From: Bacteroidales bacterium | Lineage (GTDB): Bacteria > Bacteroidota > Bacteroidia > Bacteroidales > Prolixibacteraceae | Reading direction: 5' to 3' | Length of the DNA stretch: 64,000 bases | Assembly: GCA_012729335.1 (NCBI GenBank) | Contig: JAAYDJ010000007.1 | Location: forward strand, 186,001 to 250,000 | Shown: in pieces, positions 1 to 64,000 of the stretch | How the letters are laid out: each line of letters begins with the position of its first letter | Position numbering within the stretch: position 1 is the first letter of the stretch | Notes under the pieces: model-generated | What the model was told of the DNA's origin: nothing | Seen by the model: only the letters and a program-made list of their open reading frames with translations | Database searches by the model: none | Translations under genes and position numbers: made by a program

Positions 1-466
1 CCAGCAAATAGAACACCCAACCTGCCGCGTTCACAATGGCTATCTGAGGCGTCCATATCTTTGCCCTGATCTGGGGATATTGATCCAGGTTCTCAGGCCT
101 GGAGGCATTCATATAGCCGACTACTGCCATGACCGTCCCCAGCCCCAGGATCCAGAACAGCGAATACAAGGCGGTGGCAGTCCGGAAAGTCAGCCCAAAA
201 TCACGCAGGGTATAGCCGGGCATCAGGGTCACTCCGAGGATAGCGGGAATTACTCCCAACGCCAGAAATCCTACACCCCGGCAGAAGGTGATGTGCATCG
301 CCGAATCCCAGCCACCTGGGAAACGGCGGTAAAAGTAAGCCTTCACTTTTTCCGACCGGAAAGTGAACCAGTAAAGGATAAAACAAAGGGTGACCAACAA
401 AAGGGGCAATACCAATGTAATATCTCCCTCCTGCCATGAAAGGTCAGGTTGTAAGGTTATGTTCAT
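1..466 (-). CDS. Partial CPBP-type (CAAX-like) intramembrane protease, C-terminus outside window
   Basis: An open frame runs from an ATG at 466 to the left edge without a stop, giving 155 codons of a membrane protein. Hydrophobic segments lie near residues 17-34, 66-85 and 95-115. The last visible stretch (YPQIRAK, then NAAGWVFYLL) resembles the segment that comes just before the glutamate motif of CPBP-family intramembrane metalloproteases in Bacteroidota; the catalytic motif itself is off the window. The start codon overlaps the stop of the upstream epimerase gene (ATGA), so the two are probably translated together. The family call is an inference from the N-terminal part only; another polytopic membrane protein is possible. 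Confidence 0.55.
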   Translation of the reverse strand, partial: MNITLQPDLSWQEGDITLVLPLLLVTLCFILYWFTFRSEKVKAYFYRRFPGGWDSAMHITFCRGVGFLALGVIPAILGVTLMPGYTLRDFGLTFRTATALYSLFWILGLGTVMAVVGYMNASRPENLDQYPQIRAKIWTPQIAIVNAAGWVFYLL

Positions 467-1449
467 TGTTTTGTTTTTAGGTAACCAGACTGGATAAACC
501 ATTTGTAGCACTCATTGATGGCCGTGTCGATGCTGGTCTGGGGCATGGAGAGTTCCCTGACAGCTTTCTCTGATGAAACATACTGTTTTTCGCAGGAAAT
601 CAAGGCCATAGGGTAGGATATCATAGGTGGTTTACCGGTTAACCTGCCGTATAGGTCTCCCGCCATGCCGGCGGCTTTCACCATCCAGCAGGGAACAGAA
701 ATACGGGGGGGACGGCGGTGTACAATTCCCGCCACTTTCATGAAGAAATCATGGTAAGTGAGATTTTCGTTGCCGGCAACATAATACTCTCCGATTTCAC
801 CTTGTTCTAAACTGTTGACGATGGCTGCGGCCACATCCCCGGCATAGATGTAATTGCGCCCCCCTTTGGTGTAAAATTTCAGCCTGCCTTCAGCCAGGGT
901 CAGGATCATCTTTCCGGAACCGGGCACTGTATCCCACGGGCCTATCATAAAAGTGGGAAGAATAGCCAGTGCAGGCAATCCCCGGCTTTTCACCGCTTCC
1001 AACACCAGATTTAACGCCTCATATTTTGAATCGATGTAATCGAGTCCGAACCTGGCTCCCGGAAAGCGTTGATTTCCTGTTGGGCTTCCGGCCGTATTTA
1101 CAGAACTCGCAGAGCCTACATATACCATGCGTCGCACGCCATGGTTCAGTACCTGCCCGATAACATTCAGTGTCCCCTCCACGTTGATCTTTCTGACCAC
1201 TTCCGACCGGGCAGGCCATATGGCCGTGGAAGCGGCAGCATGCACCACCATATCCGCTCCCGAAAACGCGCGATCCAGACTTTCCGGTACCAGAATGTCT
1301 CCGTAAAACCGCCGGATGGGTAATCCCCCGAGGGAGGAGGCCCGCGATGAAGGATGAATGAGAACATGCACCTCCACCCCCCTGGCAATGAGTAAACGTA
1401 CCACCTGGCTGCCAAGCATGCCGTCTGCCCCTGTTACAAGCACTTGCAT
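463..1449 (-). CDS. NAD(P)-dependent epimerase/dehydratase, extended SDR family
   Basis: A 328-residue extended short-chain dehydrogenase/reductase. The N-terminus carries the Rossmann motif GADGMLG (G7, G10, G13), and the catalytic pair is Y138-IDS-K142. The closest-looking families are dihydroflavonol-4-reductase and 3-beta-hydroxysteroid-dehydrogenase-like proteins, which act on hydroxy/keto groups of sugars, steroids or isoprenoids; the substrate cannot be read from the sequence. Length fits the family. It is upstream of, and overlaps by 4 bases, the CPBP-like membrane gene. The sulfatase lies divergently across 236 bases that show no other gene. A near-match minus-7 box (TATCTTTA) lies about 20 bases upstream of the ATG on the minus strand. 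Confidence 0.85.
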   Translation of the reverse strand: MQVLVTGADGMLGSQVVRLLIARGVEVHVLIHPSSRASSLGGLPIRRFYGDILVPESLDRAFSGADMVVHAAASTAIWPARSEVVRKINVEGTLNVIGQVLNHGVRRMVYVGSASSVNTAGSPTGNQRFPGARFGLDYIDSKYEALNLVLEAVKSRGLPALAILPTFMIGPWDTVPGSGKMILTLAEGRLKFYTKGGRNYIYAGDVAAAIVNSLEQGEIGEYYVAGNENLTYHDFFMKVAGIVHRRPPRISVPCWMVKAAGMAGDLYGRLTGKPPMISYPMALISCEKQYVSSEKAVRELSMPQTSIDTAINECYKWFIQSGYLKTKQ

Positions 1450-1664
1450 AGCCGGTTTCTTTCCCCCTAAGTTAAAGATATTTTCTTTGCAACATAAAGT
1501 AATCTTGCATTGACCATTTTGTGTGAGATGGACGCTCAGGCTGCCGAAGGTTTCCCTCTTTCCGTCATTTCCATTAACGCTTCAGTGGTACCGCCGGTTA
1601 ACGGCTGTCGGGAGGTTTTTTTCTGAATTAGTCAGGTGCATGCCCTTTCAACCGGAAAGATTTG

Positions 1665-1672
1665 TATTTTTG
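1665..1672 (+). promoter_or_regulatory. Bacteroidota minus-7 box TATTTTTG before the sulfatase
   Basis: An exact TAnnTTTG match 13 bases before the sulfatase ATG. No TTG-type minus-33 element is seen at the usual 19-21 base spacing, so this is a candidate only. It implies a very short leader. Confidence 0.35.
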
Positions 1673-1685
1673 AAAAAACCATCTT

Positions 1686-3263
1686 ATGAGTTCCCTGTTT
1701 TCTAAATCGATAGCCCTTATGGCGCTTGGTGCAGGTTTTACAGCTTGCGACAAGGAGAAGCCGGATGGCCTGACGCGGCCCAATATCATTTTTATCATGA
1801 GCGATGATCATGCCTATCAGGCCATCAGCGCATACGGGTATGGCCTTAACCATACACCCCACATTGACCGGCTGGCCAGGGAAGGAGTGATGTTCAGCAG
1901 CGCCTGTGTCACCAACTCCATTTGCGCCCCCAGCCGGGCTACCATGCTCACCGGAAAATACAACCACATCAACGGCAAGGTCGACAACAGGAACCCCTTT
2001 GACTGGGACCAGCCCAACTTTGCCAAACTACTGCAACAGTCCGGTTACCAAACAGCCCTTATCGGGAAAATTCACCTCGACGGAACTCCCCAGGGATTCG
2101 ATTATTGGAATGTCCTTCCCGGGCAGGGACAGTACTACAATCCCGATTTTATAGAGATGGGAGAGAAAAAGAGATTCCAGGGGTATTGTACCGAGTTGAC
2201 CACCCAGTTTGCCCTCGACTGGCTGGAAAATAAACGCGATAAGGAAAAACCCTTCTGTCTTTTGTTCCACCAGAAGGCGCCCCACCGCAACTGGCAGCCG
2301 GCACCCAAATATCTCAACCTCTTCGATGACAAAACTTTCGATCCGCCGGCCAATTTCTTCGATGACTATGCGGGACGGGGAAGGGCGGCCCATGAACAAG
2401 AGATGGAAATTGCCGGGCACGGACAGTGGGGACATGACTTCAAGTTGATTGTCGATCCCAATGGCGACTCCACCCACTTTATCCGTGACCTTCAAAGGAT
2501 GGATGCGCAGCAACGTACACAATGGATGGAGGCTTACGAAGGAGAAAACCAGGAGTTCCTGAAAGCCGGACTTAAAGACAAAGAGCTGGCACTCTGGAAA
2601 TTTAACCGCTATATCAAGGATTATCTCCGCTGTATCCAATCGGTTGACGACGGAGTGGGGGAGGTCCTCGATTATCTCGATAAGAACGGTTTGACAGAAA
2701 ACACCATTGTGGTGTATACCTCCGACCAGGGTTTTTACCTGGGGGAACACGGATGGTTCGACAAACGTTTTATGTACGAACAGTCGCTGCGCACCCCGTT
2801 GCTGATCCGGTATCCGGCGGAGATCCGGCCGGGAAGCGTCGACAACCATTTGGTGATGAACCTCGACTTTGCCCCCACGTTCCTCGATTTTGCCGGGGTG
2901 GCTATCCCTGATGATTTGCAGGGCGAATCGTTCCGCCCGTTGGTCGCAGGAAAAACAGGGGAGTGGCGTGACGCCGCCTATTACCATTACTACGAATTTC
3001 CGGCCGAGCATATGGTCAAACGCCATTATGGCCTCAGAACCGAACGCTATAAATTGATTCATTTCTATTACGACATTGACGAATGGGAACTTTATGACCT
3101 TCAGAAAGACCCTGATGAAATGAACAATGTATATGGCGATCCCGCCTATGCGGAAGTCCAGGCCGAACTCCACCGGAGACTGACCGGGCTGCGCATCCAA
3201 TACGGGGATTCAGAAGAGCTGGACAAAAAGTTCCTGGAAACGTTTTTAAAGCAAAAGGAGTAG
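1686..3263 (+). CDS. Family S1 sulfatase (Cys-type), probable lipoprotein
   Basis: A 525-residue alkaline-phosphatase-superfamily sulfatase. Asp40-Asp41 in the N-terminal IIFIMSDDH motif are metal ligands, and CAPSR (C80-x-P82-x-R84) followed by TMLTG is the formylglycine signature. The later SDQGFYLGEHGW block supplies further metal and sulfate ligands. The cysteine must be matured to formylglycine by an anSME-type enzyme, which is not in the window. An N-terminal hydrophobic stretch ends in FTAC with C21, so the mature protein may be a lipoprotein. The C-terminal half resembles GlcNAc-6-sulfatase or heparan-type sulfatases, but the substrate is not determined. It is 64 bases upstream of the carotenoid operon and probably functionally separate. 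Confidence 0.88.
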   Translation: MSSLFSKSIALMALGAGFTACDKEKPDGLTRPNIIFIMSDDHAYQAISAYGYGLNHTPHIDRLAREGVMFSSACVTNSICAPSRATMLTGKYNHINGKVDNRNPFDWDQPNFAKLLQQSGYQTALIGKIHLDGTPQGFDYWNVLPGQGQYYNPDFIEMGEKKRFQGYCTELTTQFALDWLENKRDKEKPFCLLFHQKAPHRNWQPAPKYLNLFDDKTFDPPANFFDDYAGRGRAAHEQEMEIAGHGQWGHDFKLIVDPNGDSTHFIRDLQRMDAQQRTQWMEAYEGENQEFLKAGLKDKELALWKFNRYIKDYLRCIQSVDDGVGEVLDYLDKNGLTENTIVVYTSDQGFYLGEHGWFDKRFMYEQSLRTPLLIRYPAEIRPGSVDNHLVMNLDFAPTFLDFAGVAIPDDLQGESFRPLVAGKTGEWRDAAYYHYYEFPAEHMVKRHYGLRTERYKLIHFYYDIDEWELYDLQKDPDEMNNVYGDPAYAEVQAELHRRLTGLRIQYGDSEELDKKFLETFLKQKE

Positions 3264-3327
3264 GAGATCAAATTATCAGAGGATTAGAAAGATTTCACTC
3301 TGGAATCCGGAATAAAACTCAAAGCGA

Positions 3328-4197
3328 ATGGACAGGTTGTATGAAAGAGTGTCGTTTGGGATCAGCCGGCTGATCACGCGGGAGTACAGCACTTCTTTTT
3401 CTTCAGCGGTGGGATTGCTGCCAGGGGATCTGCGGGAGGCCATTTTCAGTATCTACGGCTTTGTGCGGCTGGCCGATGAAATTGTCGACACTTTTCATGA
3501 ACATGACAAATCTCTGCTCCTCGAAAAGTTTGAAGGAGATTACGACGATGCCCGTGAGAGGGGGATCAGTCTCAATCCTGTACTCCACGCTTTTCAGCTG
3601 ACAGTGAAGAGATATGGGATCGAAGATGCCATGATCAGAGCCTTTCTCAAGAGTATGAAGGCTGACCTGGTAAAACAGGAATACCTCACTGACGCCGAAC
3701 TGAAGGAGTATATCTATGGATCGGCTGACGTGGTGGGGCTGATGTGCCTCAAGGTATTTGTCCGCGGGAACCAGGCCCTCTACGAGGAATTGGAAGTTCC
3801 TGCCATGCGCCTGGGCACCGCTTTCCAAAAGGTCAATTTTCTGCGCGACCTGCGCAGCGATACCCTTAAACTGGGGCGTTCCTATTTTCCGGGGTATGAT
3901 GAAAACAACTTCACGGACCAGGACAGGGACGAACTGGTCAGGGACATCCGTGCCGATTTTGATTCTGCCTACGCGGGAATCCGCCGCCTGCCCCAGGATG
4001 TAGGGGCCGCAGTCCTCGTTGCCTGGTACTATTACCTTGACCTCCTCCGGAAAATCAGCCGCACACCCGCAAAAATCCTGGCCGACCGGCGTATCAGAGT
4101 CTCCAATGGCAGAAAATTACTTCTCCTGTGGCGGGGCCTCATCCACTGGAAGCTGAAGGTTGCCATGACACCCGCGCCATCCATCCCTAAACCCTGA
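3328..4197 (+). CDS. crtB: Phytoene synthase
   Basis: A 289-residue squalene/phytoene synthase. It joins two geranylgeranyl-PP molecules head to head to make phytoene, the first committed carotenoid step. Both Mg-diphosphate Asp-rich motifs are present: D50-EIV-D54 and D174-LRS-D178. The STSF motif near residue 21 and the GSADVVGLM block near 131 are also typical. Phytoene rather than squalene or diapophytoene is inferred from the following cyclase and CruF genes, which act on C40 chains. It is the first gene of a seven-gene co-directional run, with only 3 bases between it and the cyclase. Confidence 0.9.
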   Translation: MDRLYERVSFGISRLITREYSTSFSSAVGLLPGDLREAIFSIYGFVRLADEIVDTFHEHDKSLLLEKFEGDYDDARERGISLNPVLHAFQLTVKRYGIEDAMIRAFLKSMKADLVKQEYLTDAELKEYIYGSADVVGLMCLKVFVRGNQALYEELEVPAMRLGTAFQKVNFLRDLRSDTLKLGRSYFPGYDENNFTDQDRDELVRDIRADFDSAYAGIRRLPQDVGAAVLVAWYYYLDLLRKISRTPAKILADRRIRVSNGRKLLLLWRGLIHWKLKVAMTPAPSIPKP

Positions 4198-4200
4198 TCT

Positions 4201-4911
4201 ATGCGGTGGCTCTATTTTTCCCTCCTGGCAGGAAGCATCCTGGTACCGGCCCTCTGGACCTTCTCCCCGAAACTGCGGTTTTACCCGAAACTGCCGGCAG
4301 TCCTGCTTGCGCTGGTGATCGTGGCCTTTCCTTTCATCCTGAAGGATATTCTCTTCACCCGCCTGGGCATTTGGGGATTCAATCCCGAATACTTCTCCGG
4401 GATCCGTGTGGCCGGACTCCCGCTCGAAGAGTGGCTTTTCTTTGCCGTGATCCCCTATGCCAGTATCTTCCTCCATGAAACCGTGGTCTACCTGAAACCA
4501 GGGTGGATTCTTCCCGGGCGTGCCGCTAAAGTCATCTCCCTCTTTTTGGCCGGAGGCGCTCTCCTGCTGATGATCCTCTTCCCTGAAAGGCTGTACACCT
4601 TCTTCAACAGCCTCTTCCTGATAGCCGCCCTGCTATGGGCCCACTGGTCAGGATCGGAGGTGATCCGCCGGTTCTATCTCACCTTCCCGGTTATTCTGGT
4701 GCCCTTTCTGGTCGTCAATGGCATTCTCACCGGCAGCTTTATCCCCGGGGAGGTGGTCTGGTATGACCCCGCCCATTTTATGGGCCTCCGCATTTTTACC
4801 ATCCCCGCAGAAGACGCCGGGTATGCCTTCAGCCTCATCCTGGGAAACCTTCTCCTTTCGGAGTGGCTCTTCCGGAGAATAGATAAACAGGTTCAACCCC
4901 GGGGTGAATAA
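4201..4911 (+). CDS. crtYcd: Lycopene beta-cyclase, CrtYcd-type fused membrane cyclase
   Basis: A 236-residue polytopic membrane protein. The first half has the GIWGFNPEY and GLPLEEWLFF motifs, and the second half repeats the pattern as IPAEDAGYAF. These are the marks of the CrtYc/CrtYd lycopene cyclase family in its fused bacterial form. The enzyme closes beta-ionone rings on lycopene. Whether one or both ends are cyclised is not shown; the CruF-like neighbour suggests that one end stays open. It begins 3 bases after crtB and overlaps the next gene if that gene uses its GTG start. Confidence 0.85.
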   Translation: MRWLYFSLLAGSILVPALWTFSPKLRFYPKLPAVLLALVIVAFPFILKDILFTRLGIWGFNPEYFSGIRVAGLPLEEWLFFAVIPYASIFLHETVVYLKPGWILPGRAAKVISLFLAGGALLLMILFPERLYTFFNSLFLIAALLWAHWSGSEVIRRFYLTFPVILVPFLVVNGILTGSFIPGEVVWYDPAHFMGLRIFTIPAEDAGYAFSLILGNLLLSEWLFRRIDKQVQPRGE

Positions 4912-5635
4912 ATCCAATCCTATGGTGCATCAATCATCCAGCAACCTCTCCACATCCAATCCGCTCTCCGGAGCCCTCTGTCAGGAATGTTCAGGCCGTT
5001 GCCTGTGGAAAATCCGGCTTTTCTTCGTCCTTTTTTACAGTGTGGGGGTAGCCGGGCTGTATCTGCCCCTCAGCCGGGAACTCTTCAGGAATCTGATCCC
5101 CCTGGCTTTGTTGCTCAGCTTTGCCACTCTGATGGCCTTCCAGCCTTCACTGCGCAAACCCGCGACCCTTCTCTTCTTTCTTTTTGTGTGGGCCGCCTCT
5201 TTCCTGGTGGAGATGGCCGGCGTTCATACAGGGAAGATCTTCGGGGTATACACCTACGGAACTGGTCTGGGGTGGAAAATCCACGGTACCCCCCTGATGA
5301 TAGGCATCAACTGGCTGATGCTTACCCTGTTTTTTGCCGACCTGACCGACCGCACGGGAGTGAAGGGGTGGACGGCTCCTTTGGTGTCGGCCGCCGGTAT
5401 GGTGGCCTATGACCTGGTTCTGGAACAGGCCGCACCCGACCTCGATATGTGGTCATGGGCGGGCGGAACCATCCCCCTGCAAAATTTCACTGCCTGGTTC
5501 CTCCTGGCCCTCGTTTTTCAGGTACTCCTCCGCATCCTGCGCATCCCCTTCAGGAATCCCCTCTCCATGACCCTGCTCCTATGCCAATTCTGCTTCTTCC
5601 TGCTGCTGGTCCTCCTGTTTAAATTCTCAGGATGA
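4904..5635 (+). CDS. cruF: Carotenoid 1',2'-hydratase-like membrane protein (CruF/DUF422 family)
   Basis: A roughly 240-residue protein with about seven hydrophobic helices and the family landmarks EMAGVHTGKIFGVYTYG, GINWLML and PLQNFTAWF. CruF-type proteins hydrate the open psi end of monocyclic carotenoids, giving a 1'-hydroxyl that can be glycosylated. A GTG start at 4904 overlaps the cyclase stop by 8 bases; an ATG at 4922 is an equally possible start and would leave a 10-base gap. The next gene overlaps the stop (ATGATGA arrangement). The family call is firm; the exact reaction is inferred from cyanobacterial CruF and from the neighbouring glycosyltransferase. Confidence 0.78.
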   Translation: MNKSNPMVHQSSSNLSTSNPLSGALCQECSGRCLWKIRLFFVLFYSVGVAGLYLPLSRELFRNLIPLALLLSFATLMAFQPSLRKPATLLFFLFVWAASFLVEMAGVHTGKIFGVYTYGTGLGWKIHGTPLMIGINWLMLTLFFADLTDRTGVKGWTAPLVSAAGMVAYDLVLEQAAPDLDMWSWAGGTIPLQNFTAWFLLALVFQVLLRILRIPFRNPLSMTLLLCQFCFFLLLVLLFKFSG

Positions 5636-6252
5636 TGCTCAAACCCAGGAAAAATATCCTCATTTACCGCTTCTTCGAACATTATGTTATTCTGAAAATT
5701 AAAAAGCGGTTCTCCCGGGTTCTCCTTTCCGGGGAGATTCGTGACGACCGCAAACCCATCCTGCTTGTGGCCAACCACAACAGCTGGTGGGACGGTCTCT
5801 GGGCCAGCTATGTGAATACCACCCTCTTCGGCCGGAAATTTCATTTTATGATGATGGAGGATCAACTCCGGAAATATCCCTTTTTCAGATACACGGGGGC
5901 TTACTCCGTCAGAAAGGGAAGCCGCGACGCGTATGAAAGCTTCCAGTACACCCTTCAACTGCTCAGGGACCCTGGGAACCTGGTCCTTCTCTTTCCGCAG
6001 GGGAAGCTGGAATCACTGTATGTGCGCGAGTTTACCTTCGAAAAGGGGGCCGATACCATCGTCAGGAGGGTGGGGGAGCAGATCCGGGTGGTGATGATGG
6101 CTACGATGGTCGATTATTTCTCGCATGTGAAGCCCGGCCTATACATCTATCTCCGGGAGTACCTTCCCGGTTCAGGAGAGACTCTGGAGGAGGCCTACAA
6201 CCGCTTTTATGCCGAATCGCTTCAGGCGCAGACTGAAAGGAGGGACGAATGA
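5632..6252 (+). CDS. PlsC-type acyltransferase, CruD-like carotenoid-glycoside acyltransferase candidate
   Basis: A 206-residue lysophospholipid-acyltransferase-family protein. Motif I is present as NHNSWWDG (the H-x4-D catalytic pair), and motif III as LLFPQGKLES. The family moves acyl groups from acyl-CoA or acyl-ACP to a hydroxyl. Inside a carotenoid operon, next to a glycosyltransferase, the likely acceptor is the sugar of a carotenoid glycoside, as with CruD in green sulfur bacteria. Function in ordinary phospholipid synthesis cannot be excluded. Its start overlaps the stop of the cruF-like gene, and its stop overlaps the start of the glycosyltransferase (ATGA), which indicates translational coupling. 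Confidence 0.8.
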   Translation: MMLKPRKNILIYRFFEHYVILKIKKRFSRVLLSGEIRDDRKPILLVANHNSWWDGLWASYVNTTLFGRKFHFMMMEDQLRKYPFFRYTGAYSVRKGSRDAYESFQYTLQLLRDPGNLVLLFPQGKLESLYVREFTFEKGADTIVRRVGEQIRVVMMATMVDYFSHVKPGLYIYLREYLPGSGETLEEAYNRFYAESLQAQTERRDE

Positions 6253-7526
6253 TCCCGTGTTCGCTCTGGATGCTTGCGTTTCTGGCGGGTGAATGGGGTG
6301 TATGGCCCGGACTGCTCCTGGTGGTTGGAGGGGGTTTCGCCCTGGTCCTGGTGGTTGGAGGGGGTTTCGCCCTGGTCCTGGTCGCGGTGCAGTGCCTGGT
6401 GGCCCTGGTGAACCTGCTTTCCCGCCCCTGGTTGACCCGCGAGATCCCCCCCGACGAACCCCTGGTGTCGGTGCTTATTCCCGCCCGCAACGAAGCCTCC
6501 ACCATCGGCAACCTCCTGTCTGACCTCTCACGGCAACCCTGGCCACATCTTGAAATCCTGGTTTTTGACGACCAGTCAGAGGACGATACGGCCGCCGTGG
6601 TTCAGGTTGCTGCCGCTACCGATCCACGCATCAGGCTGATTTCCTCCCCGGGGCTCCCCGAAGGATGGACGGGCAAGAACTTCGGATGCCACACCCTGGC
6701 TGCCACTGCCCGGGGTGAATTCCTCCTTTTCCTCGATGCCGATGTACGCCTCGGAGGCCACCTCACTGCAAATGCCGTGGCCGCCTCCCGTCGCCTCCAT
6801 ACCGGCCTGATCACCATCTTCCCGCAGCAGACCATGCTCACCCGCGGCGAGAAATGGACCGTCCCTGTCATGCATTACATCCTGGTCTCCCTGCTCCCGC
6901 TCCCTCTGGTCCTGCGCTCGTCACGCCCCTCCCTGGCCGCCGCAAACGGACAGTTCATGTTTTTTACCGCTGAGGCCTATAAGAAACTGCAGCCGCATTT
7001 CCGGGTCAGAAACACCAGGGTCGAAGACATCGCCATCGCCCGCATGATGAAACAACAAGGCGAACGGGTGGCCTGCCTCCTGGGAGACGAACGCATCACC
7101 TGCCGCATGTACTACGGCTTCCGGGAGGCCGTGAACGGCTTCTCCCGTTCCGTCACCGCTTTCTTCGGCAATTCCTTCCTCCTGGCCCTCCTCTTCTGGC
7201 TGCTCACTACCCTGGGATTCGTCCCGCTTGTCCTGACCCCTCTCCTGACCCCTCTCCTGACCCCTCTCCTGCACCCTGCCCTGGAGCCGGCTGCCCTCTT
7301 CCCCTTCCTCCCGCTACCCTCTAATCCTGGCGTTTCCCTGCTTATGCTCTGGCTGGCCTTTACCCTGGGAACCAGAATCTTCGTATCCCTGGCCAGCCGT
7401 CAACCTCTTTTTTTGAACCTGGGTTTGCTCAGCATCCACCAGATCTCGCTGGGATTGTTTATATTTAAAGCCCTCCGGAATAAATGGAAGCAGGGATTCG
7501 AATGGAAAGGAAGATTGGTTTCATAG
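6249..7526 (+). CDS. Family 2 membrane glycosyltransferase, CruC-like candidate
   Basis: A 425-residue GT-A glycosyltransferase anchored by an N-terminal hydrophobic region (about residues 7-55) and C-terminal membrane segments (about 300-405). Core motifs are VSVLIPARNE, the nucleotide-binding VFDDQSEDDT and LFLDADV (the DxD metal site). It probably glycosylates the 1'-hydroxyl of the carotenoid made by the preceding enzymes, like CruC of chlorobactene glucoside synthesis. Two identical in-frame duplications are odd: a 10-residue unit twice in the N-terminal helix, and LTPL repeated three times near residue 330. The gene overlaps its upstream neighbour by 4 bases and the next gene's region by 25. 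Confidence 0.85.
   Translation: MIPCSLWMLAFLAGEWGVWPGLLLVVGGGFALVLVVGGGFALVLVAVQCLVALVNLLSRPWLTREIPPDEPLVSVLIPARNEASTIGNLLSDLSRQPWPHLEILVFDDQSEDDTAAVVQVAAATDPRIRLISSPGLPEGWTGKNFGCHTLAATARGEFLLFLDADVRLGGHLTANAVAASRRLHTGLITIFPQQTMLTRGEKWTVPVMHYILVSLLPLPLVLRSSRPSLAAANGQFMFFTAEAYKKLQPHFRVRNTRVEDIAIARMMKQQGERVACLLGDERITCRMYYGFREAVNGFSRSVTAFFGNSFLLALLFWLLTTLGFVPLVLTPLLTPLLTPLLHPALEPAALFPFLPLPSNPGVSLLMLWLAFTLGTRIFVSLASRQPLFLNLGLLSIHQISLGLFIFKALRNKWKQGFEWKGRLVS
6321..6380 (+). repeat. Perfect 30-bp direct duplication inside the glycosyltransferase gene
   Basis: Bases 6321-6350 and 6351-6380 are identical. The duplication is in frame and adds ten residues (a VVGGGFALVL-type unit) to the N-terminal membrane helix. 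Identity even at third codon positions points to a recent event. Confidence 0.95.
7233..7268 (+). repeat. 12-bp tandem repeat (ctgacccctctc), three perfect copies
   Basis: Three identical 12-base copies encode LTPL x3 in a C-terminal membrane segment of the glycosyltransferase. A fourth, decayed copy follows. The unit length is a multiple of three, so changes in copy number would keep the frame. Confidence 0.95.
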
Positions 7527-8278
7527 TAGTATTTCTCATTGTGATAATGACTTTGACGACACCCTTCATTGCGGGTGCAGCGGCTAGCCCGCCTTCCTCT
7601 CACAGGGAAAGGATATACAAGGCTTATGTAGAGGGGAAAATGGACGCGTGGCGGGGCATAATAGATCAGATGGAAGCCTCTTCCAAGGAAGACCATGCCA
7701 GGCTTTTGGAACTGGTCAACTACCAGTACGGTTACATCGGATTTGCCATCGGTAAGGGACAGAAAGAGGCGGCCACCCGTTATCTGGCGCAAGCCGAGAA
7801 AAACCTGGCCCTTCTCGAGAAAGCCAAATACCAACCCTCCATGACACATGCCTACCGGGCTGCTTTCTATGGTTTCCGGATTGGCCTGAATCCTTCATCG
7901 GCGCCGTTAAACGGCCTGCGCAGCCTCAGGGCTTCCAGCCTGGCGGTGGGCAACGATGCCGCCAACTGGTTCGCCCTGGTGCAGAAAGCCCATATCCAGT
8001 TCTACATGCCCCCCGCTTTCGGCGGCTCCAAAAAGGAAGCCCTCGAATACCTCCTGAAAGCCCGGCAACTCATGGAGAAAAACGACCGTCTGACCCAGGG
8101 AAACTGGAATTACCTCAGCCTGCTCACCCTGATCCTTCAGACGTATGAAGCCCTGGGAGATCTGCCCTCGGCGCAACACTATTGCAAACTGCTTCTCACA
8201 AGGGAACCCGACTACAGTTGGGTACGCGACGGCCTCTGCCCCGCTATTGAGGAAAAAATAAACAGTCAAAAAGAATAA
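7502..8278 (+). CDS. Exported helical-repeat protein of unknown function in the carotenoid operon
   Basis: I do not recognise a named family. From the ATG at 7502 the protein has 258 residues: a signal-type N-terminus (MERKIG, then a hydrophobic run ending near GAAA at residue 27), followed by an all-helical body that looks like degenerate TPR or Sel1-type helical pairs (for example KEAATRYLAQAEKNLALLEKA and GDLPSAQHYCKLLL). A longer form starting at 7484 is possible, but it would place six residues before the signal and overlap the glycosyltransferase more. It lies between the glycosyltransferase and the desaturase, with 3 bases to the latter, so co-expression is likely. A periplasmic role in handling or exporting the carotenoid glycolipid is speculation. 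Confidence 0.7.
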   Translation: MERKIGFIVVFLIVIMTLTTPFIAGAAASPPSSHRERIYKAYVEGKMDAWRGIIDQMEASSKEDHARLLELVNYQYGYIGFAIGKGQKEAATRYLAQAEKNLALLEKAKYQPSMTHAYRAAFYGFRIGLNPSSAPLNGLRSLRASSLAVGNDAANWFALVQKAHIQFYMPPAFGGSKKEALEYLLKARQLMEKNDRLTQGNWNYLSLLTLILQTYEALGDLPSAQHYCKLLLTREPDYSWVRDGLCPAIEEKINSQKE

Positions 8279-8281
8279 AAC

Positions 8282-9754
8282 ATGGGAAAAAGTGTATTGG
8301 TGGTGGGGGCCGGACTGGCCGGACTGGCTGCGGCCCTTCGGCTGGCAAAAAACGGCTATAGCGTGCACATCGTGGAAAAAAACAGCCAGCCCGGGGGCAG
8401 GCTCAACCAGCTTAAAAAGGAGGGCTTCACCTTTGACACGGGCCCCAGTTTTTTCAGCATGTCATACGAGTTTAAACAGTTCGCCCGCGATTGCGGCATC
8501 GACCTGCCTTTCAGGTACGTCGAACTCGATCCCCTCTACACGGTCAACTTCAGCAACAGTCCCAAAACGTGGTACCTCTATAAGGATATCAAAAAGCTTG
8601 CGGCCCAGTTTGAAGAAGTGGAGCCAGACTTCGAAGAGAAAATGAGGCGTTACCTCGATAAGTGCCGCCGCATCTTCCATGATACCGTCGATATTGTTAT
8701 CAAGCAGAATTTTAACTCCCTGTTTGATTTCGGTCTGGCCCTCATGCGGGTCAATCCTGTTCATCTTCCCATTCTCTTCCGGAAATTCAACCAGCAGGTC
8801 AACCGTTATTTTGTGTCGGCTGAAGCCCGCAGGATGGTCTCCCTGGTCGCCTTCTTCCTGGGGAGAACCCCCTTTGATACCAGTGCAGTATACACCCTGC
8901 TCTCCTATACCGAATTCATGCACGACGGCTATTACAATGTGGAGGGGGGGATGTATGGCATCGTGGAAGGATTGGTGCGCGAACTCGACAAGGCCGGAGT
9001 GAAAATCACCTGCAATACGGAGATCACCGGCTTCAGGGGCGCCAACGGACGTCTGGAGGCCTTTACCGACCGCAGCGGCCAGGAATGGAGCGCCGATCTT
9101 TTTCTGGCCAACGGCGATGCAGCGGTCTTCCGGGGCAGCGTGATGAACCGCATGGCCTTCTCGCCCGAAAAACTCGACCGGATGGAGTGGACCATGGGCT
9201 ATTTAACCATTTACCTGGGTATCCGCCGGAAACTCCCCCACGTCAACCATCATAACTATTTTCTGGGCGATAACTTCGAAGCCTATGCCCGCGACGTCAG
9301 AATCAACCCCGATACCCTGCAGAAACCCTATTACTACGTCAACGTCATCTCCAAGTACAACGACCATTGTGCCCCGGAAGGGTGCGAAAGCCTCTTTTTC
9401 GTCTGTCCTGTTCCTGACCTGCGTTACAAACCCGACTGGTCGGACCGCGAGGAGATTGCCATGAGCATCATTTCTGACTTCGGAAAACGGATCGGCCAGG
9501 ATATCGTTCCCGACATCCTTACCAAAACCATTTACACCCCCCTCGAGTGGAAGGAACAGTTCAACCTCCACCGGGGAAGCGGACTCGGGCTCTCTCACAA
9601 GATCATGCAGATCGGTGCCTTCAGACCCAAAAACTACGACGAGGAGTTTAAGAACCTGTTTTATGCCGGCGCTTCCACCATCCCGGGAGCCGGGCTGCCC
9701 ATGGCCATCATCTCGGCCAACCTCGCCTTCGAGCGTATGACTGCTGTCCTCTGA
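8282..9754 (+). CDS. crtI: Phytoene desaturase-family FAD oxidoreductase (CrtI or CrtD type)
   Basis: A 490-residue flavoprotein. The N-terminal dinucleotide fold is VVGAGLAGL, followed by the family block VEKNSQPGGRLNQL and DTGPSFF. The C-terminal FAD signature is LFYAGASTIPGAGLPMA. CrtI converts phytoene to lycopene; the close paralogue CrtD makes a 3,4-double bond in 1-hydroxy-carotenoids. Sequence alone does not separate them here, and it is the only desaturase in the window. If it is CrtD, a second enzyme must be encoded elsewhere. It is the last gene of the operon; the next gene is convergent, 31 bases beyond. Confidence 0.85.
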   Translation: MGKSVLVVGAGLAGLAAALRLAKNGYSVHIVEKNSQPGGRLNQLKKEGFTFDTGPSFFSMSYEFKQFARDCGIDLPFRYVELDPLYTVNFSNSPKTWYLYKDIKKLAAQFEEVEPDFEEKMRRYLDKCRRIFHDTVDIVIKQNFNSLFDFGLALMRVNPVHLPILFRKFNQQVNRYFVSAEARRMVSLVAFFLGRTPFDTSAVYTLLSYTEFMHDGYYNVEGGMYGIVEGLVRELDKAGVKITCNTEITGFRGANGRLEAFTDRSGQEWSADLFLANGDAAVFRGSVMNRMAFSPEKLDRMEWTMGYLTIYLGIRRKLPHVNHHNYFLGDNFEAYARDVRINPDTLQKPYYYVNVISKYNDHCAPEGCESLFFVCPVPDLRYKPDWSDREEIAMSIISDFGKRIGQDIVPDILTKTIYTPLEWKEQFNLHRGSGLGLSHKIMQIGAFRPKNYDEEFKNLFYAGASTIPGAGLPMAIISANLAFERMTAVL

Positions 9755-9785
9755 TCCTTTCCCCGCAGAAGATCTGCCCTAAACG

Positions 9786-10874
9786 TCAGGCCAGTTCATG
9801 CATTGGTATAAACCATATAAAATTCCAAACGCAAGATTTCGGATTTTGGATTTCGGACTCAAGACTCATTCCAGACCCAGGATTCCAATATTCAAGATTC
9901 AAGATTCCAGATTCCCGACTCCCGATTCCATACCTTGCTCCCTGGAAGGTGTTGCGTTCTTCCAGCAGTTTTTCGACCATATGGGTAAAGACATGGTTTT
10001 TGATCCCCCAGGAGGGGGCGACCAACAGGGATGCCGGAGCCTGGCTGGTGAAACGTTCCACTGTAATGGCCGGATTCAGCCGCTCCAGATAATCGACGAC
10101 CAGTGATGCGTAGGCGTCAGCCGTGAAGAGGTGGAACCGGGAGGGATTTTTCCGGTACTGCGCCGCCAGAGCCGTTCCCTTGTGGATCTGCAGCTGGTGG
10201 AGCTTCAGGTTATCAACAGGGAGCTGTGAAATCACGGCGGCCTGCTCCAGGATCTCCCGGTGGTTCTCCCCCGGAAGTCCCAGAATCATGTGAGCGGTGG
10301 TGCGGAGTTTACGGGCTGCAGCTTTTTCCAGCGCCATGACCGATTCCCCGAAGGTATGGCCCCTGTTGATTTCCCTGAGCGTGCGGTCGAGATGCGATTC
10401 CACACCCAGTTCCAGCATGATATAATACTTCTCCGACAATTCGGCAAGGTAATCAAGGGTCTCTTCGCCCAGACAATCGGGACGGGTGGCAATGACCAGC
10501 CCCACCACTCCCTGGCAGGCAAGGGCTTCCCTATAAAGGGTGCGGAGCCGCTCCACAGGGGCATACGTGTTGCTGTAGGACTGAAAGTAAGCCAGGTACT
10601 TCATGCCGGCATACTTGTGCGCAAAGAAGGCTATGCCTTCCTCCATCTGCCGGCTTACCGGCCGCCTTTCCTCTGTCATCCCCGGCGAAAAAGCTGCATT
10701 ATTACAGTAAGTACACCCCCCCTTACCCCGCGTTCCGTCACGGTTCGGACAGGTAAATCCCGCTTCGATGCTGATCTTCTGCACCTTCTCCCCACCGAAG
10801 AGCTTCCGGAAATGCGGCCCGAAACTGTGATACCTCCCTCTATGCCCCCAGGCAAACACCTGCATATGCTTCAT
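9786..10874 (-). CDS. Radical SAM protein, TIGR01212/YhcC-like family
   Basis: The cluster motif CPNRDGTRGKGGCTYC, with SISIEAGF-type context before it (QKISIEAGFTCPN), marks the YhcC-like radical SAM family, which typically has about 300-310 residues and unknown function. The ATG at 10874 (protein begins MKHMQVFAWG) is preferred over an upstream frame extension, because the family starts here and a minus-7 box lies just upstream. The core ends around ARYG. The last 46 residues are encoded by a degenerate repeat region and are unlike the family, so the C-terminal tail is probably accidental read-through of repeat DNA before a stop at 9786. Confidence 0.82.
   Translation of the reverse strand: MKHMQVFAWGHRGRYHSFGPHFRKLFGGEKVQKISIEAGFTCPNRDGTRGKGGCTYCNNAAFSPGMTEERRPVSRQMEEGIAFFAHKYAGMKYLAYFQSYSNTYAPVERLRTLYREALACQGVVGLVIATRPDCLGEETLDYLAELSEKYYIMLELGVESHLDRTLREINRGHTFGESVMALEKAAARKLRTTAHMILGLPGENHREILEQAAVISQLPVDNLKLHQLQIHKGTALAAQYRKNPSRFHLFTADAYASLVVDYLERLNPAITVERFTSQAPASLLVAPSWGIKNHVFTHMVEKLLEERNTFQGARYGIGSRESGILNLEYWNPGSGMSLESEIQNPKSCVWNFIWFIPMHELA
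9828..9925. repeat. Degenerate short-motif repeat (GATTC / AAGATTC / CGACTC units)
   Basis: About 100 bases are built from diverged copies of a roughly 7-11 base motif around gattc, such as caagattc, ccagattc, cgactccc and cgattcc. There are no spacers of constant size, so it is not CRISPR. It begins just past the end of the carotenoid operon and forms the 3' end of the radical SAM frame. Confidence 0.7.
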
Positions 10875-10887
10875 GAGTTTGAAACCC

Positions 10888-10895
10888 CAAAAATA
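10888..10895 (-). promoter_or_regulatory. Minus-7 box TATTTTTG for the radical SAM gene
   Basis: An exact TAnnTTTG match on the minus strand, 13 bases before the ATG at 10874. It supports the shorter protein start. No clear minus-33 element was found. Confidence 0.4.
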
Positions 10896-11050
10896 CGATA
10901 ATTGGCATTGCGGGAAAAACTTTGGCCCCGCATCCTTCTTCACCCATGCCTACTGTTGAAAACTAGGATGAAAACTTTCATGCACTTTGGGTCGCCTTCG
11001 CATGTAAACAATGTGAAAATTCCTATTTTTAAACGAAAAACCTTTTGATT

Positions 11051-12580
11051 ATGTTCACTGTACAAGATAAGGCCCAGATGACCACCCGGGGTAATGACCC
11101 GGAAGAAGTTCTGAAGCAGATCGGCTATTTCCGCAGCGGATTTCCCTTTCTGCCCGTGGTGGAGGCCGCTTCCCCCGGAAACGGAATATTCACCCCCGGC
11201 CATGATGAAATTGACCAGCTGAAGTGTTTTTACGCTGAGAAGTGTGCCTCAGGGATTTCCGTCATGAAGTTTGTTCCCGCTTCCGGGGCGGCCAGCAGGA
11301 TGTTCAAGGCGCTTTTCACCGCCCTTGACGACCTGAAATCAGGCAAAACGGAAGAGGAGGTTCTGGCCGGTAACAAGGATGCCCGTGAGTTTTATTCCAG
11401 AATCAGTGATTTTGCCTTTGCCGGGGATCTGAAGTCGGCCCTGGCTTCCGCCGGCCAACCTGAAACCCTGCGCACCCTCCTGGAATTTCTGCTGACCTCC
11501 GCCGGCCTTAACTACGGCAGCCTCCCCAAAGGCCTGCTCCTCTTTCACCGCTATGCCGGTCACTGCCGCACCCCCTTTGAAGAACACCTGGTCGAAGGCG
11601 CCCGCTATGCCCGGGATGCCGCAAACGTGGTCAAACTCCATTTTACCGTATCCCCGGAGCACGAATCGGGTTTCAGAGATTTGCTGGCCCGCATCAGGGA
11701 GGCCTATGAAGCTGAATTCGGAGTGACTTTCGACGTGGGTTTCAGCCATCAGAAACCCTCCACCGATACCATTGCCGTCGACATGAACAATGAACCCTTC
11801 CGGGAAAACGACGGCTCCCTGCTGTTCCGGCCCGGCGGCCACGGAGCCCTGCTCGAAAACCTCAACGACCTCGATGCCGACCTTGTCTTTATAAAGAACA
11901 TCGATAACGTGGTGCCCGACACCCTTAAGGAACCTACCTTTACCTGGAAGATGGTGCTCGCTGGCATGCTCTTGCGGGTGCAGGAGCAGCTTTTCCGCTA
12001 TCAAAAGGAGCTGAACGAGAAGTATTCCCATTCCATTGAGAGCGGTTTTCTGGCCGAAGTGGCCAGTTTCCTGGAGAACACCCTCCATACCCGGCCCGAT
12101 AGAAACCACTACTATACCGAGAAGGAAGAGCTGGTGGAATATCTGCGGCAGAAGCTGAACCGCCCTTTGCGGGTCTGCGGAATGGTCCGTAACCTGGGGG
12201 AACCCGGAGGCGGCCCCTTCTGGGCCATGAACCAGGATGGCACGGTTTCCCTCCAGATCGCCGAAAGCGTCCAGATCGACCAGCACCATCCTGTACAGGC
12301 CGCTATCGCCCGGAATGCCACCCATTTCAACCCCGTGGACCTGGTGTGCGGCCTCCGGAATTATAAGGGCGAAAAATATGACCTGATGGCCTTCAGGGAT
12401 CCACAGACCGGATTCATCTCCCACAAGTCAAAAGACGGCAGGGATCTGAAAGCCCAGGAACTCCCCGGCCTGTGGAATGGCGCCATGAGCGACTGGAATA
12501 CCCTCTTCGTGGAAGTCCCCGTGGAAACCTTCAACCCCGTGAAAACAGTTAACGATTTGTTGAGGGAACAGCATCAATAA
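11051..12580 (+). CDS. DUF4301 family protein
   Basis: A 509-residue protein of the Bacteroidota-wide DUF4301 family. The N-terminal KFVPASGAASRMFK motif resembles the phosphate-binding loop of sugar nucleotidyltransferases, so a nucleotide or sugar-phosphate transferase activity has been guessed for the family; no reaction is established. The protein is soluble, with no signal peptide or membrane segment. The ATG at 11051 is chosen over a TTG six bases upstream. It is divergent from the radical SAM gene across roughly 175 bases and is followed after 58 bases by a TPR gene with its own promoter. Confidence 0.8.
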   Translation: MFTVQDKAQMTTRGNDPEEVLKQIGYFRSGFPFLPVVEAASPGNGIFTPGHDEIDQLKCFYAEKCASGISVMKFVPASGAASRMFKALFTALDDLKSGKTEEEVLAGNKDAREFYSRISDFAFAGDLKSALASAGQPETLRTLLEFLLTSAGLNYGSLPKGLLLFHRYAGHCRTPFEEHLVEGARYARDAANVVKLHFTVSPEHESGFRDLLARIREAYEAEFGVTFDVGFSHQKPSTDTIAVDMNNEPFRENDGSLLFRPGGHGALLENLNDLDADLVFIKNIDNVVPDTLKEPTFTWKMVLAGMLLRVQEQLFRYQKELNEKYSHSIESGFLAEVASFLENTLHTRPDRNHYYTEKEELVEYLRQKLNRPLRVCGMVRNLGEPGGGPFWAMNQDGTVSLQIAESVQIDQHHPVQAAIARNATHFNPVDLVCGLRNYKGEKYDLMAFRDPQTGFISHKSKDGRDLKAQELPGLWNGAMSDWNTLFVEVPVETFNPVKTVNDLLREQHQ

Positions 12581-12586
12581 CAGATT

Positions 12587-12619
12587 TTTGTCCTGAATTA
12601 AAAGGTTTTTATACATTTG
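12587..12619 (+). promoter_or_regulatory. Promoter TTTG-N21-TACATTTG before the TPR gene
   Basis: Minus-33 TTTG is at 12587-12590 and the exact minus-7 box is at 12612-12619, 20 bases before the ATG at 12639. It is one of the two best-formed Bacteroidota promoters in the window. Confidence 0.6.
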
Positions 12620-12638
12620 CAGCTTAATTGGGTCAGAA

Positions 12639-14054
12639 ATGAGCGACGACGACCGCGAATATTATGACGAACAGGATGCCCAGGCAGCCTATGACAGGTT
12701 CAGGGATTCGCTCCGGGAAGGCGCTTTCCGCTATTTCGACGTGGTAGAATTTGAGGGGATCATTGACAACCTGATGGATGAAGGCGATTACGAAAATGCC
12801 CATGTAGCCATCGAACATGCCATGACCATTCACCCCTCCGCACTCCCGGTCCGCATCCGCTATGCCCAATACCTTATCAACAAAGGGAAAACCAAGGACG
12901 CTCTCGAAGAACTGGCCTTTCTGGAAAAGGTCGACAGCGAAAACCCTGATATTTTCCTGATGCAGGGAACCAGCCATCTTTTAGAGGGCAGCAGGGAAAA
13001 AGCCGAATCCTCCTTCCGTAAAGCCGTGGCATTCGCTGGTGAGGAGGTGGCCGACATTCTTTATCATATCGGCACCTCATGGATCTCAGTGGGAAATCTG
13101 GAGATGGCCATCCTCTATTTTGAACGCTCCTTCCGTGTCGACCCCGAAAATGAAATGGTCCTCAACGACCTGGGGTATTTCTACGACCAGCTCGGATATC
13201 CCGAAAAAAGCATCCGTTTTTACAACCTTTATCTGGATCTTGATCCGTTCAATCCGGCGGTATGGTTCAACCTGGGGATTGCCTACAACAGGACAAGCCG
13301 TTTTGAGAAGGCCCTGGAAGCCTATGAGTATTGCCTGGCCCTGAACGAGAGCTTTTACCATGCCATCTTCAACAAGGCCAACTCCCTGGCAAACCTGGAA
13401 AGGTACCGTGAAGCCATTGCGGCCTACAGGGATTACCTGAAGTCGGATCCGGAGAATGACGACGCCTGGTGTTATATGGGGGAATGTTACCTCAACCAGG
13501 GGCGCTATAAAATGGCAGGCCGTTATTACCAGAAAGCCCTTTCCATCAATGCCGTCAACGACATCGCCCTCTTTTCCCTGGGGATCGTAAGATGGGTGGA
13601 GAAGAACTTCAGGGAAAGCCTGCGGCTTATCCGTAAGGCCATCTCCCTGGAAGAGGAAATGCCCGATTACTGGTTTACCTACGCCAGGGTGCTGGGTGAC
13701 GCCGGCATGATCAGGGAAGCCCGCAGGGCTTTCAATAAGGCGGTCCACCTCCATCCAGGCAACGCCGAAATTTGGATTTACTACGCCGAGTTCCTTCATC
13801 AGAACGGGTTGGTCAGCGAGGCCATCAGTACCCTGAAGAAGGGCGTAAGACACAACAATACCGATGCGGTCATCAAATACCACCTGGCAGGGTATCTCTT
13901 TGAAACCAACGACGAAAAGGAAGCCGCCCTTCTGCTGGAAACAGCCCTGAAACTCGACTTCAACCGCCATGACAACCTCTTCAGGGTTTGCCCCAAGGCT
14001 GCCCAGAACGATTCGGTCCGTAAACTCATCAAGTCCTACACTCCCCTGAAATAG
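12639..14054 (+). CDS. Tetratricopeptide-repeat scaffold protein
   Basis: A 471-residue cytoplasmic protein with no signal peptide. After an acidic N-terminus (MSDDDREYYDEQD), almost the whole length is made of 34-residue TPR helix pairs, about ten of them; clear units include AVWFNLGIAYNRTSRFEKAL and DAWCYMGECYLNQGRYKMA. TPR proteins bind partner proteins; the partner here is unknown. It is widely seen in Bacteroidota next to aroE, which starts 5 bases downstream with a GGAG ribosome site in between, so the two form an operon driven by the promoter at 12587-12619. Confidence 0.85.
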   Translation: MSDDDREYYDEQDAQAAYDRFRDSLREGAFRYFDVVEFEGIIDNLMDEGDYENAHVAIEHAMTIHPSALPVRIRYAQYLINKGKTKDALEELAFLEKVDSENPDIFLMQGTSHLLEGSREKAESSFRKAVAFAGEEVADILYHIGTSWISVGNLEMAILYFERSFRVDPENEMVLNDLGYFYDQLGYPEKSIRFYNLYLDLDPFNPAVWFNLGIAYNRTSRFEKALEAYEYCLALNESFYHAIFNKANSLANLERYREAIAAYRDYLKSDPENDDAWCYMGECYLNQGRYKMAGRYYQKALSINAVNDIALFSLGIVRWVEKNFRESLRLIRKAISLEEEMPDYWFTYARVLGDAGMIREARRAFNKAVHLHPGNAEIWIYYAEFLHQNGLVSEAISTLKKGVRHNNTDAVIKYHLAGYLFETNDEKEAALLLETALKLDFNRHDNLFRVCPKAAQNDSVRKLIKSYTPLK

Positions 14055-14059
14055 GAGTC

Positions 14060-14821
14060 ATGCAAACCTACGGACTGATAGGTTTTCCCTTGGGGCACTC
14101 ATTTTCCAAACCCTATTTCACTGAAAAGTTCCTGCGGGAAGGAAGGAATGCACAATACCTTAATTTTGAGCTCGATGACATCGGGCGGTTGCCCGGCTTG
14201 CTGGAGGAGCATCCTGATCTGGCGGGGTTTAACGTGACTATTCCCTATAAGCGGCAGATCATTCCGTATATGGACCTTCTTGACCGGATCGCTGCCGGAG
14301 CGGAGGCGGTGAATACGGTGCGGGTGGTTCGCCGGGGCGGCAGGCCTTTCCTCGAGGGTTTCAATACCGATGTACACGGATTTTGGGCAAGTCTCTCCCC
14401 CCTGCTGGGGCCGGAACATCGCGGGGCCCTGGTACTGGGAAGCGGAGGCGCAAGCGCCGCTGTGGTCTTTGCCCTCAAAGAAGCGGGTCTGAAATCCCTG
14501 CTGGTCTCCCGCAAACCCTCCCTCCCGGGCATGATCTCCTATTCAGGAATCACCCCCCGCATCATGGAGGAGTATACCCTGATCATCAACACCACCCCCC
14601 TGGGAACCTTCCCCAGGGAGGAGACCTTTCCTCCCATCCCTTACGAACGGATCACCCCCCGCCATTTGCTTTTTGACCTGGTGTACAACCCCGCGGAAAC
14701 CCTCTTTCTGGCACGCGGCCGCCAACAGGGTGCCCTCGTGAAAAACGGCTATGAGATGCTGCTCCTGCAGGCTGAAAAAGCATGGGAAATCTGGAGCAGC
14801 CCGGGCACCTGCATGCCATGA
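14060..14821 (+). CDS. aroE: Shikimate dehydrogenase
   Basis: A 253-residue NADP-dependent shikimate dehydrogenase, which reduces 3-dehydroshikimate to shikimate in aromatic amino acid synthesis. The substrate-binding N-terminus has GHSFSKPYF (the Ser pair that binds shikimate) and NVTIPYK with the catalytic lysine; the partner aspartate lies in GFNTDVHGF. The nucleotide-binding loop is GSGGASAA. Length is slightly short but normal for Bacteroidota AroE. It is the second gene after the TPR protein and convergent with the next gene, 43 bases away. Confidence 0.92.
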   Translation: MQTYGLIGFPLGHSFSKPYFTEKFLREGRNAQYLNFELDDIGRLPGLLEEHPDLAGFNVTIPYKRQIIPYMDLLDRIAAGAEAVNTVRVVRRGGRPFLEGFNTDVHGFWASLSPLLGPEHRGALVLGSGGASAAVVFALKEAGLKSLLVSRKPSLPGMISYSGITPRIMEEYTLIINTTPLGTFPREETFPPIPYERITPRHLLFDLVYNPAETLFLARGRQQGALVKNGYEMLLLQAEKAWEIWSSPGTCMP

Positions 14822-14864
14822 CTTCCACGTGAAGGCCATGGATATTTACATACTGCCCGGGGTG

Positions 14865-17849
14865 CTAAGGCTCCATCTTGATCAGGGCCTGCCGTGACCG
14901 GCCGTCCATCATCACCATCAGGGGCTTCTCGAATCTTACATGCCTGATGTACCCCGCCGACCGCACCACCTCCTGTTTTTCCAAAAGATCCAGCCTGATA
15001 AAGGAGTTGGCCGAATTGTGGGGAATCGAAAAATACCCCACGTTCATGGAGGTGACATTGTGGAAGAAATGGGAACCCAGGGAGCCGTCAAGCGGAAAAT
15101 CATGCATGCCTATTTCGACAATCACCCTGGCCCGGGAAATGCCGGCCCAGCAAACCGGAATTCCTGTGAAATGGTCGTTGGTACCCCACCTTCCCGGGCC
15201 GACCAAAATATATTCGGTTTTGGTTTCCTCGAAATACCTGTTAAACTCGCTTACCTCCCGGGCGATCTCCTGGGTGATGACTGAACTGAAACGGTGGGGT
15301 TCCACATAAACCACGTCGGTGATATGGCGCATCATCCCGTTACCCATCCCTTTTTCAGCATACATCAGCAGATTGGTGCGGTCGTGTGTCAGCGGATCGA
15401 TGTCGATTTGTTCTTCCGACCTGATCAGGGGTTTGATCTGCAGGATGTAAAAGGTGGGAAGTTTGTCGTCGCCCGGTTTCAGATCGATGGCATATTCCAT
15501 TTCCACGGGGGAGCCCATGGCTTCCCTAAACAACTTCAGCAATACCTTAAGGGTGTCGGCAAGGGGAATGGCATTGTATTTCAGTATGTTGCTGAAATCG
15601 ACCACCCTGGGCCCCGGAAAAGTCATTCCCGGCACCAGATAGTCGTTTTCCATTACATAGGTGGAGACGCAGAGATCGAGGGTGCCGTCGGCTTCGGCTT
15701 CCTTCACCCGGAAGCGGCGGATGGCGGCATCTTCGCCCTGCCGGGCCAGGTCAAAGGTGGTGCGGCTCATGTCGATCGCATAAAAATGCCGCTGTGACTC
15801 CCTGATCTGGTCTTTCAGGGAAACACTGTTGATGGAAGGATACCTTGGGCAGAACCGAAAGGCACTCTCCCCGCCGGCCACGTACATCCCCAGTCCGACC
15901 GCCGTCACCGAAACCCCGTCTTCCGGCTGCATATAGGCCACAGGATAGTAGTTATAGGAATGGGCCACCCCTGATATGTGGGGATAAAATTTGCCATGGT
16001 ATTCATGCCCCACCACCTCCTGAATGATGACTGCCATCTTCTCCTCCTCGATTTTGTAACTGATGGCCTCGAAATACATCTGTGCCGACTCGGTGAAGAT
16101 ACTGGCATACACCAGCTTGATGGCCGTCACGAGCTGCTCGAAACGAACGGCCAGGTCGGGGTGGTTGTTCGGTATCAGGAAGGTAGCGTACACCCCTGCA
16201 AAGGGTTGCAGCAAAGAGTCCTCGAAAAGCCCCGAGGAACGGATGGCCAGCGGCCGGGTCATCACCTTCAGGTAGCTGAGCAGCTGCTCGTTCATGGCGT
16301 CATCAAAACGGGCCTCCAGAAACTGGCTCCTGATGTGTTCGTAATCGTTGCTGCTGTAGATGTCTCCATAGAGATTGTTGACCTCCAGAAAACGGTCGAA
16401 TTCACTGACTCCGATCACGGCAGTGGGGGGAATGCGGATATTGATGCCCGGAATGATCTTCCGGAAGTCGATGCTCTCAATGAAATTGCTGATGAAAGCC
16501 ATTCCGCGTCCCTTGCCGCCCAATGATCCTTTGCCGATGCGGATCACAAAGCGGTTTGAACTTACCAGGTCGGGCTCGAAACGGATGATCCGACCCTGTA
16601 ATTTCTTCATGCGCACCTGGTGAAAAACATCAAGACAAAACTGCCGTAACTCCTCGGTACTTTTGAAGTCGGCGGTCTGATAAGGTTTCAGCTGCTCGGC
16701 CATGTTGATCTCCCCGCGGGCCATCAGCCAGGTGCTGAAAGAGTTGCGGCTGCCATGGTATTCCAGGGCTGTGTCGGGAACGATACGGAACATCTCTTCA
16801 AACTCCAGGAGGTTCCGTGCCTCCATCAATGGCGTACCGTTGGGATCCTTGAATACGAAATTGCCAAATCCCAACCTCCGGTAGAGAAAATTGAGGATAT
16901 CGAGGGAGAGGCTTTCTGAATTCTTGTCGATAAAGTCGGCGCCGATCTGGCGGGCCTTTTCGGCATTGACGATGTCGTGCGACTGGAGAAGAAGAGGTAT
17001 GGGAAACCGCATCACGCTGGTGGCATACTGCAGCAGCTTGACCCCGGCTTCCTCATCGTCGAAACCGTTTTTTTCAAATTTGACATCGGAAATCACACAC
17101 AGCAAATACTCCTTATAGGTGTTGATGATCTCCACAGCCTCCTCGTATGTGCTCACCAGAATGACCTTCGGACGGGCCCTCATCTTCAGGATGATATGCA
17201 ATTCGTCGCTCGAGTCGTCTTCCACCAGGTTCTGCGTCTGGCTCATGATGGTGGCATAGAGGGTCGGCAGGTACCGCGAATAATACTGGATGCTGTCCTC
17301 AACCAGCAATATCACCCGCACGTTCCCCAACTGGGTGTCGGGAGCCACGTTCTTACGGTCTTCCACATATTTGATCATCGCCAAAAACACATTGGAATTG
17401 CCATTCCAGACAAAGGTGCGGTCGATGAAGTCGATCTTCTGAACTTCGGTCTTGAAATAACGCAGGTCGGCATTGTTGTTGGCCAGCAGCAATATGGGGA
17501 TGTTGGGTTTCTTGTCATAGATCTCCTTAGCCGTCTGGACAGGAATTTTCTTGTCCACACCCGCCATGACGATGACCAGGTCAAACTCCCTGGTATCCAG
17601 GGCCTGGAGGGCTTCCTCCCGCGTGTTGGCACTTGTGAAGCGCGGAGCCGCATAGAGATTGAGCTGGAGGTATTCCCCGAAAATCTTGTCACTGAACTGT
17701 CCCTCTCTGACAATGCTATAGGAGTCGTACAGGGTGGCCACCAGCAACACCTCCTTGACCTTGGTAGGCATCAGCTCGTGAAAAATGTCGCGGTCACTCT
17801 TTCTGTTTTTATAAACCGCTGACAAAGTGATTTTATCGAGATCTGTCAT
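14865..17849 (-). CDS. PEP/pyruvate-binding ATP-grasp protein with two receiver-like domains
   Basis: A 994-residue protein beginning MTDLDKITLS. Residues 30-165 look like a receiver domain without the phospho-accepting Asp (LVIVMAGVD). Residues 176-325 form a second receiver with all key residues: E184-D185, acceptor D255, S290 and K309. From about 438 a PEP-synthase/PPDK-type ATP-grasp begins (GSLGGKGRG); RSSGLFED and FAGVY are its later landmarks. The phosphohistidine swivel and PEP-binding barrel of true PEP synthase are not visible. A conserved C-terminal block reads GPGRWGTND. The frame opens earlier, but that extension would span the terminator at 17882-17914, so the ATG at 17849 is used. 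Neighbouring korAB suggests a link to pyruvate/2-oxoacid metabolism; the reaction is unknown. Confidence 0.8.
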   Translation of the reverse strand: MTDLDKITLSAVYKNRKSDRDIFHELMPTKVKEVLLVATLYDSYSIVREGQFSDKIFGEYLQLNLYAAPRFTSANTREEALQALDTREFDLVIVMAGVDKKIPVQTAKEIYDKKPNIPILLLANNNADLRYFKTEVQKIDFIDRTFVWNGNSNVFLAMIKYVEDRKNVAPDTQLGNVRVILLVEDSIQYYSRYLPTLYATIMSQTQNLVEDDSSDELHIILKMRARPKVILVSTYEEAVEIINTYKEYLLCVISDVKFEKNGFDDEEAGVKLLQYATSVMRFPIPLLLQSHDIVNAEKARQIGADFIDKNSESLSLDILNFLYRRLGFGNFVFKDPNGTPLMEARNLLEFEEMFRIVPDTALEYHGSRNSFSTWLMARGEINMAEQLKPYQTADFKSTEELRQFCLDVFHQVRMKKLQGRIIRFEPDLVSSNRFVIRIGKGSLGGKGRGMAFISNFIESIDFRKIIPGINIRIPPTAVIGVSEFDRFLEVNNLYGDIYSSNDYEHIRSQFLEARFDDAMNEQLLSYLKVMTRPLAIRSSGLFEDSLLQPFAGVYATFLIPNNHPDLAVRFEQLVTAIKLVYASIFTESAQMYFEAISYKIEEEKMAVIIQEVVGHEYHGKFYPHISGVAHSYNYYPVAYMQPEDGVSVTAVGLGMYVAGGESAFRFCPRYPSINSVSLKDQIRESQRHFYAIDMSRTTFDLARQGEDAAIRRFRVKEAEADGTLDLCVSTYVMENDYLVPGMTFPGPRVVDFSNILKYNAIPLADTLKVLLKLFREAMGSPVEMEYAIDLKPGDDKLPTFYILQIKPLIRSEEQIDIDPLTHDRTNLLMYAEKGMGNGMMRHITDVVYVEPHRFSSVITQEIAREVSEFNRYFEETKTEYILVGPGRWGTNDHFTGIPVCWAGISRARVIVEIGMHDFPLDGSLGSHFFHNVTSMNVGYFSIPHNSANSFIRLDLLEKQEVVRSAGYIRHVRFEKPLMVMMDGRSRQALIKMEP

Positions 17850-17881
17850 GTGCTCATTTTTTGTGAAAAATAGCAATAAAT

Positions 17882-17914
17882 AAAAAAACCCTGCCGGGAG
17901 GGCAGGGTTTTTTT
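17882..17914. terminator. Strong bidirectional intrinsic terminator
   Basis: A perfect 14-bp stem (aaaaaaaccctgcc / ggcagggttttttt) with a 5-base loop (gggag). The outer A and T runs make it work in either direction. It ends the korAB transcript about 95 bases past korB, and lies 33 bases upstream of the next minus-strand ATG. Confidence 0.85.
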
Positions 17915-18007
17915 GGACCCGGGCGGGTGCAATTTCAGTGGCGGTTGGTTTACCCGGGCAATGAGGCTCTTCCCTGAAAACGGAATCTGCTTTCGGCAAA
18001 GCTCTTC

Positions 18008-19075
18008 TCAGATGATCCCGTTGCGGCCAGGGCATCCTCCGGAACCGGGTTCGTAACCGTTTTCCTTCACTACCCACGTATTGCCCGACCTGAGCAGATC
18101 GTCCATACAGGTCACCTTGCTTATGCGGCGTACTTCGGCCACCTGTTGTTCCATTTCCCGGTCATAAACCGGGGCTTTGACACTGCGGATAACGCCGAAG
18201 GCCACCGGGAAATGGGGGAGTCCCATATTGATGAGCGCCAGGTGAAGGGAGGGATCGGACTCTTCGGCATCATGCACCAGAATGTCGCCGGTGGTATATC
18301 CGTTTTCGCCAATGGTGACTACCTTGAGTTTCCCTTTTTCAAAAACCAGTCCCTTGCGGTTCTCCTCGCCGAAAAGCATGGGCTCCCCGTGCCTGAGCAA
18401 CAGCTGTCTCTCGGTGCGATAAGCCGGGTCAGTGATCTGCTCATGCACGCCATTGTTGAAGATCACGCAGTTCTGAAGCACCTCCACGATCGAGGTGCCC
18501 TGGTGCTGCGCAGCGGCATTGTACACATCCTGGCTCATCTTCAGGTTGGTGTCGATCGACCGGGCAAAGAAGGTGCCTCCGGCGCCAATGACCAGCTGAC
18601 CCGGAACAAATGCATCTTCAATGGTCCCATAGGGGGAGGTTTTGGTCTTGAATCCCCGGTCGGTGGTGGGGGAGTATTGTCCCTTGGTCAGACCGTAGAT
18701 CTTGTTGTTGAAGACGATCACATTCAGGTCGATGTTACGCCTGACCAGGTGGATGAAATGGTTCCCTCCGATGGCCATGGCATCGCCGTCGCCGGTGATC
18801 ACCCATACACTGAGTGCAGGGTTGGCGCACTTCACCCCCGACGCAATGGCCGTGGCCCGGCCATGAATGGTGTGGAAGCCATAAGTACTCATGTAATAGG
18901 GGAAACGCGAACTGCAGCCGATGCCCGAGATCACCGCGTAATCCTTGTGCTCCACGCCCAGATCGGCCATGACCCGCTGGATGCCGTTCATGATGGCGTA
19001 ATCGCCGCACCCCGGGCACCAGCGCACTTCATTCTCGCTCTTGAAATCCTTGACCGTATATTTGACCTCACTCAT
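18008..19075 (-). CDS. korB: 2-oxoacid:ferredoxin oxidoreductase, beta subunit
   Basis: A 355-residue TPP-binding subunit. The iron-sulfur/TPP region starts WCPGCGDYAI. The TPP-Mg motif is ITGDGDAMAIGGNHFIH, followed by VIVFNNKIYGLTKGQ, all standard for KorB. With KorA it oxidatively decarboxylates a 2-oxoacid (usually 2-oxoglutarate) with CoA, reducing ferredoxin; the reverse direction is possible in anaerobes. It starts 4 bases after korA, so the two are coupled. Substrate preference is inferred from the family, and pyruvate cannot be excluded. Confidence 0.92.
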   Translation of the reverse strand: MSEVKYTVKDFKSENEVRWCPGCGDYAIMNGIQRVMADLGVEHKDYAVISGIGCSSRFPYYMSTYGFHTIHGRATAIASGVKCANPALSVWVITGDGDAMAIGGNHFIHLVRRNIDLNVIVFNNKIYGLTKGQYSPTTDRGFKTKTSPYGTIEDAFVPGQLVIGAGGTFFARSIDTNLKMSQDVYNAAAQHQGTSIVEVLQNCVIFNNGVHEQITDPAYRTERQLLLRHGEPMLFGEENRKGLVFEKGKLKVVTIGENGYTTGDILVHDAEESDPSLHLALINMGLPHFPVAFGVIRSVKAPVYDREMEQQVAEVRRISKVTCMDDLLRSGNTWVVKENGYEPGSGGCPGRNGII

Positions 19076-19079
19076 GTCT

Positions 19080-20918
19080 TTATGCCTCCAGATGTTTAAT
19101 GACCGCTTCCTCCAGTTCCTGTACCGTAAAGGGCAGTCCTTTCACTTTATTGTACTGATAGTAGGTATTCCCGGGGATTTTGTCGCGCAGGTAAGCCACA
19201 AATTGCCCCAGGTTGATCTCACACACCAGAATTTTCTTAAACCTGCTGAACACTTCTGCGGTGTTGGCGGGCAGGGGTTTGATGTAGTTGAAGTGGGCCA
19301 GGCTCACCTTTTTCCCTTGTTTGCGGAGTTCCCTGATCGTACTGATGGAATGCCCGAAGGTGCCACCCCAGCTGACCAGCAGCACTTCTCCTTCCGGATC
19401 TCCGCACACTTCCAGGTCGGGAACAAGATCCACGACCTTTTGTACCTTGGCTTCCCTTATTTCGCAGTTTTTCTGGTGGTTATCGGGGTCGTGGCTCACA
19501 TTGCCCGCGATATTCTTCTCAAGGCCGCCGATGCGGTGGGCGAATCCCTCCATACCGGGCCAGGCCCACCAGCGGGCCAGGGTCTCCCCATCGCGGCGGT
19601 AGGGCTGGTATTCCTCTTTCTGAAGAGCGATGCGCGGGTGAATCTCCGGCAGGTCGGCCATGGCCGGAATCTTCCAGGGTTCGCTGCCGTTGCCTAAAAA
19701 ACCATCGGTGAGCAGTATCACCGGCACCATCCTCTCGAGGGCGATTTTTGCCGCCTGGTAGGCAAACCAGAAACAGTCGGAGGGGGTGCTGGCCGCGATG
19801 ACCACGACGGGACTTTCCCCGTTGCGCCCATAGAGCGCCTGAAGCAGATCAGACTGTTCTGTTTTGGTAGGCAGGCCGGTCGAAGGGCCTCCCCGCTGTA
19901 CATTCACCACCACCAGCGGGAGCTCGGCCATCACGGCCAATCCGATGGCTTCCGACTTCAGCGCGAATCCCGGGCCAGAAGTGGTGGTCACCGCCAGGTG
20001 CCCCGCAAAGGAGGCCCCCAGGGAGGTGGCGATCCCCGCAATTTCGTCTTCAGCCTGAAAGGTTTTGGCTCCCAATTCCTTGTGTTCCGAAAGGACCTGC
20101 AGAATCTCGGTGGCGGGAGTGATGGGGTAGGAGCCCGCAAACAACGGCCGCCCCGATTTCTCGGAGGCCGCCAGCAAACCCCAGGCCGTGGCCTGGTTCC
20201 CGTTGATATTCCTGTAAAGACCCGGTTCGATGCGCGCAGGATGCACCAGGTACTGCGGCGTCATGTGCTGCAGGTTCATCCCGTAGTTGTACCCCGCATG
20301 AAGCACCCGCAGGTTGGTCTCCACCACCAGGGGCTTCTTGCCAAACTTGGAGGTAATGTACTCCTGGATATAGTCAAGGGGGCGGTTGAACATCCAGCAT
20401 ACCAGCCCCAGGGCAAACATGTTCTTGCTGCGCAGGATACTCTTGTTATCCAGTCCCAGGTCTTTCAGGCTCTCCTGGGTCAGGCTCGTGATGGGCACCC
20501 CGATCCTGACGTAGTCAAACAGCTTCAGCTCCGTGAAGGGATCCCCGGTGGTGAAGCCCGCCTTCTGAAAGTGCTTCTCATTAAAGGTGTCCTCATCATA
20601 GATGATGGTCCCCCCAGGTTTCATGAATTTGGCATTGGCCTTGACCGCCGCCGGATTCATGGCCACCAGCACATGGGCGTAATCCCCGGGGGTATTGATT
20701 TCCCTGCGCCCGAACTGCACCTGAAAACCCGACACACCCCCTACCGTCCCCTGGGGGGCCCTGATTTCTGCGGGATAGTCGGGAAAAGTGGCAATGTCAT
20801 TGCCCAGGAGGGCGGAAGCGTCTGAGAAAAGGGTCCCTGTGAGCTGCATCCCGTCACCGGAGTCCCCCGAAAACCGGATGGCCACTTCATCCAGTTCAAC
20901 GACTTTGGTTTCCTTCAT
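19080..20918 (-). CDS. korA: 2-oxoacid:acceptor oxidoreductase, fused gamma-alpha subunit
   Basis: A 612-residue protein. Residues 1-195 are the gamma (CoA-side) domain with RFSGDSGDGMQLTG and DYPAEIRAPQGT. From about 230 the alpha/pyrimidine-binding domain follows, with GSYPITPATEIL, ATTTSGPGF and NVQRGGPSTGLPT. This gamma-alpha fusion is the usual Bacteroidota KorA arrangement. It acts with KorB as a cytoplasmic ferredoxin-linked 2-oxoacid oxidoreductase. It is the first gene of the korAB operon, divergent from the carbonic-anhydrase-like gene across 113 bases. Confidence 0.92.
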   Translation of the reverse strand: MKETKVVELDEVAIRFSGDSGDGMQLTGTLFSDASALLGNDIATFPDYPAEIRAPQGTVGGVSGFQVQFGRREINTPGDYAHVLVAMNPAAVKANAKFMKPGGTIIYDEDTFNEKHFQKAGFTTGDPFTELKLFDYVRIGVPITSLTQESLKDLGLDNKSILRSKNMFALGLVCWMFNRPLDYIQEYITSKFGKKPLVVETNLRVLHAGYNYGMNLQHMTPQYLVHPARIEPGLYRNINGNQATAWGLLAASEKSGRPLFAGSYPITPATEILQVLSEHKELGAKTFQAEDEIAGIATSLGASFAGHLAVTTTSGPGFALKSEAIGLAVMAELPLVVVNVQRGGPSTGLPTKTEQSDLLQALYGRNGESPVVVIAASTPSDCFWFAYQAAKIALERMVPVILLTDGFLGNGSEPWKIPAMADLPEIHPRIALQKEEYQPYRRDGETLARWWAWPGMEGFAHRIGGLEKNIAGNVSHDPDNHQKNCEIREAKVQKVVDLVPDLEVCGDPEGEVLLVSWGGTFGHSISTIRELRKQGKKVSLAHFNYIKPLPANTAEVFSRFKKILVCEINLGQFVAYLRDKIPGNTYYQYNKVKGLPFTVQELEEAVIKHLEA

Positions 20919-20998
20919 GAATGTGGAATTTAAAACGGGGTAAAAATAACCAATATTTGTAATGACAACCCTGACTTAAGTTATTCTTTGGGGTTTTG

Positions 20999-21006
20999 TA
21001 TATTTG
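20999..21006 (+). promoter_or_regulatory. Minus-7 box TATATTTG before the gamma carbonic anhydrase gene
   Basis: An exact TAnnTTTG match 25 bases before the ATG at 21032. Only a partial minus-33 (TTA) is seen 20 bases upstream. Confidence 0.45.
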
Positions 21007-21031
21007 CCGGGAATAACCACAGGAAATCATT

Positions 21032-21574
21032 ATGGCACTGGTAAGATCTCTTCCGGGAAAGGTCCCGCAAATCGGCAGCAACTGTTTTCTGGCCGAAACG
21101 GCCGTGATCATCGGCGAGGTGGTGATGGGCGACGACTGCAGTGTGTGGTACGGAGCGGTGATCCGCGGCGATGTCCATTCCATTACCATCGGGAACAACA
21201 CCAACATCCAGGACAATGCGGTGATCCATGCCACCTACCGGAAGTCACCCACCCATATCGGAAACAATGTAACCATTGCTCATCAGGCCGTAGTGCATGG
21301 CTGCACCCTTCACGACAATGTCATGGTGGGTATCGGGGCCGTGGTCCTCGACGATGTGGTGGTGGAAAGCAACTCCATCATTGCCGCCGGAGCGGTCGTG
21401 ACCAAGGGCACCGTCATCCCGGGCGGCACCGTCTGGGCCGGCGTCCCCGCCAAAAAAGTCAAGGATATCAGTCCGGCCCTCCTCGAGGGAGAGGTGAAAC
21501 GTATCGCCTCCTCCTATGGAAAATACGCCTCCTGGTACCGGCAGGACCCTTCTGATCCCGCCACGGATTCCTGA
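21032..21574 (+). CDS. Gamma-carbonic-anhydrase-family hexapeptide-repeat protein
   Basis: A 180-residue left-handed beta-helix protein. The three metal-binding histidines of the gamma class are present at H66 (VIHATYR), H84 and H89 (IAHQAVVHGC), together with R45-G-D47. Trimeric metal-bound CO2 hydratase activity is the family expectation, but many close relatives (YrdA/PaaY-like) have no proven activity. It is probably cytoplasmic. It stands alone with its own minus-7 box and is followed by 201 bases before the next gene. Confidence 0.85.
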   Translation: MALVRSLPGKVPQIGSNCFLAETAVIIGEVVMGDDCSVWYGAVIRGDVHSITIGNNTNIQDNAVIHATYRKSPTHIGNNVTIAHQAVVHGCTLHDNVMVGIGAVVLDDVVVESNSIIAAGAVVTKGTVIPGGTVWAGVPAKKVKDISPALLEGEVKRIASSYGKYASWYRQDPSDPATDS

Positions 21575-21660
21575 GTCTTCCGGCGGGGAAAAGGGCGGTG
21601 CGGTCTCCCTTCAATCCATGACGGGAGGTGAAAGCGGCCTTAATTTATAAAGTAGAGGGG

Positions 21661-21668
21661 TACTTTTG
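21661..21668 (+). promoter_or_regulatory. Minus-7 box TACTTTTG upstream of the sugar nucleotidyltransferase
   Basis: An exact TAnnTTTG match. The predicted transcription start would fall at about 21674-21677, directly next to the palindrome at 21678. The leader would be about 100 bases. No TTG minus-33 element is seen. Confidence 0.4.
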
Positions 21669-21677
21669 AAAAGATTT

Positions 21678-21693
21678 CATTACCCGGGTAATG
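21678..21693. promoter_or_regulatory. Perfect 16-bp palindrome, candidate operator
   Basis: The sequence cattacccgggtaatg is a perfect inverted repeat, placed 10 bases after the minus-7 box and therefore at or just past the predicted transcription start. That position suits a repressor site. The regulator is unknown. Confidence 0.5.
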
Positions 21694-21775
21694 CGCTGAA
21701 AAAAAAGGTTATATTCGCCCGGAAAGCAAGGTGAAAAAACGTCATGCAGAAAATAAAATAAACCAACGGTAAGAA

Positions 21776-22672
21776 ATGCAACCCACATTGGTCATTCTGG
21801 CTGCCGGTATGGGCAGCCGCTACGGCGGGCTCAAACAGCTCGACGAAATTGGCCCCAACGGAGAGGCCATCATCGATTATTCCCTTTATGATGCCATCCG
21901 TGCCGGCTTTGGAAAGGTGGTATTCATCATCCGCACCGATTTTGCGGAGCAGTTCAAAGCCCGTTTTGAACCCCGGCTGACCGGGAGGATCGCCTTTGAC
22001 TACGCCTACCAGTCGTTAGACAAAATTCCTGCGGGATTCACCCTGAATCCTGCCCGTGAGAAGCCCTGGGGGACCGCCCACGCCGTCATGATGGCTGAAG
22101 GACTGGTCCATGAACCCATGGCGGTCATCAATGCCGACGATTTTTACGGCCGTGAGGCGTATGAGGTCATGGCCCGTTTTCTGACCAGTTCCGGCGACGA
22201 TGCCGAATATGCCATGATCGGCTACCGGGTCAGCAATACCCTTTCCGAACACGGTTCTGTCAGCCGCGGCGTCTGCATCACCGACGAGCAGGGATATCTC
22301 ACCGGGGTGGTCGAACGGACTAAAATCCAGCGCGATGCCGACGGCATCCATTATTATGAGCCTGAAGGCCGTTTCCCCCTGGCGGAAGAAACTCCGGTGA
22401 GCATGAATTTCTGGGGGCTCAAACCCGGCGTGTTCGGCCTTCTCCGCGAAGGATTCGCCCAATTTCTGAAAGAGAAGGGCCATGAACCCAAATCGGAATA
22501 TTTCATCCCCCTGCTGATCAATGAGAATGTCCGGAATAATAGGATTTCCACCCGGGTCCTCTCCTGCAACTCCCCCTGGTTCGGGGTGACCTACCGGGAA
22601 GACAAACCCGGGGCGGAGGCGAGCATCCGGGAGCTGGTGGCCCGGGGCGTGTATCCCCCCGTATTGTGGTGA
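21776..22672 (+). CDS. Sugar-1-phosphate nucleotidyltransferase
   Basis: A 298-residue GT-A-fold nucleotidyltransferase. The N-terminal signature LAAGMGSRYGGLKQ carries the triphosphate loop, and INADDFYG is the metal-binding acidic site. The enzyme should couple a sugar-1-phosphate to an NTP. The next gene encodes an anomeric-kinase-like protein, so the pair can be read as a salvage route: free sugar to sugar-1-P to NDP-sugar. The particular sugar (N-acetylhexosamine being the commonest guess) cannot be told. A promoter box and a palindrome lie about 100 bases upstream. Confidence 0.8.
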   Translation: MQPTLVILAAGMGSRYGGLKQLDEIGPNGEAIIDYSLYDAIRAGFGKVVFIIRTDFAEQFKARFEPRLTGRIAFDYAYQSLDKIPAGFTLNPAREKPWGTAHAVMMAEGLVHEPMAVINADDFYGREAYEVMARFLTSSGDDAEYAMIGYRVSNTLSEHGSVSRGVCITDEQGYLTGVVERTKIQRDADGIHYYEPEGRFPLAEETPVSMNFWGLKPGVFGLLREGFAQFLKEKGHEPKSEYFIPLLINENVRNNRISTRVLSCNSPWFGVTYREDKPGAEASIRELVARGVYPPVLW

Positions 22673-22768
22673 CGGAGATGCCCCTTCAGGCGGGGGATCT
22701 CTTGTGCCGACAAAAATGAGCCGTAGAAATCCCGAATCTGCACAGGAAGAATAATAAGAAAAATATAT

Positions 22769-22794
22769 GGGACCGGGATGGGATGTCCCGGCCC
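22769..22794 (+). other. Hairpin between nucleotidyltransferase and kinase genes
   Basis: An inverted repeat with stem ccggga/tcccgg, extended by ggg/ccc across a one-base bulge, and a 7-base loop, about 21 bases before the kinase ATG. It has no T run, so it is not a standard terminator; it may tune translation or message stability of the second gene. Confidence 0.35.
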
Positions 22795-22815
22795 CCAATG
22801 GTTTGACAAATTGGT

Positions 22816-23901
22816 ATGAACGAAACAAAGATTTTTGATCTGCTTTCCCGGTTTGGCATGGAGGTGCCGGTGACTTCATGGAAACCCTTTGGCCACGGCC
22901 ACATCAACGACACCTTCCTGATCGTCACCCCCGAAAGGGTGCCCGATCTGATTCTTCAGCGCAAGAATCATCTGGTATTTAAGAATGTGCCCGGCATGAT
23001 GGACAATATTGTCAAGGTGACGGGGCATATCCGCAAGAAACTGATGGCTTCGGGAGAGGCGGAGATCGACCGCAGGGTGATGCATTATATTCCTGCACCC
23101 GATGGCCGCTATTTTATCAAGGATGACGAGGGCAACTTCTGGACCCTTTTCCTCTTTGTCAGGGGGAGCCATGGTGTCGAGGAAGTGACCAGCCGGGGGC
23201 AGGCTTTCAGTGCCGGCAAGGCTTTCGGTCATTTCCAGCGGCAGCTGGCCGATCTTCCGGGGGCGCTGCTGATCGAGACCATCCCCGGTTTTCATAACGG
23301 CAAGGGAAGGCTGCAGCAGTTCAGGGAGGCGGTGGACCAGGATAAGGCCCGACGGGTGAAAGAGATGAAACCATACATCGACAGGCTTATGGAAATGGCC
23401 GGGGAGATGACCCGTCTTCAGGAGTGGCTCGATACCGGTCTCCTTCCGCTGCGCACCACCCACAACGATACCAAAATCAACAACGTCCTTTTCGATGAAA
23501 ATGGAGAGATCCTTTGCATCATCGACCTGGATACGGTCATGCCCGGATCGGCGCTTTTTGATTTCGGGGATGCCATCCGAACCCTTGGCAACACCGCTCC
23601 GGAAGACGAACCCGACCTTGCGAAAATTGGTTTCCACAGGGAGTTCTACGCGGCCTTCGCCGAAGGATATCTTTTAGAAAGCGCCAGGTTTCTCACGGAT
23701 GCCGAGCGCAGCCATCTGGCCTTCGGATGCCGCTACATGGTGTGGGAGCAGACCATCCGCTTCCTTGCCGACTACCTCAACGGGGATGTTTATTACAAAA
23801 CCGCTTACCCTGGCCACAATAAGGTCAGAAGCCTGGCCCAGTTCCGCTATCTGGAGGTGATGGACGAGAACTATGAAATCATGCAGCAGGTGATTGGCTG
23901 A
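22816..23901 (+). CDS. Aminoglycoside-phosphotransferase-fold sugar kinase (NahK-like)
   Basis: A 361-residue APH-fold kinase. The N-terminal GHINDTFLI loop, the Brenner motif THNDTKINNVLFD (catalytic Asp and Asn) and the metal-binding IIDLDTVMPGS are intact. The closest familiar relatives are the N-acetylhexosamine 1-kinase NahK and 'mucin desulfatase'-annotated proteins, which phosphorylate the anomeric hydroxyl. Placed 143 bases after a nucleotidyltransferase, it probably supplies that enzyme's sugar-1-phosphate. Antibiotic resistance is unlikely given this context. A hairpin sits in the gap between the two genes. Confidence 0.8.
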   Translation: MNETKIFDLLSRFGMEVPVTSWKPFGHGHINDTFLIVTPERVPDLILQRKNHLVFKNVPGMMDNIVKVTGHIRKKLMASGEAEIDRRVMHYIPAPDGRYFIKDDEGNFWTLFLFVRGSHGVEEVTSRGQAFSAGKAFGHFQRQLADLPGALLIETIPGFHNGKGRLQQFREAVDQDKARRVKEMKPYIDRLMEMAGEMTRLQEWLDTGLLPLRTTHNDTKINNVLFDENGEILCIIDLDTVMPGSALFDFGDAIRTLGNTAPEDEPDLAKIGFHREFYAAFAEGYLLESARFLTDAERSHLAFGCRYMVWEQTIRFLADYLNGDVYYKTAYPGHNKVRSLAQFRYLEVMDENYEIMQQVIG

Positions 23902-23933
23902 AGCCCCATCGGGGCTGGTGTTAAACGGGAGAC

Positions 23934-24887
23934 ATGGCGCGTACAACCGAAAAGTGGTTTATCATAGTCAATCCCAACGCGGGAAAGCAGAAAGGCCGGC
24001 AGGACTGGAAAAAGATTACCGGTCTCCTGGCGGCTGCCGGTCTGGAGTATATGAGTTTTTTTACGCGCCACAGGGGGCATGCCATTGAGCTGACCCGCAA
24101 GTACATCCAGGCAGGATTCCGCAGGTTCATCGTGGTGGGCGGCGACGGTACCCTCAACGAAGTGGTCAACGGCATTTTTACGCAGCAACACGCCGACCCC
24201 TCCTCCATCATCCTGGGCATGATTCCTGTAGGCACCGGTAACGACTGGTGCCGCATGTTCGGGATCCCCGGCGACTACAAGAAGGCCATTGCCATGATCC
24301 TACGCCAACAGATCTTTATCCAGGATGTGGGTGTGCTCACCTATGCCGTCAATGGCGGTACTACAGCCGTCCGCTATTTCGTGAACATCGCGGGGATGGG
24401 TTTTGACGCCATGGTGCTGGAAAAAGCAAACAAGGACAAGGAAAAGGGAAAAGGGGGTACGCTTTCCTATTTCATGCATATTTTTACCAGCCTCTTTTCT
24501 TTCAGGACTACCCGCACCACCATTACCCTTGACGACAGGGTCATAAATCCTGAGGTTTTCAGTATGTCGGTAGCCATCGGCCAGTACAACGGGGGCGGAA
24601 TGAAACAGGCCCCAGATGCGGTGGCTGACGATGGGCTCTTTGACCTGACCGTCATCCGCCCGATCGGAAAGTTCAAGGTCATGCGCAATATCCTCAAACT
24701 CCTCGACGGTTCCTATACCAGGCTGCCCGAGGTGATCTCCTTCAAAACCCGGAATATTCAGATTGTTTCCCAACCGGCACTTTACGTGGAAACCGACGGC
24801 GAATCCCTTGGGCACACTCCGTTTTCTTACTCTATTATTCCTCTCGGACTGAGAATTATCAGGGGTGACGAGCACTCCGGAAAATGA
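23934..24887 (+). CDS. Diacylglycerol/lipid kinase family protein
   Basis: A 317-residue DAGK-catalytic-domain protein of the YegS/DgkB/BmrU type. Motifs are FIIVNPNAGK near the N-terminus, VVGGDGTLNEVVNG (nucleotide binding) and IPVGTGNDWCR. The family phosphorylates diacylglycerol or related lipids at the membrane face using ATP. The precise lipid is not shown. It follows the sugar kinase by 32 bases and may belong to the same transcript. The next gene is convergent. Confidence 0.88.
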   Translation: MARTTEKWFIIVNPNAGKQKGRQDWKKITGLLAAAGLEYMSFFTRHRGHAIELTRKYIQAGFRRFIVVGGDGTLNEVVNGIFTQQHADPSSIILGMIPVGTGNDWCRMFGIPGDYKKAIAMILRQQIFIQDVGVLTYAVNGGTTAVRYFVNIAGMGFDAMVLEKANKDKEKGKGGTLSYFMHIFTSLFSFRTTRTTITLDDRVINPEVFSMSVAIGQYNGGGMKQAPDAVADDGLFDLTVIRPIGKFKVMRNILKLLDGSYTRLPEVISFKTRNIQIVSQPALYVETDGESLGHTPFSYSIIPLGLRIIRGDEHSGK

Positions 24888-25002
24888 TATCCTGCAGGGT
24901 ACATTCAGGAAGCTGACGCTTGCATCACCCGGGACGAGGCTCCCCGGTCGATGGGGTGGTATCCTCGGATCATGAGGTGTGACAGGGATTTTTTGCGTCC
25001 AT

Positions 25003-25881
25003 TTACGATGATGGGGGCGTGTCGAGGCTGACCGTTTGGGCAGTGACCGTTTCCCCCAGGAAAAGGGCCGCCATCGATTCGAAGAGGCTTGCCGCTTCCG
25101 TGGTTAGAAAAAGAGTGCTTCCCCCTTGTGAGATCTGCCTGTTGATGTCGGGATGGCGATCGAGATAGTCGGTGAGCCTGGATGCGACCACAGGCCCCTG
25201 GTCGATCAGGGTGATACCCGGAGGCATGAATTTACGGATACTTTTCAGCAGCAGGGGATAATGGGTACAGCCCAGAATGACGGTATCAATGAGGGGATCT
25301 TTTCCCATCAGCTGTCTGATATTTTTCTCCACGAACCAGTCGGTACCGGGGGAGTCGAGTTCGTTGTTCTCGACCAGGGGAACCCATATGGGGCAGGCTT
25401 CCTGCACGGTAGAAACGACTTTGCCTCCGGCCCATTTCTCCAGTTCGATGGGATAGGAGAGGGAGCTGACGGTTCCGGGGGTTCCCAGTACGCCCACATG
25501 GCCGTTGCGGGTCACTTCGGCCACCTCTTCCACGCTGGGACGGATCACGCCCAGGACACGCCTGCCGGGGGCGATGCGTTCCAGGTCTTGTTGCTGGATA
25601 TTCCGCAGGGCCTTGGCTGAAGCCGTATTGCAGGCCAGGATCACCAGGGGGCACCCCTGTGCGAAGAGGTACCTGACCGCTTCCAGGGTATACTCATAGA
25701 CCACCCTGAAGGAGCGGGTGCCATAAGGCGTACGCGCGTTGTCGCCCAGGTAGAGCAGGTCGGGCTCCGGCAGGGCCTTGCGGATCTCCCTGAGCACCGT
25801 GAGCCCTCCGTAACCACTGTCAAAGACCCCGATGGGCCCCCTTAACGGGGCATGGTCGCTATGATCTGTTACCTGTGACAT
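25003..25881 (-). CDS. murI: Glutamate racemase
   Basis: A 292-residue enzyme that makes D-glutamate for peptidoglycan. The two catalytic cysteines are C84 (ILACNTAS) and C205 (LGCTHYPLL, with H207), and the N-terminal GVFDSGYGG carries D21-S22. The ATG at 25881 is used rather than a TTG two codons upstream. In many Bacteroidota murI follows the ompH genes directly; here a glycogen synthase gene lies between. 143 bases separate it from that gene, with no clear promoter recognised. Confidence 0.93.
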   Translation of the reverse strand: MSQVTDHSDHAPLRGPIGVFDSGYGGLTVLREIRKALPEPDLLYLGDNARTPYGTRSFRVVYEYTLEAVRYLFAQGCPLVILACNTASAKALRNIQQQDLERIAPGRRVLGVIRPSVEEVAEVTRNGHVGVLGTPGTVSSLSYPIELEKWAGGKVVSTVQEACPIWVPLVENNELDSPGTDWFVEKNIRQLMGKDPLIDTVILGCTHYPLLLKSIRKFMPPGITLIDQGPVVASRLTDYLDRHPDINRQISQGGSTLFLTTEAASLFESMAALFLGETVTAQTVSLDTPPSS

Positions 25882-26030
25882 ACCCAATCTGTTAACAGCG
25901 TGACTGTGTCATCACCCGCGCGCCTCCGCCGGCCAGTTATTTCACTCATTTCTGTTCTATAAACTGTATTCACTTTCCCTTGTCAGGGGCTGGCCGGCCG
26001 GTTACCGCATAGGAGTGGCAGGCATGCCGG

Positions 26031-27869
26031 TCAGGCGTTCAGGGCCCGTTCGTAGGCCTGGTCGTAGAACCTGCCCAGGTTGTTCCAGTCGAAATGGGGC
26101 GATGCCGCCTCGCAGTTGTTACGCATGGCAATGCGCTCACGGCGGTTCTGCTGTACAAAACGGAAGAGAATGTCGGCCAGCTGGCTGGCGGCCTGGTTGA
26201 AATCACGGTATCTCCGTTCCACGATGAACAAACCCGCCTTGTCATGGTCGGGGAAATTGTGCATCACATAATCCCCGAAACCCGACAGATCGCTGGTCAC
26301 CGAGGGAATTCCGCTGGCCAGGCTCTCCAGGGGGGTGTATCCCCATGGCTCATAATAGCTGGGGAAGATCCCCAGGTGACAACCTCTCACAAACTGGGCA
26401 TAGTCCATTTTGAAGAGCGGATTGGAGGCCGATACAAAATCGGGGTGGTAGACCACCTTGACCTTATCGTGCTGGTTGTTGACCAGGTTGGCTGTGCGCA
26501 GGAAATTGAGGATGTCGTCCTTGTGGTCATCAATGAGGTTATGGGTGACCACCTTGGGCAACCGTTTCGATTTCCAGCTCTGCACAAAGCGGCGGAGCTT
26601 CAGCTTGTTGTAATCGTCGACCATATCGGTCAGGTCGGGAAACTGATAGGGACCGCTGTCAGCGGTGATTTTCCGGTAGAGTTTGTCGCCCAGCTGCTGT
26701 TCGATCTCCTCGCAGGCCCGGCGTATATCCTCGATCTGTGCCTTGGCTTCCAGCACTTCCGGATTAAAGGAGTGGAAGGGCTGCTTGGTGATGAAAAAGC
26801 AGACCACAGTCCGGTCTATCCCGGCATACTGCATTTTCCAGTTGAGGCGTGCCAGGGCTTCCAGGGTCAGGTCATACCCCTTGTTGTGGTATTCGTACCT
26901 TCCGGAAGTGAAGAAGTACAGGGTTTTGTCCAAATCAAAGGAGTAGCTCTGGAAGAAGTGCCCCATCACGAAATCGTTGATCTTGCTTTTGTTATCAGCA
27001 TGCAGGTTCTGTATCTGGTGGAGGACTTCAAAGCGGGTGATGTTAAGTCCGTTGGGAAGGATGACTTCGGGTTCCCTTCCCAGAAGGTATTTGCATTCGC
27101 GGGCGGTAACGCTGCTGACCGTGGTGAAGATGTGCGCACCGTGGGCCGCCGCCCGTTCGATGTCGACAATGGCCCTCACATTGAAGTAGTTGGCTTCTTT
27201 TTCCCAGTCGTAAAACTCCAGATGGTTGTAGAACTCATTGTCGTTCATGGCCAGGTAGCGCCCCAGAAGGGTGGCATGGGTAGTGAAAACCGTTCTGATG
27301 TTGAGGTTGTCGCGGCGAATCCCCGGAATGGGTAACCCGGCCATCCATTCGTGGAAATGGGCGATGATCTTGTCGTAGCACCCCCCCAGTTCACACATGA
27401 TCCTGAAAAACTCCTTGACCTGCCAACCGAATGCGGCCACCTGGTTAAGGAGGGGATCCTCCTCGGGAATGGTAATGTGGTGATGGTCCCAGATGAAATA
27501 TTTGATCTCACCCAGCCGGTCATAGACCGCGAAAGGATCGAAAAGAACCACCCTGGGCCGGCCCGATACGATCCACTGGCCGTAATGCACCTGGTAGCCC
27601 ATCTCCCGCATTTTCAGCACCGCCTGGCCTACCGGCCCCGAATAATCACTGCACGGATCGAAGTTGGCCGCTGCCTGGTTCTCAAAATAGGGACCCAGTA
27701 AAAAGTAATTCTCCTTACCACACTTCTGAATCACCGACGGAACTTTCGACCTGATTACGGTATAAATCCCGCCTACCTGGTTGCACACTTCCCACGCGAT
27801 CTCAAACAGCTTTACACCCTGGTATACACTGTTCTCCTCGGTTCCTCTGGTTACATGGTCGCTTTGCAT
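26031..27869 (-). CDS. Glycogen synthase, GT3 (animal/fungal) type
   Basis: A 612-residue glycosyltransferase of the GT3 glycogen synthase type rather than the bacterial GlgA/GT5 type. The N-terminal EIAWEVCNQVGGIYTVIRSK loop binds the sugar nucleotide, and the C-terminal PWGYTPLESLASGIPSVTSDLSG carries the catalytic glutamates of the retaining GT-B fold. It elongates glycogen from a nucleotide-glucose; UDP-glucose is the usual donor in this type. It is encoded between murI and the ompH operon, behind a strong terminator, so it has its own promoter somewhere in 27870-28058, a stretch that also holds nested inverted repeats. Confidence 0.9.
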   Translation of the reverse strand: MQSDHVTRGTEENSVYQGVKLFEIAWEVCNQVGGIYTVIRSKVPSVIQKCGKENYFLLGPYFENQAAANFDPCSDYSGPVGQAVLKMREMGYQVHYGQWIVSGRPRVVLFDPFAVYDRLGEIKYFIWDHHHITIPEEDPLLNQVAAFGWQVKEFFRIMCELGGCYDKIIAHFHEWMAGLPIPGIRRDNLNIRTVFTTHATLLGRYLAMNDNEFYNHLEFYDWEKEANYFNVRAIVDIERAAAHGAHIFTTVSSVTARECKYLLGREPEVILPNGLNITRFEVLHQIQNLHADNKSKINDFVMGHFFQSYSFDLDKTLYFFTSGRYEYHNKGYDLTLEALARLNWKMQYAGIDRTVVCFFITKQPFHSFNPEVLEAKAQIEDIRRACEEIEQQLGDKLYRKITADSGPYQFPDLTDMVDDYNKLKLRRFVQSWKSKRLPKVVTHNLIDDHKDDILNFLRTANLVNNQHDKVKVVYHPDFVSASNPLFKMDYAQFVRGCHLGIFPSYYEPWGYTPLESLASGIPSVTSDLSGFGDYVMHNFPDHDKAGLFIVERRYRDFNQAASQLADILFRFVQQNRRERIAMRNNCEAASPHFDWNNLGRFYDQAYERALNA

Positions 27870-28058
27870 ATCGTTAGATTAATTTGTTAGCATATGACAG
27901 AGCCCCTCTCACCGGAATTCCTGCCGGAATCACGCTCCGGCGATGGGAGAGCACTTCTTTTTGTGAAAAATTCACCCTATAAACCTAATCATTTTTATAA
28001 ATGAAGGTATATAAAAACCCGGAATAAAATTAAGGATATGTTATACGGCATTCTTCAA

Positions 28059-28098
28059 AAAGAGAGGCTGCCGGGGTACTCCCCGGCAGCCTCTCTTT
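28059..28098 (-). terminator. Strong terminator at the end of the bamA-ompH transcript
   Basis: A perfect 18-bp stem (28059-28076 with 28081-28098, core gaggctgccgggg) and a 4-base loop. On the minus strand it is followed by a T run. It lies 52 bases past the last ompH gene. Confidence 0.85.
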
Positions 28099-28150
28099 GG
28101 TTAAGGTGATGGTGGCACGCCTGTATGGGCGGTACCACAGAATTTATGCA

Positions 28151-28672
28151 CTACTTAATGCCCAGTTTGGTTTTTACCAGGGGCAGCAAATCAAGGCTCT
28201 CGTTGGAGCGGTAGAGAACGGTTCCCAGTTCTCCGCTCACGTCGAAGACATAGATGAGCCCTTTTTCCTTGGCCACGTCGGCCACGGCTTTCTGAGCTTT
28301 CTCGAAGATGGGTCTGAGCATCTCAGCCTGTTTCTGCTGGAGCTGCTGCTGGGCTACCTGGCTGAAATTCTGGATCCGCTGCTGAAGATCCTGTATATCA
28401 GTCTCCTTGGCCGAACGAACAATGTCAGACAGGGAATCGCGCTTGGTCACATACTCCTTGTATTTGTTTTCCAGCTCCTGCTGCATGGTCCCCATCTGGT
28501 CTTCCAGCCCCTTGGCCTCCTTGTTGTAGGCCGCCTCGGCTGCCGTCCTTTCGGGCATCACCTGAATGAGCCCCTGAAGATCAATGTGGCCGAATTTGGC
28601 TTCCTGTGCCCCGGCAAAACCCGCAAACATCAGTAATGCTGCGATCGTCAATAGTGCGGATGATTTTCTCAT
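28151..28672 (-). CDS. OmpH/Skp-family periplasmic chaperone (second copy)
   Basis: A 173-residue protein with a signal peptide (MRKSSALLTIAALLMFAGFAGAQ) followed by KFGHIDLQ and a long Gln/Glu/Lys-rich coiled coil (about residues 45-130), the tentacle region of Skp. The protein holds unfolded outer-membrane proteins in the periplasm and passes them to BamA. The ATG at 28672 is used rather than a TTG six bases upstream. It has its own minus-7 box in the 47-base gap after the first ompH copy, and a strong terminator follows. Paired ompH genes after bamA are normal in this phylum. Confidence 0.88.
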   Translation of the reverse strand: MRKSSALLTIAALLMFAGFAGAQEAKFGHIDLQGLIQVMPERTAAEAAYNKEAKGLEDQMGTMQQELENKYKEYVTKRDSLSDIVRSAKETDIQDLQQRIQNFSQVAQQQLQQKQAEMLRPIFEKAQKAVADVAKEKGLIYVFDVSGELGTVLYRSNESLDLLPLVKTKLGIK

Positions 28673-28701
28673 GTTCAATGTGGATAATTAAATTTTGGTC
28701 A

Positions 28702-28709
28702 CAAATATA
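28702..28709 (-). promoter_or_regulatory. Internal minus-7 box TATATTTG before the second ompH gene
   Basis: An exact TAnnTTTG match on the minus strand, 29 bases before the ATG. It may boost the last gene separately from the upstream operon. No minus-33 element was recognised. Confidence 0.4.
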
Positions 28710-28719
28710 GATAATTAAT

Positions 28720-29232
28720 TCATTTATAGCCCAGTTTCTGCAAAACCTGGTCGCTCAGGTCAAATTTGGGATTGGTGACAAAAAGTGAGGTTCCCCCGGC
28801 CTTGTCAAAAATCACCGCATAAGCTCCCTCGTTGGCGATCTCCTCTACCGCGCTGAAAATGTCATCCTGCAGGGGTTTCACCAGGCTCTGCCGTTTCTTG
28901 AAAAGCTCTCCGCTGGGACCGAAATAGTCACGCTGCAACTCTTTATACTCTTTTTCCTTCGTGATGATCACATCTTCACGTTTACGCTTCATGTCTTCCG
29001 ACAACAGCACACTCTCTGCCTGGAAGTCCTGATACATCTTCTCGATGCTTGCATACATGGTCTCCAGCTCTTTCTGGTATTGTTTCGACATCTGGTCGAG
29101 CTGTTCCTGGGCGGCGTTGAAAGCCGGTATGTTCTTCAGGATGTACTCAGAATCGATGAAAGCAAATTTCTGGGCAAAGCCCGTCACGCCCAGTACGAGC
29201 ACCATGACCAGGGTCAGAATTGTCTTTTTCAT
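28720..29232 (-). CDS. OmpH/Skp-family periplasmic chaperone (first copy)
   Basis: A 170-residue protein: signal peptide MKKTILTLVMVLVLGVTGFAQ, then KFAFIDSEYILKNIP, a family hallmark, and a charged coiled coil (about residues 40-115). The C-terminal part (AYAVIFDKAGG) forms the trimer base. It works as a Skp-like holdase for BamA substrates. It lies 60 bases downstream of bamA on the same strand and 47 bases upstream of the second copy. The two copies are clearly diverged, so they may have split roles. Confidence 0.88.
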   Translation of the reverse strand: MKKTILTLVMVLVLGVTGFAQKFAFIDSEYILKNIPAFNAAQEQLDQMSKQYQKELETMYASIEKMYQDFQAESVLLSEDMKRKREDVIITKEKEYKELQRDYFGPSGELFKKRQSLVKPLQDDIFSAVEEIANEGAYAVIFDKAGGTSLFVTNPKFDLSDQVLQKLGYK

Positions 29233-29292
29233 GTCTTGTGTTTTTATGATTCCGGAATATCATTTACAAATAGTGCGCCAAACTTGTAACGA

Positions 29293-32013
29293 TCAGAACT
29301 GCTGTCCGATGACGAAGTGGAAATTGCTACCGCTGGCATCGCCCGACCAGGGGATCCTGTCGAAACCATAGCCCCAGTCGATCCCCATCAGCCCGAACAT
29401 CGGAAGGTAGATTCGCACGCCGGCACCCGCCGACCTGTAAAGCTTGAAGGGATTGTAATCACGGAAGAGGTCGTTGGTATTCCCGGCTTCCAGGAAGGTC
29501 AATGCGTATATGGTGGCGCTGGGCTTGAGGGTCACCGGGTAGCGGAGCTCCATCGTAAACTTGGAATACATCTTGGATCCGTTACGCCGGTAACTCAGGC
29601 TGTAATCTTTGTACCCCCTGAGCGAAACATAATCGGTTCCGTAATAGCTGTACCCCGACATTCCCGATCCCCCCACGATAAATCCTTCGAAGGGAGACTG
29701 GCGGTTTTCATTGAAATATCCCAGGAATCCCAGTTCGAAAGCCGTACGGAGCACCAGATTGGTGTTGCGGCTGAGGGCATTGTACGATTGTCCTTTGAAG
29801 AGCCATTTGTGGTACTCGATCCACCGGTATTTATCGGCATTGGAGACGTTCGGATCGCTCCAGTCGGTCTTGGAGAACCAGGAGTAGGGGGGGGTGAACT
29901 TCAGGGTAAGTGAAAAAGCCGACCCTTTTCTGGAGTATAGAGGATTATCGACCGAGTTCCGGCCGATGACCGTCTTGATGCTCAGGTTGTTGCTGGTCCC
30001 GTTCACATTTCCCTGTTCATCGGCCAGAAAGTCAAAATAGGCGGCCATGTTCTGAAGGCGGTAATGCTCAAAAGAGACCTCATGGGTAATCGTGAAAAAG
30101 TCATCGGGCCATTTGAGGCGGTACCCGTATCCGACTGACAAAGCCAGGGTTTCCCAGATTTCGTCATCGGTTTCGTCCTCATTCTCTGAGTCGTAATTGT
30201 ACTGGTAGGTGGGGTAATATCCGCCGTAACCGCCGTAGTAACTTCCGTAACCTCCATAGCCATAAGGCGAGTAACCGCCATACCCATAGGGGGAATATCC
30301 GCCGTATCCGTAGGGGGAATAGCCTCCATACCCGTAAGGGGAGTAGCCTCCGTACCCGTAGGGATTGTTGTAATAATTCTGGTAGTAGTTGTTGGCGCTG
30401 AAGTTGACCTTTGACCATGAAAAGGACATGGAGAAGGAGTTGGGTTTTTTCCCGCCCAGCCAGGGTTCGAAGAAGGAGAGGCTGGCGGTTTTATAATACT
30501 GGCCGCTGGTCTGGTAGCGGACGCTGAGGGTCTGGCCGTCGCCGCTGGGCAGCGGGCGCCAGGCCTCCCTGTTGAAGATGTTGCGGGCCGAGAAGTTGGC
30601 GAACTTCAACCCCACGGATCCCACGAACATGCCGGCGCCCCAGCCTCCTGACAGCTCGATCTGGTCGTTGGCTTTCTCCTCCAGCTTGTAGTTCACGTCG
30701 ACGGTACCGTCCTCAGGATGGGGCACCACATCAGGCACAATGGCCTCGGGATCGAAATGCCCCAGCTGCGCCAGCTCACGGATCGAACGGATGATGTTGT
30801 TCTTGCTGTATAGATCGCCCGGATAGGTCCGCAGCTCACGGCGGGCCACATGCTCATGGGTCTTGGTATTCCCGGCTATCCCGATCTTGTTGATGGTCGC
30901 CTGTTTCCCCTCCCAGATCCGCATCTCGAGGTCTATGCTGTCTTTTTCAATGTTCACTTCCACAGGCTCAATGTCGGAAAAGAGATATCCGTTGTCCTGG
31001 TAGGCAATGTTCAACACGGCGTCTTCATCCTCCGTCAACCGCTTGTTCAGCAGCTTCTGGTCAAAAACATCCCCCTTCTTGATCCCCAGGAAAGTGTTCA
31101 GATATTCCGCAGGATAGACCGTATTCCCCACCCAGCGGATATCGCGGAAATAATAACGGTCCCCTTCTTCCACCCAAATCTCCACGTTAACCCTGTTTTT
31201 CTTCCCGGAGGCATAGACCGAATCCCTGACGATCACGGCATCACGATACCCTTTCTGGTTATATTTCTTGACCAGATTCACCTTGTCCTCCCTGAACTTG
31301 TCCTCCAGGTATTTCTTGGTTCTGAAAAAGTTGGTCAGCTTTTTGGCGTTGGTTTTCTTCATGGCCCTTTCCAGCAGGGCTTCCTTGACCTCCTCGTTGC
31401 CGTGGATGATCACGTCCTGTACCTTTACCTTTTCCTTTTTATCGACATTGATGTCGAGAATGATGGTGTTGGCCTGGGCCGTGTCGTCACGCTGGATGAT
31501 GTTGACCTCGGTATTGAGAAATCCTTTCTCCAGAAAGATATTCCTGATCAGCCGCTGGGCATTGTTAATCTGGTTGTCGGTGACCTGGCTCCCCTTGAGC
31601 AGCAATACCTTGGCGGTAATGTCATCTCTTTCCGATTTGGTGATTCCCGAGTAGTTCACGTCGCCCAACCGGGGCCTTTCCTGCAGGTAAATGTCGATCC
31701 AGACATTGTCGCCCGCAATCCTGGAGGCGGTGATTTTCACGTCGGAGAAAAGGCCCTGCTGCCAGAGCTTTTTAATAGCCATGGTGACCTCCTCACCGGG
31801 AACATCGATCTCCTGTCCCATTGCAAGTCCCGACAACTGGATCAGCACATCGCGGTCGAGGTAACGGATCCCTGAAATTTCAATGCCGGCAATGGTCAGT
31901 TTTTTCGGGCTTGAATAGTAGACTGAAAACAGGGTGCTGTCGGCAACCTGTCCCCGCACTCCGGTGACACCCACCAATAAAAGGAAGAGTATGGGTAAAA
32001 CTTTCTTTCGCAT
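29293..32013 (-). CDS. bamA: Outer membrane protein assembly factor BamA
   Basis: A 906-residue Omp85 protein: signal peptide, then POTRA-type domains (about residues 30-440, with repeats such as ISGIRYLDRDVLI and GNTKTHEHVARREL), then a C-terminal beta-barrel ending in FHFVIGQQF. BamA folds and inserts outer-membrane barrels. The barrel carries an unusual insertion at about residues 545-615: five PYGYGGYS-like repeats followed by a Tyr/Gly run and an acidic stretch (SENEDETDDE). Counting strands as in E. coli BamA puts it in extracellular loop 3. Synonymous codons differ among repeats. It follows uppS by 15 bases. Confidence 0.93.
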   Translation of the reverse strand: MRKKVLPILFLLLVGVTGVRGQVADSTLFSVYYSSPKKLTIAGIEISGIRYLDRDVLIQLSGLAMGQEIDVPGEEVTMAIKKLWQQGLFSDVKITASRIAGDNVWIDIYLQERPRLGDVNYSGITKSERDDITAKVLLLKGSQVTDNQINNAQRLIRNIFLEKGFLNTEVNIIQRDDTAQANTIILDINVDKKEKVKVQDVIIHGNEEVKEALLERAMKKTNAKKLTNFFRTKKYLEDKFREDKVNLVKKYNQKGYRDAVIVRDSVYASGKKNRVNVEIWVEEGDRYYFRDIRWVGNTVYPAEYLNTFLGIKKGDVFDQKLLNKRLTEDEDAVLNIAYQDNGYLFSDIEPVEVNIEKDSIDLEMRIWEGKQATINKIGIAGNTKTHEHVARRELRTYPGDLYSKNNIIRSIRELAQLGHFDPEAIVPDVVPHPEDGTVDVNYKLEEKANDQIELSGGWGAGMFVGSVGLKFANFSARNIFNREAWRPLPSGDGQTLSVRYQTSGQYYKTASLSFFEPWLGGKKPNSFSMSFSWSKVNFSANNYYQNYYNNPYGYGGYSPYGYGGYSPYGYGGYSPYGYGGYSPYGYGGYGSYYGGYGGYYPTYQYNYDSENEDETDDEIWETLALSVGYGYRLKWPDDFFTITHEVSFEHYRLQNMAAYFDFLADEQGNVNGTSNNLSIKTVIGRNSVDNPLYSRKGSAFSLTLKFTPPYSWFSKTDWSDPNVSNADKYRWIEYHKWLFKGQSYNALSRNTNLVLRTAFELGFLGYFNENRQSPFEGFIVGGSGMSGYSYYGTDYVSLRGYKDYSLSYRRNGSKMYSKFTMELRYPVTLKPSATIYALTFLEAGNTNDLFRDYNPFKLYRSAGAGVRIYLPMFGLMGIDWGYGFDRIPWSGDASGSNFHFVIGQQF
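30244..30363 (-). repeat. Five 24-bp repeats encoding PYGYGGYS in BamA
   Basis: Five contiguous 24-base units encode PYGYGGYS (the last one PYGYGGYG). The protein is nearly identical from unit to unit, while third codon positions vary (for example ggg/gga/ggc and tac/tat). This implies age and protein-level constraint rather than a fresh slippage event. Confidence 0.95.
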
Positions 32014-32028
32014 TCTTTACAGATTTGT

Positions 32029-32772
32029 TTAACCGGCTATTTGTTCACTTGTCATTCCGAATCTTCTTTCGCGGCACTGGAAATCGGCGATGGCTTCGAA
32101 GAGGTCTTCCTTTCTGAAGTCGGGCCACAGTTTTTCCGTGAAGTAAAGTTCCGAATAGGCAATCTGCCACAGGAGGAAATTGCTGATGCGGTATTCCCCG
32201 CTGGTACGGATCAGCAGTTCCGGATCGGGAATGCCGGCGGTGGACAAGTATTTTTCAAATAGTTCGCTGTTGATGTCGGCCGGACTGATTTTACTGGCGC
32301 AGGCGTCGGCGGCGATTTTCCTGACGGCTTCGGTGATTTCCCACTTGGAACTGTAGCTCAGGGCCAGAACGACCTTCAGTCCGGTATTGTTTTTTAGTCT
32401 GTCGATGCAACTGTGGAGTTTCTCCTTGACATGGCCGGGGAGCATGCCGGTATCGCCGATGACCCTGACGGTGACGTTGTTCTTCATCAGATTATCGGTT
32501 TCGGCTTCGATGGCATATACCAGGAGGCCCATGAGGGCTTCGACCTCCTCCCTGGGGCGTGACCAGTTTTCGGTGGAAAAGGCGAACAGGGTCAGCCAGG
32601 AAATTCCTATTTCCCCGGCGCCTTCGACGGTCGAACGTACCGCCTCAATCCCCTGTTCGTGCCCGAAGGTCCGCGTGTTGCCATGACGTGCGGCCCACCG
32701 GCCGTTGCCATCCATAATGATGGCCACATGCCTGGGTATCTTGTTGATATTCAGTTTTTCTTTTATTGACAC
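32029..32772 (-). CDS. uppS: Isoprenyl transferase (undecaprenyl-PP synthase)
   Basis: A 247-residue cis-prenyltransferase that makes the undecaprenyl-PP carrier for peptidoglycan and O-antigen. The signature IIMDGNGRWA (catalytic Asp), RTFGHEQG, FAFSTENW and RTSGEYRISNFLLW blocks are all present. The start codon is GTG at 32772, only 5 bases after the stop of the DUF6089 gene, so translation is probably coupled. No in-frame ATG lies between that stop and the GTG. bamA follows after 15 bases. Confidence 0.93.
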   Translation of the reverse strand: MSIKEKLNINKIPRHVAIIMDGNGRWAARHGNTRTFGHEQGIEAVRSTVEGAGEIGISWLTLFAFSTENWSRPREEVEALMGLLVYAIEAETDNLMKNNVTVRVIGDTGMLPGHVKEKLHSCIDRLKNNTGLKVVLALSYSSKWEITEAVRKIAADACASKISPADINSELFEKYLSTAGIPDPELLIRTSGEYRISNFLLWQIAYSELYFTEKLWPDFRKEDLFEAIADFQCRERRFGMTSEQIAG

Positions 32773-32777
32773 TCTTG

Positions 32778-33533
32778 TTAATGTTTTGAATCGTACGCAG
32801 GGCAGGGCTTGCTTCCCATATAGATCTTATAGGTCAGGTGAATCCCCAGAAAGCCTATCCAGTCGTTGTTATGCATCTGATCTGTGAAGGAGACCCTGCG
32901 GGTCACCAGGGTGGGATCGGCCGGATCGTTGCGCTCCACATACCCCAGGGGATCGTCCAGGTCGTCAAGCCGGTCATCGAACAGCTTCCGCATCTGATAC
33001 TCCACACCCACGCCCATCTTTTTCCCCACATTGAACTTAAATCCCATGCCAAAGGGAAGGGTAGGGGTGATCACTGAACTGGCGTTCCCCAACCCGGCAT
33101 CGGGATGGGCAGGATTGACCACTGCTATTCCATCGGGCCGGGGTTCGTAATTGTAATACATCACCCCCACTCCTGCAGTCAGGTAACTGGTGAAGGAACT
33201 CTTTTTGTTGCCCAGCATGTACTTCAGGTAGTTGATCTCCACCTGCAGGGAGAGATCCTGCACCATCTTGTCAAATGCCCAGGATTGCCCTTCAATGGTT
33301 CCCTCTCCGGCAGCATTGCCGGTCAGAAACATCAGCCGTGCACTGGTACGTTGATGAAAATTGTACCTGAAATAGGCTCCCAGAACCGGAAAATTGGACG
33401 GGATCAGGGTATTCCCTCTGATATCTCCAAGGTACCCTGAGCCACCTCCCCACAACCCTATATCGGCCGTCACCTGTGAATGAACCATCCAGGCCGGAAT
33501 CAGCATCAATGCCAACAAAACTAATTTCCTCAT
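32778..33533 (-). CDS. porG: DUF6089 outer-membrane barrel protein, PorG-like
   Basis: A 251-residue protein with a signal peptide (MRKLVLLALMLIPAWMVHSQ) and an amphipathic beta-barrel body beginning DIGLWGGGSGYLGDI, typical of DUF6089. PorG of Porphyromonas gingivalis, a T9SS outer-membrane component that contacts the PorK/PorN ring, belongs to this family and sits in the same place just before uppS and bamA. The T9SS role is therefore inferred from family and synteny. The GH44-like protein in this window has a T9SS sorting domain, so the system should be present. It is first in the uppS-bamA operon. Confidence 0.8.
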   Translation of the reverse strand: MRKLVLLALMLIPAWMVHSQVTADIGLWGGGSGYLGDIRGNTLIPSNFPVLGAYFRYNFHQRTSARLMFLTGNAAGEGTIEGQSWAFDKMVQDLSLQVEINYLKYMLGNKKSSFTSYLTAGVGVMYYNYEPRPDGIAVVNPAHPDAGLGNASSVITPTLPFGMGFKFNVGKKMGVGVEYQMRKLFDDRLDDLDDPLGYVERNDPADPTLVTRRVSFTDQMHNNDWIGFLGIHLTYKIYMGSKPCPAYDSKH

Positions 33534-33840
33534 CGGATCTGAAATTTCATTTTTCTCTGCTGCGCCGGATATGGATAGGTCATTTATTCACTGGTTGCGT
33601 AAGCCTTCGGACCGGAATGGTTACCCCTGGCCGGCCCGGTGTTCCGGACCCCCTGCGTAGGGGACGCCTTTCTGAGTTTGCCCTTTGTAACTTACAATAA
33701 ATCAATGAACTGCAAGCTTTTTCTCTTAAACATAAATGAAAAAGAGTGGTACAAAAGTAATATAATTTGAAAATATCCGCATCCGGACGCTCTTATAAAA
33801 CCCTAAGTGAGGTTAAAAATTGTTAAGTCCTGAAAATTTA
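33534..33840 (-). other. Gene-free stretch: promoter and long, structured leader of porG-uppS-bamA
   Basis: No gene was recognised. A minus-strand minus-7 box TACTTTTG lies at 33752-33759; if used, it gives a leader of about 210 bases. The leader contains inverted repeats, for example ggtccggaa with ttccggtcc (one mismatch) and cccct-acgc-agggg. The nadK stop lies at the right edge, without a clear terminator. Confidence 0.5.
33752..33759 (-). promoter_or_regulatory. Minus-7 box TACTTTTG for the porG-uppS-bamA operon
   Basis: An exact TAnnTTTG on the minus strand, about 220 bases before the porG-like ATG. No minus-33 element is evident. Read-through from nadK is an alternative source of expression. 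Confidence 0.35.
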
Positions 33841-34722
33841 TCAATTACGGTTGTCGGCGCCCCACATCAGCTTGTTCCGGAGGGTCTGAAAAAAGGTTTG
33901 TCCGGGCAGATGCAGGGTCCTGACCCTGAAGTCTGCCTTTCGTATGGAGAGGGTGGTGGAGAGGGGGACGCTCACCGAACGGGAATCAAGGGAGGTGAGA
34001 AACTGGTTCCCACGTCCTTCCACTCTCAGGAACAGCTCATAATGGTCGGGGACCACCACCGGTCTGACGGTCAGGTTGTGGGGAGCAATGGGATTGATGA
34101 CAAAGTTCGCGGCGTCGGGGGCCAGGATAGGCCCTCCCACACTCAGCGAATAGGCTGTGGACCCCGTCGGGGTGGCAATGATCAATCCGTCGGCCCAGAT
34201 GGAATTCATGAACTCCCCGTTGATGCTGGTCTGGATGTTGATCATCGAGGAGCTGTCGGTCTTGAGCACCGTCATCTCATTAAGGGCGTAATTGAACTCA
34301 AAATTGGGAGCCCCGTGGAGGGTGACCTCCAGGAGGCTTCGCTCCACCATCGTGAACTGCCCTTCCAGAATGCTTGTCAACCCGTCAATGACCTGATCCC
34401 TGCCGATGTCGGCCAGAAATCCCAGCCGCCCGCTGTTGACCCCCACAATGGGAATGTGGGAATTCCGGATGGTAAGAAAGGAGTGGAGAAAGGTTCCGTC
34501 ACCCCCGATGCTGAACACAAAACTGACGCCCGGGCTGAAGTCCTCGTGCGAACTGAAAAAACCGTCGACATGAGGGGTAAAATGCATCTCGCGTGCAAGA
34601 AATTCATCGAAAGGCCGGTAAATGTCGATTTCCACTCCCTTGTCGTTGAGATGGCGGAAAAACTGCCTTAACACGGGGAGGAACTCTTCCTGGACCTGGG
34701 TTCCGAATACGGCGACTTTCAT
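33841..34722 (-). CDS. nadK: NAD kinase
   Basis: A 293-residue enzyme phosphorylating NAD to NADP. The active-site SIGGDGTFLHS motif (catalytic Asp) and the NAD-binding TPTGSTAYSLSVGGPIL block are intact, and GVNSGRLGFLA is the standard family segment between them. It lies 15 bases downstream of the CBS-domain gene in a conserved Bacteroidota order (CBS, nadK, porG, uppS, bamA). Cytoplasmic. Confidence 0.93.
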   Translation of the reverse strand: MKVAVFGTQVQEEFLPVLRQFFRHLNDKGVEIDIYRPFDEFLAREMHFTPHVDGFFSSHEDFSPGVSFVFSIGGDGTFLHSFLTIRNSHIPIVGVNSGRLGFLADIGRDQVIDGLTSILEGQFTMVERSLLEVTLHGAPNFEFNYALNEMTVLKTDSSSMINIQTSINGEFMNSIWADGLIIATPTGSTAYSLSVGGPILAPDAANFVINPIAPHNLTVRPVVVPDHYELFLRVEGRGNQFLTSLDSRSVSVPLSTTLSIRKADFRVRTLHLPGQTFFQTLRNKLMWGADNRN

Positions 34723-34737
34723 GGACTCGGTTTAAAA

Positions 34738-35409
34738 TTACATGTTCAGATATTTGAGAAACTGCTCGAGCCGGTCTTCGTACATGTCGTTGAGCATGGA
34801 GTCGTCCATGTATACGGCAGCGATTTCGTAGTCGTATCGGGTGAAGGTCTGGATGACGGCTGAAAGGTCGACCTTATCGAGTTTGATGGTCACTTCGATC
34901 AGGTCGCTTTTTTCGGTGCGGCTGACGAAAAGGCTGAGGATTCGGGTATCATTGCCTTCGATGATCTGGCTGATCTGGCTGGTGGAATAGTTGTTCCAGG
35001 TGGTGCGCAGGATGAGGACTCCGCCGGGTTCGGTGACCGAGAAGAGCCGGGCCAGCCGGGCCGAGAGATCGCGCAGGAGAATGGCCCCGAGGTAGTTGTG
35101 GCTGCTGTCGACCACGGCGATGACTTCGAGGTTCAGCTTGTACATCACTGCGGCCACCTCAAAGAGGTGCTGCCCGGCATGCACATGCGGCGTGTGCAGG
35201 GGCATGGTGTGCTGTTCAATCCTTTCCCCCGTCAGGTTAAAGTCGTACACCAGCCTGTCGGAGATCAGTCCCAGATACTCCTTCTCCTTGACCACAGGCA
35301 ACTGGGTTACCCTGCACGCCTCCATCAGGTTAAGGACCTGCTGCCCGGTGTCGGTGGGCCTGACCGCCGGCAGGTTTTCAGCAATGAGGTTTTCAGCCAA
35401 TGCTTCCAA
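34738..35409 (-). CDS. CBS-pair protein with ACT-like C-terminal domain
   Basis: A 223-residue protein. Residues 5-120 form a CBS pair ([18 protein letters not shown] and [20 protein letters not shown]), which normally binds adenine nucleotides as a regulatory module. Residues 130-205 look like an ACT-type ligand domain ([14 protein letters not shown]). No catalytic domain is attached. No in-frame ATG is available before residue 29, since a stop codon comes soon upstream; the probable start is TTG at 35409, or the TTG at 35400. It is the first gene of a minus-strand group with nadK and divergent from pdxJ. The ligand and regulated target are unknown. Confidence 0.8.
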
Positions 35410-35455
35410 ATGCAGAAATTTTTCTATTCGAAGTCAAAGTTGTAACTTGCAGCTT

Positions 35456-35463
35456 CAAAATTA
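35456..35463 (-). promoter_or_regulatory. Minus-7 box TAATTTTG for the CBS-nadK genes
   Basis: An exact TAnnTTTG on the minus strand, inside the 59-base gap to divergent pdxJ. It predicts a leader of about 40 bases to the TTG start at 35409, which supports that start. Confidence 0.45.
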
Positions 35464-35468
35464 GCAAA

Positions 35469-36185
35469 ATGACGCGACTTAGTGTAAATATAAACAAAAT
35501 TGCCACGCTCCGGAATGCCAGGGGGGGGAAGGTCCCTGATGTAGTGCAGGTTGCGGTGGATTGTCAGCGTTTTGGTGCCCAGGGGATCACTGTGCATCCC
35601 CGGCCCGACGAGCGGCATATCCGCCGTCTCGATGTCTATGATCTCAAACCGGTGATCACCACGGAATTCAATATTGAGGGGTATCCCACTTCTGATTTCC
35701 TGGATCTGGTTATGGCCGTTCAGGCCGATCAGGTCACCCTGGTTCCCGATGCTCCCGGGCAGCTCACCAGCGATCACGGCTGGGATACCCGCCGTCATCT
35801 CTCCCTGCTGCAGGAAGTGGTGGGCCGTCTCAGGGAGGCGGGAATCCGCACTTCCCTTTTTGTGGACCCCGATCCTGAAATGGTGGAATACGCCGCAATG
35901 ACAGGCACTCACCGCATCGAACTCTATACCGAACCCTATGCCGCAGGTTTCCCCGAAGACCCGGAACGGGCCGTCGCACCCTTCCGGGTGGCCGCCCTCA
36001 AAGCCAGGGATCTCGGCCTTGGCCTCAATGCGGGCCACGACCTCAGCCTGGTCAACCTCCGCTTCCTGAAAACAGCGATCCCCTTCCTCGAAGAGGTCTC
36101 CATCGGCCACGCCCTGGTGGCCGACGCCCTTTATTACGGACTGGAGGAAACCATCAGGAGGTACCTGGCTTGCCTTACTGAATAA
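35469..36185 (+). CDS. pdxJ: Pyridoxine 5'-phosphate synthase
   Basis: A 238-residue TIM-barrel enzyme joining 1-deoxy-D-xylulose 5-phosphate and aminoacetone phosphate to give pyridoxine 5'-phosphate. It starts [20 protein letters not shown]; the family landmarks [21 protein letters not shown] and LNAGHDLSL are present. The ATG at 35469 matches the family start, whereas the frame extension upstream overlaps the divergent promoter. The hydrolase gene follows after 18 bases. Confidence 0.93.
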
Positions 36186-36203
36186 CCCAAGATTTAAGTC
36201 GTG

Positions 36204-37010
36204 ATGGTAAAACTGCATTTCCGGCGGGAAGGGGAAGGAGAACCTCTGGTCATCCTCCATGGTCTCTATGGTTCCTCTGACAACTGGCTGGGGGTATCCA
36301 GGAAGCTTTCGTCAAAATATACGGTCTGGGCGGTGGATCTGCGCAACCATGGCAGGTCACCCCATCATCCTGAGCATACCTATAAAGCCATGCGTGATGA
36401 CCTGGCCGCCTTTTTTGAGACACACCGGCTGGAACCCGCCGTGCTCCTGGGGCATAGTATGGGAGGCAAGGTCGCCATGTATTTCGCAGCCGATTATCCC
36501 CAGATGGTGAAAAAACTCATCGTGGCCGACATTGCCCCCCGCGACTATCTGGAATTGGAAGAGGAAAGCCAGTATTTCCTGCACCGCAATATCCTGCTGG
36601 CCCTCCAGGAAATAGACCTGTCGCAGTATACCGAACGGGCCAGGGTGGAGGAGCGGCTGGCCGAAAAAATCGGGGATCCCCGGATCATCGGCTTTCTGAT
36701 GAAAAACACGGCCCGTGATCTGCATACCCACCGTCTGAAGTGGAGGTTGAACGCTCCCGCCCTCTATGATCACCTGGAAGAGATCGTGGCGGGGGTGAAC
36801 CCCCGCTGGCTCGACGACCGGATTCCCATCACCTCCTATCCGGTGGTGTTTATACGTGGTCTTAATTCACCTTACATCACCGACCATGACATCCCGGTCA
36901 TCAGGACCATATACCCTGAGGCCCGGATAGTGGACATTCCCGATGCGGGTCACTGGCTGCACGCCGAACAGCCTGAGCTTTTCCTGCAGGCGGTGGCGGA
37001 ATGCTGCTGA
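36204..37010 (+). CDS. Alpha/beta-hydrolase (YbfF-like esterase)
   Basis: A 268-residue alpha/beta-hydrolase. The oxyanion segment LHGLYGSSDNW, the nucleophile elbow GHSMGG and the catalytic histidine in DAGHWLHAEQP are present. The family (YbfF/abhydrolase) hydrolyses small acyl esters or thioesters; the natural substrate is unknown. There is no signal peptide. The ATG at 36204 is used; a GTG lies three bases earlier. It is probably co-transcribed with pdxJ. An imperfect GC-rich inverted repeat follows at 37016-37057 but lacks a T run. Confidence 0.85.
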   Translation: MVKLHFRREGEGEPLVILHGLYGSSDNWLGVSRKLSSKYTVWAVDLRNHGRSPHHPEHTYKAMRDDLAAFFETHRLEPAVLLGHSMGGKVAMYFAADYPQMVKKLIVADIAPRDYLELEEESQYFLHRNILLALQEIDLSQYTERARVEERLAEKIGDPRIIGFLMKNTARDLHTHRLKWRLNAPALYDHLEEIVAGVNPRWLDDRIPITSYPVVFIRGLNSPYITDHDIPVIRTIYPEARIVDIPDAGHWLHAEQPELFLQAVAECC

Positions 37011-37163
37011 ATTATAAGGGCACGGTTTCCCCATTTTCCGGGGACCGGGACCCTTACTGGAAGTGCAATGCAGGGTGGCTGGCCTACACGGATCCCTGAA
37101 GGGAAAAGAGGGGGCCAGGCTTGTGAAAACGAGTTCACATCGTAAAGCAGAAATAGAATAAAC

Positions 37164-39047
37164 ATGAATCAAACGAAGTCACTCCTGACCGGAGCGCTGG
37201 TCCTGGTGGCATTGCTGCTCACCTCCTGCCGCGAAGATCCTCCGGAGCTGAGCGAAGAGGCCGATATCCTTTCCTTCCGGATCACCCGTGCCGGCAACCC
37301 GCAGCTGTCGAAAGACTACGCAGGCATTGTCGACAAGCCCAATTTATACATAGCCCTCTTTTTTGACGAGGACGATCCTTCGGGACCGATGGTGCCCACC
37401 ATCGAAGTTTCCCCGGGGGCAACGGTATTCCCGGCTTCGGGAACGGCCGTAGACTTCTCGAAGCCCGTGAGTTATACGGTCACGGCCCCTTCAGGAGCCA
37501 GGCAGACCTATACCGTCACAGTGAGCACTCCTGCAGCCATACCCGTCATCACCGGAATCAGGATCAACAATGTGCCATGCCAGGCCGATGCAGCCACCGG
37601 CCGGTTTTTTTATCCGGTACGGGCGGGGGGGAATCCGGCGGTAACCCTGCTCTGTATAGGTCAGAACATCTCCGGATTCACGGCAGCCGGGATCACTGCC
37701 GGTAATAACTCGACGGTAACCCTGCCGGGGTGGGCCCCCGGAGCTGCCCTGGAAATCACCCCTGTCGGAAAAACAGGAAAGAAGGGGGATCCCGTCAGAC
37801 TCATTCTGACCTCCCTTCCCGTCGTCCATGTGGAAGTGGGGGGACCCATCGCCGATAAACCCAAAACAGAATGTGTCATTTCCCTGCTTGATCCTTCGGG
37901 AAAAACCAACGACTCCCTTTATTATTTCGCACCCCATCGTGCGGGTATCGAAACCAGGGGAGGATTGGCCCAGCAGTTCCCCAAGAAATCGTACAGTTTT
38001 GAATTCAGATTACCCACGGGGGATGAGGAAGTAGAGGGGGGAACCAAACTCCTGGGGATGCGCGACGACGGCGACTGGATCCTCGACGCCATGTATATCG
38101 ACCATGCCCGGATGCGTAACCGTCTTTCCACCGATTTGTGGACCTCCATCAACCGGGTGCCCCACATCTCCAAAGAACCTGGAGCCATCAATGGCACCCG
38201 CGGTCAGTTCGTGGAACTCTTCATCAATAACAGCTACCATGGACTGTATTGCCTTACTGAACGGGTCGACCGGAAACAACTGCAACTTAATAAAAAACAA
38301 GGGTACTCCTACAAAGCCAGCCAGTGGAGTTCCTCCACGGAGTTTTACAGCGGCGACGCGTCATACAATAATAATACAGATACATGGGACGGCTGGGAAC
38401 TGGAATACCAGGCCGAAAACGGTGCCGCTTCCTCTCCGCAGGTGAAGTGGGAACCCTTGCGCAACTTCATCAGGTATACCTCCCTGTCAGGGAACGCCGA
38501 CTTTTCAGCCCAGATTGCCACCCGCATCGATATGGCCAACCTGGTGGATTATCTTTTGTTTATCAACGTCATCGGGGCCGATGACAACAACGGAAAGAAC
38601 ACCTACTTTTCCTATGCCGGCAACGGGTGGGAGAAATTCTTCATCACTCCCTGGGATCTTGACGCTTCCTGGGGGCGGAAATGGGAGGGATCACGCATCG
38701 ACCTGAGGGCTGGGGAGTTCATAGGGGTGACCGGCGTCCCTCATACCGATAGCCGTTATTGCCGTCCAAACGGCTTCTTCATCCGTATGATGGAAACCAA
38801 TCCCGGCGGATTCCGTACCCTGCTTAAGAACCGCTGGCAGGAGCTCAGACAGGGAGACCTTTCTCTGACCGCCCTGACGGCCAGAGTGGAGACCTACCGC
38901 AAACTACTGGATACCTCCGGGGCATTCACCCGCGAAAAACAGAAATGGCCTGAGAAAATCAGCGATCTCGACACAGAAACCACCTATATGCTCTCCTGGA
39001 TCGAAACCCGACTGGCCCAGATGGACCAGTACCTTGGAAATCTCTAA
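37164..39047 (+). CDS. CotH-kinase-family lipoprotein
   Basis: A 627-residue protein. The lipoprotein signal ends LTSC with C22. Residues 30-220 hold two beta-rich Ig-like or DUF5018-like modules, including PVSYTVTAPSGARQTYTV. From about 230 the CotH domain follows: RGGLAQQFPKKSYSFEF, RMRNRLSTDLW, YHGLYCLTERV and the metal-site-like TPWDLDASWGR. CotH of Bacillus spores is an atypical protein kinase; in Bacteroidota, CotH lipoproteins are common near SusCD genes but have no proven role. It lies 303 bases upstream of susC on the same strand and is probably surface or periplasm facing. Confidence 0.85.
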   Translation: MNQTKSLLTGALVLVALLLTSCREDPPELSEEADILSFRITRAGNPQLSKDYAGIVDKPNLYIALFFDEDDPSGPMVPTIEVSPGATVFPASGTAVDFSKPVSYTVTAPSGARQTYTVTVSTPAAIPVITGIRINNVPCQADAATGRFFYPVRAGGNPAVTLLCIGQNISGFTAAGITAGNNSTVTLPGWAPGAALEITPVGKTGKKGDPVRLILTSLPVVHVEVGGPIADKPKTECVISLLDPSGKTNDSLYYFAPHRAGIETRGGLAQQFPKKSYSFEFRLPTGDEEVEGGTKLLGMRDDGDWILDAMYIDHARMRNRLSTDLWTSINRVPHISKEPGAINGTRGQFVELFINNSYHGLYCLTERVDRKQLQLNKKQGYSYKASQWSSSTEFYSGDASYNNNTDTWDGWELEYQAENGAASSPQVKWEPLRNFIRYTSLSGNADFSAQIATRIDMANLVDYLLFINVIGADDNNGKNTYFSYAGNGWEKFFITPWDLDASWGRKWEGSRIDLRAGEFIGVTGVPHTDSRYCRPNGFFIRMMETNPGGFRTLLKNRWQELRQGDLSLTALTARVETYRKLLDTSGAFTREKQKWPEKISDLDTETTYMLSWIETRLAQMDQYLGNL

Positions 39048-39350
39048 ACCCGGAATCCAGCCTGCATCCGTCAGGCTTCCTATCCGTGAACCTTTACTCC
39101 CGCCTGCTCCCGGTCAGTGATGTGCAGGTATTTGTGCTGTTCTTCCGGTCCAAGGGGAAACGGAATCCCGCTGATCCTGAAGCGATTAGTCCTCTTCTTT
39201 TTTCTTGTCACCCACCCCATTTTTTTAGTAAAAAACGCCCCTTATATGAGTAATTTTTACTATTTTTAATAGACGAATTGTTTGCCGGCAATTCTCATTT
39301 CTGGTGCCGGTAAGTGGATTTACGACTTATAACCATTTAATTAAAAACCT
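39048..39350 (+). other. Gene-free stretch upstream of susC
   Basis: No gene, terminator or RNA was recognised. The right half is AT-rich, with near-matches to the minus-7 box (TAATTTTT, TATTTTTA) but no exact TAnnTTTG. The susC promoter is probably in 39220-39340. Confidence 0.4.
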
Positions 39351-42300
39351 ATGAAAGAAAACCGGATGCTATGCACTCCCGATGGGGGGGGTGCATATGG
39401 GAAGTCCGTCATGAGAAGCGGGGTGTTTCTTCTGATGGTCTTTTTTTTGGTCTTAATGGTGGGGGGGCCTTTGCAGGCGCAAATGGCCTATGGCGGGGAT
39501 TCCGCCGTCCCCTATGATTCCGGGCAACAGCAGCGGGCGGTCAGGGGAACGGTGACCGACAAGGGGGGGCTGCCCCTGCCTGGTGTGTCAGTGGTGGTCA
39601 AAGGAACCACCGTTGGTGTGACAACCGATTCTGAAGGGAATTTTTCGTTTCAGGTGCCACCGGGGAGTGCCGTTTTGTCGGTATCCTTTGTGGGGATGAA
39701 AACCGTGGAGATTCCTGTGGGTAATCAGTCGGTGTTCAACATTGTTCTGGAGGAAGAGACCATTGGCCTTGATGAGGTGGTGGTGGTCGGGTATGGCACC
39801 GTGAAGAAGAGTGATGTGACGGGGGCGCTGACCAGTGTGACGGAGAAGGCCATAAAGGAGCGGCCCGTGCAGAATGCCCTTCAGGCCATGCAGGGGAAAG
39901 CCGCCGGGGTCGACATCGTTTCCAATGTACGGCCAGGGGAGACGGCTTCCATCAACATCAGGGGTACCCGCTCCATTAACGGCTCCAATTCGCCGCTTTT
40001 TGTGGTCGACGGGATCATTTTGATGGGCAGCATCAACGATATCAATCCCAATGATATTGCCAGCATAGAGATTCTCAAGGATGCATCGGCGACGGCCATT
40101 TACGGTTCCCGCGGGGCCAACGGGGTGGTGCTGGTGACCACCAAGTCGGGCCGGCAGGGGACCGTGTCGGTCAATTACGATGCGACCCTCTCCATTGACC
40201 GTGTCCATTCGCTGACCGACTGGGCTTCGTCGGGGGAGGCCATCGATCGTTTCCGGCTGGCGCATGTCAACGGGGGAACCTACAAGTCGGGAGCCAATGC
40301 CTTGAAATACCCTGATCCGTTTGCCGACATCCAGATGTTCGGAAACAACGATGCGATGACCATTGCCGCCATCAGAGCGGGATACGACTGGAATGACCCG
40401 GGAAGTTTCACCTCGGTGAAGACGCGGGCGGCCACTGCCGAAGAAAAAGCCCTCGGATGGCCCGATCAGGTGCCGCTGTACAACCCCGGGAACATCCCCA
40501 CCACCGACTGGATCGACCTGCTCACCAAACCCAGTCAGACCCACAACCACCTCCTTTCCCTTACCGCGGGCACCCCGGTGTCACGGCTCTACATGTCGGT
40601 GGGGTATCTTGAAAACGACGGCACCCAGAAAAACCAGTCCTATAAAAGATACACTTTCAGGCTGAACGGAGACATCACTCCACGTCAGTGGCTGAACGTG
40701 GGAGCCTCCATCAGTGCTTCGCGCTCCATCCAGGAGTATGGGGCCAGTAACCGCACCGGTACGGCCACCTACCCCAAGGACGCCTATGGGAACGCGCTTG
40801 GCCAGTACCTGATGGCCAAGCCCTATGACAACGAGGGCAAACTCATCGAGTTTCCCGGGAACAACGCCACCATTCCCGTGTGGAACCCCCTGATCGACAT
40901 TGACCATGCAGAAGACCAGCGGCAGGCGACCAACTTCAACGCCAACCTCCATTCGGAGATCAGGTTCACCCCCTGGGCGAGATACCGCCTGAACTTCGGC
41001 ACCGGACTGAGAAATTACCGTAACGCCACTTTTCAGGGGTCTCAGTCCACACTGCTGCGCCGTTCCTCGCCCCCTACTTCCACGGCTTCCTATGAATCTG
41101 GGGAATCGTGGCAGTATATGATTGAAAACCTGATTTTCCTCGATAAAAGCTTCGGCGTACATAACCTGGGAGCCACTTTCCTTCAGTCGGCACAATATTA
41201 TACCAGTGAGTCTTCAAACCTGGGGGCTTCCAAGATTCTTTACAATTCGAGCAAATGGTATAACCTGGGGGCCAACCTCAACGGGAAACCCGACAGCTAT
41301 GGCACCGGATTCAGTGAGAGTTCCCTGCAGTCCTATATGGCCCGCCTCAACTACAACCTCATGGACCGCTATTTGGTGACGGCCACCGGGCGGTGGGACG
41401 GCTCCTCGGTTCTGGCACCCGGCAACAAATGGGATTTCTTTCCCTCCTTTGCCCTGGCCTGGAAAATGCAGGAGGAACCCTTTCTGAAAGGCGTGGAAGC
41501 CATCCATGAACTGAAGCTCCGCCTGGGATGGGGCGTCACCGGAAACAGCGGCGTGGGTTCTTATACGACCATGGGGCCGCTGACCCGTTATAACTATGTC
41601 TTCGGAACGGCTCCCGCCATTGGGTATATCCCCATGATGATGGCCAATCCCGAACTGGGCTGGGAGAAAACCGCACAGTGGAATGCCGGGATCGACTTCG
41701 GATTCCTCAAAAACAGACTTTCGGGTTCGGTAGACCTCTACCAGTCCCAAACCAGTGACATCCTGATGACCCGCGATCTTCCCCCGGTCATAGGCTATTC
41801 GAGCATATGGTACAACATCGGCAAGATGAAAAACCAGGGAATCGAGATCTCCCTTTCTTCGGTCAACATTGACCGCCGGGGTTTCCGCTGGAGTACCGAT
41901 CTGAACTGGTCGACCAACAAGGAAGAGATTGTCGAGCTGGTCAATGGGGAGGAGGACATGGTTTCCAACGGCTGGTTTATAGGTCATCCGTTGCAGGTGT
42001 TCCGGAACTATGAGGTAGACGGGTTGTGGCAGGACACCCCGGAGGATCTGGCCGAAATCGCCAAGTGGGCCGCCAACGGGGTCAATTTCGCCCCCGGCCA
42101 GTACAAACCCGTGGAACAGGGTACCCCCGATTATAAACTGACTACCGATGACATGGTGATCCGTGGAACCATCAGGCCCAAATGGGTGGCCGGGATGACC
42201 AACACCTTCAACTACCGGAATTTCGAACTTTCCTTCTTCATGTATGCCCGCATCGGCCAGTCTTATCTGTCACCCCTGGTGCCCGCAGGCATCACCGGCG

Positions 42301-42707
42301 GCAATTTCGTGGGGTATGTCCGTAGTGCCGATCCTTCCGATTTCTGGTCCCCCACCAATACCAGCGCGAAATGGCCACAGCCGACCACTGCCCCCAAGGT
42401 CTCGGTCGATGCCGTCAACAGAGCCACCTGGATCAACGACGGTTCCTTTGTCGCGGTCCGGAACATCTCCCTGGCCTATAATGTGCCATCGCTCCTGCTC
42501 AACAGGATTCAGATCAAAAACCTGCAGCTTTACGCGCAACTCCTCAATCCGTTCCTCTTTGGCGGTGAGGTGGTCAAAGCCGGGATCAACCCCGACGACA
42601 CCAACGGCTGGATCTCCACCAATTCCGTGGGAGACCTCACAGGCGGTACCAACAACAATACCATGATCATTAAAAGCACGGTATTTGGCATAAGGGTAGG
42701 ATTTTAA
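39351..42707 (+). CDS. susC: SusC/RagA-family TonB-dependent outer-membrane transporter
   Basis: A 1118-residue outer-membrane transporter. An N-terminal signal region (hydrophobic about residues 24-40) is followed by a carboxypeptidase-regulatory-like domain (VRGTVTDKGGLPLPGVSVVVKG, about 62-140). Next comes the plug with LDEVVVVGYGTVKKSD and GANGVVLVTTKSG, then a 22-strand barrel ending FGIRVGF. SusC proteins import glycans or glycopeptides together with a SusD lipoprotein lid. A shorter start near residue 21 (MRSGVF) is possible and would give a more normal signal peptide. susD begins 22 bases downstream. No sigma/anti-sigma or hybrid regulator gene is adjacent. Confidence 0.94.
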   Translation: MKENRMLCTPDGGGAYGKSVMRSGVFLLMVFFLVLMVGGPLQAQMAYGGDSAVPYDSGQQQRAVRGTVTDKGGLPLPGVSVVVKGTTVGVTTDSEGNFSFQVPPGSAVLSVSFVGMKTVEIPVGNQSVFNIVLEEETIGLDEVVVVGYGTVKKSDVTGALTSVTEKAIKERPVQNALQAMQGKAAGVDIVSNVRPGETASINIRGTRSINGSNSPLFVVDGIILMGSINDINPNDIASIEILKDASATAIYGSRGANGVVLVTTKSGRQGTVSVNYDATLSIDRVHSLTDWASSGEAIDRFRLAHVNGGTYKSGANALKYPDPFADIQMFGNNDAMTIAAIRAGYDWNDPGSFTSVKTRAATAEEKALGWPDQVPLYNPGNIPTTDWIDLLTKPSQTHNHLLSLTAGTPVSRLYMSVGYLENDGTQKNQSYKRYTFRLNGDITPRQWLNVGASISASRSIQEYGASNRTGTATYPKDAYGNALGQYLMAKPYDNEGKLIEFPGNNATIPVWNPLIDIDHAEDQRQATNFNANLHSEIRFTPWARYRLNFGTGLRNYRNATFQGSQSTLLRRSSPPTSTASYESGESWQYMIENLIFLDKSFGVHNLGATFLQSAQYYTSESSNLGASKILYNSSKWYNLGANLNGKPDSYGTGFSESSLQSYMARLNYNLMDRYLVTATGRWDGSSVLAPGNKWDFFPSFALAWKMQEEPFLKGVEAIHELKLRLGWGVTGNSGVGSYTTMGPLTRYNYVFGTAPAIGYIPMMMANPELGWEKTAQWNAGIDFGFLKNRLSGSVDLYQSQTSDILMTRDLPPVIGYSSIWYNIGKMKNQGIEISLSSVNIDRRGFRWSTDLNWSTNKEEIVELVNGEEDMVSNGWFIGHPLQVFRNYEVDGLWQDTPEDLAEIAKWAANGVNFAPGQYKPVEQGTPDYKLTTDDMVIRGTIRPKWVAGMTNTFNYRNFELSFFMYARIGQSYLSPLVPAGITGGNFVGYVRSADPSDFWSPTNTSAKWPQPTTAPKVSVDAVNRATWINDGSFVAVRNISLAYNVPSLLLNRIQIKNLQLYAQLLNPFLFGGEVVKAGINPDDTNGWISTNSVGDLTGGTNNNTMIIKSTVFGIRVGF

Positions 42708-42729
42708 TCACCGTTTAAAATCAAAAACA

Positions 42730-45078
42730 ATGAAGAAATATATTCCTTTAATCGCATTGATGCTGGCTTTCGGATCCTGCAGCGAGGATTTCCTGGAAGA
42801 GAAAGCCGTGACCACCCTTACGCAGGATTTTTATAAAACCACCGAAGGTTTGGATATCCTGGTGAAGGGGACTTACCAGATTCTCCGATTCAAGCCCGAC
42901 TACAACCAGGGGCACTATATCTGTGGTGTGGGCAGCGACGTGGAAGCTTACTGCTGGTCCAATACCGACCGCATCAACATGGGAAGTTATTCTCCCAGCG
43001 GATGGGCTGCCACCACCGCAGGGCAGAGTTATTCTGCACAGGTGAACATGCTTATCGGGGCCCAGGGGGGCACCCGCACCGAGGGGGCTTTCCCCACCAT
43101 CAGCCGGTGTAATGTGTTCCTCGAGAACTATGGCAACCTGAGTGCCGCCGACCAGGCCACCCTGGCCCCCCGAAAGGGAGAAATCCTTTTCCTGAGAAGT
43201 TATGCCTACTATCTGATCACCAATACGCTGGGTTCAGTTCCTCTTATCCTTCAGAGCTATTCGGGGATGCCTGAGAATTTTGCCTTTCCCAAGGCCAGTC
43301 TCGAAGCCATCTACAAGCAGATCATCGGTGATTTACGCACCGCGGTGACCTTGCTTCCCGACAATGTGGCTGCCGCCGACCTGGGGAGGATCTCCAAACC
43401 CGCTGCCGCCCATTTCCTGGCCAAGCTCTACCTGCACCGGGCCCAGGCCGCCGGATGGGCCAACAGCAGCGAAAACCACCTTAAAATGCTGTATAAGGGC
43501 AACGTCGCCAGTGACCTTGATTCGGCCATTTACTTTTCGACCATGGTCATCGACATGAAGAAAGGAAACAACGCCGCATATGGCGGGCTTCAGACCGATT
43601 TTGCCGAGCTTTGGAAGAACGTGTCAGGTAATTATGACCGCGACAACTGCAAAGAGATCCTGCTTTCGGCCCAATTTGAGCCGACCCAGACTTACAACGA
43701 CCGGTACGGAAATACCCTGGTTCACCTCTATAACAGCAATTATACCACGCTCAAATGCGGAGTGACCCGGAACCTGATGGATTACGGGAGGCCCTACGCC
43801 ACGGCAGGTCCCACCGACTGGGGGTGCGACATGTATACCGACAGGGCCAACGATTCCCGTTATTACAAGACCTTCCTGACCGATTACTTCGCCAACAACA
43901 CTTCCTACAATGCCACTACCCTCGAAGTGACCGGAGGTAAAACCTGGGATCCGGTGACGGCCTACTATTACAACAACGTTTTGAAGAGTCCCTCCGATCC
44001 TGCGGCCGTCAGCGGGAAGATCAAGATTCAGTATAAAAAGACGGCCCTGGTCTACATTGAGAATTCAAAGGAGGAGCCTCTTGATTCGTTGTGGGTAGTC
44101 AGCCAGCCATTCATCATGATGGTGCGCTGGATGGTGGGGAGTCCGGGCAACGCTGGGTATGTCACCAAAGAGGGCAGCAGTGTGACCGGTTTCAAACCGG
44201 GGGCTGTCGACATGGAGAATCCGGCGGTGATTCCCGGTTACAAAGCACAGAACCGCAAGATTTACTACCGTCGCAGCGGTGATGCCGGGGAGCCTTTCGG
44301 GCTCGACCGGGGCACAGGGGTGGCCCAGTGGTATTTAAGTCCACGCAAGTGGCTCGATGTGAACCGCGGTACGGGTACGCTGCCCAACAACCCGGGGGCT
44401 ATTGATGTGCCGTTGATGCGGCTTGCCGAGACCTACCTGATCAGGGCAGAGGCCTACGGTCGCAAGGGGAGCTATGCGCCCGCCATCGACGACCTCAATG
44501 TGCTGCGTAAAAGAGCTGCTTTTCATACCGGGGAATCGCGTTCAGAGATCCTGGTGAAGTATGAGCCGGGGGTCCTGACCGGCCGCCTCGAGGTGCCCGC
44601 AGCCGATAAACTGGCCCCCTTCAAAGTCACCAATGACGCCTATGCCAAAATCAGAATCGACGGTACCGAATGGCAGGGGGGATCCCCGAAAGCACTCCAT
44701 GAGAATTACCCCGCCGAAGCCACTTCCGATGACCAGCGGTTCATCCATTTCATCTACAACGAACGGGCCCGCGAATTGATCTTTGAATTGCTGACGGTGG
44801 AGGATCTTCACAACGCCGGTATCTGGTATGAGCGTGTCCGCGACAGGGACATGATGGGGGCCCCCGCCTCCTCCACGGGAACCGCTGCTTTCCCCTTTCC
44901 TAAAGACGATTCCGTGAACACGGGAACCGCAGGTGCCCAGGGATCAGGTAAAGGCCAGCTGCAAAAATTCCATAGCTTCAAGCCATGGACACAATCCTTC
45001 CTGGATCTGCTGACCGATGAACAGGGCAATGCCCTCGATCCTTCCTCCAAAGCGGCCTACCAGAACCCAGGATACTGA
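42730..45078 (+). CDS. susD: SusD/RagB-family glycan-binding lipoprotein, long form
   Basis: A 782-residue surface lipoprotein. The signal ends FGSC with C17, followed by SEDFLEEK, the usual SusD beginning. RGE-type family blocks such as KGEILFLRSYAYYLI and the C-terminal NERARELIFELLTVEDL are present. It caps the SusC barrel and binds the ligand. At 782 residues it is longer than the usual 500-650; extra sequence lies in the middle (about residues 330-520) and near 640-700. The substrate cannot be read. A terminator follows 61 bases downstream, so susCD end here. Confidence 0.9.
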   Translation: MKKYIPLIALMLAFGSCSEDFLEEKAVTTLTQDFYKTTEGLDILVKGTYQILRFKPDYNQGHYICGVGSDVEAYCWSNTDRINMGSYSPSGWAATTAGQSYSAQVNMLIGAQGGTRTEGAFPTISRCNVFLENYGNLSAADQATLAPRKGEILFLRSYAYYLITNTLGSVPLILQSYSGMPENFAFPKASLEAIYKQIIGDLRTAVTLLPDNVAAADLGRISKPAAAHFLAKLYLHRAQAAGWANSSENHLKMLYKGNVASDLDSAIYFSTMVIDMKKGNNAAYGGLQTDFAELWKNVSGNYDRDNCKEILLSAQFEPTQTYNDRYGNTLVHLYNSNYTTLKCGVTRNLMDYGRPYATAGPTDWGCDMYTDRANDSRYYKTFLTDYFANNTSYNATTLEVTGGKTWDPVTAYYYNNVLKSPSDPAAVSGKIKIQYKKTALVYIENSKEEPLDSLWVVSQPFIMMVRWMVGSPGNAGYVTKEGSSVTGFKPGAVDMENPAVIPGYKAQNRKIYYRRSGDAGEPFGLDRGTGVAQWYLSPRKWLDVNRGTGTLPNNPGAIDVPLMRLAETYLIRAEAYGRKGSYAPAIDDLNVLRKRAAFHTGESRSEILVKYEPGVLTGRLEVPAADKLAPFKVTNDAYAKIRIDGTEWQGGSPKALHENYPAEATSDDQRFIHFIYNERARELIFELLTVEDLHNAGIWYERVRDRDMMGAPASSTGTAAFPFPKDDSVNTGTAGAQGSGKGQLQKFHSFKPWTQSFLDLLTDEQGNALDPSSKAAYQNPGY

Positions 45079-45139
45079 TCAACAGCCGTTTGGCAGGCAC
45101 CTTAGGTTCTGATAGGCACCAGGTGCTTGGTTCTGACAC

Positions 45140-45170
45140 AAAGGGTGCCCCGGATTTCCGGGCACCCTTT
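45140..45170 (+). terminator. Terminator after susD
   Basis: An 11-bp perfect stem aaagggtgccc / gggcacccttt with a 9-base loop that can pair further (gg/cc). The T run is short. It lies between susD and the copper ATPase promoter. Confidence 0.65.
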
Positions 45171-45229
45171 GTGCACAGAGGACCTGAAGGTTCTGTTCCC
45201 TGTAAACATTCTGAAATGCCCGATTGTTG

Positions 45230-45237
45230 TACCTTTG
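45230..45237 (+). promoter_or_regulatory. Minus-7 box TACCTTTG before the P-type ATPase
   Basis: An exact TAnnTTTG match 59 bases before the ATG at 45297. No minus-33 element or copper-regulator operator was recognised. Confidence 0.4.
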
Positions 45238-45296
45238 TGAACCGGGAGGCACACCCTGGCTTGGTGTAAATGCTTCCCTTTTAAAAGAGTTGGCAG

Positions 45297-47516
45297 ATGT
45301 CTGAGAATCTGATGCACAGGAATTTCAGGGTGACGGGTATGGGGTGTGCCGCCTGTGCCCTGAAAGTGGAGAAAACCATTGGAAAGCTGGAGGGGGTGAC
45401 GGAGGCCTCTGTCAATTTTGCCTCCGGGGAACTTATGGTGGCTTACGATCCTCGGCTGAATGGGGCGCAGGAGTTTCGGAAGGCTGTTGTTTCAGCGGGT
45501 TACGACCTGGTCGCGGAAGAGGAGGCCCCGGAAACCGGGGAAGAGATCCGCAGGGAAGAAACCCGCCGTCTGGGGCGTCAGACCCTTTGGGCCGCCCTGC
45601 TGACCCTGCCGGTGGTCATCCTGGGCATGGGTTTCATGGACCGCCCTTTTGCGGCGCCCCTGATGCTGCTGCTCTCCACTCCTGTCCTTTTTATCTTCGG
45701 CAGGGGATTTTTTGTCAGGGCTTTCCGGCAGATGCTGACCCGTACATCCACCATGGACACCCTGGTGGCCCTGAGCACCGGCATCGCCTGGCTGTTCAGC
45801 CTCTTCAACATGCTTTTTCCCGGATTTGCCGGCCATCCTGCACAAACAGGCGCCCATCAGCTGATCTATTTCGAGGCCCCGGCGGTGATCATCACCCTTA
45901 TTCTCCTGGGCAGGTGGCTCGAGGAAAGGGCTAAAGCCGGAACCGCCTCGGCTATACATGAACTCATGGCCTTGCGCCCTGCAAAAGTGACCCTGCTCGG
46001 CGAAGATGGCCGGGAAAGGGAAGTTCCCCTCCGGGAGGTCAGAAAAGGAGAGAAAATAAGGATAAAACCCGGAGAACGGATTCCAGTCGATGGGGAGATC
46101 CTGGAGGGCTCCTCCTGGATCGATGAGAGTACCATCACAGGCGAATCCCTGCCGGTGAGCCGGACAACAGGTGACAAGGTGTTCGCGGGTACCCTTAACC
46201 AGAAAGGAAGTTTCGTGCTGACCGCCCTCAGGGTGGGTAGTGAGACCCTTCTGGCACAAATTATCGCCATGGTAAAGGAAGCCCAGGGAAGCAAGCCTCC
46301 CGTGCAGAAGCTGGCCGACAAGGTTGCAGGGATTTTCGTACCCGCCGTACTGGTCATTGCCCTGGTTACCTTTGTGATATGGGTGGTTGCCGGAGGTAGC
46401 GCCCATCTTTCCCGGGCGGTGGTGGCCATGGTTTCGGTACTCGTGATTGCCTGTCCGTGTGCCCTGGGACTGGCCACGCCCACGGCAGTCATGGTGGGTA
46501 TTGGAAAAGCGGCCTCCCGGGGGATTCTCATCCGTCATGCCGACGGCCTTGAACTGGCAGGAAAAACCGATACCGTTGTTTTTGACAAAACGGGAACCCT
46601 CACCCGGGGAACGCCCGAGGTGACCCGCCTGATATGGAAAAGCGAAGATCCCCGGGCGGCGGAATGGCTGGCGGGATTGGAACGCCGTTCGGAGCACCCC
46701 GTTGGGGAGGCCATTGCGGCCTTTCTGGAGGCACAGGGTGTAGAGGCCGCCGTACCTGAGGATTTCTCTTCGGTTCCCGGGAAGGGGGTAACCGCCTGCT
46801 TCGGAAAGGAACGTGTGGCCGCCGGAACCCCCCTCCTCATGGAGGAACATGGGATTTTCATTCCGGAAGAGACGGCAGAGGAACTTCGCAGGTGGCAGGA
46901 GGAGGCCCTGACGGTCGTTTGTTTCGGCGGCATGGGTAAGCTACTGGGGGTAGCGGCGGTGGCCGACACCCTGCGGCCTTCGGCGCGCGCTACGGTGGCA
47001 GGCCTCCGGAAGCTGGGGTGTACGGTGCATCTCGTGACCGGCGATCACGCGGCCACAGCCCACGCTATAGCCCAGGCTGCCGGAATCACCCATGTCGGGG
47101 CAGCCCTTCTTCCTGCAGAGAAAGCCGAATACATCAGTACCCTGCAACAACAGGGCAGGGTGGTGGCCATGGTAGGCGACGGCATCAACGATGCGATTGC
47201 CCTCGCCCGCGCCGATGTGAGCATGGCCATGGGCTCCGGTTCGGGCATCGCCGCCGGCGTAGCCCAGATGACCCTCCTTCACCCCGGAACCGAAGCCGTT
47301 GCCCAGGCCATCCTGATCTCCCGCCAAACCGTCCGCACCATCCGCCAGAACCTCTTCTGGGCCTTTTTTTACAACCTCATCGGCATTCCCGTGGCTGCCG
47401 GTCTCCTCTACCCGCTGACCGGATTCATGCTCAGCCCCATGATCGCCGGCGCAGCCATGGCCCTGAGTTCCCTGTCGGTGGTCTCCAACAGCCTCCGCCT
47501 GAAATACAGCCGTTAA
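45297..47516 (+). CDS. copA: Copper-type heavy-metal-translocating P-type ATPase
   Basis: A 739-residue P1B-ATPase. An N-terminal HMA domain holds GMGCAAC (C17, C20). The membrane ion site is C386-P-C388 (IACPCALG), which with the HMA type suggests Cu(I)/Ag(I) efflux. The phosphorylation motif is D430-KTGTLTRG; SEHPVGEA (nucleotide-binding HP) and GDGINDAIAL (hinge) are intact. It is located in the inner membrane. It has its own promoter box and is not part of the neighbouring glycan genes. No CopY/CueR-type regulator or copper chaperone gene is adjacent. Confidence 0.93.
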   Translation: MSENLMHRNFRVTGMGCAACALKVEKTIGKLEGVTEASVNFASGELMVAYDPRLNGAQEFRKAVVSAGYDLVAEEEAPETGEEIRREETRRLGRQTLWAALLTLPVVILGMGFMDRPFAAPLMLLLSTPVLFIFGRGFFVRAFRQMLTRTSTMDTLVALSTGIAWLFSLFNMLFPGFAGHPAQTGAHQLIYFEAPAVIITLILLGRWLEERAKAGTASAIHELMALRPAKVTLLGEDGREREVPLREVRKGEKIRIKPGERIPVDGEILEGSSWIDESTITGESLPVSRTTGDKVFAGTLNQKGSFVLTALRVGSETLLAQIIAMVKEAQGSKPPVQKLADKVAGIFVPAVLVIALVTFVIWVVAGGSAHLSRAVVAMVSVLVIACPCALGLATPTAVMVGIGKAASRGILIRHADGLELAGKTDTVVFDKTGTLTRGTPEVTRLIWKSEDPRAAEWLAGLERRSEHPVGEAIAAFLEAQGVEAAVPEDFSSVPGKGVTACFGKERVAAGTPLLMEEHGIFIPEETAEELRRWQEEALTVVCFGGMGKLLGVAAVADTLRPSARATVAGLRKLGCTVHLVTGDHAATAHAIAQAAGITHVGAALLPAEKAEYISTLQQQGRVVAMVGDGINDAIALARADVSMAMGSGSGIAAGVAQMTLLHPGTEAVAQAILISRQTVRTIRQNLFWAFFYNLIGIPVAAGLLYPLTGFMLSPMIAGAAMALSSLSVVSNSLRLKYSR

Positions 47517-47551
47517 CATACCCGGTGAAACCCCGGAAATGGAACTGAATT

Positions 47552-49738
47552 ATGGTATCTATACAAAAACCACATCCGACCGCCACCGCTCTGGTCACCG
47601 CCCTCTCCCTCCTCGCCGGGGTACTCCTGTTTTCGGGCATGGCCTGCCAACCAACCCATGAAAGCGGTAAAATAGACCGGTTTGCCCTGGTCAACCGCCA
47701 CAATATCGTGGTGGAGAAAATGGATCCCCTGGCTTCCCTTACAGTGGGCAACGGCCGGTTTGCCTTCACCACCGATATCACCGGGCTGCAGACATTTTAC
47801 AGGGAGTATGAACAGGGGGTTTCCCTGGGAACCATGTCTGACTGGGGGTGGCACTCCCTCCCCAATACCGGGAATTACCGGATTGAAGAGACGTATCTTT
47901 ATCACGAGGTGGAAGGACGGCAGGTGCCCTATGCGCATCAGCTCAAGCATCCTGAGAGGGCTCTCAAGGCCGTGGAGTATTTCCGGGCTAACCCGCACAG
48001 GTTGCATCTGGGGCTGATCCGTCTCCTGATCATCAAGGAAAAGGGGGGAGAAATGGAAATCGCCGATGTGGAGAATCCAAAGCACCGTCTGGACTTGTGG
48101 CGCGGGGAGATCAGCAGCCAATTCCGGTTGGAAGGCGAACCTGTGGAGGTGACCGTGCTGGTGCATCCGCGGCAGGACCTGGTGACGGCCCGTATTGTCT
48201 CTCCCCTGGTCGGAAAGGGACGGCTGGCCGTAGAATGGCTTTTCCCCTACGGGAGTGCGGTCCATACCCACCCGGGATATGATTTCAGTGCCCCCGGAAA
48301 ACATACCTCCCTGCTGTCAGAAAACGGGCCTTCGTCGGCGGTCATCCGCAGAACACTCGATGCGGAATCCTATGTCACCACCATCGCGTGGCAGGGAAAA
48401 GCCGCCCTGACCGAAGCCGCTCAACACAGGTTTGTGCTTACCCCTGCAGGAAAAGGGAAAGAACTTGAATTCAGTTGTGCCTTTTCACCGCTGCCTGTGG
48501 CGGAAGATCTTCCGCGGTTCGAAGAAGCCCGGAAGGAGAATGCCACACATTGGGAAGGTTTCTGGAGCACGGGAGGCGCGGTTGATTTTTCGGAGTGTAC
48601 CGATCCTCGGGCCGCTGAACTCGAACGAAGAACCGTTTTGTCGCAGTACCTGACGAAAATCAACGGTTCAGGCACCCTGCCTCCACAGGAAACTGGACTC
48701 ACCTTCAACAGTTGGTTCGGAAAGTTTCACCTGGAAATGATATGGTGGCACAGCGCCCATTATTACAACTGGCAACGGGAGGAGATGATGGCCGGTCAGC
48801 TTGGCTGTTACCACGACTTTTTTCAGAAGTCGCAGGATTTCACCAGGTTGCAGGGGTATGAGGGGGTGCGCTGGCCCAAGATGGTGGGGCCCGACGGGCA
48901 GAACAGCCCCTCTTCAGTGGGCTCCTACCTGATCTGGCAACAGCCGCACCTTATTTATCTGGCGGAGCAGCTATACCGGGCCAGGCCTTCGGCGGAGACC
49001 GCGGAGAAATTTGGCGCACTGGTGAATGCCACGGCGGATTTTATGGCCGGCTTTGCCCGTTATGACAGCACTTCGCGGCAGTATCACCTGGCTCCCCCGC
49101 TGATTCCGGCCCAGGAACACTGGGCCCGCGAAACCACCCTGGATCCTCCCTTTGAGCTGGCTTACTGGCACTGGGGCCTTACCACCGCACAGAGGTGGCG
49201 GGAGCGTATGGGCGCCCCTGCCAATCCCCGGTGGGAGGAAGTCCGCCAAAACCTTCCGGCTCCGGCCTCCGACGGCACCCTTTACCTGGGCACCGGAAAT
49301 GCCCGCGACAGCTACTCCAACCCTCTGAACATGCGCGATCATCCTATGGTCCTGGGAACCCTGGGCATACTGCCCCTCTGGGAAAAGGTGGACCCGGAAA
49401 TCATGCGGAATACCCTGCACACAGTCATGGATAAATGGGACTGGGAACACACCTGGGGCTGGGATTATCCCATGGTGGCCATGTGCGCTACCCGTTTGCT
49501 GGAACCCGAAATCGCGCTGGAGGCCCTCCTGATGCACGTCCAGAAAAATACCTGCCTGGTCAACGGCCATAACTATCAGGATGAAAGACTGCGCATTTAT
49601 TTGCCGGGAAACGGCGGATTACTCAAAGCCGTGGCCCTGATGTGCGCCGGATGGGAGGGGTGCACCATGTCCAACCCCGGTTTCCCGAAAGACGGCCGCT
49701 GGAAGGTCAAATGGGAAAACCTGCGTCCTGATTTCTGA
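47552..49738 (+). CDS. Six-hairpin glycosidase-like protein (GH65-like), exported
   Basis: A 728-residue protein. An N-terminal hydrophobic signal with a weak lipobox (GMAC, C32) suggests export. The first 300 residues are beta-rich, and from about 340 the sequence looks like an (alpha/alpha)6 barrel: FNSWFGKFHLEMIWWHSAHY, then DPPFELAYWHWGL, where the Glu could be the general acid, and WDWEHTWGWDYPMVA. This organisation is most like GH65 and related six-hairpin families, which act on alpha-linked disaccharides or L-fucosides; exact family and substrate are uncertain. It starts 35 bases after copA and 36 bases before the GH53 gene. Confidence 0.65.
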   Translation: MVSIQKPHPTATALVTALSLLAGVLLFSGMACQPTHESGKIDRFALVNRHNIVVEKMDPLASLTVGNGRFAFTTDITGLQTFYREYEQGVSLGTMSDWGWHSLPNTGNYRIEETYLYHEVEGRQVPYAHQLKHPERALKAVEYFRANPHRLHLGLIRLLIIKEKGGEMEIADVENPKHRLDLWRGEISSQFRLEGEPVEVTVLVHPRQDLVTARIVSPLVGKGRLAVEWLFPYGSAVHTHPGYDFSAPGKHTSLLSENGPSSAVIRRTLDAESYVTTIAWQGKAALTEAAQHRFVLTPAGKGKELEFSCAFSPLPVAEDLPRFEEARKENATHWEGFWSTGGAVDFSECTDPRAAELERRTVLSQYLTKINGSGTLPPQETGLTFNSWFGKFHLEMIWWHSAHYYNWQREEMMAGQLGCYHDFFQKSQDFTRLQGYEGVRWPKMVGPDGQNSPSSVGSYLIWQQPHLIYLAEQLYRARPSAETAEKFGALVNATADFMAGFARYDSTSRQYHLAPPLIPAQEHWARETTLDPPFELAYWHWGLTTAQRWRERMGAPANPRWEEVRQNLPAPASDGTLYLGTGNARDSYSNPLNMRDHPMVLGTLGILPLWEKVDPEIMRNTLHTVMDKWDWEHTWGWDYPMVAMCATRLLEPEIALEALLMHVQKNTCLVNGHNYQDERLRIYLPGNGGLLKAVALMCAGWEGCTMSNPGFPKDGRWKVKWENLRPDF

Positions 49739-49774
49739 ATTTTGGTATCTTTAACCCCTGATTATTCTATCTGT

Positions 49775-50980
49775 ATGATGAGACCACGCTTTACCTTTAT
49801 ATTTCTGCTTCTGCTTTCAGGTCTGACCCTGCATTCATGCGGAGACGGCAAGGATCCCGACAATCCGGTGAATCCCGGTGCAACTGAGCCTGCATTTGCC
49901 ATGGGGGTGGACCTCTCATATGTCAACCAGGCAGAAGACCACGGGGCGGTGTACCGTGACAAGGGCGTGGAAGCCGACCCTTACGCCATCATGAAGAACA
50001 ATGGGGCCACCTATGTGCGGGTGCGTCTGTGGCACAACCCCCAGTGGGTGAGGAGCGTCTATGGTAATCCTTCCAAAACGCTGTACAGTGGTTTCGAGGA
50101 TGTGGCGCGCACCATCCAGCGGTCTAAAAACCAGGGCATGAAGATTTTGCTCGACCTGCACTATTCCGATTTCTGGGCCGATCCGGCCAGGCAGGAGCCC
50201 CCGGCGGCCTGGGCAGCCATCACCACCCTGAATGTGTTGCGAGATTCGGTGTACAATTATACCTTTTCCGTGCTCAAAAAGCTGGATGCCCGGGGACTGA
50301 TGCCCGAAATAGTACAAATCGGAAATGAAATCAACTGCGGGATGATGATGACCGGGACTGCTTCAGGATTCCCGGGGCTGAACGCCTGCAACAACCAGTG
50401 GTCCACGCTGGGCAGTATTATTAACGTGGCCATTAAGGCGGTCAGGGATGCCTCCGCTACCGCGGTGGTTAAGCCGCTGGTGGCGCTTCATGTGGCCGAT
50501 CCCAAAAATGTGGAGTGGTGGTTTACCCAGGCCACTTCCCAGGGGAAAATCCTTGATTTTGACATCGCCGGATTTTCCTATTACCCGCTCTGGCATACCA
50601 CCGTGTCCTTGTCGGCCCTGCCTGCCCTGGTGACCCGTCTCCGGAACAGTCTTGACAGACAGGTCATGATCCTGGAAACAGCCTACCCCTGGACGACATC
50701 GAACAACGACGGCTATACCAATCTTTTCGGCAGCCAGACTCCCCTTGAAGGCTTCCCCTTCACCCCCCAGGGGCAGCTCGATTTTATGGTGAAGCTCACC
50801 GGTGACATGATCCAGGCAGGGTGTAGCGGCATTTTCTATTGGGAACCGGCCTGGATTACCTCGGGCATGAAGGACTCCTGGGGCACGGGATCCTCCTGGG
50901 AGAACGCCGGATTCTTCAACTTCACGGGGGACCTGCTCCCCGTGGCGGGTTACATGAGCCGGTCCTACCAGAACCAATGA
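49775..50980 (+). CDS. GH53 arabinogalactan endo-beta-1,4-galactanase, lipoprotein
   Basis: A 401-residue secreted lipoprotein: signal ending LHSC (C22), then a TIM-barrel of the GH53 family. MGVDLSYVNQAEDHG opens the domain. VQIGNEINCGM holds the acid/base Glu, and MILETAYPW holds the nucleophile Glu. GH53 enzymes cut beta-1,4-galactan side chains of pectin (type I arabinogalactan). The ATG at 49775 is chosen because the frame extension to 49742 lacks a signal-like start. It is likely surface anchored, supplying oligosaccharides for a SusCD system. Confidence 0.9.
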   Translation: MMRPRFTFIFLLLLSGLTLHSCGDGKDPDNPVNPGATEPAFAMGVDLSYVNQAEDHGAVYRDKGVEADPYAIMKNNGATYVRVRLWHNPQWVRSVYGNPSKTLYSGFEDVARTIQRSKNQGMKILLDLHYSDFWADPARQEPPAAWAAITTLNVLRDSVYNYTFSVLKKLDARGLMPEIVQIGNEINCGMMMTGTASGFPGLNACNNQWSTLGSIINVAIKAVRDASATAVVKPLVALHVADPKNVEWWFTQATSQGKILDFDIAGFSYYPLWHTTVSLSALPALVTRLRNSLDRQVMILETAYPWTTSNNDGYTNLFGSQTPLEGFPFTPQGQLDFMVKLTGDMIQAGCSGIFYWEPAWITSGMKDSWGTGSSWENAGFFNFTGDLLPVAGYMSRSYQNQ

Positions 50981-51082
50981 TGGGCTCTGTCATCGGCGGA
51001 ATCCCTGGGGCCGCTGAACCCTGCCCGGTTTGGAACACCTCCGCCCTGCCCACTCCGGAACCTGCTGCAATCCATTCACATC

Positions 51083-51805
51083 ATGCCTGACCTCAGCCAC
51101 CTGCCCCCCTATCACCATGTCAGCTATTCTTTCGAAGAGCTGGGTATCCTCCCTGCAGACGTAGAGCCCCTGCTGGGATTTACCCCCGGCCACACCCCGG
51201 AACCTTTCCCCACGCTGACGGACGATGCCCTGCGGGAAGCTCCCCGGCTTTTTGCTCCGGAAGCAGGATATGCCCTGGTGACCGACTTCGCTTTTGATTC
51301 CTCCAACCGCCATTTCCGCGCCGGTACCCATCTCTTCCACCCCGGGAAAATCATCTTCAGCCAAATCCGCCATGCCCGCGCCCTCCTCTTTTTTGTGGCC
51401 ACCGCAGGAGAAGCCATCTCCCGGCGATGCCATGAACTGAATGCCGCCGGCGACACGGTGTACAGCTATCTCCTCGACACCCTGGGATCGGTCGTGGCAG
51501 AAAAAGCCCTCGAAAAAATGGGCCAGAACTTTGAAAAACAAGACCTCCCGCCGGGCTGGAACCTCTCCGAATCCTACAGCCCCGGCTACTGCAACTGGGA
51601 TGTGGCCGAACAACAAAAACTCTTTTCCTTTTTTCCCCCCGGCTTCTGTGGGGTCACCCTTTCCTCTTCCTCCCTGATGCACCCCGTTAAGTCGGTCAGC
51701 GGCGTCATCGCACTGGGCCCCCGCCTTCGCCGGAAAGGATACCACTGCGCCATGTGCAACGACAAAACCTGCATCTACCGCCGCATCCGGAATACAGCCC
51801 CCTGA
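51083..51805 (+). CDS. Stand-alone vitamin B12-dependent methionine synthase activation-domain protein
   Basis: A 240-residue protein resembling only the C-terminal reactivation domain of MetH. The SYSPGYCNWDVAEQQKLF block matches the AdoMet-binding SPGY region, and the end carries a cysteine cluster CAMCNDKTCIYRR. In MetH this domain supports reductive methylation of the oxidised cobalamin; stand-alone versions occur beside corrinoid-protein methyltransferases, and the C-terminal cysteines may hold a metal or Fe-S cluster. It is wedged between GH53 and GH44 genes, with no corrinoid protein adjacent; a URO-D-family gene is 11.6 kb away. Cytoplasmic. Confidence 0.8.
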   Translation: MPDLSHLPPYHHVSYSFEELGILPADVEPLLGFTPGHTPEPFPTLTDDALREAPRLFAPEAGYALVTDFAFDSSNRHFRAGTHLFHPGKIIFSQIRHARALLFFVATAGEAISRRCHELNAAGDTVYSYLLDTLGSVVAEKALEKMGQNFEKQDLPPGWNLSESYSPGYCNWDVAEQQKLFSFFPPGFCGVTLSSSSLMHPVKSVSGVIALGPRLRRKGYHCAMCNDKTCIYRRIRNTAP

Positions 51806-51896
51806 ACACAGGCTGCCCCTGCCAGCCTTTACATCCCTGTTAAAGTTGAACATAAGGAAACAGGCTTTTCCCCTGTCTGGAAAATGATTCTCGTTG

Positions 51897-51926
51897 TTGT
51901 GTATAATACAGTTTGGGTTATCTTTG
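51897..51926 (+). promoter_or_regulatory. Promoter TTG-N19-TATCTTTG before the GH44-like gene
   Basis: Minus-33 TTG at 51897-51899, a 19-base spacer, and exact minus-7 box at 51919-51926. It sits 27 bases before the ATG at 51953, which rules out the upstream frame extension as coding start. Confidence 0.65.
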
Positions 51927-51952
51927 AGAGGTTATTCCAAATAACCGAGACG

Positions 51953-53890
51953 ATGAAGCTATTTTCAAGAGTGACGCTGGGGTACCTGTTCCTTGTTTTT
52001 GTATGGATTTTGGATGGGGAGGCAACTGCCCAGGAGGCTGTGGAGGTGACCATTGACGCCAGGGGGACGCGCGTCCCTGTATCGCCATGGATATACGGCC
52101 GGAACAATTCGCTTTCCGACCAGTCTTCTTCTCCGGTGACGGCGCTCACGTGGCAGCGCTACCGTGATGCGGGGATCACCATGTTCAGGGAGAGCGGGGG
52201 TAACAATTCGACGAAGTACAATTGGCGGAAGAAGCTGACCAGTCATCCTGACTGGTATAACAATGTGTATGCCCATGACTGGGACTATGCCGCCAGGTCG
52301 TTACAGGATCAGCTTCCGGAGGCGCAGGGAATGTGGACCCTCCCCCTGATAGGGTGGGCCGCTTCCACGAAGCAGTACAATTTCAGGGACTGGGATTATA
52401 ACCAGTCGAAATGGTGGGATGGGGTTCACCAGAATCTGGCTGGTGGTGGTACGGTCAATCCTGCCGGTGGCGGCAAGGCCCTCAGCGAGGGCAATCCTTC
52501 GTTATACCTCACGGAGTGGCCCGCCGATTCGGTGGTGGGGATCCTGCATAAATGGATAGGCGAAGGGGGACTGGGACTCGACAAAAGTCGCCTGTTGTAC
52601 TGGAACATGGACAACGAACCGGAAATCTGGAGCGGTACGCATGATGACGTGATGCCCGTGCAACCCACCGCAGAGGCTTTCATGCAGCGCTATTTTGAGA
52701 CGGCCAAAAAGGCGCGCGCCCTCTTTCCGGAAATTAAACTCATGGGGCCAATCCCTGCCAACGAATGGCAATGGTATAACTGGAAAAACGATGCGGTGAG
52801 TTCCGGAGGGAAAAAGTATGTCTGGCTGGAATATTTCATCAAGAGGGTGGCCGAAGAACAGAATGCCACGGGTATCAGGCTCCTCGACGTGCTTGATCTT
52901 CATTTTTACCCGGGGGAGACCGACCCGGCCCAGGTCCTTCAACTGCACAGGGTCTATTTTGACCGGAATTATGTCTATCCCGGCCACAATGGGGTCCATA
53001 GGGTAGGAGGGGGCTGGAACACTTCCATTAACAAGGAGTATATCTTTGAGAGGTGCCGCGAATGGCTCGACAAATACATGGGACCCGGTCATGGGGTGAC
53101 CTTCTCGGTGACGGAGACGTCGGTCAACGAAAAGCTGCCTGTGATGGTGAACGCCCTCTGGTATGCTTCCATGTTGGGCGAGTTTGCCCGCCGCGGCGTG
53201 GAGGTCTTCACACCATGGGACTGGAGGGTGGGTATGTTTGAGGTGGTTCATCTTTTTGCCCGGTACAACCAGAAGTGGTACATACCAGGTCTCTCTTCCG
53301 ACGAGGAAATGGTCTCTGTGTATCCCACCCTCAGCGGAGATGGGGCATCGATGACCGTGGTGCTGCTCAACCGCTCCCTGACGGCATCGCGGCAGGTCAA
53401 TGTGGAACTGAAGAATTTCCTTCCCTCAGCGGCTTCTCTTACTACACATCAGCTGAAAAGCCTTCCTGCTTCGGAGACCTTCGTGAGTGCTGCCAAAAAC
53501 GCCCTGATCACGGGAACCATTCCGGCAGGCGAAGCGGGGTTTTCACTCCTGCTTCCTCCGCTTTCAGTCACCTCCGTGGAGGTTCCCGGAGGCTATACCG
53601 CTTCGTCACACTTTCCCGCAAGTTCCGCGGCATACTCCGGAATGACCGTTTATCCCAATCCCGCCACCTCCGAATGCCGCATTGGATGGATCCCTTTCAG
53701 GGAAGAAGAGGGGATTCTGGAAGTTCTTGACCTGGCAGGACGGCGGATGGTCTACCGCCCGCTCACCCCCGCCGACGCCCTGACGGGAACCACCCTCCTG
53801 CCCCTCACCGGCTGGCCCGCAGGAACCTACCTGGTCCGCCTGATCACCTCCCGCCACCACCTTTCTGCACCATTGGTGGTCAACCCCTGA
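51953..53890 (+). CDS. GH44-like endoglucanase/xyloglucanase with T9SS sorting domain
   Basis: A 645-residue secreted enzyme: signal peptide (MKLFSRVTLGYLFLVFVW, cleavage near ATA-Q), then a TIM-barrel with MDNEPEIWSGTH (acid/base Glu) and FSVTETSVNE (candidate nucleophile), matching GH44. A beta-sandwich follows the barrel. From about residue 559 a T9SS type A sorting domain begins: VYPNPATSE, LEVLDLAGRRM and GWPAGTYLVRL. GH44 enzymes cut cellulose, xyloglucan or glucomannan. The protein should therefore cross the outer membrane by T9SS and be released or anchored on the surface. It has its own well-formed promoter. Confidence 0.82.
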   Translation: MKLFSRVTLGYLFLVFVWILDGEATAQEAVEVTIDARGTRVPVSPWIYGRNNSLSDQSSSPVTALTWQRYRDAGITMFRESGGNNSTKYNWRKKLTSHPDWYNNVYAHDWDYAARSLQDQLPEAQGMWTLPLIGWAASTKQYNFRDWDYNQSKWWDGVHQNLAGGGTVNPAGGGKALSEGNPSLYLTEWPADSVVGILHKWIGEGGLGLDKSRLLYWNMDNEPEIWSGTHDDVMPVQPTAEAFMQRYFETAKKARALFPEIKLMGPIPANEWQWYNWKNDAVSSGGKKYVWLEYFIKRVAEEQNATGIRLLDVLDLHFYPGETDPAQVLQLHRVYFDRNYVYPGHNGVHRVGGGWNTSINKEYIFERCREWLDKYMGPGHGVTFSVTETSVNEKLPVMVNALWYASMLGEFARRGVEVFTPWDWRVGMFEVVHLFARYNQKWYIPGLSSDEEMVSVYPTLSGDGASMTVVLLNRSLTASRQVNVELKNFLPSAASLTTHQLKSLPASETFVSAAKNALITGTIPAGEAGFSLLLPPLSVTSVEVPGGYTASSHFPASSAAYSGMTVYPNPATSECRIGWIPFREEEGILEVLDLAGRRMVYRPLTPADALTGTTLLPLTGWPAGTYLVRLITSRHHLSAPLVVNP

Positions 53891-54025
53891 AGCCACTGGC
53901 GAAAAAAAAATCCATTATTTCCCGCAGAGCCTGTTTTTTATTAAAAAGTTTTTATTTTCACCCCGTCTTTACAGGGCATTTACCTGTAGGAAATTATTGG
54001 ATGATCACAGCGAAAACGGAAAGCG

Positions 54026-54400
54026 ATGAACCAAAACAAACCACGCGTCATTAAAGATTACGACAAACTCGACCCCGCGATCCAGGAACAGATCAAGCTG
54101 GTTTACCCGACAGGCTTCAGCGATCACCTGATCTATTATTTTGACAAGGATGGCAAGAATGTGAGTGCCCTTCCCTTTGAGACCGAAGATAAATACTATC
54201 TGATCAGGATGACCCTCAGTGAAGCCGAACGCATCATCGAGGATGATGACGATTACGATGACGATGGCTTCCTCAAAGACCATGTCAGGGAAGAATACGA
54301 AGACAAGTATGCCGACCTGGAGCTGACCGCCGCCGATGAGGAGGAAGAGGACGACATGATGGATGAGCCCGAGGATGAGGGCGACGATGACGATTATTGA
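54026..54400 (+). CDS. Small conserved protein with long acidic tail, function unknown
   Basis: A 124-residue cytoplasmic protein that I recognise as a recurring Bacteroidota hypothetical, with no named function. The N-terminal half is mixed (PRVIKDYDKLDPAIQEQIKL, SDHLIYYFDKDGKNVSALPFE), and the C-terminal half is strongly acidic: runs of Asp/Glu at residues 73-80 and from about 103 to the end. Charge and layout recall RNA polymerase delta or nucleic-acid-mimicking proteins, but that is only resemblance. It lies 61 bases upstream of gpmI on the same strand. Confidence 0.75.
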   Translation: MNQNKPRVIKDYDKLDPAIQEQIKLVYPTGFSDHLIYYFDKDGKNVSALPFETEDKYYLIRMTLSEAERIIEDDDDYDDDGFLKDHVREEYEDKYADLELTAADEEEEDDMMDEPEDEGDDDDY

Positions 54401-54460
54401 CCGATACGGGAAGGAGTTCCCGTAAAACCGGAACCTGGTGGTTCTGAAAACTGTAAGACA

Positions 54461-55999
54461 ATGGATATGAAGAAAACAAAGAAAGCTATACTGGTCATTC
54501 TTGACGGATGGGGCATCGGAGACGGCAGCAGCCGGGACATCATCTCCCAGGCGCCGACCCCGTTTATGGATGAGCTGACCGCCCGTCATCCCCATTCGCA
54601 ATTGCTGACCTGCGGCCGTAATGTGGGACTTCCCGACGGGCAGATGGGCAATTCTGAGGTGGGACACCTCAATATTGGCGCCGGGAGGGTGATCTACCAG
54701 GATATGGTCAGGATCACCAAGGCGATCGAAGACCGTGAACTTTGGGAGCATCCCCAGGTGGTGAAGGCCTTCACCTACGCCAGGGAACATGGCAGACAGG
54801 TCCACCTGATCGGGCTCATCGGCCCCGGTGGCGTGCATGCCCTGAGCAGCCACATGGTGGCCCTTTGCCAGATCGGCACCGACATGGGCGTGGAGAAGAT
54901 TTTCGTCCATGGCCTCACCGACGGCCGCGATACCGATCCCCGGTCGGGCCTCGGTTTTGTGGCCGATGACCTCGAAAACCTCAAGGGAACCAATGGCCGC
55001 TTCGCCTCTCTTATCGGCCGTTATTATGGCATGGACCGCGACAAGAACTGGAACCGGATGAAACTGGCCTATGACCTTTACACCTCCGGGAAAGGAAAGA
55101 AAACCACCAATCTGCTCCAGTCCATCCAGGAGAGCTATGACGAAGGAACTACCGATGAGTTTCTGCAGCCCATCGTGGTGACCGGCGACGACGGTGAACC
55201 CCTGGGGCTCATCCGCGAAAACGACGTGGTCATCTGCTTCAACTTCCGCACCGACAGGTTGCGCCAGACGACCATCGCCTTCACCCAGAAGGATCTGCCC
55301 GAATTCGGCATGCATACCATGCCGCTGCAGTGGTACACCATGACCAGTTATAAGGCCGATTTCCAGGGTATACAGGTGATCTTTGACAAGGACAATGTCA
55401 CCCACACCATGGGAGAACTGGTTTCGGAGGCCGGACTGAAGCAGATCAGGATTGCCGAAACCGAGAAGTACGCCCATGTCACCTTTTTCTTCAGTGGGGG
55501 CCGCGAAGCCGAGTTCCCGGGTGAAAGCCGGATTATGATCCAGTCGCCCAGGGTGCCTACCTATGACCTGCAACCTGAAATGTCGGCACCCCTGGTGAAA
55601 GAGGCCATTGTGGCCGAACTGAACAAACAGTCGGCCGATTTTGTGGTGCTCAATTTTGCCAATGGCGACATGGTGGGCCATACCGGAATCTATGAAGCCA
55701 TATACAAGGCTGTGGTGGCCGTCGACGCGTGTGTCAGGGAGGTGGTGGAAGCTGCCCGTGCCAACGGATATGAGGTGCTGATCATCGCTGACCATGGAAA
55801 CGCCGACAATGCCGTGAATGAAGACGGTTCCTCCAATACGGCCCATTCACTGAATCCTGTGCCCTGCATATACGTGGGCGACCGGCAAAACGTCAGGCTC
55901 CGGAACGGCATCCTGGCCGATGTGGCCCCGACGCTGCTCACCCTCATGGGCCTGGAGATCCCCCGTGAAATGACCGGGAAAGTCCTTATCGAAGAATAG
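54461..55999 (+). CDS. gpmI: 2,3-bisphosphoglycerate-independent phosphoglycerate mutase
   Basis: A 512-residue, Mn-dependent enzyme interconverting 3- and 2-phosphoglycerate in glycolysis. VILDGWGIGD provides the first metal ligand, and MGNSEVGHLNIGAGR contains the phosphoserine Ser. HGLTDGRDTDP, FNFRTDRLRQ and the C-terminal IADHGNADN metal site are intact. Length is normal. A second Met at codon 3 could also serve as start. The DUF3109 gene follows after 15 bases. Confidence 0.95.
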   Translation: MDMKKTKKAILVILDGWGIGDGSSRDIISQAPTPFMDELTARHPHSQLLTCGRNVGLPDGQMGNSEVGHLNIGAGRVIYQDMVRITKAIEDRELWEHPQVVKAFTYAREHGRQVHLIGLIGPGGVHALSSHMVALCQIGTDMGVEKIFVHGLTDGRDTDPRSGLGFVADDLENLKGTNGRFASLIGRYYGMDRDKNWNRMKLAYDLYTSGKGKKTTNLLQSIQESYDEGTTDEFLQPIVVTGDDGEPLGLIRENDVVICFNFRTDRLRQTTIAFTQKDLPEFGMHTMPLQWYTMTSYKADFQGIQVIFDKDNVTHTMGELVSEAGLKQIRIAETEKYAHVTFFFSGGREAEFPGESRIMIQSPRVPTYDLQPEMSAPLVKEAIVAELNKQSADFVVLNFANGDMVGHTGIYEAIYKAVVAVDACVREVVEAARANGYEVLIIADHGNADNAVNEDGSSNTAHSLNPVPCIYVGDRQNVRLRNGILADVAPTLLTLMGLEIPREMTGKVLIEE

Positions 56000-56014
56000 T
56001 CTTTTTTCGGCACC

Positions 56015-56581
56015 ATGATCGAAATTGGCCGGACGGTTGTCTCCATGGACCTCCTGGAAGAGTTTTTTCTCTGCGATCTGGAGCAATGCAAGGGGGCCTG
56101 CTGCGTGGAGGGAGACTCGGGGGCGCCCCTGACGGGTGAAGAGGCCAGCGCTCTGGAGGAACATTATCCCATCTTCCGCGAATTCCTGCCCACCGAACAC
56201 CGTGAAGTGATTGAAAACGAGGGTTTTTCATTGGTGGATCAGGATGGGGACCTGGTGACTCCACTGGTCGGCAACCGGCAGTGTGCCTACACGTATATTA
56301 CAGACGAAGGCATCCTCAAATGTGCGGTGGAAAGGGCCTGGGCCGAAGGGCTCATCTCCTTCCGGAAACCAGTTTCTTGCCACCTTTTTCCCGTTCGCAT
56401 CACGGAATACCGTCATTTTGATGCCGTCAACTACCAGAAACTGGAGATTTGCCGCCCCGGCCGGGATTGCGGCAGACGGAACAAGCTGCCGTTGTGGCAG
56501 TTCCTCAGAGAACCGCTGATTCGCAGGTACGGGGAAGAGTGGTTTGTGGCCCTGGAAGCCGCGGCCAGGTACGGGCATTAA
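56015..56581 (+). CDS. DUF3109 family cysteine-rich protein
   Basis: A 188-residue cytoplasmic protein of DUF3109. It has many conserved-looking cysteines (FLCDLEQCKGACCVEGD, NRQCAY, LKCAVE, VSCHLFPVR, EICRPGRDC), which suggests a bound metal or Fe-S cluster; related YkgJ/UPF0153 proteins share the CxxCxGxCC-like motif. The biochemical role is unknown. It lies 15 bases after gpmI, so the two are probably co-transcribed. The next gene is convergent. Confidence 0.85.
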   Translation: MIEIGRTVVSMDLLEEFFLCDLEQCKGACCVEGDSGAPLTGEEASALEEHYPIFREFLPTEHREVIENEGFSLVDQDGDLVTPLVGNRQCAYTYITDEGILKCAVERAWAEGLISFRKPVSCHLFPVRITEYRHFDAVNYQKLEICRPGRDCGRRNKLPLWQFLREPLIRRYGEEWFVALEAAARYGH

Positions 56582-56725
56582 TTTCCTCCTTCTCGCCCTT
56601 TCCGGGGAAAATCCCTCACCATGCACCCCTTCATGGGGCCAGCACTGGTTTCATCTCTTCACAGATTATGGGACCCTGCCGCTTCAGCTGCCCCTTTTTC
56701 TTCTCCTTTCTGCACTGGCGGGGAA

Positions 56726-57142
56726 TCAGTAAGCCATCAGTTCCACCCGGTTTCCGTCGGGATCCAGGATGATGGACTCATAGAGATTGTCACCCGTTAC
56801 CCGGGGTTCCCCGATGATCCTGAATCCATCGGCCCGCAGCCGCTCCGTCACCTCATTTACCTTCTGCCGGCTGCCGGGATTGATGGCAAAGTGAATCAAC
56901 CCCGTGTACTGTTTCATGGTGTTGTTCCGGTTGAGGGGTACATTGGGCATCTCCATAATCTCCAGCCTTGTGCCGCTATTAAAAGAGAGAAAATAGGAAC
57001 GGAATTCGCGCGAATGGTTGTAGTAGGCATGCCCCGACGACGCATCGAAATAATGCATGTAAAAATTGCGCATCCCCTCCAGATTGTAAGTCCAGATGGC
57101 TATATGGTCAATGGTCATAATATGTTGGTTTTCGTTCAACAT
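56726..57142 (-). CDS. VOC (glyoxalase/bleomycin-resistance fold) family protein
   Basis: A 138-residue (or 130 from the second Met) vicinal-oxygen-chelate protein. The core TIDHIAIWTYNLEGMRNFY and the C-terminal SIILDPDGNRVELMAY are typical, with H13/E-type metal ligands in the usual places. Family members include lactoylglutathione lyases and dioxygenases; the reaction here is undetermined. The ATG at 57118 matches the usual family start (MTIDHIA) and may be the true one. It is flanked by a convergent DUF3109 gene and a divergent acyl-CoA synthetase gene. Confidence 0.85.
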   Translation of the reverse strand: MLNENQHIMTIDHIAIWTYNLEGMRNFYMHYFDASSGHAYYNHSREFRSYFLSFNSGTRLEIMEMPNVPLNRNNTMKQYTGLIHFAINPGSRQKVNEVTERLRADGFRIIGEPRVTGDNLYESIILDPDGNRVELMAY

Positions 57143-57476
57143 GTGTATGTACGGTAGTTTTTACAGATGGTTATATCCCCGGAAACATCATTTTTTTAAC
57201 CAAACCTGTCAAATAGTCGGCGAACCAGGCCGCCATATACTGATTTAACCTTTTTTATATTCCACTGTGGGGAGCATTTCCAGGCATGATTTTTTTCTGT
57301 GGGGACTTGTAAGGATTTGGTATCAAGTTTGTTGTAGGTTCCGGGGTCTGTGTTGCGTCATGCCTGATCTCTTGCGGGCCTGAAACAACATCTTATGGCC
57401 CTTTGAAAAAATCGTAATTTTGCTGTCAACATTTTAAACATCCGGTTTGTTTCCGGAGAAAAAAGAGGAAAATTTT
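57143..57476 (+). other. Gene-free divergent region with acyl-CoA synthetase promoter
   Basis: No gene or RNA was recognised. The only clear signal is the plus-strand minus-7 box at 57415-57422. The middle part is T/G-rich on the plus strand without a strong hairpin. Confidence 0.45.
57415..57422 (+). promoter_or_regulatory. Minus-7 box TAATTTTG before the acyl-CoA synthetase gene
   Basis: An exact TAnnTTTG match 55 bases before the ATG at 57477. The true start also has an AGAGGA ribosome site. No minus-33 element is seen. Confidence 0.45.
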
Positions 57477-59165
57477 ATGATCACCTATACGGTGCCGTCC
57501 CGGCTGGAAGAGAATTTTGTGAAGTATGCTGACCGTCCTGCCCTGGGATTTGCGGGAGAAGAGCCTCTGACCTACGGTCAGGTGGAGGTGAAAGTGGAAC
57601 AGGTTTGCAGGTTGCTGGCGGAGCAGGGGATTGTGGCGGGTGACAAGGTCGCTATTCTGAGCACCAACATGCCCAACTGGGGGATCTCCTTCTTTGCCAT
57701 CCTTCGGCTGGGAGCCATCGCAGTGCCGATCCTGCCTGATTTCCATTCCAATGAAATCAAGACCATTGCCGGGCATGCCGAAGCCAAATTGCTTTTTGTT
57801 TCTGAGCAGCTCTATTATAAGGTGGAAAAGGAGGATATCCCGGGTCTCAGGGGGATGATCCTTATCGACCGGATGGCGCTGATTCCCCAGGGAACGCCCG
57901 TGAGTGGCCTTTCGGCACTGGTGCCGGCGGAGGCTGGGGACCAGGTGCGTATGACGGTTCCGGAAGTGCACGAGGAAGATCTGGCCACCATCATTTATAC
58001 TTCAGGGACCACAGGCAGTTCCAAGGGGGTCATGCTGACCCACAAAAACATCACCTGGACCGCCCTCCAGTCGCTGACCATCGAGCCGCTGACCCCCGAT
58101 GACCGTTTTCTCAGCATCCTTCCCCTGTCGCATACCTATGAAAACACCCTGGGGCTTCTGTTTCCCCTGTTTTTTGGGGCGTCGGTATGGTATCTGCGGA
58201 AACCCCCGATACCCCCGGTTTTGCTGCCTGCCCTTCAGCAGGTGAAACCCACCAAGCTCTTGTCGGTGCCACTGGTCATTGAAAAGATTTTCAAGGGAAA
58301 GGTCTATCCTGAGTTCCAGAAGAGCCCGGTGGTGAAAACCTTATATAGGTTTCCGCCGGTCAGGAAAATTCTTCACCGGGTAGCCGGAAAGAAGCTGATG
58401 AAGACTTTTGGCGGGGAGCTCACCTTTTTCGGCGTGGGGGGGTCCAAGCTGGATGGTACCGTGGAGCGGTTTCTTAAGGAAGCGCGGTTCCCCTATGCCA
58501 TCGGATACGGCCTCACCGAAACCAGTCCCCTGTTGGCGGGTACCAGTCCGCGTACTCCCCGCATTGGATCCACAGGGCCTGCCCTCCAGGGCGTTAAATT
58601 GCGCCTGGCCGATGCAGATCCTGTGACCGGTGAAGGTGAAATCCAGGCCCAGGGACCTAACGTCATGATGGGCTACTACAAAAACCCGGAAGTGACAGCA
58701 CAGGTCTTTACGCCCGACGGGTGGTTCCGGACTGGTGACCTGGGATCCTTCGACAAGGACGGATTCCTGCGCATCAAGGGAAGAATCAAAAATACCATCG
58801 TCGGCGCCAGCGGGGAAAACATCTACCCCGAGGAGATCGAATCGGTCATCAACCGCATGCGCTATGTCCTCGAGTCCCTGGTGGTCGAAAAAAAGGGGAA
58901 ACTGGTGGCCCTGATTCACCTTAACATGGAGGAAATCGAACGCCAATACCACTCCCTGCGTAATGACGCCTCTCTTTTTGCCGACAAGATCAGCGAACGC
59001 AAGGATGAAATCCTCAGGGATATCCAGGAGAAAGTCAACGCCCAGGTCAACAAGTTTTCCAAGTTACAGCAGGTCTTTTTCCAGAAGGATCCTTTTGAGA
59101 AAACCCCCACTCAGAAGATCAAGCGCTTTCTCTACCATCAGAAAAGCGAGGCCAGGGAGAAATAA
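57477..59165 (+). CDS. Long-chain fatty acid-CoA ligase (AMP-binding)
   Basis: A 562-residue ANL-family enzyme activating fatty acids with ATP and CoA. Motifs include IIYTSGTTGSSKGVMLTHKN (P-loop), GYGLTETSP, GWFRTGDLGSFDKDGF and KNTIVGASGENIYPEEIE, with the C-terminal catalytic lysine in PTQKIKRF. The ATG at 57477 is preferred over a TTG frame start 30 bases earlier because a purine-rich AGAGGAA site precedes it. Chain length is inferred from the similarity to long-chain (FadD-like) ligases. purM follows after 62 bases with its own minus-7 box. Confidence 0.9.
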   Translation: MITYTVPSRLEENFVKYADRPALGFAGEEPLTYGQVEVKVEQVCRLLAEQGIVAGDKVAILSTNMPNWGISFFAILRLGAIAVPILPDFHSNEIKTIAGHAEAKLLFVSEQLYYKVEKEDIPGLRGMILIDRMALIPQGTPVSGLSALVPAEAGDQVRMTVPEVHEEDLATIIYTSGTTGSSKGVMLTHKNITWTALQSLTIEPLTPDDRFLSILPLSHTYENTLGLLFPLFFGASVWYLRKPPIPPVLLPALQQVKPTKLLSVPLVIEKIFKGKVYPEFQKSPVVKTLYRFPPVRKILHRVAGKKLMKTFGGELTFFGVGGSKLDGTVERFLKEARFPYAIGYGLTETSPLLAGTSPRTPRIGSTGPALQGVKLRLADADPVTGEGEIQAQGPNVMMGYYKNPEVTAQVFTPDGWFRTGDLGSFDKDGFLRIKGRIKNTIVGASGENIYPEEIESVINRMRYVLESLVVEKKGKLVALIHLNMEEIERQYHSLRNDASLFADKISERKDEILRDIQEKVNAQVNKFSKLQQVFFQKDPFEKTPTQKIKRFLYHQKSEAREK

Positions 59166-59202
59166 GGCCCTGGTGCCTGGCATGTGATACCGTGGAAATT
59201 GT

Positions 59203-59210
59203 TAATTTTG
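59203..59210 (+). promoter_or_regulatory. Minus-7 box TAATTTTG before purM
   Basis: An exact TAnnTTTG match 17 bases before the ATG at 59228. It lies inside the upstream frame extension of purM, so that extension is unlikely to be translated from this promoter. Confidence 0.45.
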
Positions 59211-59227
59211 CCGCGGTTTACCCTTTT

Positions 59228-60397
59228 ATGGAAAAAAGTTCAAGATACACTGCCCGTGGCGTTTCGGCCTCCAAGGAGGAGGTGCACCAGGCCGTTGGCC
59301 ACCTCGACAAGGGTTTGTATCCGCGGGCTTTCTGCAAGATTATTCCCGATATTCTGGGAAATGACCCCGAATGGTGCAATATCATGCATGCCGACGGGGC
59401 AGGCACCAAATCCTCGCTTGCTTACCTTTACTGGAAAGAAACCGGAGATCTGTCGGTGTGGAAGGGGATTGCCCAGGATGCCCTGGTCATGAATCTCGAC
59501 GACCTGCTCTGTGTGGGTGCTGTCGACAATATCCTGGTCTCTTCGACCATTGGCCGGAACAAACACCTTATTCCCGGGGAGGTCATTGGGGCGATTATTT
59601 CCGGAACGGAGGAGTTATGTGCAGAATTGCGGGCCCTGGGCGTGGGAATCTGGCTTACCGGCGGGGAGACGGCCGACGTAGGCGATCTGGTGAGAACCCT
59701 TATTGTGGATTCGACGGTCACCTGCCGGATGAAGCGCAGCGAGGTCATTGATGCGGGGCGCATTGCCCCGGGGAATGTGATCGTCGGACTGGCCTCCTAC
59801 GGGCAGGCCACCTATGAGAAAAGCTACAACGGAGGAATGGGGAGCAACGGGCTCACTTCGGCACGCCACGATGTATTCAGCCACGCCCTGGCAGGCCGCT
59901 ACCCCGAGAGTTACGACCCTGCAGTACCCCGTGACCTGGTATATGCGGGAAGTTTCGACCTGACTACCCCCGTGGCAGGCACCGGTCTGAATGCCGGTCA
60001 GCTGGTGCTCAGCCCCACACGCACCTATGCCCCTGTCATCAGGAGCATCCTCGCCGAAACCCGCCAAACCATCAGCGGGATCATCCACTGTTCAGGAGGA
60101 GCCCAAACCAAAGTGCTGAATTTCGTGGAAAATGTCCATGTGGTTAAAGACCATCTGTTCCCGGTGCCCCCCCTGTTCCGGATCATCAGGGAAGAATCGG
60201 GAACCAGCTGGCAGGAGATGTACAGGGTCTTCAACATGGGCCACCGGATGGAAATCTATACCGATGAGGCCACCGCACTCCGCATTATCGGCATGGCCGC
60301 CTCCTTCCGGATCGACGCCCGCATCATCGGCCATGTGGAAGCATACCAGGGTAAAAAACTCACCATTCACACCGAAGCAGGCCTCTTTGAATATTAG
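59228..60397 (+). CDS. purM: Phosphoribosylformylglycinamidine cyclo-ligase (AIR synthetase)
   Basis: A 389-residue PurM-type ATP-dependent enzyme that closes the imidazole ring in purine synthesis. The sequence [37 protein letters not shown] and [11 protein letters not shown] is characteristic of the divergent Bacteroidota PurM. The Met at 59228 (MEKSSRYT) matches the family start and is downstream of the minus-7 box, whereas an ATG at 59192 would precede it. The block purM-prfA-pyrF is conserved in the phylum; here a DUF4126 gene is inserted before pyrF on the other strand. Confidence 0.93.
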
Positions 60398-60525
60398 CTT
60401 ACAGTCCGACCCCTTTCCCGGGTATTCCGGACTGCGGACCCATACATCACGCCAATTCTCCGCCCCACGATTCCCGGCTCCCATTTGAAAAAGTTTTCAT
60501 TCACCCGATTTATACAGTGTTTACC

Positions 60526-61611
60526 ATGTCAGAATATCCTTTACTCGACAAATACGAATCGATACAGAACCGCTTTGAAGAGGTATCGCAGCAGATCACC
60601 GACCCGTCGGCGATGACCGACATGAAGCGATACATCAAGTTGAACCAGGAATACAAGCGGTTGGAGGCTTTGGTTGCGGCCTTCCGTGAATATAAGGCCA
60701 CCGTGGATAACATCACCACGGGGCTGGAGATCCTGGAAGAAGAGAGTGATTCCGCGATGCGGGAGATGGCCCGGGAGGAGATTGCCGCTTCGGAGGCGCT
60801 GCTTCCCGCAAAGGAACAGGCACTTAAGTTATTGCTGATTCCTGCCGATCCTGAGGATGCCAAGAATGCCATCCTGGAGATCAGGGCAGGTACCGGTGGC
60901 GACGAGGCCAGTATTTTTGCCGGAGATCTTTTCCGCATGTACTCCAAATATTGTGAACGCAAGGGGTGGCGGCTGGAAGTCACCAACATGAGCGAAGGTA
61001 CCGCCAGAGGTTTCAAGGAGATCGTGGCCACGGTGACCGGGGAAGGAGTATACGGTATTCTCAAATATGAGTCGGGGGTCCACCGGGTGCAACGGGTACC
61101 CCAGACCGAAACCCAGGGAAGGGTTCACACCTCGGCCGCCACGGTGGCTGTACTCCCCGAAGCCGAGGAATTTGACGTCGACCTGAGGGAAAGCGATATC
61201 CGCAAGGATACTTACTGTTCCTCAGGTCCCGGTGGCCAGTCGGTGAACACCACCTATTCGGCCATTCGTCTTACCCACCTTCCCACGGGAATTGTTGTGA
61301 CCTGCCAGGATGAGAAATCACAGCTGAAAAACCTGGCCAAGGCGATGACTGAGCTCCGGACCCGTATTTACAACATGGAATATCAGAAATACATCGACGA
61401 TATTTCCCACCGGCGTAAAACAATGGTTTCTACGGGAGACCGTTCAGCCAAAATCAGAACCTACAACTGGCCGCAGGGAAGGGTCACCGATCACCGTATT
61501 GGCCTCACCCTTTACAATTTGCCGGCCATCATCGCCGGGGACCTCGACGAAATCATTGAAAAGCTGATGATCGAGGAGAACGCCGAACGGCTGAAAGAAG
61601 CCGAACTCTGA
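60526..61611 (+). CDS. prfA: Peptide chain release factor 1
   Basis: A 361-residue-class RF1. The stop-codon-reading tripeptide is PQT (in [12 protein letters not shown], the PxT form of RF1, recognising UAA/UAG), and the GGQ catalytic loop is [11 protein letters not shown]. The ATG at 60526 ([10 protein letters not shown]) is chosen over a GTG nine bases upstream. It follows purM by 128 bases. The glutamine of GGQ would be methylated by PrmC, which is not in the window. Confidence 0.95.
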
Positions 61612-61775
61612 TCTTTCAGGGAAATTGGCCAGCCTCCGTAAGGGATGGTACGCTGAGGGCACGCCGCCGGTGGTTTTTTGAGGCATGGACTGCATCACTA
61701 TGAAAAGCGGTGAACAGCGCAGGGGGATGCAAGGAAAGGCAATAGGTGTTTTGCAGGTTCAGGCCGGAGGGATGG

Positions 61776-62354
61776 TCAGGTCGCGGCGGCTGTTTTCTTT
61801 CTTTTTCTGCGGAAGATCAGCCTGAAGAGGATCAGGAAGGTCAGGAGAATAAGGATGGCAATGATGACGGGGATGATGATGGTAACGATGGGGGTGACGA
61901 TAGCGGCAATGTTCTCGAAGGAGGATACCAGGAAGTTTCCGGTGCCGGCGGTAGTTCCGCTGGAGCCCAGCCTGAGGGCGGCGGTACTCCCCTGGACGGC
62001 GGCCGCAGCCCCCCCGCCCACAATGAACCCGGTGATCCACCGCGCCAGCTCATTGTCGACCGGAAGCACCGACGCCGAAATCAGGGTGCCCGCTCCAATG
62101 GCCAACGGCGTCGAGATGGTATCGAGCAGGTTGTCTATAAAGGGAATGTAGTAAGCCCCCACCTCCACCAGGGTGGCTACACCCAGACTCACCAACGCCG
62201 TATTCCCTGCCAGCCAGGAGAAATTCTCGGTGAGCGGCAGAAACCCCAGTCGCCCGGCAATACCGGCTATCAACAACGGCAGAAACACCCGGAATCCCGT
62301 GCTGGCGCTTAATCCGATGCCCAGAGCAATGGCTACAATGATCTCTTTTTCCAT
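61776..62354 (-). CDS. DUF4126 membrane protein
   Basis: A 192-residue polytopic membrane protein. The N-terminus MEKEIIVAIALGIGLSASTGFRVFLPLL is the DUF4126 signature, glycine-rich helices cover most of the chain, and the last helix ends in a basic tail (RRKRKK). Function is unknown. It is on the minus strand between prfA and pyrF, convergent with prfA and divergent from pyrF across 94 bases. Confidence 0.85.
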   Translation of the reverse strand: MEKEIIVAIALGIGLSASTGFRVFLPLLIAGIAGRLGFLPLTENFSWLAGNTALVSLGVATLVEVGAYYIPFIDNLLDTISTPLAIGAGTLISASVLPVDNELARWITGFIVGGGAAAAVQGSTAALRLGSSGTTAGTGNFLVSSFENIAAIVTPIVTIIIPVIIAILILLTFLILFRLIFRRKRKKTAAAT

Positions 62355-62448
62355 GACGATGCTTTTGTTTTGTTCAAAGGTAGAGATTTTATCTCTTGTT
62401 AAATTGTATCTTTAAATTTTGAAAGTGCAAAGCAAATACCCTGCCATA

Positions 62449-63279
62449 ATGAATAAAACCGAACTCATTGCCGCCATCAGGGAAAAGCGGAGTTTTCTCT
62501 GTATTGGCCTGGATACGGACCTGCACAAAATTCCGGCCTTCCTGCGTACCGAAAAAGATCCATTGTTCACCTTCAACAAGGCTGTCATTGATGCCACCTA
62601 CGACTTGTGCGTGGCCTACAAACCCAATCTGGCCTTCTATGAAAGTCTGGGTTCCGCCGGATGGGCCAGCCTCGAGAAAACCCTCCGCCATATCCGCGAC
62701 CACTATCCGGGGATGTTCGTTATCGCCGATGCCAAGCGGGGCGATATTGGCAATACTTCGGGTTTGTATGCCCGGGCTTTTTTTGAGGAAATGGATTTTG
62801 ACGCGGTAACCGTAGCCCCCTACATGGGGGAAGATTCCGTTAAACCTTTCCTGGAACACCAGGGAAAATGGACCATTCTGCTGGCCCTCACCTCCAACCG
62901 CGGCGCCGCCGACTTCCAGTTTTCGGAAGACAAAGACGGGGGAAAACTCTACGAAAAGGTTCTCCGCCGTTCCCTGGCTTGGGGAAACGACCAAAACATG
63001 ATGTATGTGGTAGGGGCCACCAAAGCAGAGAGCCTGGCCTCAATCCGCGCAATCATTCCCCGTCATTTCCTGCTGGTTCCCGGCGTCGGGGCCCAGGGCG
63101 GAAGCCTGGAGGAGGTTTGCAGGTACGGCATGAACGACGAATGCGGACTGCTGGTCAACTCCTCCCGGAACATCCTCTATGCCTCGGGAGAACGTGACTT
63201 CGCGGAAGCGGCCCGCAATGAAGCCCTTAACCTCCAGGTCGACATGGAGGAGGAACTGCTGGAAGCCGACCTCCTATGA
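62449..63279 (+). CDS. pyrF: Orotidine 5'-phosphate decarboxylase (type 2)
   Basis: A 276-residue TIM-barrel enzyme giving UMP in pyrimidine synthesis. The catalytic [13 protein letters not shown] motif (Asp-Lys-Asp array) and [13 protein letters not shown] are intact; the length and [10 protein letters not shown] block fit the type 2 (PyrF/TIGR02127) form. The ATG at 62449 ([10 protein letters not shown]) is used; the frame extension upstream starts at a TTG inside the promoter region. A near-match minus-7 box (TATCTTTA) lies about 40 bases upstream. Confidence 0.94.
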
Positions 63280-63402
63280 TCTGCGGGTTGCCTGGTCTCT
63301 GATCTCCGCGATAAACAGAACCTGTCTCCCCCTGCGGCGGGAATACTTCAGGTTAACAATAAATTAATTCATATTGAGGCAATAATCACTAAACAATAAG
63401 CT

Positions 63403-64000
63403 ATGACAGAACAGCAATGGCAAACCCTTCTGAACATCCTTGACGGGGAAGTGCCGCCGGAGCCCGTGGCAGGATTTATCATTGACAGTCCCTGGTTGCC
63501 GGGGTGGGCGGGAATCTCTACCCTGCAGTACTACTCTTCTGACAGGATGTGGCTGGACGCCAACCTGAAGGCGCAGGCTGAATTTCCCAATGTCCTTTTT
63601 CTTCCCGGGTTTTGGTCGGAATACGGGATGTGTACCGAACCGTCGGCTTTCGGGGCCAAAACGATCTGGACCACCCACGCCCTGCCCCATGCCGACAGGA
63701 TTATTTCTGACCTGTCGGAAGCCGCGGCCATCAGAGAACCCAATCCCCGTACCGACGGCTTGCTTCCCTTTGTGATCCAGCGGCTTGCGGACTGTCAGCC
63801 TGAAATCGAAAAGGCCGGCCATGAAATCAAGTTTGCCGTGGCCCGAGGTCCCCTCAACATCGCCTCCTTTCTGATGGGAACCACCGAGCTGATGATGGGC
63901 ATGATGATGGAGCCGGAAAGGGTTCACCAGCTTCTTGAAAAGATCACCCGTTTTTCCATCGATTGGCTCCAGCTCCAGAAGGAAAAGTTTCCGACCATCG
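63403..64000 (+). CDS. Partial uroporphyrinogen-decarboxylase-family protein (possible corrinoid methyltransferase)
   Basis: An open frame from ATG 63403 to the right edge, 199 codons without a stop. The N-terminal part (ILDGEVPPEPVAGFIIDSPWLPGW, then VLFLPGFWSEYGM and the segment FAVARGPLNIASFLMG) resembles the URO-D fold, whose members include HemE and MtaA/MtbA-type corrinoid:coenzyme-M methyltransferase relatives. It lacks the classic HemE N-terminal RQAGRYLPEY motif, so heme synthesis is unlikely. The nearby stand-alone MetH-activation-domain gene makes a corrinoid role reasonable. The C-terminal half and the neighbours are outside the window. Confidence 0.7.
   Translation, partial: MTEQQWQTLLNILDGEVPPEPVAGFIIDSPWLPGWAGISTLQYYSSDRMWLDANLKAQAEFPNVLFLPGFWSEYGMCTEPSAFGAKTIWTTHALPHADRIISDLSEAAAIREPNPRTDGLLPFVIQRLADCQPEIEKAGHEIKFAVARGPLNIASFLMGTTELMMGMMMEPERVHQLLEKITRFSIDWLQLQKEKFPTI

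Follow-up and report, generated by a model that had tools for sequence, protein, structure and literature searches.

The window, a 64,000-nucleotide stretch of a Prolixibacteraceae genome, carries on its reverse strand an open reading frame (29293 to 32013) that encodes a 906-residue BamA. The frame matches TIGR03303 with 307.8 bits (cut-off 297.15), and Pfam finds POTRA repeats (152.9 bits) followed by an Omp85 barrel (83 bits). A sequence search of the PDB returned as its best entries the BamA structures 9hj3 and 9hiv, both from B. thetaiotaomicron, together with 9n2d (F. johnsoniae) and 9hjm. In genome G006 the BamA is 88% identical to that of the window. The gene is preceded by uppS and a PorG-like gene and followed by two genes of the OmpH/Skp type. 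We note that the PorG-like gene (32778 to 33533, reverse strand), which lies two genes upstream of bamA and is of the type IX secretion kind, scores 129.7 bits against NF052316, barely below the cut-off of 130. The type IX secretion plug family is also found in the same genome; that this plug protein is BamH would be a guess.

An AlphaFold2 model of the protein was built with 32 BamA sequences, whose loops can hardly be aligned, and has a mean pLDDT of 75.4 and a pTM of 0.50. By our count of the listed model elements the barrel has 16 strands (residues 450 to 903). The fold is that of solved BamA proteins, Foldseek ranking Flavobacterium and Bacteroides BamA structures first (9n2f, E 1.2e-62; 9hiv, E 2.2e-59). 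A tyrosine- and glycine-rich insertion sits between barrel strand 5 (residues 526 to 537; 30403 to 30438, reverse strand) and strand 6 (residues 619 to 632; 30118 to 30159, reverse strand). With the POTRA domains in the periplasm, odd strands are followed by extracellular turns, and the insertion is therefore extracellular loop 3 (EL3), in agreement with the original prediction; nothing in the analysis places it in the periplasm. Our assignment of the extracellular side relies on strand parity and on published structures. The core of the loop (residues 540 to 611; 30181 to 30396, reverse strand) has pLDDT values of 25 to 34 in blocks of ten residues. Values below 50 are those expected of disorder, and the core is probably disordered, low confidence being in itself no proof of it.

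Within this core five octapeptide units (residues 551 to 590; 30244 to 30363, reverse strand) were recognised by codon comparison. Tandem Repeats Finder, run on 29000 to 32100, reports a single array at 30247 to 30360 with a period of 24, 4.8 copies and 82% matches. The repeat-bearing BamA loop predicted from the letters is confirmed. Four of the predicted five PYGYGGYS units are exact and the last reads PYGYGGYG. The predicted Tyr/Gly run SYYGGYGGYYPTYQYNY (residues 591 to 607; 30193 to 30243) and the acidic stretch DSENEDETDDE (residues 608 to 618; 30160 to 30192), which runs into strand 6, are both present on the same reverse strand. The predicted span of 30180 to 30372 was correctly placed, the low-confidence stretch being slightly longer (30181 to 30396). 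The EL3 region of 97 residues holds 27 tyrosines and is of low complexity; the rest of the protein is 5.6% tyrosine. The pattern TAYGGNTAYGGNGGNTAY has six matches in the 3.66-Mb genome, five of them inside the bamA repeat, and the reversed-pattern control has one. The sixth match to the YGYGGY pattern (G000:C35:111995-112012, locus L258) falls in a large, seemingly secreted protein in which PKD-like repeats can be made out by eye. It is near certain that the feature is the tyrosine-rich EL3 of a Bacteroidota-type BamA, expanded by octapeptides to about 72 to 80 residues.

The repeat units differ from one another in their codons but hardly in their residues. Across the first seven codons of the five units 7 of the 21 aligned nucleotide sites vary, every one of them a third position. 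At least nine changes are required, none of which alters a residue. Single changes made at random would be synonymous in a fraction of 0.26 of cases, and the product under this simple model is 6e-6. The exclusively synonymous variation in these seven codons indicates, as originally proposed, that the protein motif is under selection. The eighth codon, serine in units 1 to 4 and glycine in unit 5, does record a replacement. Between species pS is about 0.7 to 0.9, near saturation, and raw counts were used in place of dN/dS. The window and locus L005 (88% identical) differ in 67 loop codons by 33 synonymous and 13 replacement changes, with pN of 0.082 in the loop and 0.063 in the remaining barrel. 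The loops of L008 and L009 (58 codons) differ by 32 synonymous and 2 replacement changes, and those of L008 and L010 by 29 and 4. Loop pN exceeds barrel pN for the window and L006 (0.23 vs 0.11) and for L007 and L008 (0.20 vs 0.12), both among the six pairs compared, and for the additional pair L005 and L006 (0.27 vs 0.11); the repeat alignment is uncertain in these three.

Composition is far more constant than sequence. We defined a loop core by trimming 10 residues from the front and 20 from the back of the EL3 region, which gave 1711 residues from 36 members of the family. These comprise 596 tyrosines and 595 glycines (together 70%), 2 phenylalanines and no tryptophan, with valine, isoleucine, leucine and methionine contributing 15 in all. 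In the whole region 515 of 646 gaps between successive tyrosines are of 2 to 4 residues. Because phenylalanine is nearly missing and its codons are one base from those of tyrosine, selection appears to act on tyrosine itself. Seven loci of Prolixibacteraceae type (L035, L040, L044, L045, L051, L052 and L053) stand outside the composition table; all six of them that are in the alignment (L051 is not) exceed the loop threshold given below. Purifying selection maintains the low-complexity Tyr/Gly composition despite turnover of the repeat units.

The same loop was sought in related genomes, 60 of 61 of which (the window's own included) have a bamA match. By our threshold a loop is a region of at least 39 residues with at least 7 tyrosines and a Tyr+Gly+Asn+Ser content of at least 40%. 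It was found in all 36 readable Prolixibacteraceae among 37 genomes, thus in all 35 readable family members besides the window, and its loss from close relatives, which would have spoken for drift, is not seen. The gene of one of the 36 (L019) leaves the contig end after the loop; in the 37th genome (G024) bamA is broken at the loop by the contig end, the fragment (L142) being Tyr/Gly-rich. The family regions span 52 to 101 residues with 11 to 28 tyrosines. The repeat unit depends on the species. The window and G006 share PYGYGGYS, other members of the genus have GGY or PYGGYGGY in runs, elsewhere in the family the unit is GYGGG or GSGY, and several members lack a repeat altogether. Outside the family, the 24 genomes at order level comprise 4 with the loop, 18 with a short EL3, none of which exceeds the threshold, and 2 (G045 and G047) that were dropped as their barrels were not readable. 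L126 (genome G053) is counted with the short class: its EL3 region, 77 residues long, contains only 3 tyrosines and is another kind of insertion at this position.

Among a further 76 Bacteroidales rows (Bacteroides, Prevotella, Odoribacter and others) 73 pass, with a loop richer in asparagine; L037, L092 and L111 fall below the threshold and are absent from the tree. In these 76 rows the median region has 56 residues and 11 tyrosines (range 5 to 18); the family medians are 76 and 17. A phylum-wide draw of 128 genomes, the window's own included, gave a readable loop in 69 loci of 68 genomes. Loci of other orders have a short EL3, and the single locus above the threshold (L186) is borderline. 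L186 and L187 (genomes G133 and G078) belong to a distant family with its own small tyrosine patch in EL3, DYYYYDLYG, possibly an independent gain. Since the loop is missing from 18 of the 22 readable order-level genomes and from 68 of the 69 phylum loci, barrel insertion itself does not need it.

BamA trees were computed from 72 hand-picked rows, including 19 of the 36 family rows, with the EL3 columns removed. The second alignment omitted L051, L142, L143 and L144, as well as L004, L034 and L183, which are copies of the window's gene or of L005. The 37 loop rows, together with L131, which represents one loss, form a single clade with SH-aLRT values of 100 (LG+G4) and 99 (mixture model) in these quick trees, made without bootstrap and with an outgroup that does not fall on one side of a branch. 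The loop state changes three times on the tree, or twice without L186. Most simply, the loop would have been gained once, in an ancestor of the Prolixibacteraceae and the Bacteroidaceae-type lineages, and lost once. We favour common descent with the published loops, the tree rows being relatives of the published species only.

In the published Bacteroidota complexes BamG to BamK are extracellular, and EL3 of BamA from B. thetaiotaomicron and P. gingivalis (38 and 39 residues with 13 and 12 tyrosines, also enriched in glycine and asparagine) gives no cryo-EM density and probably projects into the extracellular lipoprotein dome; from its flexibility the authors infer that it does not bind other BAM subunits (PMC12578637, 2025). 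BamADGH is regarded as the core and BamH is reported to be universal in the phylum (PMC12611786).

Profile searches for BamH_bt, BamI, BamJ and BamK were run on the 61 genomes and 14 controls. BamI and BamK exceed 100 bits in five genomes, namely the four loop-bearing genomes at order level (G038, G055, G057 and G059) and G047, which has no readable BamA; BamH_bt exceeds 100 bits in the same four. All three models thus score above 100 bits in 4 of 4 readable order-level genomes with the loop and in 0 of 18 with a short EL3. The curated cut-off is passed by BamH_bt in no genome, by BamI in none and by BamK in two. Within the 37 family genomes these profiles, whose sensitivity is limited, gave no BamI or BamK match above 30 bits. 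Weak matches were seen to BamI in 5 family genomes (24.4 bits or less), to BamK in G006 (26.8 bits, covering no more than the model's first quarter) and to BamH_bt in 18 of 37 (49.3 bits or less). The window's own genome gave no BamH_bt match at E ≤ 0.001 and no match to BamI or BamK. Among the controls, Bacteroides ihuae was matched by BamI below the cut-off and missed by BamH_bt and BamK, so that absence from the family counts as weak evidence. The family has the loop without a detectable BamI or BamK, whose absence is no more than suggested. An obligate link between the loop and a BamI/BamK dome was rejected: the 37 family genomes deviate from it and the four positives are one clade, in a search of limited sensitivity. 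In the four positive genomes the BamI match lies some 1.6 to 1.7 kb upstream of the bamA match. In two Bacteroides-type loci (L043:2736-4223 and L070:2833-4209) a long lipoprotein-like frame lies directly upstream of uppS-bamA, in the place of the window's porG; it is perhaps BamI.

The BamJ model matches FKBP proteins in 60 of 61 genomes and 8 of 14 controls, E. coli among them. In the window's genome it matches, below cut-off, two tandem FKBP lipoproteins (G000:C16:2229-3044; L146:1216-2346), whose presumed lipid cysteine is followed by acidic residues. These are possible surface isomerases of a Prolixibacteraceae BAM. Against solved structures they recovered general FKBPs only, and no BAM entry was recognised among the matches listed (60 of 88; 29). 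We rejected a tie between the loop and these lipoproteins, relatives of which (E ≤ 1e-12) were found in 24 of the 37 genomes of the family and, at order level, in 13 of 18 loop-less genomes and 0 of 4 with the loop. A BamG candidate, a match at G000:C33:397905-398609 within a 512-residue frame (locus L150), shows a weak PorV-family match far under the cut-off; among solved structures it found none at E ≤ 0.001 and one unrelated entry (E 1.1) at E ≤ 10.

Conserved composition, free sequence, tyrosine as nearly the only aromatic residue, probable disorder and a site above the barrel together point to many weak contacts and not to a single fixed interface. We consequently prefer, at a probability of roughly 0.4, a reading in which the loop is a flexible tyrosine brush over the BamA pore that makes weak contacts with emerging clients. 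The disordered brush would lie over the outer mouth of the barrel, beneath the surface-lipoprotein canopy, where many weak aromatic and hydrogen-bond contacts could, for a short time during assembly, hold extracellular loops of newly made barrel proteins; the same contacts may hold unfolded parts of surface lipoproteins. Composition and spacing, a tyrosine every 2 to 4 residues, would matter and exact sequence would not, so that the repeat is able to change between species. A more far-reaching version, which we think improbable as a whole, holds that the inserter evolved, a single time, a low-complexity tether with tyrosine as its only aromatic residue, akin in principle to nuclear-pore FG repeats. 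This weakly cohesive brush would fill the extracellular BAM chamber and selectively admit or hold emerging loops and surface lipoproteins, and would have arisen before BamI and BamK joined and been tuned from an asparagine-rich to a glycine-rich form in Prolixibacteraceae.

As an alternative the loop would be a shield, an entropic brush keeping bulky or hostile agents such as lipopolysaccharide, bacteriocins, antibodies and phage proteins from the BamA seam and mouth. The original prediction had likewise named the exclusion of phage or antibodies, and also lipoprotein contact, either of which may apply. A long, mostly uncharged and probably disordered loop at the surface fits a shield, and a determinant of bacteriocin action, for bacteroidetocin A, has been published for the base of loop 3 (PMC8546649); at the site concerned all 36 family members have a residue other than Asp. 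That site, however, lies at the base and outside the repeat, a plain brush would need no tyrosine, as Gly, Ser or Asn should do, and the Bacteroides loop is probably already covered by the dome (PMC12578637); on balance we think shielding rather unlikely. Docking of the loop on one fixed canopy partner, for instance BamH or a peptidyl-prolyl isomerase at the surface, would explain why BamH_bt, BamI and BamK accompany the loop at order level (4/4 against 0/18). Those four genomes are one clade, though, and the family keeps its loop with no BamI or BamK match above 30 bits in any of 37 genomes, by models that also missed a named control. With FKBP lipoprotein relatives in 13 of 18 loop-less genomes and published maps showing no loop density (PMC12578637), a fixed partner is doubtful.

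In a loop that tolerates change and has no function, slippage of the Tyr/Gly repeat would give the variation in repeat number and unit seen between close species, and loop replacement does exceed barrel replacement in some pairs. It would not be expected to confine change in the first seven repeat codons to synonymous sites, to preserve the loop in all 35 readable family relatives, or to leave 1711 core residues almost free of Phe, Trp and aliphatics, and we regard drift as very improbable. Tyr/Gly repeats generally resemble those of adhesive proteins, and the original prediction had offered surface adhesion as one role. On an adhesin reading the repeats would attach the cell to surfaces or to other cells. 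This general resemblance is all that speaks for an adhesin and the analysis gave the role no support. BamA is an essential assembly machine (PMC8546649, PMC12578637) whose published loop probably lies under the surface-lipoprotein dome (both papers), which makes a role internal to BAM likelier than one facing the environment and an adhesin highly unlikely.

Surface lipoproteins and SusCD complexes are assembled on the outside of Bacteroidota cells, and it is in this setting that a tyrosine-rich BamA loop with neither density nor an assigned role matters. From the Prolixibacteraceae form it would seem that conservation bears on composition and on the spacing of tyrosines rather than on sequence, that the loop may function without BamI and BamK, and that it marks one clade.

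No published description of the glycine-rich, repeat-built EL3 of Prolixibacteraceae was found in the one literature collection searched. Nor do the portions covered of PMC12578637 and PMC8546649 describe this form, its length, the selection for tyrosine, its clade or its occurrence where BamI and BamK go undetected. The best fold match, BamA of Flavobacterium johnsoniae (PMC12611786; 9n2d-9n2f), belongs to a Bacteroidota BAM with an extracellular canopy; its extended loops, in the available text of that paper, are T1, L5 and L6. The same loop in B. vulgatus, eL3, is of low complexity, with 22 Tyr or Asn among its 44 residues, and its base lies at the membrane interface. Killing by bacteroidetocin A is tied to an Asp where the loop starts, and altering this Asp gave resistant Bacteroidales (PMC8546649, 2021). 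This Asp aligns with Phe-538 of the window's BamA (30400 to 30402). At this position 19 of the 36 members of the family have Tyr, 8 have Ser, 3 have Phe and 6 have another residue, which is never Asp; on the published correlation, insensitivity to bacteroidetocin A is therefore predicted. A close likeness is to EL3 of B. thetaiotaomicron and P. gingivalis. Both loops lie between strands 5 and 6, are rich in tyrosine and apparently lack a fixed structure, and relatives of those two species, which are not themselves tree rows, fall in the same loop-bearing BamA clade. Their complexes include BamI and BamK, which the models used did not find in Prolixibacteraceae. Unlike their loops of 38 and 39 residues, that of the window has about 72 to 80, is enriched mainly in glycine beside tyrosine and is built from octapeptide repeats. 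The tyrosine-rich EL3 is as a kind already published, and what is added here is its repeat-built, glycine-rich Prolixibacteraceae form.
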